From Lycorma delicatula (Eukaryota; Arthropoda; Insecta; Hemiptera; Fulgoridae): a stretch of 64,000 nucleotides of DNA. This document shows, piece after piece, positions 1 through 64,000 of the stretch. The notes below the pieces were generated by a model. That model saw only the letters and a program-made list of their open reading frames with translations, did not search any database and had not been told where the DNA came from. Both the position numbers and the translations under genes were made by a program. Numbering within the stretch: position 1 is the first letter of the stretch; each line of letters opens with the position of its first letter. The stretch spans positions 168,346,575 to 168,410,574 of the forward strand of contig NC_134455.1 in NCBI RefSeq assembly GCF_047948215.1. The letters are read 5' to 3'.

Positions 1-517
1 TTTCATTCGTAACTATAATTGAATGTACATTTGTTATAACCGCAAAAAAATCAACCAGAAATGAGATCTTCAGTTAGTTTAGCAAGCGCTGGAATTTAAA
101 GGATGTTACAGGCTATAGGAATACGGTTTTCTTTATTTTTTCCTAGTGACCTACAAATAAATTATTATATTTACCGGTTAATGAGAAATAGGTATTGTTT
201 TATGTTGTTCAATTAACATTTAAAGGTGACACTAATTTTTATTTAGTTAAAAACCTAAACGAAGGAGAGTATTTTTGTTCACGCAGGTACAAGTGTTTAT
301 GGTTTATATATTTTCTGAATTCCTAACTCTTGTTAAGATTTATTTATTATAGAAACCCACCGCATTGTAATTTATAAAAAGTTTATTTCTGTATCAATTG
401 TTTGGTACTTTTTATCCTTCTCTAACATGTAAGCCATATTTTATTTTCTTATTCGTTTTGGTAAATAGTTTTTAATGAGTAGTGAGTGACCAAATTTGTG
501 ATGCAACGCATTGTAAT

Positions 518-543
518 ACTAGTAGTAGTAGTAGAAGTAGTAG
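518..543. repeat. (TAG)n microsatellite
   Basis: About eight TAG units, one of them altered to AAG. Confidence 0.95.
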
Positions 544-1875
544 AACACAGTACAGTAAGCCTTGGTAATGGTCGGCCGGTTGTATTCTGTTGTCGGTTAA
601 AAAGAACCCGTCCGGCTTAGATAATATCCTGTAGGAATGTTACATTTTCCTATTACATTGTCATCGAGGAACACTGCTTTATACTACTCAGTCGCACAGT
701 AGACCTGTGAGTACACATAGCTGTACAGTACAGTGACCTTAACCGTAGACAACATTTAATTGCGCATACCATTTTAATTGACTTTTATCACCTGCCTCGT
801 GGAATTATTATATTTAATTATCATTAATTTTGTTAGTAATTCATGTATTATATAATCATCAGAATCATATATTGTTAACGGGTTTTTTATTCCTGCTTAT
901 ATCGTCAAAAATATATTTCTTGATTCCTTTTTCATTTATAACATACGACAGTAAACTTTATGAATTGTTTCAATATTTTATTGCTGTTTCATTAATTATT
1001 TTTTTACTTTCCTTTATATAACTGGAGAAAATATTGCTTAAATCAACAAACGTACTGAATTTTTGTATTTTTCAATAGGCAACTGAGTATGTTAGAGTGT
1101 ATTAGCTTTTTATCTTATGAAGTTTTTAAAATATATATAGAATTTTATATAATATGCTGTGTATTTAGGGGATTGATTCTACTTTTTTTTAATCAGTTGA
1201 GAGGTTGAGGAAATTATGGGGTGTTGAATCTTGAAGGGGTTTACACTTTGTGAATATTTAACTGTGTATTTGCCTTTTTGGAGTATAAAAATATTTTCAT
1301 CAAATATACCATTGGAAATAATATTACTGAAACAAAAATGAATATATTTTTTCCCAGTAGTATTATTACCAATGGTTTCATATATATATATATATATATA
1401 TATCACACATAAATGTTTTATATCGTTTCTCGTCAGGGGTGGGAAATTGTTCACCATCATTACTGAAAATAATGATTGTACATATTGTTAAGAGTAAGAG
1501 GAAATATTAGGAAGAACATTTTAATTAAGGAAAAAGTACGGTTGACGTTAGTACGATCATTTCAGACAGTATTAACTCTATTTCTGTTAAGTTTATTTCG
1601 ATTTCTTTTTACTACTGAATCGAAATATTTGGTATTTGATTCGAAAAACCCGTCTATATTTCCTTTCAAGTTTAAATAAACTGAGGTAGTAAAAGAAATC
1701 AAAATGTGAAAAAAATTCATGCTGTTTACGGTAGAGACTGAACGATGTAAAAAAATTAAATGCAGTATAACCTACCGTTGTATGTTTCTTAATAAAATGT
1801 GTGTGTATATATATTTATACATATAATATACGTATTATATTATTGACGTATATAATACGTATTGTATTATATACG

Positions 1876-1879
<4 letters not shown>

Positions 1880-1932
<53 letters not shown>
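1880..1932. repeat. (TA)n microsatellite with palindromic flank
   Basis: More than 25 TA units. The preceding 80 bases contain inverted copies of ATATACGTATTATA / TATAATACGTAT, giving a compound palindromic region from about 1820. Confidence 0.95.
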
Positions 1933-1933
<1 letters not shown>

Positions 1934-2014
1934 CTTAAAAGGACTCGTGTATCTTTACTCATTTTTAACTACGATTTGTTTAATAGTTTTTTATTATATA
2001 ACAAGTTTTTACTG

Positions 2015-2135
2015 AAGGCTATGGCGGAGTGGTAGCGTCGCGGCCTTTTATCCGGAGGTTTTGGGTTCAATTCCCGGTCAAGCATGGGATATTTCTTACG
2101 CTACAAAATTCCAATTCCATACTCCAAATAAAATT
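2015..2135 (+). mobile_element. tRNA-derived SINE, family A (copy 1)
   Basis: The head TGGCGGAGTGGTAGCGTCG (A box region, about 2022-2040), an anticodon-arm-like segment CGGCCTTTTATCCGGAGG and GGGTTCAATTCCC (B box, 2063-2075) resemble a tRNA, closest to tRNA-Glu. The tail reads ACGCTACAAAATTCCAATTCC. It does not fold as a real tRNA because the acceptor ends do not pair. Polymerase III would transcribe an intact copy. Confidence 0.75.
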
Positions 2136-2139
2136 AAAT

Positions 2140-4545
2140 TTCGATTTAGACGTCACATAAAATCAGGTTAATAAATTTACGCAGCACAGTCTTTTTTATA
2201 GTAATATTAAAAGTTTTCAAATAATAATTCTTATATATAAAAATACAGTAACACTAAAAACTGGTTATACGTCGGATGAATTGATTGAGCTCCGTAAAAG
2301 ATAACCGATCGAATTTTATCAACAGTGTTCCCTTGAATAATGTGTATAACACGGTCAAAAGTAAAGTAAGTATTAAGTCAAAATATCATTTTCAACTTTA
2401 GGTATGCTAAGCAGTTGTACGTAAAGTAGAAAAGGATAATAACAGATAGATAAGTGTCTGATATTTCAATTCCAAATTTAGTCCCTCAGAAAATTTAAAG
2501 TTAATGAAAGATGCTTAGATTTGAATCGAAAGAGCTTAGAATTAAAAGATTGATTCTTACAAAAGAATGTGTAAGTTTGGCCGAGCCTGAAAACTTGTGA
2601 TGCCGTAGAATTCAAATATGACTGTGAATGACACCTACTGCTTGTTCTTTCTAATTAACAAAACAGGAATCTACAAAAAATAATGTGATAAGTTGTGTGA
2701 TATCGTTGTATAGAAACCGATCAACATTTCTATATTTAAGTTACGAGTAGATATGAGAAGAGAGTGTCATTAAAAGATTGTATGAGTATTACAGAAATTC
2801 TATATAACTCGGCTATATTTGTTTGCTTGTGAATAAAATGATATTTAGGAGATTAAATCTTTTGTCATCATCCGAAAGAAACTTTTTTGTTCCTTCGTTT
2901 ACAGCTAGGCTGTATCTAAATAATATTTTTGAAATGTAGCTGGTTATAGTTTAACATTCAACGTATTGTGTCTTCCTTTTAATGATTTTCAAATTGTATT
3001 ACGGGATAAAATTTTTTAAATCAACTGTATAGTTAAGAATAATTATTAATTTTTACTAAGCGTGTTTATGAAACTATTTTTTAAATAAGCTATTCCTTTA
3101 AATTGATTTTGAAAATAAAATTTGTAAACAGAGAATTTTATATTATTGGCTAATAAAAATATCTATGTTTATAGAATAGTAATAAAGTTAGCGTTGATAA
3201 TCGTGTGGATATATACCTGACAAGATATGAAAATTTTAATCAGATGCGTTTTGTAGTGTTTTTCCTTCTTCAAACGATGTATATTCCCCTTCGTGCTCTC
3301 CTGCACAAATGTGGGATGTAAACCCCATTCTTCTTTCCTCTTCTTTCTTCCCACACTTCCGTTGTATTTTCACATATAATGTAAAACTTTCCCTTTTTCA
3401 GTCAACACTTTTCAAATTTAATGCCCTTTTTTCGTTAGCAGTAAACAAAAAATAAAACTGTTATCGCTGAGAAACCATATACGTGCGTAAAACATATGTT
3501 GTTATGAATAATGTAATAACTCTGGTTCGTAAGCTGAAAAATTTTAATTAATTTAAATAAGCATTTTTTTTAGTTTAAAATTTCCTACGTAATACTACTG
3601 CCTGCAGCGCAAAGTTTATGACAGTATTCTTCTTTAAATTTATAAAAATAAAAATTCGTAAATAAATTAAAAATAATGATAAAGGAAAAAAACAATCATT
3701 TTATAGAGCTAAAACGGGAAGTACATCCTTACAAACTAGCGATACTGTAACACCTGGAACGTTTTAGCAAGTTGCATTTTTAAAATTGAAGTGTGTGAAG
3801 TAAGCATAAAATGCCAACGGCCTAATTCACTTTCAATAAGCCAGATCATACATCACCAATATTAAAGAAAGCTGGGTGCGGTTTCATTACATGCAGTTGG
3901 CATTTATTATTGACTAGCTTATTCCCATAGCGATTGAAGTCACTTAAATATTTATATATAGATATATAAAGATAATAATAATGATTTAAGATCTTCTGCA
4001 ACTGTTTCTTCTGTAAAATTTAATTTCGAATTTACATTTAATATAAATGTTGTGTATGTTTATGCGAGTAGAATCCCATGTATTTTTTACTCAGCCCTTT
4101 TACCTTCAACTTCCTGATTGTTGTAATATGTAATAGTGAGACTAGTTGTCAAATAAATAAGCCTTCACTAGATTTTTGTACTTTTCCAACATACTGAGGT
4201 CTGCCTTATTCAAAAATGCAAAAATCACCTGTTAAAAAATTTCATTTTTATAATATATATTAAAATTTTTAATCAAGCCTTAGTCTAGTCGCTTACTTTT
4301 TTTATATTTCTTGTAAGAACGCTTCGCTTCGTCCGCAACACAAAAGGTTTTAATTACAAAACATGTAAAACATTATACAGTTGAATGAAAATAGAAACAA
4401 GAGATAAATATTAAGAAACACAACTGCCAAAAAAAAAGACATTACTTTTTAATATAGTATAATTAAAGAACATGCGGGTGACAATTTTTTGTATATAGTA
4501 TTTTTTATATATAATGTAATTTTTTTATAATTTCTAAATTTGTTT
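2140..4545. other. AT-rich region, no gene seen
   Basis: No coding sequence, RNA gene or inverted-repeat element recognised. A pyrimidine-rich patch lies at 3260-3360. The CTTCGCTTCGTCCGC string at 4321 resembles repeat fragments near 63.2 kb. Confidence 0.55.
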
Positions 4546-4547
4546 AA

Positions 4548-4548
<1 letters not shown>

Positions 4549-4589
<41 letters not shown>

Positions 4590-4590
4590 G
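4549..4590. repeat. (CA)n(TA)n compound microsatellite
   Basis: About 11 CA units run directly into about 9 TA units, immediately 5' of the LINE-tail-like repeat. Confidence 0.95.
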
Positions 4591-4719
4591 TAACGTACCG
4601 TAAGGATTCCAACGCGGGGTCAGACATCTAAATCGGTCCAGCCGTTGAGCTGCTACGGTGAAACAAACATACATACATACACCCTAAATTCATTTCACTC
4701 CTTTTTGGGCAGTCCTGTG
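4591..4719 (+). repeat. Dispersed repeat, LINE-tail-like (copy 1)
   Basis: GTAAGGATTCCAACGCGGG, AATCGGTCCAGCCGTTGAGC, CTACGGTGAAACAAACATAC and CTCCTTTTTGGGCAGT recur about 330 bp downstream. 'Atcggttcagccgttgagc...catacatac' tails are typical of RTE-like LINE 3' ends in insects, but the assignment is tentative. A CA/TA microsatellite precedes it. Confidence 0.65.
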
Positions 4720-4925
4720 AAAACACTTGTAAGACAACTTAACACGTATAAGGCACAGGTTTCCGAATCGTTTAGAACGAAGCGTTATTCAAAAACGACT
4801 GATTCAACTGTTACATTTTTTCAATTTTTTAAAAATTGATATGTATATTAATATTTATAAACCACCATTTATGAAAATAATATATATATATATATATATA
4901 TACATAGAGCCTATTGAATCTCCCG

Positions 4926-5035
4926 ATAACGTAAGGATCCCAACGCGGGCCTGTACATCTTAATCGGTTCAGTCGTTGAGCTACTACGGTGGAACATACA
5001 TAAATACATTACACTCCTTTTTGGGCAGTAGTGCA
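4926..5035 (+). repeat. Dispersed repeat, LINE-tail-like (copy 2)
   Basis: Same order of blocks as copy 1 (GTAAGGATCCCAACGCGGG, AATCGGTTCAGTCGTTGAGC, CTACGGTGGAACATACATAA, CTCCTTTTTGGGCAGT), also preceded by a TA microsatellite, and followed by a run of about 20 A at 5072. Confidence 0.65.
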
Positions 5036-5094
5036 AAAAGTACCGTTCATAAAGTTTTAATATTTTTAAATTAAAAAAAAAAAAAAAAAAAAAC

Positions 5095-6325
5095 AATTAC
5101 AAAATATGTTGCCGATTGAGTAACGTGAACACTTGAAGTCCTCCTACAAGAAATATCTACTCGTATAACAGCCAGCGGTGAAGAACATTTTAAATTTTAT
5201 TTATTATTTTTGCTGCTAGGATCTGTGATAATAAAATATTCGTCAGTAACGTGTGTGTATTTTTTGTTTATTTGTATAAACAAAAAACGTTTCAAAAAGT
5301 TATGAAAATTTAAGACCGACTTTAAAATTATATTATCAATTTGTTTTCTAATTTTACCTCAAATGAAATAGTATTTTGAAAGATGATCCTCGCGAAATGT
5401 TTTAACTTTTTTTTTTAGATAGGTAAATAAATTATAAAATTACACACTGAAAGTAACTTTCAACTTTTATCAATGTGTAAGATTTAAAATTTAAGCTCTG
5501 TAAAGATACAGAGAAGGTTCGTCAAGAATTGCTATAACCGTTAATGTATTTCAAAAATGAAAGTGTATTTTTAATTATCTCCTGATTGTAATAAATCATT
5601 TTTACTTTGTTTTAGTTACTTATATTTAAATGAGCTGTAAACGTTCTTTGTATAACATTTTGTTTTATTAATTGTTCCTAGAATTAGTTGTTAAATTACA
5701 ATTCCAGCATCAGGAAGAAAAAACGTTCCGATATATAGATGAACTTCGAAATTGGTTGAGTTTATAAATGCTGTTATATTTCTTTCAAATTTATTTATTT
5801 GTTGCTCTACTATTAACTTATTTTCTTTTTCTCTTCAATCATTCTTCTTGGATTACTTCTTTTTTTTTATTATTATCTTTGATATTGTAAGTAAAAAACG
5901 AAAGCATATCTTAGAATCTTTTATTTTGTTTTTATTTTTTATTATTACTTTGTTAATAAGGAATATGATGGCTTGAATGACTAATATTTAATTTTCATAA
6001 TTTTACTGTAAAAGTATTCTGAATTTTGCAATCTACGCAGTTGTACTTATTGTTTGTAGTTGTAGCCGGTATTAATCTGTTAAGTTAGTTACACTTGCGT
6101 GACCAGTTTGCCTGTTCTGAAGAAATCGTTATCAGATATTTCAACCAAGAAAACTTGTTTTTTAAATGCGATATGTCACCAGCACCTATATAGGAAAAAA
6201 TATTTCAAATTTTTCATGATTTCAAAGAAACATATACTAATATTTAATTTTTAAATGAAATAAACTCTTTAAGTATCGATTTTTGATTTCAAATGATGAT
6301 TGTTTGTCTTTTCTCTTTTTTTGTT
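5095..6325. other. AT-rich region, no gene seen
   Basis: The 74-codon frame at 5752-5976 is Phe/Leu/Ile-rich, which any T-rich strand would produce. Nothing else recognised. Confidence 0.55.
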
Positions 6326-6328
6326 TAG

Positions 6329-6520
6329 TATCCGGAACTACGGTAAGTTATTACTTCAGAGGATGACATGCACAAATATAAGTAAAGTGTAGTCTTTTGT
6401 AGTCTCAGGCCGATAATTCCTGAGACATGTCTGGTTAATTGAAACCTAGACACCAAAGAACGCCGGTATCCACGATCAGATCCGTTTAAAAGTAAAACTC
6501 CCTTTACTACGAACACCTGG
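6329..6520 (-). mobile_element. tRNA-derived SINE, family B (copy 2, head truncated)
   Basis: The minus strand lacks most of the tRNA-like head but keeps the B-box remnant (TTCGTAGTAAAG) and the same body as the copy at 11.3 kb: GGATACCGGCGTTCTTTGGT, TTTCAATTAACCAGACATGT, CATCCTCTGAAGTAATAACT. It ends ACCGTAGTTCCGGA, matching the family-A copy at 42.8 kb. Confidence 0.78.
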
Positions 6521-7179
6521 CGTAATATAGATGTTTTTAATTCCAGTCAAAAAATCTTTTCCACCAAAACTTCCATCTCCAAAAATTATATCTGCCCTAT
6601 AATTCCTATAATAAACCAGAAATTCTTCCTGCTTATTTGGTATATGCTACTAGAATTTTAAAGAGAAAAATTGTGCGTTTGAAACTTAATTAGATTTATA
6701 TATTCTGTTGATTGATATTTTACTAATGTTTATCAAAATGAAAGATATTTAACACTTTTAAATATAAATAAACCTTTGTTTTCTATTGTTTATTATTCTT
6801 CTAAAAAGGGTTTTATTAAAAAAAGTTAAAATTCATTGATGATCTAAGATATAATAATCGAGTAATAAATATTTTTGTAAATTTCAGATCAGACGGATAG
6901 AATTTTTTTTATTAGCAGATAATTAAGCTTATTTAGTTCAAATATTAACTATTATGAAATTTATTTTAATAGAATAAATTATTGGTATCGATTTCGCTAA
7001 CGTAATTTTATTATCATCCATCTTTTGTTTACCCGATTGTATTTCAATGTACGTTAACAAAAGAAATGATTATTCTGTTTTAATATTGCTTAATTTTATT
7101 TATCTATTTCATGTACGTACATTTCGTATTTGACAGTAATACGTTTACAATTATTGCAGTATCATAGATGATCTCTATT

Positions 7180-7745
7180 ATGGGCTAATGACGACATTTT
7201 ATGGCGGCACCTGAAAGGGAGTTTCTGATCGTCATTTACTAATCGACTGCACGCTCATGTCGTCTGTAAAACGAGAATGACTACGGCGGCGGCAATGATT
7301 GTCCAAATGTTCAGACCTTCAGTAGCGAGCGTGTCGCTGGACGGTCGATTCCTGATTGCAGAGTAACGACTTCTATCAGAAAAGCATAATTCATATCCTT
7401 CCGTCAGTAGAAGAAAACCATTAGGCGGGCCATTAAATAGTTATTATCGGGCGAGTTTCTGAGGTCGTATCTACGTCCGACAGAATGAATAACGGAAGAT
7501 ACTGAGAAGCATGGCAACACGGCTCGATAAAGAAAACGAATGCTTGGTGGTAGTAGCAGCGGTCTTCGCCGTTGTATCGGTGGGAGATGAAGGAAGATTC
7601 CTCAGTCTTGCCAACTGACACATTAATAATCCACATCTGGGATCAGCCGTCCTCTTAGTTAACGATCCTGGTCACGAATCGTAGCAGCCATCCTTCACTC
7701 GACGTAACCCCTGGCCGAATGTTGCCTCCGTTGTGTAGACTGATT
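7180..7745. other. GC-balanced island, possible regulatory or exonic sequence
   Basis: Base composition rises sharply relative to both flanks. The block includes CTACGGCGGCGGCAATGATT and GGCGGGCCATTAAATAG. The longest open frame (minus strand, 67 codons, 7433-7636) has no recognisable domain. No repeat structure seen. Could be a conserved non-coding element, an untranslated exon, or an old transposon. Confidence 0.3.
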
Positions 7746-8501
7746 TCGGCCTTTCTCTCTTGCTCTTTCAACTCACTCGTTTACCTTCTCGCTCTTTATA
7801 ACTCATTCTCTTTCTGGTTTGTAGGTCTTCCATAGGTTTTTTCTTCTTTCACTCTTTTGTACAGTAGAACTTTATCCTGATGAACTAATAAGGACTGCTA
7901 TGAATAATTAATAAAATCAAAAATTACTTTTACTTTTCAGTAACCTACAAAAATTATAAGCGTAATAAAGCTTTCTGATTTTCACGCTCTTTCTATTATG
8001 TTTCTTTGTGTATTTGTCTTAGCTGATTTTTAATTTTTCTTTAATTACTTTCAGGACTAGAATTTGTTTGTACACGAATTTATTTCAATGTAATATAATC
8101 AAAGTAAATAATATATATAATTTTAATTATTAGTTTAATCTTTAAATTTCAGTTTAGCGACTTATTTGTTCACGGTACATTTTTATGTAATACCGCATGT
8201 AAAAAACGTTTAATACTCGTATAATTTTATTCGTAACAACACCAGTGTGTGATAATTGTGTACAGTGCGTGTTACAAATGCGTAAAATAATTTTATACCT
8301 GATAATATTTATTAATTTCATTACACCGTTGCCGCGCCGAGAAACATTGCAGATTGTTGAAATAGGAAAGTGAATAATTTCTTACTCGCGATTATCCATT
8401 TTTTGGGGGGGGGGGGATTTTGATTCTCGATACTCTACCATCTAAGGAAATGGAAAATTCTAGGGTTTCTCCCTATCCATACTCTAATGTCCAAATCTCC
8501 A

Positions 8502-8557
8502 TATCGCGCCAAGTAAAGTTGCACTATTATTATAGTGCAACTTTTCTTGGCGCGATA
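8502..8557. repeat. Near-perfect 26-bp hairpin
   Basis: Arms at 8502-8527 and 8532-8557 (TATCGCGCCAAG...TTGCACTAT) pair with one mismatch around a 4-base loop (TATT). The GC-rich outer part CGCGCCAAG differs from the AT-rich flanks. No terminator or gene context is evident. Confidence 0.93.
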
Positions 8558-8559
8558 GT

Positions 8560-10030
8560 ACTTGTATCTTAGTGTGTTTAAATAAATTTGTAAATAACTA
8601 CAAATAATTTGTAATAGTAGTAAATAAATGGAAATAAATATGTGGAAAGATTATACAAGAAGATATAGATCGATTTGTTAATATTTTGGTCATATGTTAA
8701 ACATTTCAGATAATTTTACGGTGTGGGAAGTGTAGAAGATAAAAACCGTGAAGACCCGTTGTACATAAAGCTGATAAATGAAGCTGTAAAACGTATCATA
8801 TTTATAAAGATTAAAAGGGAGTGGAAGAGAATGTAGAAGTATGTCAAATTATATTAGATAAAAAAAGTTTTTAAATATTGAAACGCGAAAAAGTCTTATT
8901 TATCAAAAAGGCATTCTGTTTATTTAGCTTTCAAGCATTTCAATAATCTATCTTTGTCGCAGGAGAATGTCAATAAACCAGCATTAGTAATGTTTTTTTT
9001 TTATGCAGCGACTAATTGATACAGATTTTAAATAGTTTAGTGTATAAATCATTTTCCGCTTTATTCCGTTTATTTTTTTCCATCGTCTTCCATGTTATTT
9101 ATGTTAATCCTTTACTATTATTTTAATAGTTATAACATTTTTATTGAATTAATCTATCAGTTGTAGTTTTCTGAATCAATATTTTGATTTAATATAGTTT
9201 TCGAAAATCGTTGTACGTAAAAGAAATTACTTTTTTGTAATATTAAACTGTGCAAGCTCTTGATTATAGTATATCTATTTTAGATGCATTGAATATCTCA
9301 TCTTCGTACTAGATTTAGCCGCGGTTATTTGGATTCATGTTATTTCACACGTTTATCGAAATTCTATTTAAAAGTGACAGAATAAAAACTGAACTTTTCG
9401 TTTTGTTATTTAGTATACAGGTTGTCAGATCATGTAACTTAGAAGTTAGGAGTAGGATAGGTCGTACTTTTGATTGTCTGTTTTAATTATATTGCCCGTG
9501 TAGTAAATTTCTATAATCTCATTGGATAATTTCTGTTGAGTACTGAAATTACGTATGAATATAAGAATTCGGTTACATTTTATTTTTATTATAATCTCCT
9601 TTTGTACATTTGTTATTGTTCAAATTATTCTGTGACTAGTTTGTGTTAAATATTTTGTGAGTAATTCATCGAAGTAAAAATGTACTGCAGGTGTTAAGTA
9701 TAATTCTATTGAGCGTATTATATTATTAAATGCGTTATTGTTCATTATTCTGTCTTAATGATTTAACTCCATAAAGTTCAATATTTAGCCGTGTATTAAC
9801 GTTGGAACTTTATTTTAATTATTGAATAATAATTAAATATATTATCATTTTATTGTTTGAATTATTTTCATTATAATGTTCACGATAAATTATTAGATTT
9901 TTATTTCTTCCATGTTTAACAGTTGAATAGGCTATTATCATTGTTTCTGTAAGTAGGCCTTTTAGAAATACTGTCAGCTGAACGCATTACGTTGGATCGA
10001 TTTGCATAATTATTTTCAATGCTCTTCTAA
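8560..10030. other. AT-rich region, no gene seen
   Basis: Just upstream is a run of 13 G (about 8404). No coding, SINE or inverted repeat signal found in this stretch. Confidence 0.5.
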
Positions 10031-10036
10031 CACATT

Positions 10037-10112
10037 GGTGTGTGTGTGTGTCTCTCTCTCTCACTCTCTCTCCCCCCCTCTCTCACTCTCTCTCACTCAC
10101 TCACTGTCTATC
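10037..10112. repeat. (TG)n(TC)n compound microsatellite
   Basis: TG repeats followed by interrupted TC/CACT repeats and a C-run. The 64-codon frame through it is a low-complexity Ser/Leu artefact. Confidence 0.95.
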
Positions 10113-11157
10113 TCTCTGTATGTGTGTGGGAACATTTCAGAAATTATATGACGTAATAGTATTAATCTATCAGGAACGCATTTTTAGTCGGTTCCGTTTA
10201 GTCGTTTACGTTTACAATTACACTTTTTTATCTTAACAAATCCTTAACTTTGAGAGTTTCCTGTTATGATAATATCTATCTTATGAATGGGGAAATTATA
10301 TATATTTTCATTATTTGTTGTTTTTGTTTGCAATTTATCAAGTGAAAACTTTCTCTACCGAAAGAACGTACGCGAGTGTATAATTTTATTTATTTACGCT
10401 ATGATTTACGCTTTATTTATTTTATAAAAAGGCTATGATACAGTACTCAGCTATTTATATTGTCTGTTTTGTAATAAGTTAAAAATCATTTTAAGATCTT
10501 ATTATTATGAGTAAATATTTCTCTTCTCGCTAATAATGCACTCATTAATTACTGTCTTTTGTAATTAAATTTCAGTACCAAAATTCTATCCTAATTAACT
10601 GATTATGTTTGAGCTTAAATTTGTTCTTTCACTCCGGGATTTTTTTTATAATTTTGTTTGTAGGTCTGGATTTAAACATAATTTTCCGAAAATCAAAGTA
10701 AATAAAAAATAGTTACATATAAATTTATTTAATTTTCAACTTTTCCAGTTATAAATTGGTGTAATTTTTCTTATAATTACTTTGTTATTATTATTTGTAA
10801 TAAAAATCTTAAATTGGATTTTTTTGTCAGTTGTTTTTCAAATATTTCTTTATTTTATTTTTTCATTGTTTTTTTATAGTCGCATCAACTATAAAAATCA
10901 TTAGCGATTTAAATAAAACATGAGTAATTAGGCAATAAACACCAAACATTGGATAACAAATCGTTAAGAAACACTACCATTAGACTATTTTACTGCGCTC
11001 ACAGTACTCCGTAAGGTGTCTCACGTAAATAAATCCGCTAAATTGAGTTCTTCATGCCACTATTTTGGATAAATATCAGCTGTTTTGGATTAGAAATTCT
11101 ATGTGAAATATTAACTATTTAAATTTGAAGGTTTTTTCTGTTTACCTTAAACAGTAA

Positions 11158-11404
11158 ATAAGGTATTACTTCAGAAAGGATATGTATGAATGTAAATGAA
11201 GTGTAGTCTTGTACAGAGTCTCGGGTCGACAATTCATGAGATGTGTGGTTAATTGAAACCCAACCACCAAAGAACACCGGTATCCACGATCTAGTATTCA
11301 AATCCGTATAAAAATAACTGCCTCTACTAGGATTTGAACCGTAGAACTACCTCTTGACTTCGAAATCAGCTGATTTCCGATGACACTAGACCAACCCAGC
11401 GGGC
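11158..11404 (-). mobile_element. tRNA-derived SINE, family B (copy 1, near full length)
   Basis: The minus strand starts CCCGCTGGGTTGGTCTAGTG, then AATCAGCTGATTTCGAAGTC (an anticodon-arm-like stretch with CGA, Ser-like) and ACGGTTCAAATCCTAGTAGA (B box). A body follows with GGATACCGGTGTTCTTTGGT, GGTTTCAATTAACCACACAT and GACTACACTTCATTTACATT. It ends CTTTCTGAAGTAATACCTTA. Length about 247 bp. Confidence 0.78.
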
Positions 11405-11565
11405 TGAATTTAGAAGCTTTCATTCTTTTTCTGGGTTGAATTTAGAAGTTGGCATACATTAAAGTTCTACGACGATGAAGCCGTTTACAATCGATAAATG
11501 GATTCTAAAAACAAATAATTAAAAAAAATTATTATGGTTTTTATGTTAGCAGCATTATCAAGTAT

Positions 11566-11567
<2 letters not shown>

Positions 11568-11646
<79 letters not shown>
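11568..11646. repeat. (TA)n(TG)n compound microsatellite
   Basis: About 18 TA units then about 19 TG units. Open frames on both strands across it are artefacts of dinucleotide repetition. Confidence 0.95.
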
Positions 11647-11837
11647 CACACATACATATGTTACGTACCCTTTCTTAACAAATGCATCAGAATGCATTTT
11701 TAAGCTGCAAGTTGGAATATAGATAGAATATAGATGCAAAATTCCTTTTATGGTGTAGGAAAATCATAGTTAAAAAAATTCGGAAGTGGATTCAGTGGGT
11801 TTTTTAAATGTTTATTTTGTCTTTATTTTTTTTTTTC

Positions 11838-12900
11838 ATGTTGCCTGCTGGTGAAGAGATGAAAAAATGTAAGGCTAGTGGTTGGAGTGATCTTTGTTTT
11901 TCTGGTGACCCCTTTGACTCGGAAGGGTATGATTCCTTTACTAACGTCTCTCACATGGAGGAGGATGTGCCAGAAGGGGAAATTGGTGTCGTAGAACGGC
12001 AGGAACGCTTTCGTCACGGAAGAGATGCTTTCAACATAATGTGATGCTTCTCTTGCGTGACGTTAAGGAGTTGAGCACTTTGGTTAAGTAACATACCACT
12101 ACCAAGGTAGAAAAAAGAGTTCTCTTACCGAATGGACAGGAGTGTTCGTATGTTGAACTTATTTGAGGGTTTTTTGGATGCGGTACCTCGGGAATCGCAG
12201 GTGAAACTTTCTACCCGGCTGACGACGACGACGGAGAAGGCTACTCAAACTTACCGTATAATCAGCGATGTGGCATCACAGACCTCCGACGGAGGCTTGG
12301 AGCGTCCCGTGTCCTGATCACTTGGTGATCATCGCCTGGCGGTTGACAGTGGGGTAGCGGACGCGGATATTTAGCGGCTGGTCTTGAGAGGCTGGCCGGA
12401 AGACGTTTTTCAATCTTCTACGCTAGTACAAGACATTACTGATTTGGCGGAGGGAGTGGGGTTCGCGTGGATTTTGGATGAGGCTGCTGGCGTCGATCGC
12501 TCGCGACATGTGCCGATTTATCGCAAGGACCCATGGATATTTGTACACAGTTGCGTTGTGGTATCTGAAAGAGACAGCCTCATCTAGGAGGGGTGGAAGG
12601 CTCCGGTGTCTCATCTTCGATGATCGGTTGGCGGTTGGGGACTCTCTCTTGCACTGCCGTTGGGGGACCGCAGTCCTTTACGGGGGATCCATATGGGGTT
12701 TCTCGTTAGAGGCGATGCGTTAAGACCGGAGTCCCGGTGAGGTGAACCCTTTGGGATCCCCTCATTTGAGGCATGGCAAGCAAGAAAGACAGAGTCCCGG
12801 CTGTCTGGGCGGGGCCTTGTGCTCTTCTGAGGTAGTTTAGGCGATGGAACTCCTTAGAGCTGAGCTTATGCTTGGTCGCGAATCGGGTTCCAAGGGGTGG
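11838..12900 (+). pseudogene. Degenerate GC-richer ORFs resembling a non-LTR retrotransposon ORF1
   Basis: This block is much less AT-rich than its flanks and holds several consecutive open stretches in one direction. The first starts near 11838 (residues include GWSDLCFSGDPFDSEGYDSF) and stops at 12042. The second runs 12132-12317 (MDRSVRMLNLFEGFLDAVP ... EKATQTYRIISDVASQTSD). The third runs 12384-12587 (RGWPEDVFQSSTLVQD). 'ATQT...VASQTS' strings and a 'WPEDVF' motif recall ORF1 (gag-like) proteins of insect non-LTR elements, but no CCHC zinc knuckle is seen. Stops and frame changes separate the pieces. It may be the 5' part of the family whose 3' end is at 29.6-30.3 kb; that is a guess. Confidence 0.4.
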
Positions 12901-12904
12901 GGAA

Positions 12905-15900
12905 ATCGACGGAGAAAAAAAATAGAAATTTTAAGTTAAATGATATATTGTTTCGTTCAATTACTCACTCTGATAACAAAAATTATTCATTTTGATAATT
13001 TTTTCTTTTTATGAAGATTTTTTCGTATATTATGTATATATGGTTTATTTTGGAACTAAAAAGTTTAAAAAGTATACTTTGGCTATTCGTATTAATTAAT
13101 TTTGTGAAAACTTAAAAAAAAATAATACCCTTTGAATATTTTGTAAGTAACTTTGTATTATTCTTTCTTGAGTTTCATTAAAGAAATAAAGTTGCTACCA
13201 CTCAATTTATTTTTCTACAGTTAAAAAAATGTAGTGGAATGAGTGAATATAGAACAAAGGAATAAAATATAAAAAGAGATATTAGAAGAAACTTCTTGGA
13301 TTTAAGGATAGATTAATTTTGCATTTCTGTGCTTTTTTTACGAAGGATTATAACTTTCTTGAGAACTTTTCTGGTTGAAATTCTTCTCTTTTTTTATTTT
13401 CGTTCTTTTATTTCATAATCGAAGAGTGATTTAGCCTTTTTTTTTTAAATAGCACAGAAAATTACTACTTATTTTATTAACATCTTTAATATATCAATAA
13501 TGGAAAATGATAAGGAATTGCACTGTGTGTGTGCGCGTGCGTGTGTGTGATAAAATTACTCTTTTTCATCGATTAAACTGTAGTTGGTTAACACAAACTA
13601 TTGTATTAAACATTTTATTGTTATTCTTTTTGACTCGAATATTGAATACATGCAGAATATTGAAAATAATATTTAAATGATACAGCCAAAACTTGAGAAA
13701 ATTGATTTAAAAGATGACTACTAGTGGTTTTAAATTAAAGGCGGGAAATTGAATTTAGATAAATGTGTGTTTTAAAAAACTTATTTAATAGAAAGAGAAA
13801 ATTAAATATTGTTATTAACTATCATTAATACAGTTTAAAAGAAAGTACTTCTTTTCTGTTTGGAAAAAAGAAAAAGGTTGGTCGACCAATTCGTGATGTA
13901 AGTTAGTGTAATATGCTTTCTTTTTTGTGTTTATTGGTTCTTTGAATCCAATTCCTGTTCGCCTAACGTAAATATACCATTGTTAAAGTTTGCTTGTGTT
14001 AACCCGGGTAGTTGTGTTTATTTAGCGGGTGTATTCTGTCATTTAAATTTTAATTTTGGTCCTGAGATTAATAATGCTTATCACAGAATTCAGTGTCAGT
14101 TACGAGGATGTTTAAAGGGATTACGGAACGCCTATAATTTAAAATAAAAATTAGTTTATTTAAATTTTTAAATAAATTACTTGCCTTTTTCTTTATAAAG
14201 TGACAAAAACAGATAAAAAAGTGAATAATATTTATTATATGAATCTATTTTTTATTAAAATATTATTTCAGTATTATGTCGTTCACTCTATTAACATGGA
14301 TAGAGTTTAAAATCAACAATTTACTAGAATGTCATGAAAGACTGTGTTCCAAAAAAGGAAATTGATTAATTAACTTTAATGCGAATTCAAATACGTACTT
14401 AATACGTAAACGTACTTTGTTAATAAATTATAAATATTTTTTGGAAAAAATTAATGCTGACGGTTGTATTTTATAACGTAAATCAAGAGGAGCTTAGTTT
14501 TATCGTAAAAACAATATGATTTTACGATATCTATGTATATATAGAAGATAGATGAAATAGATATCAGTTGTATGAGCACTTAAAGAAGGATAAGAAAAAT
14601 AATGATTAAAATAACTATGATATATTCCGTATTCCGACATTCTTTTTTTCTGTCTTTATAAATTCCGTCAGGTATTAATAAAGCAGATTGTTTGGACTAA
14701 AAAAAAAACTTTAGTTTCATAGTATTTAGATGATTTTATAAATTTGAATTAAGTCGTAATTTTTGTGAAACATTACCATACACCATCCGTAAGACTGTCA
14801 TAATCGTTGTCGGTTTTATAATAATTTCTGGGCTAACCTTATTGTCATAGTGCACACGAAGTTTGCTTTTATTCTAAACGTCCTATCAAGTTTAGTCGTT
14901 CCAGTTATACCTTGAGAGGAGAAGTAGTAAGGAGGTTGAGGAGTAGAAAAAGACTGGTTTGTTGATTCTGGACCCCGCCCCCGCTGTCTTTTAACATTTG
15001 CATTCAATAGGAAACCAGTTCCTCCTTAATATTTTGAAAAAAAAATCACTGTACAATATTTAATTTCTGGTTGGCTTATATGACCTTTAATTTTTCTCAG
15101 AGTTCAACAATCTGTTTACTTGTTTGTTTTTTGCCGACGTCTTAACCAAATTTATTTCATTACTGAAATCATCAGTTACTAATTTATAATACTGTTAACA
15201 GTTCAGAAAAATATTTTTAAATTTGTAAGGTTTTCAATCGATAAATAGTGGAATTTGTGAATCGTAATAAAAAAAGTCGAGTTGACTAAAAAAAAAATTG
15301 TTTAATATTTGTGATTAATTACAAAATAATTACGCAAAGTATCATACGGTTGTCATGAATTTTTAACACAGAATTATTTTAAAAGTAAGTTTGCCATGTT
15401 CAAACATGAAGCAAATTCGCCTAAAATGAATTGAGTTTCAGAAAATTGTATAAAATAATTCTGTACATTTAAATTACGATGTATTAATTTCCTTGAAATA
15501 AATAAATTATGATTATTCATTTTTTGAAATGAAGCCTCAACGATTAGACTATGGTAACTAAAAACACAGAGTGGAACGGTTGTTTCTTTTTCGACTGAAA
15601 CAAGATTAGTAGAAAGGAGTAAATATTTTTTATGAAAAATTATTCGCTTCCCGTTTTTAACACAGATACTAAGAGAAAATTTCAATGAATAATTTGAGGT
15701 AATTAAAGCAAAACTTTTGATAATTATTGTTACCAAACAGTAAAAGATTAAACCGCTGAAAAAATACACTTGAATTTTCGCTCGGATACATCATAACAGA
15801 GAGCGCAGTTGGTTAAAATTTGCCCTACCGTCTTGAAAGTACTAAGTTCTAGATAAAGTTATATATAGATACAGAAGTGTAATAAAATTATACATGTAGA

Positions 15901-16160
15901 AGTGTGTGTGTGTGTATGTGTGTGTAACCTTTGTTTACGGTAGAGGGTTCCTTACCTGTTACCATCGTTTTACATATTTCTAATAAGCAAATTATCCCTC
16001 TCACATTTCTTACCGGGTACACAGAATTGAATCTAAGATCTGTTTTATGTATAATATTTTGATTTTGTTGTCTTACAGCATTTTATCGTACGGTTTATAG
16101 AGTCATCGAGTTGATTGGGTGAGTTCATGGGTAACGATAATTTACCGCTTCTTCCACTTA
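12905..16160. other. AT-rich region, no convincing gene
   Basis: A GT microsatellite at about 13523 and another near 15900. Contains the doubtful 131-codon minus-strand frame described separately. A GC-richer patch at 14930-15000 has no recognisable content. Confidence 0.5.
15374..15769 (-). other. 131-codon open frame, unrecognised, probably fortuitous
   Basis: The minus-strand frame begins MYFFSGLIFYCLVTIIIKSF, a hydrophobic start that could pass for a membrane anchor, and continues with Ser/Asn/Ile-rich sequence without a recognisable domain. Codon composition simply follows the local AT bias. No splice context or neighbour supports it; most likely not a gene. Confidence 0.15.
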
Positions 16161-16169
16161 CTGTTGTAC

Positions 16170-16206
16170 ACCGATGCTCATCGGTGAATTGCTGCAATTC
16201 ACCGAT
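16170..16206. repeat. Double overlapping hairpin
   Basis: ACCGAT (16170), ATCGGT (16180) and ACCGAT (16201) alternate, so the middle copy can pair with either side. The stronger option is a perfect 13-bp arm (ATCGGTGAATTGC, 16180-16192) with 16194-16206 around a single base. Confidence 0.85.
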
Positions 16207-16659
16207 TAGTTTGTAAACTGTGCGTAAGAAAAAATGCCGTAGGACGTGATACAAGAATTGTTTGCATAAAACACTTCTTTGTATAACCCAAAGTATTCAA
16301 ATCGTATACAACCAGTATCGAGTTTCTTACAATATCTCCAATATTACTCAAATATTAATTTAAATATGATTATTTAACTTAAGAGATGATTTTATTTTTT
16401 TTATCAGAGTACCGTTATACTTTGTTCATCTTTCAGTACGTACGTTTTGACTTTATGATTTTATTTGTTATTTTTTTTTTTTTTTTGTTATCGTCATCTT
16501 TACTTTTTTGATGATTACTATAATATAAAGGAGTTTTGCTTATATTTATTTGTGTAGTACGAAATAAAGTAGAATACTGTGAAATCTTTGCTGATAGGAT
16601 AGTTTTTTTTTCTTTTACCATCATGTTGCACGCCCAGCACAACATGATATTTAGTTTGA

Positions 16660-16960
16660 AGTTAAACGCTCGCTCGCTCGGACGGATGGTTTAAGTTGTT
16701 TGAGCGAGACGGAAGGAGGCATTCATTATATCAGATTTCCAGATCGCGTTCCGTTATCTTTCGGATCTCGTCATGAAATATTCGCCTCCAGTCAAATCTC
16801 GTAACTTACTGATATAAATAACATCTGCTATAAGTAAATACTAGGCCATCGAGAGTTACGGCCTGCCATGACCCTGGAGGCGGCCTAACGATAAACTGAA
16901 GAGTGTAGGCAGAGATCTGTTGTTGACCCAGGCTAGGATGGTCGTTAAAATTTTACTGGC
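16660..16960. other. GC-balanced island
   Basis: Contains CGCTCGCTCGCTCGGACGG, CAGATCGCGTTCCGTTATCT and GACCCTGGAGGCGGCCTAAC. No open frame of note and no inverted-repeat ends found. Possible regulatory element; inference from composition only. Confidence 0.25.
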
Positions 16961-16964
16961 AGCG

Positions 16965-19520
16965 TAATATAAAACATACAATTACGGGCGACTAATAATA
17001 AAATCAGTGGTTATTCTCTTTTTTAATATCGAGTGGATAATTGAACTTTACAAACAGAAAAGAAATTTAATATCTTTTTCATGATGTAAAATCGAAAAGT
17101 ATAATGTTGATTTACGTTTTAAATCGAATTAAACGTAAAATTATATTCAGCATGATAGAAGCCAACAGCCGTGATCTGTCAAGATCACCTACCAAAAAGT
17201 GGCCAATTAAAATGACTTATTCTATGGAGTAAGTTTTATTACACATACTATCTTTTTATTTGTTCTTAAATTATCGAAAAACCCCTTCTTTGGAAGATCA
17301 TCTTTGTGTCAAACTACTTTTCTTGCATTTCTGGATCTCTGTTTTGTCTTTATTTAAAATACAACGAAGATAACTTTGCAATAATGATTATCATAAAAAA
17401 TGACTGCATGTTTTGTGTAAAGCTGGACGTTCTTTTTTAGAGTTCTCTTTGAACCATTTATAGCGTGATTCTTGTGCCCCTCTAGCTGACCAAACGACAC
17501 TATACTTCAGACAGTGAATTTTTTCGTTGTAATTTGGCATGATAACATATTCTATTTTCCAGGATACAGGAGATGTAAAGCTATTTCAATATTTCTTATT
17601 AAAAAGAAGGATCTGAATTAAAAGTTTTTACATTTTTATAATGTTTAGTGTGCTAACAGTTGGAATATATTAGTTTAACAATTACAAAATAAATTTTATA
17701 GTTACTCGTATTTGAAATTTCGACACTGAGGGATTCAGTTTGTTAGCGATTTCAACTATTTCAATTCAAGGTTTATTTTATTTTTTATTTTTGTTTATTT
17801 ATTTTTATGGAAAAATGTAATTTCAATAAACGCATGAAGTAAAATAATAATAACGTTAAAAGTATTCATTTTAAATTATGACTTTTTGAAGTCGGCCCAA
17901 ATTTAAAAGAACAAGAACTCGCTAATCCTGAATAAGAATAATTGAAGAACATTATTTTTTTTAATTTTTAGTGGGTTCTTTGAAGAATTATATTTTTAAA
18001 CTTATTTTTTAATTTTTTATAAAGTTTATTATAAAATAAAGCAGGTCGATATAAAAAAGTCGTTTTTAAGAAACGTACATCGTGAAAAAAAAAACAGAAT
18101 GCAAAGAAACGTCGTTTATAACCACTATCAACCATACGTAAAGGTTTTCTGGAATATGGGTTCATGTGTAATTTTTAATTTCAAATTTTCTTAATATCTC
18201 TTTCTTTAAGTTTCACTTGAAAGCACTGTGAATGTAAGAATTACTTTATACTACAGCATGAAGTCAATTCATGGAAATTGAAACACATTTTATTTACTAT
18301 ACGCCAACATAATTCAGTACATATACTTATGAAGATTATAAAATCATATGTGTGACCAAAATAAAAGGTTTTCATTTACGTGATCGTGTAATTTTTCATT
18401 TAATATTTTCTCTTTTAAAGTTATTACCGAACCTCTGAGGTACTTCCTCAATAAAGAGTTATCGAAATTGATTCATTTGACGATAAATAAGATTGAACCC
18501 ACAAAAAGTTATTACGGGTGAAATTGAAAACTTACTCCATTTTTGAAGTCTGAAATAAATATCAATATATTTTGAGTCTGAGATATGAAGTGAAGATTTT
18601 TTCCTTTTTACCTTAATAATTATAAATTAATTTACTTCCGTTAATTAATTTGTTTCTTTTTTCCGCAATAAATATGCTTTTCTAGTTAATTTTTCATGAG
18701 TATTTATTAATTCTTAGTTTTGTTTTTAATAAATATAATTTTTAAGAGATGAGTTAAGGTAATTATTAAGTTTGTTAAGATATATGTTATTTATAATATC
18801 TTATTAGATTTTTACTTGTTAAGTTACGCCGAGGATTTATAAATTGAAAGGTGTGTTGTGGTATGGACGTTGCCAACATTCCATTAATCAAGAGAGATAC
18901 CGACTGACTGATTGAACAGTGAGCGAGTGAACAAGCTTCGATGTTCCGTGAAGAGATTTAGCTAATTGCTGAATGTCACATCATCATTCATTTTTATATA
19001 TCAAGTCAGTCGTCTTTATGTTGTTGAACACCTTTTCTAGTGTACTTTAAATATACGTGTAACGTTAAAGTTAAAAGAACTGTATGTATATATATATATA
19101 TTTTTTTTTCTTTCATCGCTCTAACGAAAGGTTTCGATTTATACTGTGAAATAATTTATTTCCATTTCATTTTATGTTTAATGGTCTAGTAACTCGTACC
19201 GCATTTATTTTACTGGAACTACCTTATACTATTTTACTAACAATGATGTTATAGCTTGTTAATTTCTGTTCTTTCTTTCATTTTCTTTTATTCCAGTAAC
19301 TTATGTACTAAATGATCATGCTGCAAACGTTTTAATCGGTTGGCATTTGATTGATGAGCATATTAGCATTGCTTTTTGTGATTAAAATGACGGAATTTAA
19401 ACTCTTAAATTCATATTTTATTGCAACATATTAATTATTTAAGATTTCAATAAAGAAAGGTAAATAAATAAAGTGAATGAAAACTGGAAATAAGGAAAAA
19501 ATTCTCCTTCGATACGTAAA
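16965..19520. other. AT-rich region, no gene seen
   Basis: A short TA run at about 19086, a small hairpin (GTGATCTGTCAAGATCAC, 17171) and a slightly GC-richer patch at 18830-18985 with no coding signal. Confidence 0.5.
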
Positions 19521-19524
19521 CTAA

Positions 19525-20755
19525 TTAAGGTTGATTAAAAAAAGACTTCACAAATTTAAAAGCATATAAAAATCTATTGAGATAATTTACAGATTCGGTT
19601 GAGGTCTCATTTTGTTGAAAAACACATCAAGTTTTCTCCCAACATTCACTTTGATTCGATATGGCTTCCATTTTTAATGCGACATACATCCCACTCGAAG
19701 TCGATTTCATTCCAGTATGTAGCCAACAAGTCCGGCGTTACCTCTGCAGCTGCGGCGTTAATTCGAAGTCTTATCTCAACATGATCAGCAGGTGTACATA
19801 AATCCGATCGAATATCAAGAAAATCTCGGACTTTTAGGCGGTAGTGAAATGGTGCCCCGTTTTTCTGATAGTAATGGCGTCTATCTTGGTCGTCATCGTC
19901 TAAATGAGGAATTTGAAAATTTTGAAGATGTCCAGATAAACGGTACCATTTACCGTGGCCTCCTGGAAGAACGGGCCGTTCAATATTTGTTTGTATAGGA
20001 CACAATAAAGATTGACTTTAGGGCTATCATGAATGTGCTACAAAGATTCCTGAGGGTTTTTCCTACCCCACATATGGCAGTTGTGGTTGATCACCTAGCC
20101 ACTGATGTGGAACGTTGACTCATCATTAAAAATTACATTGTCTAAAAATGTATCGTCTGCAATTCTATCCATCATTTCCACACAAAACTGCAACCGAGCG
20201 ACTTTGTTTTCATCTATAATGAGTTGATCCACGATTAGTTTGTCTGGCTTTAAGTGCAATCTTTTACGTAATACGCGCCAGAATCATTTGTGGAAAGCCA
20301 ATCTCACGTGACGCACGACGAGTTGATTTCTTCGGACTACGTGTGAAGCTTTCTCTGAGCTGTTCCACAGCAGCTTCAGGGACTCGTGGGCGTCCTGGTG
20401 ATTTTGTATGTTTAACAGAACATTCTGTCTCAACGAAGGTTTGGTGCCAAGAGTAAATTGTACATCTACTAGGAGGCTCCCTACCGTACTTTTCTACGAA
20501 AATTACGTAGACCTGCAGTTGCTGACTGCAAATCGTGAAATCAAAACACACAGCGAGCACGTTTTCCACCAGTGAATATATCCATTTTAGCAACGCTGGT
20601 TACTACTGGTGGCCTAATTCGGTACTAATGAACTACGTGAGGCAAAACTTGATGTGTTTTACTATGAAACGAGAATTCAACCGAATCTGTAAGTTATTTA
20701 AATAAATTTTTATATGCTTTTAAGGTTGTGAAGTCGTTTTTGAATCACTTTGTAT
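19525..20755 (-). mobile_element. Tc1/mariner-type transposon with about 110-bp inverted repeats
   Basis: The first 110 bases (about 19525-19635) and last 110 (about 20644-20755) are imperfect inverted repeats. They share, among others, GACTTCACAA, TTAAAAGCATATAAAAAT, ACAGATTCGGTTGA and CACATCAAGTTTT. Between them the minus strand carries a decayed transposase. At about 1.23 kb it is close to the normal length of a mariner-like element, minus an internal loss. Exact termini and the expected TA target duplication could not be fixed because the left end has diverged. Confidence 0.8.
19646..20593 (-). pseudogene. Decayed Tc1/mariner transposase
   Basis: Read on the minus strand, the N-terminal part (20593 to about 20265) contains a helix-turn-helix region with GREPPSRCTIYSWHQTFVET and GRPRVPEAAVEQLRESF, as in the DUF4817-type DNA-binding domain of insect mariner-like transposases. 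It continues as LHLKPDKLIVDQ and NDESTFHISG (first catalytic Asp, about 20122), then MWGRKNP, DSPKVNLYC and GPFFQEATV. The next block reads QKNGAPFHY where active relatives have QQDGAPPHY, so the second catalytic Asp is Asn. The segment that normally follows (WIGR...PRSPDLTPLDFFLWG, third acidic residue) is missing: DFLDI runs straight into the C-terminal region ending VTPDLLATYWNEIDFEWDVC. In-frame TAG codons occur after FHISG and after NPQESL, and the frame changes near 20264 and 20005. It cannot make active enzyme. Confidence 0.85.
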
Positions 20756-20759
20756 AACG

Positions 20760-23397
20760 ATCGTAATTTATAAATTTACCTATTTTTTGAATTAAATTTT
20801 TTTTTTTATTCTTAGTAGTTTATTTTATTAGTTTATTCGTGTTCAGTTTATATCTTTTAGTTTTTTAATTCATATTTCGTTACTATTTTTTATGCAAGTC
20901 TATTAAAAACTTGAATAAAATGAAAGAATGTTGAAAGAAATAATAAATATTTTAAGATGAGAAAAATTGTTGAAGTCGGTCAGGTTTCCGCTATCAGCTT
21001 CGTCTTTCTTCCTGGGAGGCAGCCGTCTTCCAGTTTGACCAGTTCTGTTTGTCTCTCATCTACCTTTTTCTTTATTTTTTGTAACCTGATAATTTGCAAT
21101 TCTCTTTCTTCATTGTTCTTTATTTTCCATTACTTTATCCCATTTTTATGTAAAATTACTTTTTTTACGTTTAATTTTTTGTGTTAATTAGTATCCTTTA
21201 ATTAGATAAACCAATAATCTAATAATAATAAGATATTAATAATTCGTTAATTATGTATACAAGTAGACGTAAATCCGAACTTTACCTTTAACTTCAACCT
21301 GTAAGCTTTATTTATTAAACTTTTAATATATTTACATGTCATTGTTTTTTGGTTCTCTAAACTTTGTTATGTAATGTAAACTTATGTACAGCTTATAAAT
21401 ATATTTGTTTATTAGAAGTAACTGTTAATTAATTTTTAGTTTTTTTTTCTTACTTTGTATTATTTGTTTTTTTTCCGGGATATAGAGAAAATATAATAGT
21501 TTTGTTTATCTTAATGTACGATATAGTATTCTAGCTGGAAAATGCATTTTATAAAGATATTAAATTTTATTCTCAAAACCGTTTCTTTTTAATTTTCTGC
21601 TATTTCTTCTTGTTAAGTTATATGAGATTCGTTTTCATCTCATCAAGAATTTTCTCTAAACCATTTTTTCTTGTTCTATTGCTAATGTTTATTTTATTAA
21701 CTTAGCTTGTTAATAATATATTTTATTTAAAAAAATAATTTTGCCCGTACCGATGTTTATTTTTATTTTTTTAAATACAACCTTATTAAAAGATTTGAAT
21801 TTAAAATAATTCATCATTGATCGCAAGAAAAGAAGACTAAAAATCCAATTCTGAAGGAAACTTTTAAATTTTACCCATTTCTTGTTGAATTTTTCCTTTT
21901 GCTTTTTGAATTTTTAGCTTTTGCTTCGAGTCATGAATTTTTAATTCTGGTTTTATTTATACAGAAATTGTTTTACTATTTAATTTTATTTAATTCTTTT
22001 ATATTTCTTAGGTTTTTCATTTCTGTTCATTCTGTTATTTGAATGAGCAAAATGCTATATATTTTTTTTTGTATTTCGAGTCATGAATAATTAATATTTA
22101 AAAAAAAAATGTAACCCTTGGTGTAGAATATTCTTTTTTCAAAAATAAGTGTTGTCATTTCTCATTCACTGTAAACAGCCTTACAAACACTTCACTTCTA
22201 CATTCGTCATTTCATTTCGTTCGTTAGAACGGTTGGATTTAAATTAAGTTGCACCGTTTTATATTTTCCACTTTGTTAGGAAATTTTTTTTTTTTTTAAT
22301 TGAGATTTATAACAAGGTATACTAAATTTTACCTGGAAGTTAATGATGTCAGGTATGTTGTTTAGGTTATTAAAATTTTAATTTTACTTGAAAATAAAAT
22401 TACCCAATGTTTGGAAATCATAGGCATGAATTCAAAAAGGATACAAAAAAATTCTGAATTTAATAGTTTATTAATATTTAATTACATTAGTCCTTGGTAA
22501 CAGTTGATTTCAATTTACTTTCTGTAGGTTTATAGTCTGCCACTTTATGAAAAAGGTAATTAAAACACTCCGGATGCCTTTTACTTAGGTCCTGTACATT
22601 TTATGAAAAATATATCTTGGTTTAAATTTTGAGCAGTTTACAACAGATTTATGGAATTAATTGTAATTTTAATAAAATGATTTTATTTCGTAGAAGATTG
22701 TACATATTGTGAGATCGATTAAATCAGTTTTTTGTGTACCTTTTTAACTGAACGATTTTCAAACATATTATTCTGCTATTTATTTAAATTCATACTTAAA
22801 TGTTGATTTACTATCAGTGAATTTACACATCATAAAATTATTTATTTGTTGATTAAAATCTTTGGAAAATAGCAATTATTAAAATTGCTTTTGATAAAAC
22901 ACATATAGACGTGAGTAATCTATTTGGAGTATTGCAGATTTTAAAAATATTGCGTCAGTCAACTCGATCGTTTCATTAAAGTTTTAATTCCGTATTTAAT
23001 AAATATTTATTTCCTGGTTTTTTTTTTAAACTGGTAGTTATCGATTTGTATAGTTTTCGAGGTTGTAATAGTTCTCCAACTTTTTCTGTCGTTGCTCCTT
23101 TTTTGTTTTTTAGGGTTTGAAAATCTGCGAAAGTACTAAACGTAAAAGAAAGAACAAAGCAGTAAACGGAAAAAAAATAATTTTGTGAATAGTTTTTTGC
23201 TAGGATGCAATTTGCAACATTATTTAATTAGTGTATACAATAGGGGTGTACGTATTGTTAGTTAAAATTTAAGCAAAAAAGGTAGAATATTTCCATAACT
23301 ATACCCATGTGAGTTCCTGGAGAGGTCAATTCGCAGTAGCAAATGAACAATTTTTTTTTATGTTTGCGGTTTCATTTTATGTAGATATATAAAAAGG

Positions 23398-23428
<31 letters not shown>

Positions 23429-24340
23429 GTTTTGAGTAAATAAGAAATAAGTGAAATAAAAGTAGATAAGCGAAACATGGCAAATCAGGGTACGTTTTTC
23501 CGTGTTTTTTAGCGGGTTTTATCTTTCAGTCCGTTAAAAAGGTTTCTCGGAATAAGACATAATGATTCTATTCATTAATAACTAAAAAGGCGTTGTGCAG
23601 TGACATCGGTTCGATGTATTGCAGTCGGACGTCGTTACTTGTTATGTGTATACGTATGCTGTCAAGTGGATGACGTTGGACGTTCAGGTAGCCGCCATAT
23701 TACCTCCTACAATGTTTACTTTTCCTAATAGAGGAGGATGTTCTCAGACCGGCTATAAAGTCAACACTGCACAGAATAATGCTTATTTATTCAGCTACTT
23801 TTCTTCTTTTTTTTATGTGCGTCATTATTAAAGAAAACATTAGCCGCTTTGGAGACCACTTACTGACCGAGACAACTTTTTATCCTTTTGCATACCTAAT
23901 GTTTGAAGTAAATTTACTCTGTCCTCGTATTTCACTTCAAGATATAGCATTACATACGGCTAGTTCTATTAATGTGGATATTGTATTAAACGATTTAATA
24001 TCTTTTATACCAGGAACATTGTTAGTATTATGACAACAGTGCGGATTACCTACATAATAAATGAAATCAAAAAGTCTCGATTATTTGACTGCTGTCTCAA
24101 TATTTATCGATTCATTTTACAAAGCAACTTTATTAATACGTTAATGCTACTAGTATTGTTACAGAAGTTCTAGTAATTGTTATAAATACAGTTTCGCGTT
24201 TTACTTCATTATTTATTATCATCTTATATTAATTCTATTTGTTCTGGTGATTAATATAATTAATCAGTATTGGATGTGAAGGGAAGCAAATTACTTAATT
24301 TTGTTGCAGGTGTTTGACAGCTGGCTGAAACAGTCTCAGT
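20760..24340. other. AT-rich region, no gene seen
   Basis: T-rich throughout; a TA microsatellite at about 23405. The stretch 23600-23760 is closer to balanced composition and has two overlapping open frames (70 and 84 codons) without recognisable domains. Confidence 0.5.
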
Positions 24341-24343
24341 TTT

Positions 24344-24422
24344 TACTCTCTTTCTCTCTCTCTCACACCTTCCTTCTCTCTCGGTTTGTGTGTGTGTGTA
24401 TAGAGAGAAAGAGGGAGAGTGA
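24344..24422. repeat. (CT)n / (GT)n / (GA)n interrupted microsatellite
   Basis: CT-rich on the left, TG in the middle and GA-rich on the right, so the outer parts are roughly complementary and could pair. Confidence 0.85.
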
Positions 24423-24784
24423 TTGGTTTTTATTTTTATATTAACTGAATGAGCGTTCAAACTGAATTAGGAAGGTTCAAAGTCATCGACGAAGATGTAG
24501 TGTACCGATTGTAATTGCAGCTCATTAGATTCCACTGTTTGTTTAATACACATAATGTATCACGAAGACTGGGACTTTCATAACCTATTCTGCTCGTGAA
24601 AATAATGGAAAAACTCCATGCATATAAACATATGTCCTGAAATGCGAGATACGGCTAATGAAAAATTTCGCTAGGATTTCAGCTACCTCGTTCAAATGAG
24701 GTCGTACTGAAATTTTTAGGATGTTAATTAAGGGGCAGAGTTACTGATTTCTTATAAATTTTGACCTGAAAAATCGATTGAAAT

Positions 24785-24821
24785 AGAACCGTATCTTCAG
24801 AACCCAGAACCGTATCTTCAG
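24785..24821. repeat. Short tandem duplication in the left long inverted repeat
   Basis: AGAACCGTATCTTCAG occurs at 24785 and again at 24806 (period 21). The right arm of the mariner relic has a single copy, so the duplication happened after the arms formed. Confidence 0.85.
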
Positions 24822-25192
24822 CAATTTTTTGAGAAATCTGTGGTGAAGACCGATAAATTACGTAAAAGATTCTGTTTTTTGTGTTTGACTTACAATAACT
24901 TTGTTAAATAAACATATAAAACTTTTAAACAAACTTGTAGAGAATTTAATTCTAAAAAAAATTCTGTAGATAAGTTGAATAAAACAAAGAAAAGTTAGAA
25001 AAATTCGAATTTTATTTAGAAACCGTACATAACTACATTTGTCAGAAAGTACTTACTTAGTGTAAACAAAAACCAAATTCTTTTTTGGTGATGTGAAAAA
25101 TTTGTAAAAACAAAACCTGCTGTTAAAAATTAAAAGAAAACTGGAAATTACACAACAGTTGTAAAAAAAAATAAATAAAATGAAGAAAGTGC

Positions 25193-25873
25193 AAGTAGAC
25201 CTCAGCATTTAAGCGGCCAGGTAATATGAACGGTCCTAACAGCTGAGATTCTACAGAAGGCCACACCATACACTGACGCTAAATCGGTGTTGAAAATTGC
25301 CTTCCACAGTTTCATTTAAGGTTTACTTCTGTCCATGTATGCTCATTGCGTAAGTTGATGCCACCTCGAGTGAAATTTGTCTCGTCGGTAAACAAAACAT
25401 ACTTGTATAGTTTACGATTTGTATTCCACCAGTTGCAGAACTCCAAGCGAAGCGGGAAGCGGATCGTCTCCTGAGTATAGATGTTGAGCTGGCTGTTTAT
25501 TATAAGGATAAACTTGTTTTGTTTAAGAATCCTCCAAGCCATCGAATGCAAAACTCCGATCCGCTTAGAAAGAGGTCGTGTACTGACGCCTGGACTGCGC
25601 TGAACTGCACGATAATAATTTTATCAATAACAGCGTCATGTTGAACAGATCATTCGTACTAACTACGAATGATCTGTTCAACATGTAGTAAATATGATAT
25701 GATATAGTAAACCTGTTTCCCGAAGATGCGAAAAATCGCGCTAATTGCTGTGGAATTTGGAATGCTGCGATTCGGAAAATGTTTTCATATTCTACTGTAG
25801 CATTACCATTACACACACCCAAAGTGAATACCATATCAGTGTATTCTTCTGTTGTAAATAACTTCAGTGACAT
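25193..25873 (-). pseudogene. Truncated mariner-like transposase between the long inverted repeats
   Basis: The minus strand begins MSLKLFTTEEYTDMVFTLG, the start typical of one insect mariner-like transposase group ('EYADMVFAYG...'). After a stretch interrupted by a perfect hairpin (25637-25685) and frame changes, it resumes MAWRILKQNKF, ETIRFPLRLEFCNWW and VLFTDETNFTRGGI, where FTDE holds the first catalytic Asp. A further shift gives FSVSVWCG and then GPFILPGRLNAEVYL at about 25193. The coding part stops there: the second and third catalytic residues and the whole C-terminus are absent, replaced directly by the left inverted repeat. Non-functional. Confidence 0.8.
25637..25685. repeat. Perfect 22-bp hairpin inside the mariner relic
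   Basis: CATGTTGAACAGATCATTCG... at 25637-25658 is exactly mirrored at 25664-25685 around a 5-base loop (CTAAC). It interrupts the transposase reading frame, so it arose after the element inserted or decayed. Confidence 0.95.
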
Positions 25874-26772
25874 TACATAACATGTACAGCATTACTTCAA
25901 TGCTGTACTTTATTGCATTACTTCAATGCAATGTTATTTACATGTAAGGCATTAATTCAATGGCAAACCCAACATGTTCAAACTAAAATTCACATAAAAC
26001 TTTCGCTAACGACAGCACAGTTCACAGTACCCGATCTACTTAATGCATCTTACAGAATTATTTAAACAGTAATACAGTATTGGGCATTGAAATCAACTGT
26101 TGTTATTTTATTGCAAACTTTGAAATAATAATTTTTCAAATAATTAATTGTATTTGTCATTAAAAAAAAATATTATCTAAGTAATTTATTTTAATTTTAT
26201 AATTGTTATGTAATTTCCTGCAATTTTTGACAGTAAATTTTGTTTTTATAAATTTTTCTCATCACAAATAAATAATTTTGTGTTTGTTTACATTAAATGC
26301 TAGTTTTCTGACAAATGTAGTAATGTACTCTTTCTAGATAAAATTCGAACTTTCTAACTTTTCTTTGTTTTATTAATCACTATTTGGTTCAAAATTAAAC
26401 TCTCAACAAGTTTTGTTTAAAGGTTTTTTGTATTTAATACCCGTCTAACAAAGTTATTGTATGCCAAACATATAAACAGGATTTTTACCCCAATGTATTG
26501 GTTTTCACCCCAGATTCTCAAACATTACGACAGATACAGTTCTGGGACCTATTTTATTCGATTTTTCAGGTCAGTAAACATAATTCTACCTCTTAATTAA
26601 TGTCCTAAAAATTTGAGTACAACTTCATTTCACCGAGGTAAGTTAGTTGAAATCCGAGCGAAATATTTCATTAGCGTTTCTCGCAAACGAAGCATTTTAG
26701 GAATGATGAACTTTTTCCTTTACTTTCATGAGTAGAATAGGTTATGAAAGTCTCGGAAGAACTTCCTGATAC

Positions 26773-26840
26773 ACTCTCTCTCTCTCTCTATATATATATA
26801 TGCATACTAGAGTGTATCATACTATATACTATATATATAT
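26773..26840. repeat. (TC)n(TA)n microsatellite at the right end of the mariner relic
   Basis: TC then TA units follow the last TGATACA of the element; a second TA-rich stretch (TATATACTATATATATATAG) follows. This hides any target duplication. Confidence 0.9.
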
Positions 26841-26844
26841 AGTT

Positions 26845-28360
26845 TATTCAAATTATTTTTCTTTGATTTTAAAAACATTTTGTGGATTTAAATTGGTGTA
26901 ATTTTTTTACCTTTATTATTTGTTTTACCTTTGTTTGGAAAATTATTTGATAAATTTTATACGGTTCTTGAATTTGAATGGACCAAATCGTACAGTAGTT
27001 ATCGGATATTTGCTTGTTACATTTTTTTAATTTTATTTCGAAATATTAAATTAAAAAGGTAATATATTCAAAAGTTACTGATTATTGGTGTAAAAGAATT
27101 TGTAGAAGTAATTTGAAAATTATGTCATTTACTATTCTCAGAAACTAATGCTAGTGTCTGTACTTTTGTTCGTATTCATTATGATTCAATATACCTTTTT
27201 TTATTAACGCTTCAATGATTAGGAAAAATAAAAATGAATTTAGTCCTTTTATTATTGGAATTCTGTTCTTTATTCGTATTGAAGTGAAAATTCTATTGAA
27301 AGCAGTGGATTGGATGATATTGTAAAACTGATTTGTTGAAAGATTGTTGTTTTGATTGAGAATACATGCATAATGGATTTCAGTGATTTAATTCAAGAGT
27401 TTATCCGTTAGAAACTAAAAACAGTCATACACATTCTAGATTTTTACTTAATATTTTTATTTTATTCTACTTCTGTAAGGTAAAAAGCAACGCTAAATAA
27501 TCTTTTAATATATTCTATTTTTTTGAGAAGTTATTTTTAATTTTGAGTTTATTTAATACCACTTTCTACAGCTGCCAACTTTTTATCTCTAGGAGGGCTG
27601 ACTAGAATAATTCAAAATCGGACGAAGGTAGAGCAAGCTGTGCAATACCATTTTACAAAAGAAGTCAGCTTCTTGTGTCTTTACTCAGTGACGTTGAATA
27701 CTATCAATAAGTACACTTATATAAATTTAATGTAAATTAATTTAAGAAAGATTAAGATTACAAATTTAATTGGTACTATGAGGCTATTTTTATTAGTTTT
27801 TGCAAGCTAAAACAAATCATTCATTGAAAAAAAGTAGATGTCTTGTAAGATGCCGAGTAATCTACCAATTCAGTTTGGGTGAATCCAGACTATTCTTCCT
27901 CCGGCTTTTGTGACCTGATTCGGATACTACATCAAAAATTAGGGGGGGGGGGGCTTCAATCGGAAATTTCGATTGAAACATCGGAGTGCTCTCTAGGGGA
28001 GGGTTGAAGTTTAAACGTGGCATATTTAACGCCGAAAATAACTTTAAGACATGCCAATACATGTTTGTCAAGGGGCTTATTCTGTCGATTTACGCACTTG
28101 AGAAAGAGATAGATTGAGTGAAAGGAAAAGAGTGTGAGAGAGAGGTAGAGAGAAAGATAAAAATACGCTTAATCTGATTTGGCAGATTACTCTATCGCCC
28201 ATCCACAAGTTGTAATTAAGAAATTACTAGTGGACCTGTGCTGCTCCACAGCATTATTATTACAAAGTAATGTTATATATTTAAAGAAATCGGCTAAATA
28301 CCTATTCTATTTACAATACATGTCACTCGAAACCCCCATATTTTCTCTTTCTTTCTCTAC
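26845..28360. other. AT-rich region, no gene seen
   Basis: A run of 12 G at about 27942 sits in a slightly GC-richer patch (27850-28060). GA-rich tract at 28095-28160. No gene recognised. Confidence 0.5.
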
Positions 28361-28365
28361 CACAG

Positions 28366-28698
28366 GTAAAAAGCGTGCTCAGAACCTATTTCCAGTCCGT
28401 CTAGGTGTTCTATGAGACAGATCAGGCTGATTTTTTTATCCTGCTCGGAATGGCCCGCAGATATGTCATCAAGCTTCGCCGAACCTTCAGAGTGATTTTC
28501 CTCTGAGTAATAACTTCGGAAGTTCCTTAATATTAAAAAATAAATGAGGATTTCTCATAGGAAATTCAAGTTTGGGGTCCGATTATGCTTGATGACATAT
28601 CTGCGAATCATTCCAAGCAGAACAAAAAAAAATCACCCCTATCTGTTTAGTAGAATGCCCACATGAATTGAAAGTAGGTTTTCAGCCCTTTTTTTTAA
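28366..28698. mobile_element. Small foldback/MITE-like element
   Basis: Arms at about 28366-28474 and 28587-28698 are imperfect inverted copies. The innermost part, GCAGATATGTCATCAAGC at 28457-28474, is exactly mirrored at 28587-28604; further out the arms share TGATTTTTTT, CTGCT(C/T)GGAATG and AACCTA(T/C)TT. The 112-base centre shows no coding sequence. The form is that of a miniature inverted-repeat or foldback element of unknown superfamily; target duplications were not resolved. Confidence 0.7.
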
Positions 28699-28699
28699 T

Positions 28700-29630
28700 A
28701 TAAGATTATGGCCAAAAAAGAGTATTTAAAAAACTTTAGCCTATTTTTTTCGTTGATATGAGTCAAGGATAACATTACCAAACGTCGATAAATCATATTT
28801 CCCGGTTCTTTCAAACGTGACTTGCTCTAATAGACGTCTATCGTAAAAGCTATGTAAAACACAAACACACAAATACAGACTGTTTCATGTTAGATCAGCG
28901 ATAGATTTTCAGTTAAGCTATTTATGATCACTTACTGAAAGGACACTTTCTACTTAGAAAGTGACGAATCGTCCATCTTTATTATCATTCATCTTCATTG
29001 ATATGTATAACTTCATAAAAACATTCCAGAAAGTAATCCAAAATTGCTACTGGTATGCAGAAACAACTTGGGAATATGGACATAAAAAGTTGAAAAAGAA
29101 TTCCTTACCGATCCGATAAATCAACCGGAACGATTTTCCTTCATTTTTGTGAAATGTAGTTTGGAAATTTATTTTGAATTGAAAAAAATCTGTTTCTTGA
29201 AATTTCAATTTTTCTATTATCATGCACTTTTATGATGTGCGTATTTATAAAATTTTTTTAAGCTTCTATTGAAAAATCTTAAGATAAACTTCTTTTTGTT
29301 GTGCTCCTATGATCAAGGCTAATATTTCATCACAATTGTAACTACCTATACGCAAATTCTCTTTTCGATAGTTAGAGGACAAAAGGTCTTTTTCGTAGAT
29401 AGACGACTGGGAATTAGAAGCAATTCTATACATAAGATACACAGCCTAAAGCCGCTTTGGTGCGATGAAACCGAATAACACTTCTCTCCATTGCGGTAGG
29501 ATGCTGTAAGCCGATACTCAATTGCACCACTAACATTTTGAAGGCGTGCTTTCACAGTATCCCTAAATCAAGTTAATTTGAGAAAAAAAAACAGAAAGAT
29601 TCATCGTTTTTACCATTCTTTCCCTTTGAC
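28700..29630. other. AT-rich region, no gene seen
   Basis: A patch at 29340-29560 is less AT-rich and immediately precedes the retrotransposon remnant, but I could not read RNase H or reverse transcriptase motifs from it on either strand. Confidence 0.45.
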
Positions 29631-30265
29631 TTAAGTGTAACGATAAGGTTCCGCCTGGCAGCTGATGAGCTGTGCGTCTGCGGGGAGGTCCAGTCAAATG
29701 AACATCTGATGTTTGACTGCCTGCTCAGGGGGGGGGGGGCATCCTGGAACTTAGAGGTCAAACTGAAAATTGGCCACTCACAAGCGGCGAGTCAGTGTGG
29801 CGAGAGCCACATTGTCAGACCGTGTGGGAGTTCCTTGATGCTCGCTTTGTTCGTCTGACATCAGTAGTTTACCTAAGGGAAAAGACTCCTACCGCACTGC
29901 TGCGGGAAGCTAACCTAGAGATATATATGGCTGACCACCAGCCAATTAAGGCTCCAAGCACTTTAAGTGGACAGGTACTTGCTGGCATTCAGCTTCCTAG
30001 GCGTGGCAACGAATTGCTGCTGTCTCGAGGAAATGAATTTTAATTTATGGATGTCATATATATTTTTAGTTGTTGACGGGGTGCGCCTACCCATTTTAGC
30101 AAATATATGACAAGTGAGCGGTTGGGACACGTAAGTCGGTGGTGTACGGCACCGCGCTTAGTCCGCTCACGCTGTTAAGTAAGCTCTAAGAGTTATTTAG
30201 GATACTGGTCGCTAAACTGTTCGAGGCTCAGTAGCCGTTTATGGCACAGACATTTGATTGTATGC
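29631..30265 (+). mobile_element. 3' end of a 5'-truncated non-LTR retrotransposon
   Basis: The insertion begins in the last part of the second ORF and continues through stop codon and a GC-richer 3' untranslated region (about 30044-30265) with no homology I can name. Upstream and downstream flanks are AT-rich. 5' truncation is the normal outcome of target-primed reverse transcription. A clear poly(A) tail or target duplication was not identified. Confidence 0.65.
29638..30043 (+). pseudogene. C-terminal remnant of a non-LTR retrotransposon polyprotein
   Basis: The reading frame from about 29640 gives TIRFRLAADELCVCGEVQ, then NEHLMFDC: the Cys-rich 'C.CGE.....EHLLFDC' motif that follows the reverse transcriptase/RNase H region in I/R1/Jockey-like polyproteins. 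Right after it comes a run of about 11 G at 29727, beyond which the frame shifts. A second frame then reads NWPLTSGESVW followed by VWEFLDARFVRLTSVVYL and runs to a TAA at about 30043. Reverse transcriptase and endonuclease domains are missing. Confidence 0.7.
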
Positions 30266-30269
30266 TTTA

Positions 30270-31125
30270 GGGCGACCGAATGGGGTGGCGGGAGAAATGA
30301 CAAACAAACCAATATGCAGAAAAAGTGTAATGAAAAGGCTACCTGCGAAATTGGATTGTATCAGATTCTTTTTATTCGGTCATTGTTTTAATTTCTTCTT
30401 AAAACCTGTTATCATAATTAAAGTAGCTAAATTTTCTGTAAAATTGTCATAAGTTATCGGTTAATTTAGTGCTTGAATCACAAAAACATTGCACTAAGAA
30501 AAGGCTGGATTATCATCGGCTTGGAAAAACCACTCTTACCTGAGATATTCAGTTCGCAATATACCAACAGAATTTCTTCAGTAGATTACACTATTTCAGG
30601 ATATTATATTCCTACATTTCATTTTCATCTTTCATATCTTCATTATTTTTGTATGAATTTTTATTCAGGAACTAAAACAGAGTTACTAAAAAAAAACATA
30701 TTTTGTAATTCGTATCATTTATTGCGAGTAACTTCTGTTACAGATAGATTTAGAATATTACTATGTCATTATACAAAATATGAATCAAGTCTTTCAACTT
30801 CGACAAGTATTGATCGCGAGTAATACTGAAATCCACATTTTTTAATTTATTTCGTGAATTCCGTGAAATTGTATCACTTGACATCAAAAGTTTCTTGTAA
30901 TTTTTTCTTACATTACGTCGTCTCTGAGAAAATTCGTAGGTCTACCTATAGAAGTTATCAGTGATCAATACATTTTCTTTAGTTACTGAAAAATGTTTAT
31001 TTCTAAAAAGATTAACATTAGTGGTACCCAATTAGTTAATTAAACGTGGATATTTCAAACAGGGGAGATCTTAAGAGATTCCTATGAACTATATTAGATG
31101 TGATATCATTATAATACTGAAACGT
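30270..31125. other. AT-rich region, no convincing gene
   Basis: An open frame at 30473-30823 (116 codons) has no ATG at its first position and no recognisable domain; probably fortuitous. Confidence 0.45.
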
Positions 31126-31129
31126 GAAT

Positions 31130-31395
31130 GAGTTTTCGCCCTGTAATGTCTTTTGCAGAAAGAGGAAGGGATGTTGATTGCATCAGCGGATGGATAAAGG
31201 GTTGATAAAGAAAGGGAAAAGAACCTCCTCTCTGAGTCTATCCGTTTAATTGCAATCCGAGAATGGTTAACGGTGTTTGCTCGTGTATGAGTGAATATTA
31301 TACCGTACCATTAGGTTCAAGTGGGGCCAGCTCATTTCCTAATTAGCATCCCGCCGGCGGAACAGACAAAGCTTATTTATGTACTCTACTCTTGT
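31130..31395. other. GC-balanced island with homeodomain-like sites
   Basis: A unique-looking block containing TTTAATTGCAATCC, TTTCCTAATTAGCATCCCG and CTTATTTATGTAC. CTAATTAG is a palindromic homeodomain core, but such AT motifs occur readily by chance. No coding potential or repeat ends seen. Confidence 0.25.
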
Positions 31396-31399
31396 CATT

Positions 31400-33280
31400 A
31401 GGCGATTACCTTTTTGTTTTCTTTCTCTTTATGAAAAAAAAACTCGTCGTTTGATATAGGAAAAAATTACTCCCTCATTTGTTCTTCATCAGGTGGAATG
31501 CCGATTCTCAGACGTTTTGTATATATATATATATATATATGTCATAAAATTTTATTTTTAATTTGAAAGTTAGTTGCCTAATGAAGGATGCTAACAAAAC
31601 ATGTCAGAGTGAACCGGGTAAGAGGTAACTACAGTATTTCTAAAACTTGTTTATGAATACCTAATTTATATTTTGCTAGTCCCGTGTGAAGTAAATCTAA
31701 AAAAAGAGTTGACATTAACGGCTTTTAATTTATTATTGAAGGATCCAGTCCAAAAAACCTTTAATATATAGAATATTTATAAAAAAAACCTTTTCCTCTT
31801 CATTATTAGTAGTTTGGATTATTTGCCAAAAAAAATAATTCGGAAAAAGAAGAATTCGAAACATAATTACTTTGAAGTAAAACTAAAACTGTTTTACTTT
31901 ATGGTTTTTCCACCTCCACGTAGATTATATACATATATTTACTACATCCTACATTCTCAGTTATCTATTTTAGATATTAAAGTTTTTCTCTACAATTTTT
32001 TAACTTGATTTTCCGAATGAACTTAACCTGGTTGTCGTAATTTATGGCCCACCATTTTTATCTCGACGAGAATGTGCCCGAATTTCATTTCTTCTTAAAA
32101 CTACCTCATTTCATAGTTCATTAAACTATCTAACTTTCATCCCATTTTAAAGGACTCTATTCATTTCCATTCTGTTTTTTCTGTTGCATGTTTCACTGTT
32201 ATAAAGCGCAAATATTTCAGTTCACACAGATATTTTTAAGAATTGCTTTTTTTTAATATTAAATCTTTTTGTTTGATATTACCAGGCTTCATGTTTGCAT
32301 TAAAAATATTCTTACTTATGCTATTCTATTTTTAATGCCTACCTATCTTCCATCTTCGGTAAATTTTTACAAGAACTTGTGTTCTTTTCTTACGGCTAGT
32401 CCCATTTTTCTTCTTTATTTTAACATTTTGTTTCATTCGAAGTTCATCAAATCCCTTCTTCAGATGCATTGCACAGATATTATTAGTAACGTTAAAGTAA
32501 GGAATGATGTTGTTTCATATTAGCGGATAAAATTTTATTGTGGTTGTAATATAAAAATTATCTCCCCCTAACAAAGTTTACTTTCTATATTTCATGTAAA
32601 TACGATACTAAGACAAATGGTAGCTATCTGAGAATAAAAATTCTTTACTACATCACATCTCTAAAGCGCATGGTTAAACCAGTATTCTGCCTTCTTTGCC
32701 TTTTTTTTGACAATATTTCACAATCATAAAACTCTACATTGCGCGTAAATATTTTTCTTAATTGTTGTCTTTTGATTGTGATGTGGTGTAATTGTTGAAA
32801 ATTATTTATTTTTATTCTTACACAAAAATCGAAAATTGTATTAAACCACATGAGACATTTGATTCTAAAATTGTTCTATTATGTTAATTGTTATTGATTT
32901 TATTTTTAATTATTTTATGTCATTATTTATTAATCTGTGTTTTCTTTTCAGGTATGGTGTGGGATAAATGAAATAATCATTTAAAATTTGGCATAAATGG
33001 AAGTAATCATCAATCCTTTGTTTATGGTAGGCTGTATATTATTCCATTGCTACTTATCATTTTAGATGTTATTTCATAAAGCCGAACAAAACATATAATT
33101 TTTTTTTAATTTCCACAATTAATAAAATTAAGTTTCTTTCTTGATAAAAATTATTTTACTAATTTAAAGAAATTAAAAAAATCCGAAGCATCCAAAAAAT
33201 GTGCGTAATCAATATTTTAAATACTATTTCTATTTAAAAACTTTAATACATGTAATATAATTAAAAAAAAAAAAAGATGT
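31400..33280. other. AT-rich region, no gene seen
   Basis: A TA microsatellite at about 31522. Open frames up to 84 codons are Phe/Leu/Ile-rich and unremarkable. Confidence 0.5.
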
Positions 33281-33282
33281 GT

Positions 33283-33414
33283 GGGCATCCACTTCTATGA
33301 TCATTTAGCCCTAACGGAAATTTTTAGCGTATAACAAATGCCATAGCTGACCGGGATCGAACCCAGGACCCCCGGGTTAAGGCCGAGACGCTACCACTCG
33401 CTCCACGGAGGCCT
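33283..33414 (-). mobile_element. tRNA-derived SINE, family A (copy 2)
   Basis: On the minus strand the head reads GCGAGTGGTAGCGTCTCGGC and later GGGTTCGATCCCGGTCAG, an almost perfect B box. The tail differs from copy 1 (GTTATACGCTAAAAATTTCC), suggesting a separate subfamily or tail exchange. The tRNA-like acceptor arms do not pair. Confidence 0.8.
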
Positions 33415-33419
33415 TACAC

Positions 33420-35155
33420 ATTGCTATGGTATAATTACGTCTACACATTTTCTGCATTGTTGATCATGTTTATTGTTTCTTGCTTTACTTTAACTCCCAA
33501 TGTTTTTTCAATTTTTTTCATGTTTGTCCTCAAATCTAGCATCCTTAATTTAACATACACCTGATATTGCCTGTTGATGAAATTTCGCACAGTTACTACG
33601 GCCGGGTGACAAAATAATATTCCACCATTACTTTTGCAAACATCAAAACGGTACGGGGGTAAATTAAGGGCGCGTGTGTAAAAAATTGCAAAATCCTCAA
33701 AACGGCTATGCGAGGTTTTAAATCCAAATTAACCTACTAATTAAACTCATGCAATGTATGATAATAATTTGATTAATGTATGACTAAAAAGTATGTTTTA
33801 AGCAAGTTTTTAAAAATCTTTAAAAATTGTTATATTATTTTTATGAATTATTAAGTCAAACTGTTTGTAATTAATTAGATATACATAATTAAATTACGTG
33901 TAACTAATTGCATTGATGTTGATTAATATAATAATCAAGTATTAGAAACTTAGTTGATATAGCCTATATTCTTTTACAAAAAATATTTATTTACCGAGTT
34001 TCTTTGCATTTTCTTTATTTAATTAAGCATTAGTAGAAAGAAATTCGTTATTGTGAATCCTTATTTTTAAATGCTTTTATAGAGAACGTGTATATAATAT
34101 TGGAAAAAAATGTTTTGTAAAAATCTTACAATTCCATACTCTTTTTTTTCGTGTTTGAATAGTACGAGTAGTTCCATTTTATTGGAACATAAATTTTAAT
34201 GAAATATAACAGTCATTTATACTTATTAACGGGGCTTTATAAATACCCACTTTTTTCACATTCTTGTTCACGTTTTTTTTTTTTTTTTTTTTTTTTAATA
34301 TCTATTTTGTTTTGCAAATGGTGCAATGCTTTTGGTGGAAATGAAATAAACTGACGTAATATAAATCCATCTTAAAGAAATGTTGAATCGTAGTTGGGCT
34401 TATATATTGTTACAAGATAATACATTCTCTAATATATGACACAAAAACTGTTCTTGTTTTACAATTTTTTTGTATGCCTCTATTTAAATAGTTTTATAAA
34501 CATTAACAACAGGAAGTATATTTATAATGATCTACCTGCATCGATTACAGCATATACAAGTATAATATTGAAATAAGCAATAAAAAATAGTTCATTGTAG
34601 TCTATTTGTATAGGATTATGTCAACATATTTATTGAAAGAATAAATAAATTTCCTTTATTAGAAAAAATTAAATTATTTTAAAAGAATAACGCACAAGAA
34701 AAGAAATTTACTGGTATGAAACGTAATTCTAAAAATTAGAAAAAAATATTTTTAAATATCTAATGCATTACTAATCACATATATTATTAGTAAAATTAAT
34801 TATCACAGAATTAAAAACAGGAAGTATAATAACATGAAATGTAGTTATTGAGTAAAAAAATTATTACCCAGGTTATCATTTTTTAAGAAAAACATAATTA
34901 CCACTTTTCTAATAAATTTTATCTGATTGAAAATTTTTTTGAAATTATAATTTTATTTTTTTTCAGTATTATCTTTCGGAGAATCTCCGAAAATTTCCGG
35001 TAATTCAGTTTAAATGTACTTTAAATTATCAATTTTTATATATTGTTTTATTATTTATGTTTATATTATTTAAATATATTAGATAACGCTCAGATTAACA
35101 AATATCTGAAAAAGAAACGAAATTACAAAAAAAATAGTAGTAACTATGGTAAATA
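33420..35155. other. AT-rich region, no gene seen
   Basis: A GC-richer patch at 33590-33730 (CTACGGCCGGGTGACA, AAACGGTACGGGGGTA) carries no reading frame. Otherwise only the T homopolymer at 34269. Confidence 0.5.
34269..34297. repeat. Long T homopolymer
   Basis: About 28 consecutive T; could be the poly(A) tail of a minus-strand retrocopy, but no retrocopy body is visible downstream. Confidence 0.85.
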
Positions 35156-35159
35156 TGAT

Positions 35160-35340
35160 ACGCAGACCTTTGACGAGGGAAACTTCACCCCCAAAGGGGC
35201 TAGGTGGCTAGGTCCTCCCGATTTATGGCTTAAAACCTTCCCTGGAATAATATGAATGTATCCTTAAAATTTGAAAGCAGTCAGTTGGTACTCACGTGAT
35301 GCTGTTGCTGACGGACAGACAGTTACAACCCGCCACAAAT
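35160..35340 (+). repeat. Probable transposon fragment, GC-richer
   Basis: A short block (ACCTTTGACGAGGGAAACTT ... GTTGGTACTCACGTGATGCT ... CTGACGGACAGACAGTTACA) with much higher GC than its flanks. 'GACGGACAGACAG' endings are common in insect interspersed repeats; I cannot place it in a family. Confidence 0.35.
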
Positions 35341-36004
35341 TTTCACATTTATGTATTAGATTATTTGATAATCTAATTTTTAAATTGTTATAATAGTTTT
35401 TAATAAAAAAATTTTATGGTTTAATAATAGTAAAATTAACGTTCATGACATTTCTACGGTTGTTTTAACTCGAATAATTTTTTTTTCAATTTTTGATCAT
35501 AACCCATTGTTATTAGAAGAGATTAAAACATAATCTCTTATTGAGATTCCACGACTGAAATCGGCATGATTAGTAACGGCATGATATCCGTTTGTTTAGA
35601 ATTCATTTTGCACTGTCAGCATTTTATATACTTCACACGTACTCGTATTTTAATAGTACTCTCTAATAGCTTGCTATCAAGTAGAACTTAGAAAGATTTC
35701 TACAAATCCCTTCCGACCTATTTCCAGAAAACTGGGGAAAGTGATCAAAAAATATTTTATAACTTTGCGAAAACATAGATATAGTGTGAAGCATTCAGGA
35801 AATCCTATTACAATAGTCAGTGGCGGCTCGCGTATAGGCACTGTGGAACTGCAGCACCCCCTATTTCCACTTGATATTATCGATAACATTTAATATAATG
35901 AGTCCTTTTTTCTTTAATTCTTTCTTTATACTTGTATAGTATTTAATCCTTAAGCTTAATGTCAGTAGCCGTCCCCCAGTTTATGAAAAATACACAAAAA
36001 TATT

Positions 36005-36262
36005 TGTATGGGACTGTGCGCTTCACAGTTCCAGCGGCGTGGTGTTAGGCTGTTGTGCGCATGCGCACAGAAAGCTGTACGGGAGGTGCGGGGAGGGAGA
36101 GAGTACTGTCGCTCCCGCAGTACCTACCCTGGCGTGCTGGTGGAAGGTACTTTTTTTTACTCCGCGTATGTACGGAACGCTCCTTGTTCGTTCCCTTTTC
36201 TAGTTTAGTCGGTGGAAGAAATATGAAAATGGTTTAGTTGTTTTTTCAATAGTGATCAGGAG
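36005..36262 (+). promoter_or_regulatory. Probable captured amphiphysin promoter and 5' leader
   Basis: This GC-rich block stands out from its AT-rich surroundings and ends directly at the amphiphysin ATG. It contains a perfect 16-bp palindrome, TGTGCGCATGCGCACA, at 36054-36069; its core TGCGCATGCGCA is the recognition motif of NRF1 and its insect orthologue erect wing (EWG), typical of housekeeping and neuronal promoters. There is no obvious TATA box. A five-codon upstream reading frame (ATG at 36223, stop at 36235-36237) would lie in the leader if transcription starts upstream of it. Being carried by a transposon, the block could act as a mobile promoter. Transcription is not demonstrated. 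Confidence 0.5.
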
Positions 36263-36331
36263 ATGGCGGAAAGCAAGGGCTCTTTGACCGCCAGATATGT
36301 CCAAAAACATGCTGGAAGGGCGAAAGAGAAG
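36263..36331 (+). CDS. Amph: Captured first coding exon of amphiphysin (partial, inside the transposon)
   Basis: Amphiphysin is an N-BAR and SH3 protein that binds and curves membranes; in insects it organises muscle T-tubules, and in vertebrates it also acts in endocytosis. This exon encodes 23 residues starting MAESKGSL and ending VQKHAGRAKEK, matching the N-terminal amphipathic helix (H0) that precedes the BAR domain. The insect family has the same 'VQKHAGRAKEK' string, while vertebrate proteins read closer to 'VQKRLNRAQEK'. The ATG has purines at -1 and -3 (AGGAGATGGCG). The exon ends AAG followed by GTAATT, a good donor in phase 0, where the conserved ILQ/VLQ segment would continue in the next exon. 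No further amphiphysin exon is visible in the window, and the exon lies wholly between the transposon's inverted repeats, so it is most likely a transduplicated copy, not the native gene. I saw no stop or frameshift in it. Confidence 0.78.
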
Positions 36332-36619
36332 GTAATTAATTATGAATTTTTTTCTGAGTACATAGAAATTTAAATTAGCACCACTTGACTTTAGTGGTTT
36401 TAAGCGGACATTTTATTAAGTTATTATCTAATCATACTAAAAAAATATTATCTGTATGAGATTTTATTATTTATTTGGTTAAACCGAATACGGGTTTTAA
36501 GCACAATGTGTTTAAGATGCCGTGCACCATATTCTTGAATGTGATAAAGTGTAGAATTAGATTACTATCCTGCTTCCAGCTATTCTATTTGATTTATTTT
36601 TCTTCGGTTCTGTTTACAG
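36332..36619 (+). other. Putative intron following the captured exon
   Basis: Sequence begins GTAATTAAT right after the amphiphysin exon and turns AT-rich. It ends with a pyrimidine-rich tract and TTTACAG at 36613-36619, a plausible acceptor, about 85 bp before the transposon's right end. The 3' part may equally be ordinary transposon subterminal sequence. In the frame reached from 36475 the DNA after the acceptor reads ENFNHGLEKAQKKLSEA and stops with a TGA formed by the last two transposon bases plus the first base of the target duplication. A phase-0 join from the amphiphysin exon would instead hit a stop after about 20 codons. I do not recognise this second peptide. Confidence 0.3.
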
Positions 36620-36714
36620 AAAACTTTAACCATGGCCTTGAAAAGGCCCAGAAAAAACTTTCTGAAGCATCACTCCCATTAATATTAGCTGGGAGCCGCC
36701 ACTGACAATAGTTA

Positions 36715-38335
36715 TATTTTTTTTAATTATTTCGACAATTGTTAAGAATAATAGTATAATTTTCCTTATTTAATTTATCCTCCCAGTAGGTCGTGGTAAC
36801 TTACTCCGTAGGTGCAGTAATTCTGTTTAATTTACGATCATTATTTATTGTAATACAACAAAAAAGATAGTTTGTGTTCAGGTTTAAAAACCAGTACCCA
36901 TATTTAATCGAATTACAGTTAGATCTGTATTATGTTTACATAAAATACGAACGGTAAGTAAATTTATATTTACTTATCATAAAATATTGTGTGTTTAATA
37001 GGTTAATATAGAATATGAGATATATACTCGTCACTATGTGATATGTGGCTAGAGAGCAATGTATTCTAATCATAATACAGAGGGTAGACGTACTTTGGAA
37101 CTGAAGTTTACATCGGTTTCCTTTCTCCCAATAAACCAAACTCTATAATAAGGGGGAGTTTAACGGTCTGTATGAATTGTTTATTAATCCTTGATTAAAG
37201 TGTGTTAGTTTTGAAATGTTTATCTTGCTTTTCACGGGTTACCGGGTATCACATTTGTTTAAGAATATTCTCATGTCGGCAATTTACCGTTTAATTTATA
37301 AATTTAACGGTAACATAGGTTTGAATTGTCGGTCAGTAGAAACCGATGCGTATTACATATAATACGAGGCATCCAGTAAAGTATTTATATTTTGCTGTGA
37401 TTAATCAGTCATTTCATTGAAAATATGTTTAAAGTTCTTTATACATTAAAACATTACGTAAACATCTTTTCAAATTATACATGTAGATATTGTATTACAA
37501 AAAAAAAATGTAGTGCTAATTCAGCGTTTAAAACCTACTGTACTTATTTAATTATAATTACGTTAATAATATAACATATACATTATTTTTTAATTGTGAT
37601 ATTTCTTCTAAGGTTTTTTCTTACCTGTTTTAGTCTAAAAAAAATATGATAAAAGATTTTAGCCGTAGCCTTTTTCGTTTATAATAAATTATCTTAATTG
37701 GTTTTAAAAGAAAATGTAAATAAAGTAGTTATCACAAAAATTATTATCAATTATTGGACGTATATTAAATTGTTTCATGATTCAGTTAATGAATTATCGT
37801 ATGCCAATCACTCTACGCCTCGTTTACTATCAAATTTCTTCCTTCAAATTAAATATACTTCTTATGAACTAGATTTAACTAATAATACTCTAATTAAAAA
37901 AAAAAGTCTATTCCGGTTATGGAACTAAGTGGTTTTTGATCAAACACAATTAAATATTCCATCTCTGAAGGTGTTATTGCAATCACTCTACTTCTATTAT
38001 CACATCCCTTTTTTGTTATTAATCTTTTATAAATATGAGAACTTCTTTAAGTGAAATAAGTATAGAAAAGAATAGAAAACACCAACTTTTATTGGAAAAT
38101 TATGTTTTGTTGTTGATATTAAATATTATGTAAATTTCGGATCTATTTATACATATGTATACATAATCATTATATCATACTTTAGAAAGAAATACCATTA
38201 CCTTGGGGAATTACGTTTGCAAACTCAGAAAAAAGGGAAAATCAGAGGAGGTAAAGGTATTTCTATATTTGTTGCCGGCTATTAATGAAATTGTTCTGTT
38301 TATTTTTGTTTTTCATGTTTATAGTAAAATTCTGA
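36715..38335. other. AT-rich region, no gene seen
   Basis: Downstream flank of the hAT-like element. No further amphiphysin exon is visible on either strand. Confidence 0.5.
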
Positions 38336-38339
38336 TGAA

Positions 38340-38709
38340 AATTTCATAATTTTTTTTTATAAAAATGTAGTGGTAAATATGGCTAGGCCTGCTATGTAAA
38401 TAAAAATTAAAAGTATTTTGACATTTCTCTTCTGTTTTTTATCGGTCAGATAATAATTTATTATTTTAATTCTTACTTTTTGTTCCATTATTTTTTCTTA
38501 GTAGACAATAATTTGTAAAAAGTAATTCATAATTTCATAATTTTTTTTTATAAAAATGTAGTGGTAAATATGGCTAGGCCTGCTATGTAAATAAAAATTA
38601 AAAGTATTTTGACATTTCTCTTCTGTTTTTTATCGGTCAGATAATAATTTATTATTTTAATTCTTACTTTTTGTTCCATTATTTTTTCTTAGTAGACAAT
38701 AATTTGTAA
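38340..38709. repeat. Perfect 179-bp direct duplication (period 191)
   Basis: 38340-38518 and 38531-38709 are identical at every base I compared, including a 9-T run, separated by 12 bases (AAAGTAATTCAT). The unit contains GGCTAGGCCTGCTATG and TCTTCTGTTTTTTATCGGTC. No coding function or transposon ends are seen. Identity implies a recent duplication, or an assembly artefact. Confidence 0.95.
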
Positions 38710-39759
38710 TTATAAATGTCTCCTTGTTATTACATAAAGCTCCGGATAATTTTGATCTGGATTTTTGCAATTTTTTTGTACTCGAAACGCTTTTACAGAT
38801 TCTGGGAATTCTCTCTAAATCTATAAAACATGAAATCCTACACACCCTTCGAATTTAAATTGTAATCTGAGAAGCCGGATTACAAAATTTGTTAACCATC
38901 ATGAAAAAAAGTTTCAGTGAGTTCTGGGAATTTTATTTCCTGGAACAAATAATGTAATTGCATTTAGTGAATAAAACGTAATCGTCGGTGCTAAATTTTC
39001 ACTTGAAAGTTTTATTTATCGATCTACCAGTTCAAAATTAACACCCCTGTGGCCAAGAATAACTCTTATAAATAAAAGTGTTGTGTATAAACAATGCGTA
39101 TCGGTATTTGGGTGTGTGCGTCTAAGACCGGGCTGTGGGTAGAACAATCACATTATAACAAAAAAATCGGGCTTTCAATCATTATTCTTAAAAATAATAA
39201 TTAATCTTTCACTCTGTTCATCAAAAATTTTATAATGGCATATATTGTTCTCTTGTTGATGAAATTTCTTTACAATATTATTCAACATTGAACATACTAT
39301 GTTCTCAATTTTTGCGCAGATAAATATTAATTCGGCAGCTCGACGGTCTGATAATTGTTAAAAGGTTTGACAAACTTTTTAACAAACGCGTCACAAAATA
39401 GCTGAGATGTGTTAAATGATTCATCTGATATTTTTATATTTATCAAGGTAAATGTCATTCACTCTTGAAAATACCTATTCTGAAAAAATCAGCCGTCACG
39501 TACATAGCTAATTCGGAGTTAGTGAGGAATAAAGTAGTTTCCTGTTGCCTTCATTTAATTCCACAAAGCCTACTAAATGCAAGTGATAGAACTAAAGTAA
39601 TACCTTCCATCTTTTCACCAGAAGAATATTTACTATACCAATTGTATGATCGACATCACTCAGAGGGAAATATCTCTCCACATTCACACGCTTTCCATGC
39701 GTTACAGCGGGAAGAAAGACGGTGATAGTAGTTTAATATAACAAATTATTATACGTTTG

Positions 39760-40170
39760 TGCTATGAAATAACGCATCATATACACTGCCTTTCCTTTAC
39801 TCCTACTGCGGAGGGAGTACATTGCACTCTGCAGAAACTGGGGTCCCATCAGGCGCATTCCTATTAAACCGGAAGGCACCGGCATCGAAAGGCCTTCAGT
39901 GGATTGACTGTAGGGGAATAGCGCCGGGAGAAAGACGAAATACCTTGCTATTCTTTCAAGGATAACCCAGGTACGAGTAATAATATTTTCTAATCGATCT
40001 GCAAAGGAACGCAATCCCTAATTTCATCCTAAAATAAAATCAATATATAACCGCCATTAAATAAATAAATACCCGCTCGATAATAAGAAAGACCCTGCGA
40101 CAAGGGACCTTTGTCCAGGCTCTTCGATTAATAGGAAGATACGTATCTCCCGATATCCTTGCGTTCCGTT
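39760..40170. other. GC-balanced island
   Basis: Includes CTACTGCGGAGGGAGTACAT, ACCGGAAGGCACCGGCATCG and CTGCGACAAGGGACCTTTGT. The minus strand is open for 93 codons over 39733-40014 without recognisable motifs. Function unknown. Confidence 0.25.
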
Positions 40171-40493
40171 CCTCAGTACAGGATAATTATTAATTTACAA
40201 TAATTGAATAATTAGGAACATATTATTTTTTTTCTCTTTTTAGTGTAATCAAGCTAAATCGATTGCAAAAGCTATTACTTTTCAATATTAGGTAGACATT
40301 AATTTTTTTTTAAATTTAACATTAAAAAATTAAGGTTTTACATTAAAAAAAAATCAATTTTTGTAATACATGGGAAAAAAACAATTTTTTTTAATAAAAT
40401 TGTAACTTTCTTGTTGAATTGTATACGTTCAGATATATTTTAACTCGTGCAAACACTTACAAAAATGTATTAAAAAATTACTTTTATTGATTA

Positions 40494-40524
40494 AACATGC
40501 TGAATTTTTGAAATTCAGCATGTT
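40494..40524. repeat. Perfect 14-bp hairpin
   Basis: AACATGCTGAATTT at 40494-40507 is mirrored at 40511-40524 around a 3-base loop (TTG). Confidence 0.9.
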
Positions 40525-41824
40525 AACCAGTTTCTGAAAAGAAAACGGTTAAATTGTTTTGATGGAATTATTACGCCAGGAAATTTTTGTTATGGAATAC
40601 TACATTTTTGCTTTTAGTTTCAGTATTTTTATGTTTTTTTAAAATATATATATATTTTTTTAATTTTGTAGCTCCTTTTATCTTTTGGATTCCATATAAT
40701 AAATATTCATACGAGGGAATTTAAAATTTTCAAAAATGTTGTATTTTTTACGGCATTTTTTATGATCGTACCTAAAATTATCGAAACGTAAATAATTTAT
40801 TAATTTCGATTGCTACAATTCTTTTTAAAAGTGTTAGAGCGTTTGGTATGTGTAGCTTACTTGATTGCGTTATAATTGCGACCTTTAAAAAATGAGCTTA
40901 TCTTGAAAAATGAGAGAAATATACTTTCCAGTTCTTCGGAACGTCGGATTTTTATACGGAAAGTCAGTAGTGTGAGTATATTTATCCATTTATGTAGTAG
41001 TTCTCTATCGACTTTGATAAATTATTTCTATAATTTTCTGTAGTAAAAACTCGCGTTACTGCATCAATCGATGTTCCACCGACTAATGTTTCTATAACGG
41101 CACCCGATAATGTAAAGTGCCTTAAACTGATAAAAATAATTGTTACTTTTTTAATAAATTATAACCTGAAATTTAATCAGTAGATTGTTAAAACGTATGA
41201 AAAAATGTAATATAATATACTACATATAGTAGTAATATTCTTAAATTGCGATATTTTATATAGTGAAATGCATTCCGTAATTAATTAACGTTTTTAAGGA
41301 AATTAATAAGTAAATATTTTTCAATAAATGCGTAAACATTTTTTTAAAAATTTAACCATAAAAACATACAAATTTTATAGAAACCAAAAGACGTTTTTGG
41401 AAAATTTACCCCTGAAATTCTGTAAAGTAATGGAGCGTTTACCATTTAGTATTTCTGAATTCAGCTTAGAATGGATTAACCTTTGCGTTGGGCACCTCCG
41501 AATAAACTAGTGATGAAAATTTTAATGCCAGTGCTTGGAATTCATAAACCGTAAATTTTAACTTTTAAAAGTTTTAATCCAGAAACGTTCCTAGTATATT
41601 ATCAATTTCGTATTCAAGAATTTTATGTTACACTTTTTTTTTTTTGTACTACGTTTATTGAGAAAGAGAGAAACTACAGGGTTTATTAAATGTTGAAACG
41701 TTTTTAAAAGTAACATGTACAGTACAGGCTGGTACTTCTTCTATGATTACATGTATACATTGTTTAATTGTAATTGTGTGTGCAGTGACTGTACATCCCC
41801 AAAAAAGGGGTGAAAATCGATATC

Positions 41825-42160
41825 AAAATGCGGCGCGCGGACCGGCTACACTACACTACACTGGATCCGATGTCATAATACGCCCCCCCCCCCCCCGAAG
41901 TTACTACCCTCGCTGAACACATCCCCTTACACTGCAAAAACATCTTCCCTTTCTTCTTAGTCTGAAGCCCTTATAATATATATAAGGCCAAGCCGGGCTG
42001 GCGTACAAAACACGGAGTTACACCCCCTGAGCGATAATACCACACCGTCTCTTCAGTACTAGTGCATTGGGTGCTGCTTCTGCTGCTGTTTTTCTTTACA
42101 TTCCAGGTCACTGCACTCCACTCGCCGCACATTGTCAAATGCATACTTTTCTTGCTTATA
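41825..42160. other. GC-rich block with C-run and TATA-like motif
   Basis: Starts with ATGCGGCGCGCGGACCGGCT and a short CTACA repeat, then about 15 consecutive C at 41883. TATAATATATATAAGG (about 41970) resembles a TATA box, and a GCTGCTTCTGCTGCTG run lies at about 42073. It could be an unannotated promoter/leader or a transposon fragment; no reading frame was recognised downstream. Confidence 0.2.
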
Positions 42161-42164
42161 CGAC

Positions 42165-42805
42165 TGAACCTTTTTAATATCGTTTCATCGTAGAATTAAT
42201 CTATCGACGCTGAAACTGATACCAAGAAGCAGTCTTGTTACTCGGTAATCTTATATACTCGTAATGTTCCGTTATAATTAATTTACAACCACTTTGATCA
42301 TAAAAAAAAAATTTCCAATTTTTTATTTAAATATTTTCTTTGTCGGTATTCGAATACTTGAAAAAAGTTGTCTGGTGGAATTTTCTGTTTTGTGTTAGTA
42401 GGAAATTACATTTTAAAAATAAACGAAATAAAGTACAAGTAAACCCCTCGTTCATCTATAAAAAGAAAATAAAATATTTATTTTGAAAGATGAAGGAGGA
42501 ATCAGTTTGATTCTGATGGTAAGGTTTTAAAGACCGAATGGATATATGAACTTCACGAATATTAAGTAAAATACGTAGATGTTTCGAAAACAATTTTGTA
42601 AAAGTAACAATATGTATCTGCGCATCTCGTAGAATAGTAATACGGTAACTGTATTACTTTTTAAGTAATTGAATATAATGAAATAACCATAAATTTAAGG
42701 AAATAACCCATTTTGTTTTTCAGTCATTTCGTTTGTTTTGTTAATTATTTTTTTGTGTATAAGATAAAAGGATTGATTCCATCTCACTAGTCGTAAACTT
42801 TCTTT
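42165..42805. other. AT-rich region, no gene seen
   Basis: Nothing recognised beyond a run of A at 42301. Confidence 0.5.
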
Positions 42806-42810
42806 TTTTT

Positions 42811-42957
42811 TAACCTCCGTGACTACCGTTAGTTATTGCTTCAGAGGATGAGATGAATGACAAATAGCGTGTGAAAATGCCATACCTGACCGGGATTCGA
42901 ACCCAGGACTACCGGATGAAAGGCCAAGACGCTACTACTCGCGCCACGAAAGCCGGC
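42811..42957 (-). mobile_element. tRNA-derived SINE, family A (copy 3, best preserved)
   Basis: The minus strand reads GGCGCGAGTAGTAGCGTC, CGGTAGTCCTGGGTTCGAAT and CCCGGTCAGGTATGGCATT. Its tail contains CATCCTCTGAAGCAATAACT, ending in ACGGTAGTCACGGAGG. That tail is shared with the family-B SINEs in this window although the tRNA-like heads differ. Confidence 0.82.
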
Positions 42958-43434
42958 AGTCTTTGTTAAACCTAGCGAATTATTATTTTTTTAACATTAT
43001 ACTGTATAATACTGTTTTAACTTTTTTCTATGGTTATTTTCTTGTGTCATCTTCTTTTATCATGTTCGGAATAATATTCTGGTCATTACCCTTTGATGCC
43101 AGATTATTTTTATTTATCTTAAGTTAAATTATTTTTGTACAATTTTTTACTACTGCCACATCTGACGAATCGGTGTACTTTTGTCATTTCGTAAGGATTC
43201 TTTTCATCTTAGTTTTTTATCTTTTTTAATTTTTTTAATAGAGAATTACGAATTTTTTTGTAGAAACATTATTATGAATTTTTTTTAAATATTTTTATTT
43301 TCAAACTTTTCCTAATTTGCATTCATTACATTGTATAGTTGCCATCTAACATTTTAATTATTTAAATTCCATTGCACGAGAGTTTTCTTTCGTTTTGTTA
43401 AAGCCGACGTAATATATACATTCCGTCCGTCCGT

Positions 43435-43477
43435 CTTTAATAATTAACACCTTCGTATAAGGTGTTAATTATTAAAG
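43435..43477. repeat. Perfect 19-bp hairpin
   Basis: CTTTAATAATTAACACCTT at 43435-43453 is exactly mirrored at 43459-43477 around CGTAT. A short (CCGT)n-like run precedes it. Confidence 0.93.
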
Positions 43478-44783
43478 AATTTTTAATATCGATGTGTTTT
43501 TCGTAATTACAGACTCATCATTTTCGTTCTCGTAGTAAGTTTCGAGAACAATCCATGAAGATATTTTTGACTGTTACACTTGATCTCAGCTTTGTTCTCT
43601 GTGTTATCAGTGTTAATACGAGTATATGATTACACTGTTAAACTTATAGTTTCTTTCTTTGTTTATGTCTTCTCACTATAAACGTAAGGTTTATGCTTTT
43701 ATTTTAATAAAACAATATTATCAAGTTTATTATATAAATATGTCTTAATGTTGATTAAGAAAGAAAAAAATTGAAAAGTTGGACACATTTCTATTAATTA
43801 AAAACAAATGAAAGTCCTTTCTGTAGGTTCTGCATTTGTTGTCATTTATTTTTTTATGTTAAGCGATTAAAATGATCGGCATAGTAGTATGTAAAATAGA
43901 GAATGTATGTATTCCTGATAAAATTACTATACTCCAGAGTTACAAAAAGTTTTACCTTGATGTAAAAACTTTTATGTCGCATTTTAACGTTCTATTTTAG
44001 TGAGTAATAGAAACTTTTTTTTATCAAACCAGTCTTTTTTTGCTCATTCAATCGCATCAACTACATGGATAAATCACTTTGAATTTTCGGTTATTGCATA
44101 AGCTACTTTGTGAGTGTTTGTGTGTTATATCAATATGTACGGTTCTGTTCCTATGTTTTTTTTTGTAAGTTATCTACTTTATATTGTTCGTAATTTTGAA
44201 AATTAATATATTAAAATTTTCTTTGAAAGAAACGTCTCTTCGCTTTTAAATTTTATTACATTATACAGCAGTATACAATTTCTTAATGTTCAATTTGCCT
44301 TTAGTTTCATGGTGCTCGTTACATAATATACCACCAAAAAAATTTCTTAAAAGGTCACACTTACACTTGCCTTCCTCTTTGATGCACCTACACCTTTAAC
44401 CCTTTCAACGGTAGGATTTACTTTCACTACCGGTGTAACTAAAACCTGCTATTGTTATTTCACCGAATGATACTTATTTTTGTAATCGTTTACGAATCTT
44501 TTTACACTCGTGATCTGTGATTCATGGTTGATTAACTACGTCGTAATTTTTCCATCCTTGGTTTTATCTTGCTTATTTTTGGGTAATCGAATTTTTTTTC
44601 TGGTTTAACAATTGGGAAGCCAGCCCTCATATTTGAGCGAATATGCAGTTAACAATTGTAGGGTGAGCCTTTTTTGTAAATGAATTTCCATCTAGAGGAA
44701 GACTTATTTGTTTTCAACATATTTTACTCGTTTAATGTTTTTGATAAAAAGCAAAGTAGGTTCCGTAGGACGTGGTTTTGTTA

Positions 44784-44855
44784 CGTGTGAAAATGTCATA
44801 CTTGACCGGGATTCGGACCCGAGACGCTACCACTGGCGCCAAGCAGACCGGCATG
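44784..44855 (-). mobile_element. tRNA-derived SINE, family A (copy 4, internally deleted)
   Basis: The minus strand retains GGCGCCAGTGGTAGCGTCTC joined directly to GGGTCCGAATCCCGGTCAAG, so the anticodon-arm segment has been deleted. A short tail (ATGACATTTTCACACG) follows. Confidence 0.75.
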
Positions 44856-44859
44856 GTTT

Positions 44860-47800
44860 TTCTTATGTGGACTAAACTGATATACGTACTAATTCGTAAA
44901 AATCATCACTTCAGCGACGTTGTCAATTAACCAACGAGCTTGTACTGTTAATAATTTTTCTTTCAGCAATGTCAGTCATAGATAAAATTAATCTGATAAA
45001 TTGTTACGATATATTTAGTTCATCTGATTTTCACTCAAACGCATTTATCGTACGGCTTTATGCTAGATCACTGGACTAAATTCTTGTTTTTATGCTTCAC
45101 AAAAGAATTAGATCATCACCAACATTTTTGTGAATCTAATGTATTAGCGAATCACATGTATGCCACATTATCGAGTAAGTATATTACATGCTACATTTAC
45201 AACTTTTTCTATAAAAAAATTGTACAATTCTGGAGTAACAAAAGAATAGCAAACGAAATATATAATTCTTGATTTTTTCTTATATTTCTGATTAATTTAT
45301 GTCTTAATTAAATTGTACAGAATTAAAAAAAATATATAAATATTGTGTTTAGAGTAGTAAAACAATAAAAATTTATGTTTATTTTTTAAAAATGAAAAGC
45401 GCAACATTTTGAAAGAAGTTGGTTTGGAATGTAAATTTGTCTCCAGTCATCTCACCTTATTAAAAGTTGTACAAGTACATCTAAACACTTAGCTAACAGT
45501 ATTCTTTAAGGATTGTTGCGGTTCGTTTGTAGCAAAGAGTGTTTGCGTTTTAAGTTGCTTTATTATTTAAATAAAAGTTATAATCTACTTTATACGAATT
45601 GCTCAATAAATAGATTGTCCTCTGACCTAAAAACTTAAACTTTACTTGCGAGATTTTCTTACGTTACTTTCAAAACTTATTAATATAATTCATTCAGTTT
45701 AAAATTATAAAATAAAAGTTGTAAAAACTTTGTAAATTAACATTTACGAGTGTTTTGTCTAGATCAAGAGCATAGACAGCATATACTGCTGTGCAAGAAA
45801 GTCAAGTCTACTTACAGTGAAATCTTTGTGATATACGTGTACCGTCAACCCACTAAGTTTAATGTCGAATAAAAAAACATATTTTTAAAAGTAAGCATTC
45901 GGATTAAACGTAATTATTTATTCAAAACAATATTTTATTATAGGTTCAGTTTTTAATATTTTGGTGGATTATTAAATTTACTTGTCGTCTTAAGTTATTG
46001 TCTTGTCGTTATTAAGTTTACTTATCATTTTCTTAAGCTAGATCACGGTAAAATGCAGAAATTAAATTCCTGCTCCGGACCCGTGTTCGTGCAAGATAAT
46101 CTCAAATTTTGAGTATCGTGACTGAATTGGGATTCTTTGCCTTACAGAAGGCGATTGTTTGTTTGGGAAGAAACAAAAACGTTACATTGTAGAATATACA
46201 GCAGCAGGATGTCAGATAAATTTTAGTCGGTAAACCGGTCGAATCCAGAGAATCAAATTGTCTTGGAGAGTCGAAATCGGCAGTACGGTCTACGGTAAAA
46301 GGAAGAAGAAGAATATTACCTATTTTAAATGTTACTTTGGACTTATTAAATTAGTTTAGCGCATTTATGTACCGATAAATTAGATATTCCTCATTTTAAG
46401 TACAATTTCACTTAATTCAGCTCCAATAATGTCGCGAATAGCCGAATTGAAAATCAATAGGTAACGATGAAAAGATTTATTTAAAAAGAGTTAAGAAGTG
46501 AACGTCCAGTTTTCCTTCCTTTTGGTTTAAATGCACCCTTATTTAGCAGTACCACGCAAAAAAGGAAATGGTTATAAAAAAAAAACTGGGATAAATTAAT
46601 TTTATTGTGTTAGATTATTTCTCTTGATGTTTCTTTTGATTATAAACCGTTAATGTAAAATTAAGATACAAAAAGCACTAGTAGCTTTTTCTGAGAATAT
46701 TAATGTTCAATGCGCAGAAATCTTTGTGATCAGCCGAATGTATTTGTAATCTTTAAAGCTTAATATTTCCTATGTTTTTTTCTTAATGAGATCGCCACAT
46801 AAGTTTGAAGCTTGTGTGTGGGATATGGGAATGGAATTTTGTAGTTTATCAAGAATGCCACACCTGACCGGGATTCAAATCCGGGACCTTTCGGGTTCGG
46901 TGGTTTAATGAATTATAACAGTGTATTCGGTAAGACGGTAACAAGAAACCATTTAACTAGAGAAATATTTTAAGTTACAGGAAAATATTAACAAAAATAT
47001 TTGACCCCCATTAAATAATAATAATTTTTACACCGTTTGCGTTTATTTAATTTATTGTTTATTACCGTATTAAAATTATTTGGTTTAATAGATTACCGCC
47101 CGTAAACAAAAAATTCTTTTTAGCAGTTTGTTGCCAATTCATACACACTAGCAGTTATTTATCTACGCGTTATTTAGCATAAAGCTTTATGATAAATAAT
47201 TGTAAATCGGTAATTAAAGAGGTTAAACAATTTATACTGAATTAGGTAATTAATTTTACCAAATGCCGTACGATTGTAATGATTAAATGATATTTTTTTG
47301 CTTCTCCATTTTTTAATCGAATAATTGGAGATTATTTATTAAAAAACTTTCTATTTTTGGAAATTATAATGGTTTAAACACGTAATATTATTGACAAATT
47401 TTTTTATCGGTAACTCGTATTAATTAAATAAGACTTTTAAAACCTCGTAATAAATCTGTTGAAAAGCTGTTGCTTATCGTACTTCATGTTTACGAATATA
47501 TTTTGATTTTTCAGTGGCGTTTTTGTCTTAAGCAGGCTCGTGTACGTAATAATTTACTAAGACTTGAAGTCGTTGATGTGAAAATTACTGTTATTATGGC
47601 TGCTTGCTTGTTTATGTTATCGTAATAGTATTAGTAAATTGCTATTACTGAATCTTATTTCTTGTATCTCATTATTTCTATTTTAACTGAAAATTTATTA
47701 ATTTTTTTTCGATTAAATATTTTGAAACGTACTTAGTCGTCTGATTTATCATTTATTTTATTTATAACTGAATTTTATTAAAGCAAACTTTCTGCGGTTG

Positions 47801-47955
47801 TTAAATAATAATCGCGTTAGGTTTTCAGCCTGCCTGTAAGTTATATTAATGTATAAATTAATTAAAGCTATGTTGACTGTAAACACATTTTAGTTAGGTT
47901 CCCGTAATTCGTGCTTTGTTGTTTTGTCGGGGTAATTTGTTGTTGGTATTATTTT
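44860..47955. other. AT-rich region apart from one SINE
   Basis: No coding signal. A slightly GC-richer patch at 46060-46310 has no recognisable content. Confidence 0.5.
46815..46903 (-). mobile_element. tRNA-derived SINE, family A (copy 5, 5' truncated)
   Basis: The minus strand keeps GGTCCCGGATTTGAATCCCG (B box) and GGTCAGGTGTGGCATTCTTG, then a tail TACAAAATTCCATTCCCATA like that of copy 1. The A-box half of the head is missing. Confidence 0.75.
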
Positions 47956-47959
47956 TCTT

Positions 47960-48240
47960 TATTTTTAGAGAGTTGTTTGCAAACGAAGATGGAAATGCTT
48001 GTCATCACTTTCCTGTTCGGTCAGCTAGTGCTGGAGCTTCTGGGATTACGGCTGACGAGTCCATACATGGGATGTCCCTAGGGAAGTGGGAGTGTAGTGT
48101 CGGCTACCCCTCTTGATTCCCGGGTTATTCCGTCGTTCCCTGATAGTTCCTCTCAGATTTATAGCTAGCCGGAAGTTCTCGTATATTTTACTTCTTCTTC
48201 ATCATCGATTTCTTCCTGTACTGTTGCCACCGTACCGCTT
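47960..48240 (+). other. Coding-like GC-richer block, possible retroelement remnant or exon
   Basis: A pyrimidine-rich tract ending TTTTTAG (47963-47969) precedes an open stretch, RELFANEDGNACHHFPVRSA, then SAGASGITADESIHGMSLGK, stopping at 48116. Shifting one frame, the next bases read DSRVIPSFPDSSSQI and, after one stop, PEVLVYFTSSSSSISSCTVA. The style (Ser-rich, frames broken by one shift) is more like a decayed ORF1 of a non-LTR element than a host exon. No domain recognised. Confidence 0.25.
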
Positions 48241-48244
48241 TGTT

Positions 48245-51090
48245 CATTCACTTTTGAGGCGATTCCTTTTTTTGTTTTAATCATTTTACAAGCACAGTAT
48301 TTTGTGGTAAAATTTTATTTACATCGCTTTATCGGTTGTATGTTAATTAATATATTTTTAATATTTAATTGTATTTTTTATGGCTTGAACATGTGGGTTT
48401 TTTTCACAAGTTTGTTGTAATTATATCCTAACGATGTAATTATTTAATATAATCCTTAGTAATTAATTAGTTTAATGCTTCAGTATTTATTTTTCGTCGG
48501 TGTATGTGTTATTGATTTAGGATTCACTACATCATTTTTTATTATATTAAGGTAATTTTTAGTAATTATTTCTTAATTATTGACATAATTCTTCAAACCA
48601 TTTCATTTTTTTTAAATTTTATCAAATTCTGTATAACTGTAATGATTACATGCAATTTTTGTTTTTTATTAGTGAGTAAGGCTGTGAATACAATAACGAA
48701 CCGCTAGTATTTTTATTTAGATTTACAATTGATCGGCTATATCGCTTATCTTAGATCATTGTAAAAACATTGATAAATATCCTTAACATCCTATTGGTGT
48801 GCCGTCTTTTTCAGTATTTATATATTTCAACGGATTACGATATATATATATGTATTTATTTTATATATATATAACCCTGTTTATATACTCGTGATGCTAT
48901 CGGTTTCGGTTGAAAAATTGTTAAATATTTCCATTACCAACAGTATTCTACAAAAACGTAGTTACTCTTCTGTAATCTTTGCGAAATGATTTTTCTAATA
49001 GAAAAAAATAAAACGGTGGGTAATAATTTAATTTCCATTATGGACGGTTTAAAAGAGGCGAATTAATCTTTGGTTTGGTTCTAGAAACCGGTAATTTGAC
49101 CAAACAGTCATGATATACGACGTATGAAATTTTTTCAAGCGGATTTTTGTTGAGTAAAATATTAGTGGTAAATAAATTACGTTTACCCAGTCCTTGGATT
49201 TGATATTTTAAAAAATAAACCGTTCTCCATTGTCTGAAAAACGCGGTAAAAAATTGAATATTAAAATCATAATGAAAAAAAATCACTTAAATAAAGATTT
49301 TATTTATTAAATTCACAACAAATTACATTTATTGAATATCACAGTATTTCCATTTTTATTTTCCTTGGATCATAGCTCTAGAGCTACGCTGCAAGAAGAA
49401 AAGTATGGTAATCGGTCAAAAAATGGGGGAATTGTTTTTTTTTATTTCTCGACGTTTCATGACCCAGTGTTTAAAAAACACAAAAAAAAATGGTGGGGTA
49501 ATATTTATACGTATGTACCTACGTGTGTTGTATTTAAAACTTAATAATTTTTGACTCAGTAAATCAGTTTCGATGAAATTTTGTACAGAGCCAATGGCGC
49601 AATCTGTTGGTAAACTTTTGAGGTCAATATCTCTAGGGGGAGGGGTATATAGTTTTTTTGGGGTCAGTTTTCTCAAACGTTTGCAAAAATAACCCCACTT
49701 TATATTAAACTCAATACATTAGTGCATGTTTTTCTTCATTTTAAACAAAAATTTACCCTTCCCAAAAACGAAAAAGCTAACTTTTTATTTACTGCATATT
49801 TTTTAACTAATTTTTTATGTCTTCCTAGGCAGAGTACTACCGCAAGTGACCTAAAAAAAAATACTTTGGGATGGGGGAGCCGATCAGATTTAATGATATC
49901 AGATTTTTTAATTAAAAAATTTCTTTTTTTTGGTTTATTTTTATGTATCCATTATTTTCCATTATATGAGAATAAATAACCGATGCCATGAAATTATTAA
50001 AACTTTTATGTCAGCTTTTTAATATAATTTTAATATTTAAAATTGTCACTGTTATTATTATAAATTTTTATTTCTCTGCTGTTTATGTTAACAGTAAGAA
50101 AGTAAAAAATTCCTCTCAAAATTTGTCTATTATTCAACGTTTTGATGTTCCCTAAGTCAAAGATTCTAATATTTCGGTTACATAATTCTGTTTATATATT
50201 CGTCTGTTACGGACGACTTTTATTTTTTTTTACTGGTAATCTGCTATCATGAACTTTCGTGAGGCAGTTGGTGTATTATAGAATTTGTTCTATTTTTAAA
50301 AGAACAGTTGACAGGTACGGAATATTAAAGGAGTGTGAAATTTATGAAGCATCTTTCGTACCTGTTTTTTACCTTCCTCAAAAAACAAAATATAATTCAT
50401 ATGACTATTTTTAAATAAATTTTATTATTACTTTGGTCAGATGTACGTTTTTGTGAATTTTTATACACTTTTCCCAGTTTAACATACAAATCAAAAATAT
50501 TTTTTATTATTTTATTTTCTCTACATAATTTAAAGTAAATAAGAAAATAGAAAATATTCTTTCTCATATGGATGTAAAACTGATAATTCTGAACTAGGTA
50601 GTTGAAGAAGAATTTAAGTTTAAGCTCTGCGCAAATATTGGGTAAGTTCAACAGCGACGTTATTACAATTTTTATTTTTTAAATAGGCTTTTATTTTTTG
50701 AAATCTCCTTATTAAAAATTAAAGAATAAATACAAAACTTTACAGGGTTACTTACTTGTGCGGTACATCTCTTGGTTGTTTAACAGTAATTGCGAATATA
50801 ATAAAACAAATTTTATTCGTTGCTATAATTATTTGGTTTTGTACGTAGTACAAAACTTATGCTTCGATGGTGTTTTTTATATGCGCAATCTTATGTATTG
50901 AATACGTCCGAATAAAAATTATAATGATAATTAGTCTTTAATCCGAAAAACAAATGTTTAATAATACAGATAATCCCCTCTCAAGATGTAGTTGTATCTG
51001 TATACGGTCTCAAAAAATGTATTAATAAAGAACATATAGCTACATATATAATCATTTTTAAGAATAATAAATCCCTTGCCAGGCTTACTT
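48245..51090. other. AT-rich region, no convincing gene
   Basis: 49410-49870 contains G-rich patches (GGGGGAATTG, TAGGGGGAGGGGTATATAG, GGGATGGGGGAGCC) that may belong to an interspersed repeat. Open frames of 70-86 codons overlap on both strands, which argues against real coding. Confidence 0.45.
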
Positions 51091-51095
51091 AGAAA

Positions 51096-51623
51096 ATGAG
51101 GGGTGAAGTAGTTTCCTTCTTTATTGATCCGGATATATTGTTGCATTTCACCATGTCAGGCCCATCGAAATCAGACGAAGTTCGGTCCTACTATAATAGT
51201 GTCGCCTTCACGGTGTTCAACACAATGAATCGCTATATAATTAGCATTAATTTAAGAGAAAGTAACTATCTTTATTGCTTTTTGTACCTCAGGTGGTCGA
51301 TTATTAATTATCGCAGCCATAAGAAAAACATACAGAGGTATTGTAAACCAGTAAATTATTGTATCCCTTTTTGTTGTGAAACAAAACATTACATATATAT
51401 ATATACTGTCTATTTGGTAGACAGTTTAGAAGGTGTAAAAGACGGCCTCCGGTTAAACCCCATCAGGGCTAGTAACGGAGGGGAGGTGTGGCAACAGGCA
51501 TCGTCACAAGGCGGATGTCTTCTCCTACGGGGGTCAGGATGTCTGTTCGATAGACGAATGTACTATAAATCTTTTATAGTTCATAACCTTTTGTCAATTT
51601 TTTGTAAATTTCTCCTGTTTTAA
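51096..51623 (+). other. Longest open reading frame in the window (175 codons), unrecognised
   Basis: An ATG-initiated frame begins MRGEVVSFFIDPDILLHFTM and ends at a TAA at 51621. The first half is AT-rich; the second half (about 51430-51560) is clearly GC-richer and encodes SLEGVKDGLRLNPIRASNGG. I recognise no domain, signal peptide or repeat. An uninterrupted frame this long is uncommon for such AT-rich DNA, yet the middle crosses a short TA microsatellite encoding IYIYT, which argues against a conserved protein. The GC-rich half may be a transposon fragment. A spliced or retroelement origin are both possible. Confidence 0.25.
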
Positions 51624-52689
51624 AATATTATAAAAATCTGTTTTCATCTATTTTACATATTAAACTTTTTTTTTTTTTAATTTCTTATATAATTTTTTAT
51701 TACTATGTATATTTTTGCTGCTTAAACTGTTTCTTAAAATGTTTAATTACAGGTCTTAATTTTTTTATTATTATTAAATCTTGTACGGTTATTGTGTTGT
51801 AGTCCTATTATAAACAAGCTTTTTTAATTATTATAATTTTTTTACTACAGATAATATTTTATAACTTTTAATTTATCATACATGATTTCTTTTATGATTC
51901 TTTCATTCATGATTCTTTTTATATTTTGTCTCATTTTTTTCACCGCCTGGTAACTGCATTTTTCTACATTAAACATATAAAATTTATACATTTGAGCGAT
52001 GATGACAGAATCTTTATTTTAAATCGGGAATTCTCTAGAATTCTGTGCATATTTAATAATGTATGATGGTCAGTCCAAAATTATTTGCTGCATTTATTTT
52101 TCTCGTTTCATATAGATAAACAACTGATTTGCTCGTGCCACGCAGGTTCTCCGCATCAGTTTACCAACAACAGTCGTCTTTCTTATTGTACGCGCAATTA
52201 CACGTTTATTTCTTAATTGCGCCTCCGGAATATTTTTTTATCTCAATATTCTTTCTGTATTCTTTGTAATTCTGTTGCCGACTTTTGTCCTTAAATTTTA
52301 CAATTAATGATATAAAGTTTATACATTTTCAGTTATTCATACTGTTGGCCTCCTTTAGTTTAAGAATAATAAAACCCTGATATTATAATACATCACGATT
52401 TCGTTTTATATTTCATTTTATTTTTTGTTATGTTATTATTGACGTAAACAAAGATTTATTTAATAAGGTTTTCTTTTACAAAGTCCATGATTTATCTTCA
52501 TTGTGAAGTTGTACCGACACTTCAACAATTTAACGGTTAGGAAAAAAGTTATGTACGTCTGAATTTATTAATTTTAAACCAGTTGACATGTCATTATACT
52601 CGGAGTAAATTTTTTATCATATATAATATTTTTGTTTTGACAGTTTTGATTAAGTACTCTGTAAATTGGAAAAAAACAAAAGAACTTGA

Positions 52690-52960
52690 AGAACCAAGAA
52701 TGCTTCGTTTTGGTTTATAAATTCCGCGTTTGTTGCGTGGTTCTTACTGAAGGTTAACTAGCCGAACAAAAAGAGGACATAAATTAGGAGGTATACCCGA
52801 ATAGAATTCTTTAATTAATTGTGTGGGCGTGAATAAAAAAAAACGGCCTCTGTACAAGACCTGAAACTGGTAGTTTCAGAAGACAAGAACGGAAGCCTGC
52901 AAACCGGGCTTTGTCTTTAATGTGTTAGCCTTCTGTTGTCATTTTGTACGTATGTATTTA
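52690..52960. other. GC-balanced island
   Basis: Contains GACATAAATTAGGAGGTATA, TTAATTAATTGTGTGGGCGT and CTGAAACTGGTAGTTTCAG (a 7-bp-arm hairpin). No coding potential recognised. Possibly regulatory. Confidence 0.22.
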
Positions 52961-53857
52961 CGCACGCGTGTTCATATAAAAGAATTATGTCAACTGCCGT
53001 CATATAGCAGCCAGGTGGTAACTCGTATTTGTCATCAAATTTAATTAATTTACTACTCTAGTCGTGTTCTCTTTTTTTCTTTTATTCTTGTACTTTATTA
53101 TTCGTAGTTTACATCTATATAATTAAAAAAATCTCTACGATTCATTGGGACTCCATTTACTTCAGTTAAAAGTGATGTTACGGATTTTGTTATTGTTGCT
53201 GCCTTACAAAAATAAAAAATTGTTTACAAAATCGTATCTTAATGATAGAGATCTATATTGGTTATTTAAAAGAATCTTTCTGTTAGTGCTTTCAAGAAAA
53301 TTGAAGCGGTTGAATGTCTTCTCTCGACAAATAACTCTGCTAAAGATTAGAGTTCATATAGATGTTACAAATATTTTTTTATAGAGCTATTCTGATTAAA
53401 TAAGATTTCAAAGTCTGAATTAAAAACTCAAACGAAATTATTAGTTATACATTAAAAATCCTGATTTTTACAGATGCTGTAAAATAGAATATAATTAAGG
53501 AACTCCATTACTATCTGTTTCGATTTAGATGAATAAAAACAGAATGAAATATCATACTGTGATCTACCAGTTAACCGTAGTTTTTTCAACCCCTCTGGAT
53601 ATATAATTATAAAAAAACCTGTGAAATACAGGCCCGTCGTTAATTAGTGATGATTCCTGATCGGCGAGTTGTCTGTGTAGAAGAGGGGTAGATCGAGCGA
53701 CAATAATTTGAAGTGATGGGCCTAGTAAGAATGTCCATTTTCTCGCCGTCTGAATCAAACAATAATTACCTTAAAAGAATGATAGTGATAAACATTTTAA
53801 AACCGCAGTTACGGCTTAAAGTATTTCCTTTGCAATCCATTAAAATACTGTTCTCTT

Positions 53858-53892
53858 ACCTGAAAAACAGTCTACTAGACTGTTTTTCAGGT
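53858..53892. repeat. Perfect 17-bp palindromic hairpin
   Basis: ACCTGAAAAACAGTCTA at 53858-53874 is mirrored at 53876-53892 around one base, almost a perfect palindrome. Confidence 0.93.
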
Positions 53893-56159
53893 TTGTTCTC
53901 ATATAAGCGATTTAATATTTTGCTACGAAAACACATTTCGAATATATTTAATACAATATAGATTTCTCAAATCAAGAATAAATCGCGTTTATTTTAAGTT
54001 AATGTAGTAAGTAGTAACTCAACTATTCATAAAATTAATTTTTTCATATATTCGTTTTATTTTACCGTTCCATGTTTTTAATACGTCACCAAGGTCTTTG
54101 CTTCATCAAAACTTTTATATAAGTACATGTAATTACATGAAGTTGTGATGAAGCAGAGACTTCTGCGAAATAAACAGACACACTTTGAAAAAACAAATAA
54201 AAGCATTTAGTGCAAAAGTTTAATTTCATAAATAATTTATATTTTGGTGTTAGGATATAATTTGTTGAACTTTTTATTAAACAATAATTTAACTACTTTA
54301 TAAAAAACAATATGGATTACATATACGAATAATAAATATGTAAAATATTTTTATCTTTTTACCCGTTTATTTAAATTATATTTTATATTTATTATTGTTT
54401 TCATTTAATACGTGAAATTCATTTTAATTTTGCAATTTTTCGTATTTATGTACATATATAATAATGGTTTATGAACTGTTATTTGAATTAAACTGAATTT
54501 GCCGTGACTGAAACATTTAACGATTAATAAAAATATTATATTTTTCTTTTACTGTGAATAGATAAATAAATTTTACTTAGTTAAAACTATCGTTTTGTTT
54601 TGAATTTAGTCGTATTTAATGAAATTTCATCTTTATAAAGAAATTACCTTTTACATATTTTTATATTATAATTAATTTTGATTAGTTAAAAATTTTAACA
54701 AGGATTTACATTAAACAGCAATAAATCTGAAAATACAAGTCGGAATTAATTAGGATATTTTATGGTAAATAATTTATTGATATTTTATCTCATAAAAAAG
54801 GTTTTATTATTTTTAGTATTATTATTAAGCTTTGTTTATAATTTCCATAATAATACACGTTTCCCTAGTAATTAATGTGTGGAATCTTTATTCTGTTTTA
54901 TTATTCATGTTATACTTGAGAAACGCATAAATCATTTAACTTTATTCGATATCAGTGTTTCGTTAACTCAGTATTTTGAACGATGATGATTTATTGACTA
55001 AATCCCCTTTCAAATAAATGAAAATATTTAAGAGACATTTCCTTTCTCTGCCATTCAAAAATTATTTTCATAATTTTCTATTTTCCACTAATTTGAGAAG
55101 TTATGTAGAATAGTGTGGAATATGTATAATAAAAAACCCTTTTTTTCGGTGTATGAGAGACCCCTCCCCCCGTATATTTACTAAACAGTGTCAGTATTGA
55201 AAATATTTAATTATTTGCATTGATCCAATAAAGATCAGCTTGCAGATCTATTGAATATATTTTTCTTGCTGTTTTTAGAATGTCGTAAATTATGAAATTC
55301 TATTTATTAATCCATCCAAAATTTTAATTGGTTCTCTATTAAACTCGGTATTTCTTCAACATTTTATTGTAATTTAGTGATTTTCAATGGATTTCGCATG
55401 TAAGAAATGTTAAACAGTTCATAAGTGTAAAGGTGTCATCCTTGAGAATGATTAAATCTTTATTTATTTTTGATTGTTGTTTTTATCATAATTTCCTTTT
55501 CCTAAAATTTTAAAACGTTTATTTATCATAATTTCGAACTTTCTATCAAAATGTAGCGATTGCCCTGAGAGATACTCCAACGATTTAAGTATATGTTGAT
55601 AACTACAGATTTGAAATAAGGTTTTCGTTTCATCTTTTCATTCATAACGTTTTGTAATACTGGCTAGTAACTAATATATTTTTAATTTTGTTCAGTTTTT
55701 AAGAAATATTGACGCTGAAAAATATTATTTTTAATTACTGAAGTAATTTTATTTACATTTTTCTATTTAGATTATTCCGAAACATACATTTTAAAATTTG
55801 TTATTTACAATAAAGTAAAAATTTAGAAGCCATTCATTTAAATTTCATTATTTACTGTCAAACAGATATAAAGATAAAGATATAACAGATATAAATATAA
55901 AGTATAAATTTGTGATACGAATACATATTAATTATTAATCGCTTTTAACTGTTGGTTGTTTTAGTTTGTCTTTTTTTATTTATTTATGAGAAGCAATATT
56001 TAATGAGTTCATCTAGATTAATTACTGAAAATCGTTTTAAAATTTTCTCCAATGAAAATGAATCTACATTTATTTGATACTGCTGGTGGCATTATACCGG
56101 GTTATTTGACTAGCAGCCATGTATTATCTAGTTCCATTTAAACAACAAGAACATTTTTC

Positions 56160-56290
56160 ATTCACGTTTACCGTGTTGTGCTTCTAGTGTACCATCGGGG
56201 AGTGCCACTGTAGCGATTAATCAAGACCCCACACTGTTGTGTAGCCGGATCGCATATGGGTGACCTCTGCGGTCATCTTTCTATACTGTA
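56160..56290. other. Short GC-richer block, possible transposon fragment
   Basis: Reads GTACCATCGGGGAGTGCCAC, GTTGTGTAGCCGGATCGCAT and GACCTCTGCGGTCATC (the last a GACC-CTCTGCG-GGTC-type weak hairpin). No second copy found in the window. Confidence 0.2.
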
Positions 56291-57828
56291 CATTTTTCTT
56301 AATTTTCGGTACTCATGTCACGGAAAGTAAAAATTTTATTTCTTGTTTGTAAGTTTTTTTACTTTTTATTAATTTTTTATTATCAATTTTATAATTTAAT
56401 AAATTATAAAGATTAATATTTTTATTAATCTTACAACGTAAGGAAATTTAAAAAAATGTTTTCATGCGGGTTTTTTAAAACCTATGGAGCTCTATTGCTG
56501 TTTTATTTGGCTTCGTAACATTTTCCACATAACTCTTATCCACTCAGGTTTATTACAAATATATTTTAAATTATTAAAATATTGTAAAAAAAAATTGCAC
56601 TTAGATTCGTTTAAAAGAACTTAGGGTTTAAGGGTATAAAGAAGTATTCTTTTATATCAGAAAGAAGTAGTGTATGCGTTTTCAAAATCTTTAGTGGCTG
56701 CTTAAGGTTCAGTTTAAATAGATCGCTTATTGTTGGTTAACTGGTAGGATGTTCCCTGATCACGTTACAGTTGGAATGGGTTCTCAAAATAATCTACCTA
56801 ATTTATTTTATGGGAATAAATAAAGAATCTGCGGTAAAATGATTTTTAAATGTTTCTACGGCTGATTTTATTTAAATACTTAATGGTATGTTAAGTACCG
56901 CCGAACCTTTTTATTACTGAAATAATCCCCTCTTGTTGCTTATTATTAACGGTATTATTATGTACGGTATTTTAAGAAGATCAGATAATAACTTAGCGAT
57001 AACATATTGTTGCCTTACTGATAGGAATTAATAACATAGATACGCACAAGAGATTATACACTGAAAGGAGTGTAATGGAGAACAGTCGACGTTTTTACAA
57101 AGATAAGCATACGATGTAATAAAACAGCATACGATTCTTCAGTGAATTATTTCCCGGGACTAAGGTTTATGACTGATCAGATTATTATGTACCAAAGGAT
57201 ATTGTGCTAAATGATAAAGATTGTTATCCGCTTAGGAGTGGCAAACAAAATTTCTTTCCCCAGAAATATCTATCTAGGCTAATGAGAATCCACCTAATGG
57301 ACCGATATCCGCCTCCGAGAATAAAGTCGTCAGACGAAGTAAGAAAAAAACCAAAACTATCTCTGTACAATCACCCTCTTTATTTTGCATTAACTGCTTT
57401 GAGTAGAACAAGCAGAGACTTAAGTTTTAGGCAATGATTTAAGTTATTTACTATGATGTTTCTGGTCGATATACTTGTGTCTTGTCGTTTTGTCCATTTG
57501 CAAAAATTTCAACGTGATATTCAGAAGTATTAAATTCTGGCGAATGAGATTAACAGCATTTGGGAACAGTCAGCGCGTCTGATGTTTGTTCTGATATCTG
57601 TAGTTGCAAAAATTAGTGTCGCTGGATATAAATTCGATAAATTGGAAAAGCACTGATCTTTCATACGGTATTCCCTACTGCCCGTGAGAAACACAAACCA
57701 GTAATGTGGCTAATGACTTGGTTACTCACAGCTGATAGAACAGTAACAACTAGGATAAACCTGAGATAAATTAAACCACATGAATGAAAACTAGTCCGAG
57801 GTTTTAATAACAAAAATTAATGTAAAAA

Positions 57829-58971
57829 TATATATATATATACATCGGGTGTCGTAGCCCACCCGTCCATTTCTAAAATTAAAGGAAGTGATTTTTGGGA
57901 AATGCAAAAAAATCTGATCACCAAGTCGGGGGCGCTCTACCGTTTGGTCATATAGCCAACTTCCGGTTTCGACAGGAAGTTGGCTAACTAGATCGAAAGT
58001 TCTTTTTTTTTTAAATGGGACACATATTTTCAGCTCGAATTTAGATTCTAGGGACAAAGATATGTAATTCTTGTCCGAAAAATGTTTCCATAAATTGCCA
58101 TCTTTAACCTCTAAATAACCTTCGAACTTTACCTAGTCCTGAATTTCTTTCAAAAACTCTTTTAAGCCCCAAAAACTTGATATTTACAAAACAAACAAAA
58201 TTTACAATAGTAAACCACATATGTTTTCGCGTTTGGTGATACCAGCTTCCGGTTCTGACCGGAAGTGGGTTATGGGTTAGCGAAACCGGATCTTCATTTT
58301 TCTAAACTGAACATAATTTTTTAACACGGATTTGTATTACACGCACAAAAGTACGTATGTCTTTTGAGACATTTTTCCCAAAAGTGCCTTCCTTGTTCCT
58401 AAAATGACCATTTTTAAACTCTAACTGGTCCTAAATTCTTTTTAACTTCTCGGTAATGATAAAAAGAAATGGAAAGGATTTTATTGTAAACCACGTGTAT
58501 CCTAACAAACGGTGGGCTCGACCGGGACTAGAATATTTTGATAGGATCTCTACTTTTTCGATGGAACGTAGTACTTATTATTACAGAACCGGAAGCTTTA
58601 CTATTGTAAATTTTTGTTGTAAAAATCAAATTTTAGCTGCTTAAAAAAATTTTTGAATGAAATTCAGGATTAGGTAAAGTTCGAAGGTTATTTAGATGTT
58701 AAAGATGACACTTTATGTGAAAATGTTTCGGACAAGAATTACCTATCGTTGTCCCTAGAATCCAAATTCGTGTTGAAAAATGTGTCCCATTTAAGAAACT
58801 GAACTTCCGATCTAGGTAGTTCACTTCCTGTCGAACCCGGAAGTTGTCAATATAATCAAAAGGTAGAGCGCCTCCGACTTGGCGATCATTTCTTTTTTGC
58901 ATTTCCAGAAAAATCACTCCAATTTTTGAAGGGGCGGACGGGTGGTCTAGGGCACTCGATATATATGTAAC
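57829..58971. mobile_element. 1.1-kb foldback element with about 400-bp inverted arms
   Basis: From about 57841 the sequence ATCGGGTGTCGTAGCCCACC is matched, inverted and with substitutions, by the stretch ending at about 58967. The arms remain alignable inward: CAAGTCGG(G/A)GGCGCTCTACC, CGACAGGAAGT, AAATGGGACACA, TCGAACTTTACCTA, AATTTACAATAGTAAA and CTTCCGGTTCTG, reaching about 58255 on the left and 58560 on the right. Inside are further partial direct repeats (GTAAACCAC twice) and several CTTCCGG / CCGGAAGT motifs. No transposase is visible. The left tip is embedded in a TA microsatellite. Confidence 0.78.
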
Positions 58972-58979
58972 ACTTAGCG

Positions 58980-61900
58980 GAACAAATATCCAGAAATAGT
59001 AAGAAAACTTTACTTTTCTGGAGCTTTATATTCCTAGAAAGAATTTGTTTCAAATTCTTATGATTATTAGAGTAAGAGGTGTTAACTAGTGAAAGTCAAA
59101 ACAAATAAATATTTCATTTCATTTTTAATTTGTTTAAATTAAGTTTAGATTAATAGGATGAAAAGTAAATTTCTCAGTCAATTGACGATTATGAAGCAAT
59201 TTATATTGTTAAATTGTGCGCTTTCTTGCCTTATATACGCTACAGTAAATTTGTAATCGTTTACCTTGGAGTGGTTTAATGGTAACAATTACAATTAATA
59301 AGACAAAGCAAATTAAGCGTATAAATAAAATAAAGTCTTATATTCTTATATAATATAATATATAAGAATCTATATCTTATCTTATAGTATAAGATTAATA
59401 TAGTATATTAATGTTGTATATATTCAAATCATATAAAACGTATTTGTTTGTAGTTTATCGTCGTTCTCAGAAAAATAGGAAAGTATTTTTATTATTTCAG
59501 AATAAAAAGTGAATTATTCCCTTGTAGTTATTTAAATGTTGTCGCTACCGATATTTTCTAGTACTTTTTTTTACCTTCCTTGAATTCTACCTACCGTTTA
59601 AATGCAGACCCCTTTGCTCCGGTTGACAGAATAAGAGTCGGTCGGCTGTTTAATGCCTTGTTGTGGTAAAAGGATTTATGGGCTCGTTACATTTATAGTA
59701 AAGTTGCGTGCCGAGAAATTATGTATACAGTAGCGATGTTGAATCACAATCGATTAAACTTAACAATTGATCAAACAACCTGGATCGGTCGCCTGCCAGA
59801 AGTCGGTAGGATCATCCATTGTGTTATTTCAATAATCTGGGTGTTTCAGTAGAGGGACAGAATTAAGATTTAAAATAATAGAATCCTTTTGAAACAGAAA
59901 CTACTCATTTTTTTTTCGATTTTGATGAAACTGTCGTTTTTGTCACTTACATTTTACTTTTTTTAGTCCGACTAAACAAGTTATTTATCAATAGCGTTAA
60001 AGTATTCACTCTCATTTCAGTTCTTACATTTCTTAATTCTTAGCTTTCTTAATCATTAAAATTAATTTTTTTTTAAGAAATGTTTTCTATTATTTATTAA
60101 TTTATATTTTTGCTTTCATTTTTCTTATATTTCATTTGACAATTCTATTTTTCTTCGTCATGTAATATTTTAATCTTAACCATTTATTTTATAAAACCCC
60201 TTTTTTCAGTTATCTCTTCTGCCTTGTAAATAGATTTTTATTTTCGTATAAATAGTGATTTAGTACAATTTTGGTAGTGATGTAGTACATTTAGTATAGG
60301 TATTGATTTTTTACAGTTTCTTCTCCCAAATTAACGATAACTGAATGCTCGGATAAGATGATGTAAATTTAATTAATTTTACCCGGTTAAATATGTGTAT
60401 TAGTTAATTTTTTCTTTTTTTTATTGATCTTGATTCTTATTTCGATTCTTCTTAAATCGTATTATTTCGAAGAAAGCCAATCCTGTAAAGGTAATTCTAT
60501 TCGAATTCTCATTATAGTTTTACGGAGTTTCATTTCAAATACGTTTTTCTCTTATTTTCTATGTTTCCTATAACCGTGTTTTGTTACCAGTAATTGTTAC
60601 TGCCGTAACTAATATTAAAGAAAAAGATTCATTTCTGTATGACTAATTTATTTATACTTTTTCTTGCCTTGACCACTTTTTAACATTTTATTACTGGACT
60701 GTCAATACTTTCATACATTTTTTCTTTTTTTTTTTTGTTCGTCCGGACCACTCAGGATCACATTTTTATAATAGTTTGGAACTTCTTTTGTTTTACCAAT
60801 ATTTTTTTTCATTTTTTCAGTCTGTTGCTGTTTTTCTTCCTCGGTCCACTTTTTCCTACACTTCTCTAATCCTTCTTCTCTGGAAACTTAGATTCTTTGT
60901 TTAATTTTCTAAATTGGTTCTATTTAAACGGGTTTCTTTGGAGATTTTTTAAGATTTAAGATAGTTTTCTACTTCTCTAAACCAGCTAGTTTTAATAGTT
61001 CTACTGTTATAAAAGGTAAATATTTGTTTTGTTAATTTGTTTTCGCTTATTCTGTATAAATGCCCATAAAATTGGATGGTGTCTTTTATTTTTTCTGTAT
61101 TTTTATAAATCTCTGTTTCACTTTTTAGTTTATAAATTTCGTCCTCCTAATTGGGTCCATATATGTTTCTTAAAAATTTTCTTTTTATCTTATATGCATA
61201 CATTTTTTCCTGTTCTGTATTTATAAACAGAATCATTTAGAAACGGTTAATGGATATCATTTATTAACTGGCCTCCAATTCTTGTGCACCGTACTAGCTA
61301 GTACTAGTAGTGATAATTAAGCAGACGCTGCGGTTTGTTTCTCGTCTAAAACAATTGTTGTAGGAAGCATAAGAGTTACGCTATTATTTTATTGGTGCGA
61401 CTCAAACTTCAACATAGTTTAGTCGGCTCGTAATATGCTTTTGCCTTTCTTATTTTGTTTTGTAGACAGTATGATGTTATCTCGCATGTATTATAAATTT
61501 TAGTTTCAACTAAAAAAATTTAATTGTTACATCCGTTAAAATTTTGTTTGTTTGATTCTTTCTCGTATAAGCATCCTTTTATCACTTTCTTCTCTACTGT
61601 TGCTTGTCTTTCGCTAACTTCTAATCTTTTATTTTCTTTCTCTTACTTTTTTCCGACGTCTTATCTTCTTTTAGTTCACCGATTCTTGTATTGTTGGCAA
61701 ATAAAATACGTAGTATTTGAATTTTTTCTTGTGTATTCATAAGCATATATATAAGGATGCGTGTTTTCTTTGCAGTTATTTTATTTTATTTTTTTAGTTA
61801 TTTTATTGAAAAAATCCCCTCTTTTTAAAAATTGTAGTAGATATTATCTGTATAATAGATCTTAATTAAAATGACGTTTTATTTGAATATATTTTTTATT

Positions 61901-62690
61901 ATGTATGATCTTCTATGTTTTATTTTTTCTTGTTTTGTATTAGTTACATCTGTTCTTTTTTATTCTTAATACTATTATTACATTTACTTATTCGATTCTA
62001 GTGTTTTTAAAGCATGTTTTTATTTAATGAGCTTAAATGTACAACTTGTTTTTTACTATTATAAGCCTAACATGTGATTAAAGTTAATGATTTAAGTCGT
62101 GAAACGGGTAATTCTTTTGAAGTTAATTTATTTTCTATGCACTTGGTAATACGTTTAATTTTGATGTATATCTTGTATAATCTTATACAACTCTGCAATT
62201 ATTTTTTATTTATTTAATTTTTTGTCGGTCTAAATGTACGTAATAACAATAAACAACTGTAAAATTAATTATTTTCACCTGTTAAAATGTACTTCGTTAT
62301 TAAAAGTAATTAAACCACTCAATAATTTGTGATTTTACGTTAGTGTATTTATTATGTTAGGTGTATGTAGATAAATGTAGTTAATCAAACCGAGTGAAAG
62401 TGTTTTGCTTTATATCGATAACTTTTATTGATTGAGTTATAAACAATTTATTTCTCGTAAAATTAAACTGTTTTAAAATGAATTCAAGGATTAGCTAAAG
62501 ACAGGGGCGCAGAATCCGATTGAGATGACTGTGTCAAGTAGTGGGGTCTCGATTTTAAAATATTGATCCTATTTCATTCTTTAAATGGTCTGCTTCTTGA
62601 CATTGATATAGCTTACTTACGTGTAATTTAATAAAGCAAATTTCCCATGAATCATAGAACATTCACAGTAATTTTGCATCTTTTTAGTAT
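58980..62690. other. AT-rich region, no gene seen
   Basis: A TA-rich palindrome at about 59349-59377 (ATTCTTATAT / ATATAAGAAT). 60.7-61.7 kb is strongly pyrimidine-biased on the plus strand. CAGGGGCGCAG at 62502 resembles a hAT tip but has no partner. Confidence 0.45.
59580..59830. other. GC-balanced island
   Basis: Contains GACCCCTTTGCTCCGGTTGA, GGATTTATGGGCTCGTTACA and GATCGGTCGCCTGCCAGAAG. No open frame, no repeat ends. The ATTTATGGGC string resembles posterior Hox-type sites, a weak observation. Confidence 0.25.
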
Positions 62691-62694
62691 AAAT

Positions 62695-62731
62695 CGCGCG
62701 CGCGCGCGCGCGCACACACACACACACACAC
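62695..62731. repeat. (CG)n(CA)n compound microsatellite
   Basis: About nine CG units followed by about nine CA units, a strong CG island-like run in otherwise AT-rich DNA. The alternating purine-pyrimidine run is prone to Z-DNA. Confidence 0.95.
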
Positions 62732-63159
62732 TAGCATTTTCCTGTCGCGGTTTCGCCTGCTATGTTAATGGGGTTTCATCCGCAATATTTTTTTTTTATC
62801 AGCGAACTTAGTTATTTATTTATAAATAAAAATTATTTAATCAAGAATATTGTTTTAGATTTTCATTAAATTCTGATAAAATGGTAAATAAATTTTTTTG
62901 TTAAAAATATAGAAGGAATATACGATAAACAACGAATTGTTGCCCAACACTTAAATAAGAAAAAACAAAAAAAGGAAGATAAGAAAACTGCACAATCGTT
63001 GTCAGACCAATCATCTTGTTATTGAATTAAAGTAATCCAATATAAACTCACAAGCAAAATCCAAATAAAGATAAAATGTTACAAAAGCCAATTATTAGCT
63101 AAAAGCCAAAAGCTAAAATACTATAAGCAAAAGCGAAATAAAAAGATGGTAATTACAAT

Positions 63160-63310
63160 TATCATCCTCGTCGCGGCTTCGCCCGCACTACACGGTTACT
63201 TGCGTTTCCCGTCGCGGTCGCGGGATATTTAGCCGGATGTGGTTCGCTTCGCTCGTCCTTCCCGTTTAGCGAGAGGGCTCCGCTGCCTGGACCAGCCTAT
63301 GTTCATTAAA
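63160..63310. other. GC-rich block, probable repeat fragment
   Basis: CGTCGCGGCTTCGCCCGCAC here is echoed by CTGTCGCGGTTTCGCCTGCT at 62742, followed by GGTTCGCTTCGCTCGTCC. Two related 'gtcgcggnttcgcc' blocks 430 bp apart suggest pieces of one interspersed repeat family. Confidence 0.35.
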
Positions 63311-64000
63311 CTCATGCTTATGGAGAATAATAATAATAGAGCCTGTTCAATTTATAAAAACTATCAGCGTAGTGAAATTTCTTCACAGCAACAGTTTGGT
63401 TAATACCGGCCATAACTTTGAGTGATCTAAGAATGTAGGTTTCAAAACAGTCGGCCTCAATCTTAAAACTATTAGTTATAACGGGTTATACGTACTTCAA
63501 ACGGGTAAAAATGTATTTTTTTCCGGTTCTTAGCATTACCCTACAAACGCACTAGGAAGTCATCGTACTTCGTTTCTCTTTTTTTTTTTTAAATCTTAAT
63601 TATTTTTATGTTATGGATTTAGTCAAGTAGATATTTTACCACTTTCAAGATAGAATTTAAAAAATCTAGAAATTTGTTTACAGATTTACATGAAAATTAC
63701 ACATGCAAAAAGTCAAGTTGATATCCTCATTCATTACCGAGAAATTAAAAAAAAAGTAAATTTCATTGTTACTCTATTTTAACCCTTCAAACTCGAAATT
63801 TAAAAAAACATCCTATATTAGTATGCTCGTACATCGTAAGAAATACATGTATACAAATTGTCATCAATTTAGTTTTTTTCTGGACGTTGACGAATCGGTC
63901 CGGTGAGTCGCTTAGGACAAGTTACATTATAGGTACAGTACTTGTTTGCTTATTTTTTTTTTTTTTTTACGTAAATAATGAAAAATTCCCGATGAATTTA

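Follow-up and report, generated by a model that had tools for sequence, protein, structure and literature searches.

A large hAT-type transposon family of the spotted lanternfly, Lycorma delicatula, with an apparently captured amphiphysin start exon

Several systems are known in which transposons carry pieces of host genes. In the animal-wide survey of Tan et al. (2021; PMC8277862), 370 Pack-TIRs are described from 100 animals, with 208 of hAT type and four that are multicopy. As described there, no Pack-TIRs occur in insect reference genomes, and one FB4-based family, Ssk-FB4, is reported from fly populations (PMC8277862). The survey also presents Pack-hAT-N8_XT of the western clawed frog, which contains 291 bp of the CAPSL 5′ UTR and lies on three chromosomes, and it describes microhomology as common at the breakpoints of animal Pack-TIRs (PMC8277862). 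A bat Helitron, HelibatN3, is described as having captured the NUBPL promoter, six codons, and a splice donor, and its amplified copies trap downstream exons (PMC4778049). Among plant hAT elements, one in maize is reported to extend an exon and to supply a donor site (PMC8903248).

We analyzed a stretch of 64,000 nucleotides (the window) from Lycorma delicatula, the spotted lanternfly (Hemiptera, Fulgoridae). In the window, an 887-bp hAT-like element at 35818-36704 contains the first coding exon of amphiphysin and its splice donor. Like the animal Pack-TIRs of the survey, the lanternfly elements hold host DNA between hAT inverted termini (TIRs), have a parent elsewhere, and occur as copies with distinct target-site duplications (TSDs); unlike those described there, they give about two thousand genome matches, reside in an insect, and contain a whole start exon with its donor (PMC8277862). 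The plant Pack-TYPE elements, Pack-hAT included, are likewise described as non-autonomous TIR elements with gene fragments and, for hAT, an 8-bp TSD, but their hosts are plants and their families and cargo are others (PMC8903248). HelibatN3 is nearest in layout, as a captured gene start that was amplified (PMC4778049). However, it is a rolling-circle element rather than one with TIRs and a TSD, and its cargo includes a promoter, whereas the lanternfly cargo has none (PMC4778049). Chimeric transcripts were reported for HelibatN3 (PMC4778049), whereas the lanternfly family is described from its DNA. The lanternfly family combines a TIR element, a first-exon cargo, and a high copy number, and is a multicopy insect Pack-hAT. 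In the literature searched, which excludes preprints and most subscription journals, we found no paper on this amphiphysin-carrying family.

The inverted ends of the window element are perfect over 12 bp, with CAGTGGCGGCTC at 35818-35829 and its exact reverse complement at 36693-36704. The 8-bp target duplication, ACAATAGT at 35810-35817 and 36705-36712, is also perfect, and direct reading thus bears out both as they stood in the original prediction. The 12-bp terminus occurs at just two sites in the window, both perfect and both at the element ends. By chance, 0.27 terminus matches with two or fewer mismatches are expected in the window, and 4 of 100 shuffles reached two. The features, in the coordinates of the window, are as follows.

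35810-35817, no strand: left TSD ACAATAGT (direct read and family TSD test)
35818-35829, plus strand: left 12-bp TIR CAGTGGCGGCTC (direct read)
35818-36168, plus strand: left arm of the hAT-type element, including a GC-rich stretch at about 36005-36168 (common to elements with no amphiphysin DNA)
about 36169-36480, plus strand: apparently captured amphiphysin DNA, 323 bp in the consensus, consisting of 94 bp of leader, exon 1, and 160 bp of intron 1 (match to locus L068)
36263-36331, plus strand: amphiphysin exon 1, 23 codons with three missense changes in the window copy, then donor GTAATT
36481-36704, plus strand: right arm, beginning with about 26 bp of inverted-repeat filler (consensus 679-704) and continuing as hAT-element DNA
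36613-36619: acceptor-like TTTACAG in the right arm
36693-36704, minus strand: right 12-bp TIR (direct read)
36705-36712, no strand: right TSD ACAATAGT (direct read)

We take the CAGTGGCGGCTC ends to be short, CAG-rich TIRs of the hAT type. Helitrons have neither TIRs nor a TSD, and a HelibatN3-like Helitron identity was rejected because the element has both. The TSD of the window copy and of the family is 8 bp, the length described for hAT elements (PMC8903248).

With the window element as the query, the best 40 of 5,466 first-look candidates gave 41 matches, namely 40 near-full copies (the window copy included; the others at 83-88%) and one 82-bp fragment at 78%. These 40 copies, the window copy plus 39 fetched ones, were picked by whole-element similarity to the window and not by the exon. 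The family consensus has a length of 905 bp and an exon whose 23 residues are those of the native protein. A 36-mer spanning the exon end and the donor matched the genome at 1,137 + 1,099 = 2,236 places with three or fewer mismatches, the native exon among them, and a 36-mer of the left arm at 981 + 975 = 1,956 places; these totals count matches and not independent jumps, some being later duplicates. The reversed-pattern control of the exon/donor 36-mer and the control of the left-arm 36-mer both gave 0 matches. The original prediction had proposed a search for other copies with the same ends and exon, and these were found, with about two thousand genome matches and 40 near-full copies compared.

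The TSDs of the 40 copies are perfect in nine, and differ by one mismatch in 11, by two in seven, and by three in two; the other 11 (five or more mismatches) have no recognizable TSD, and some of them may reflect ends misplaced by the script. The 8-bp flanks agree with two or fewer mismatches in 27 of the 40 copies. When the right flanks were permuted 10,000 times, such agreement was seen in 1.2 copies on average and never in more than 7, which rules out chance at the level of the family. All 40 left flanks are different. Divergence is star-like, with a mean of 7.2% from the consensus and a pairwise mean of 13.2% (minimum 9.7%). A separate observation concerns three loci read from the left-arm matches. 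Over 501 bp, L100 shows no difference from L101 and is 99.2% identical to L090, whereas no two of the 40 copies are less than 9.7% apart; the three probably travelled as part of a larger and younger repeat or duplication.

The native gene was located with a termite amphiphysin (P0098), which gave 102 matches of 2,818 candidates, comprising six later exons and 96 exon-1-like places. The six later exons lie on contig C9 (22,683,307-22,718,010), and the window is on contig C1. One exon-1-like match, L068, is at C9 22,363,933, on the same strand as the later exons and 319 kb upstream of exon 2. The 2.4 kb read there contains no hAT arms, and the match to the consensus is confined to 356-678, with 319 of 323 positions identical. 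Bases 1057-1379 of L068 differ from the consensus at 0 of 94 positions in the leader, at two in the exon (both synonymous), and at 2 of 160 in the intron. All 14 other exon-1 places with loci (L054-L067) run on into element arms; the remaining ones were read just where they are among the 39 fetched copies. Given its position, strand, and lack of arms, L068 is the apparent native exon 1 and the apparent parent of the cargo. A Pack-TIR has host-gene DNA between its TIRs and a transposon-free parental copy elsewhere, and L068 is apparently such a copy. The comparison with the native gene that the original prediction had called for therefore favors capture, exon 1 being apparent at L068 with the arms absent within the 2.4 kb read.

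The protein joined from the native exons best matches L. delicatula amphiphysin P0121 (94%). P0121 and P0122, both annotated as L. delicatula amphiphysin, begin with MAESKGSLIAKSVQKHAGRAKEK and have ten extra residues, VKSSSLQFRK, where the products of exons 1 and 2 meet. Of the 203 proteins compared, just these two have such residues, and P0174 has a different insert. Other hemipteran amphiphysins have residues like GDQKMAESKG upstream of the start, so the leader resembles part of the predicted proteins there. In the same non-coding parts, the copies differ from the consensus at 5.5-5.7% of non-CpG sites, and the native leader and intron start each hold fewer changes than equal neutral rates predict (Poisson approximately 0.005 each). 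This points either to constraint acting on the native leader and the start of the intron or to the copies having changed faster.

In the window copy, the exon at 36263-36331 encodes MAESKGSLTARYVQKHAGRAKEK, with GTAATT directly 3′. The 23-residue exon corresponds to residues 1-23 of Drosophila amphiphysin (PDB 1uru_A, E 5.7e-4), the single distinct sequence returned when solved structures were searched by sequence with E up to 10. A tblastn search of the window with 120 insect amphiphysins gave 117 hit rows at the exon (best E 2.6e-7), and the next-best place had an E of 0.011. This search found no amphiphysin exon 2 in the window, including the 27 kb downstream of the exon. The amphiphysin start exon of the original prediction is thus present with its ATG, frame, and donor intact, but it departs from both the native exon and the consensus at residues 9, 11, and 12. 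A frame in the right arm (LEKAQKKL) was considered as a second amphiphysin exon and rejected, since the right arm is absent from L068 and its start is common to L087, an element with no amphiphysin DNA. Elsewhere in the window, two broken frames at 19646-20599 and 25312-25891, both on the minus strand, are presumably the remains of DNA transposons; a Pfam search of seven window frames gave one weak HTH_32 match, under the cut-off, at 20264-20596. A perfect tandem duplication (191-bp unit, 1.9 copies) lies at 38340-38709. An Rfam scan of the window gave 0 matches.

We read 36 of the 100 listed exact left-arm matches, 16 as 1.1-kb stretches spaced roughly through the list and 20 as 0.5-kb stretches. 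The 20 comprise all other listed matches on C1 and in the initial part of C2, with the window and one known copy omitted, and among the 36, L079 is the same as L020 of the first 39. The entire exon aligns in 22 of these loci, and 30 bp or more of captured DNA is present in 27, five of which (L073, L076, L097, L099, and L103) are partial. The nine with no captured DNA are four empty elements (L072, L087, L093, and L098) and five loci (L074, L078, L083, L084, and L102) that are truncated, interrupted, or unmatched and tell neither way. The four empty elements pass from consensus ~356-358 straight to ~705-714; neither the amphiphysin DNA nor the 26 bp next to it is present in them. A related cargo-free element, as looked for in the case of a Pack-TIR, is thus present in 4 of 36 sampled loci. 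Joined from the consensus arms, the empty element is about 560 bp long, too short for a hAT transposase. The left arms of the empty elements are 86-92% identical to the consensus over the compared stretch, four being too few for an age ranking. Their origin as deletion derivatives of the filled element appears disfavored, because all four miss the same stretch and the sampled deletion derivatives end elsewhere.

Both junctions of the cargo can be compared with the empty element and the native gene. At the 5′ junction, L087 has GCGTGTGT followed by TGTG, the filled element has GCGTGTGT followed by ATGG, and the native gene has AACACTGT followed by ATGG, with TGT in common. The 26-bp filler at the 3′ junction consists of AAACCGAATA, an exact reverse complement of the native TATTCGGTTT at the breakpoint, and 16 further bases that come close to the reverse complement of the element DNA immediately after them in the consensus. 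These marks, the TGT and the inverted-repeat filler, are of the kind that template switching with fold-back synthesis would leave.

A captured promoter, which the original prediction had included, does not hold up. The amphiphysin DNA reaches just 94 bp upstream of the ATG, and the GC-rich stretch at 36005-36168 was not part of the capture because it occurs in L072, L087, L093, and L098. A separate host donor for the GC-rich part was also rejected: the best 40 of 4,270 candidates matched at 93-97%, with none near 99%, and the three GC-rich matches with loci (L069-L071) are element copies. A perfect palindrome, TGTGCGCATGCGCACA, lies at 36054-36069 in the GC-rich arm that belongs to the element itself; it is kept in the consensus, and we take it to resemble an NRF1-type promoter motif. 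It is possible that this transposon stretch could act as a promoter, for example via the palindrome.

The window element is very probably a copy of a large non-autonomous hAT-type Pack-TIR family of L. delicatula with a captured amphiphysin start. The uptake of the first coding exon with its donor by a hAT-like element, the core of the original prediction, is well supported by the sequence comparisons, with an armless parent at L068, existing empty elements, and many copies. The shorter cargo-free element would represent the pre-capture state. Judging from the junctions, the 323-bp cargo may have entered the element when template switching occurred during its repair. The enlarged 905-bp element would then have been moved by a hAT transposase supplied in trans, and the filled element may have been amplified in a burst. 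Points that weigh against this reading are the 11 copies with no recognizable TSD, the later duplicates among the matches, and, for L068 as the parent, the ten additional residues of the annotated protein. An alternative in which amphiphysin has its true first exon in the window copy and the flanking inverted repeats are incidental would agree with the conserved exon and its intact ATG, frame, and donor. This reading is barely conceivable, since the later exons are on another contig with no exon 2 in the window, 39 other copies were read with the same arms, and the window copy has three missense changes whereas L068 has none. Amphiphysin exon 1 might also have come to lie between two inserted hAT elements that then moved together, as joint mobilization of neighboring insertions has been proposed for plant Pack-TYPE elements (PMC8903248). 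We consider such a composite unit very unlikely: a single empty element accounts for both arms of the filled one, with the breaks at the same points (consensus ~355-358 and 705), L068 has no hAT remnant in the 2.4 kb read, and the 3′ junction has an inverted-repeat filler.

The Pack-TIR reading leaves room for a role of the exon after capture. As an active exon trap, which the original prediction had inferred, the copies would give downstream exons a transcription start and an in-frame N-terminal amphiphysin helix. Of the 40 copies, 22 keep the start codon, the 23-codon frame, and the GT donor. A promoter could reside in the GC-rich arm, and the bat Helitron with its NUBPL promoter, six codons, and donor is reported to make chimeric transcripts (PMC4778049). 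However, the exons of the 40 copies have 133 replacement and 51 silent changes from the consensus, an N:S of 2.61; with the substitution spectrum seen elsewhere in the element, neutrality predicts 2.81. The exon is decaying neutrally in these copies, which behave as passengers. No fusion protein was found among 65 proteins (of 67 candidates, E up to 10, in a query region of 40 residues made up of leader and exon), a search covering annotated proteins of 0.55-1.75 times the 279-residue query length and thus missing short and long fusions. Of the 65, 63 carry the BAR domain PF03114, and the other two, P0204 and P0205, were rejected as fusions because they are open frames reading through exon 1 into intron-like sequence. 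The acceptor-like TTTACAG of the window copy is also in the consensus, with a similar form in L087, so a transcript might splice inside the element. We therefore regard an active exon trap as unlikely. The layout of exon and donor could nevertheless occasionally give downstream sequence a new start or N-terminal exon.

In the animal-wide survey, gene capture by TIR transposons is described as nearly always single-copy and as absent from insect reference genomes (PMC8277862). In the lanternfly, one genome contains an apparent parent, the cargo-free element, the two junctions, and some two thousand descendants, so the capture route is readable at the base level. For annotation, a conserved amphiphysin exon 1 in the L. 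delicatula genome is usually transposon DNA. It is unlikely, though conceivable, that the roughly two thousand start exons form a reservoir from which some become new first exons of nearby genes, and that transcripts or small RNAs of copies having 323 bp in common with the native leader act back on amphiphysin. If so, the low divergence of the native leader and intron (0/94 and 2/160, compared with about 5.5-5.7%) would be part of this feedback relation. With a start codon and donor present at such a scale, the lanternfly genome offers a natural experiment in whether scattered first exons give rise to new genes.
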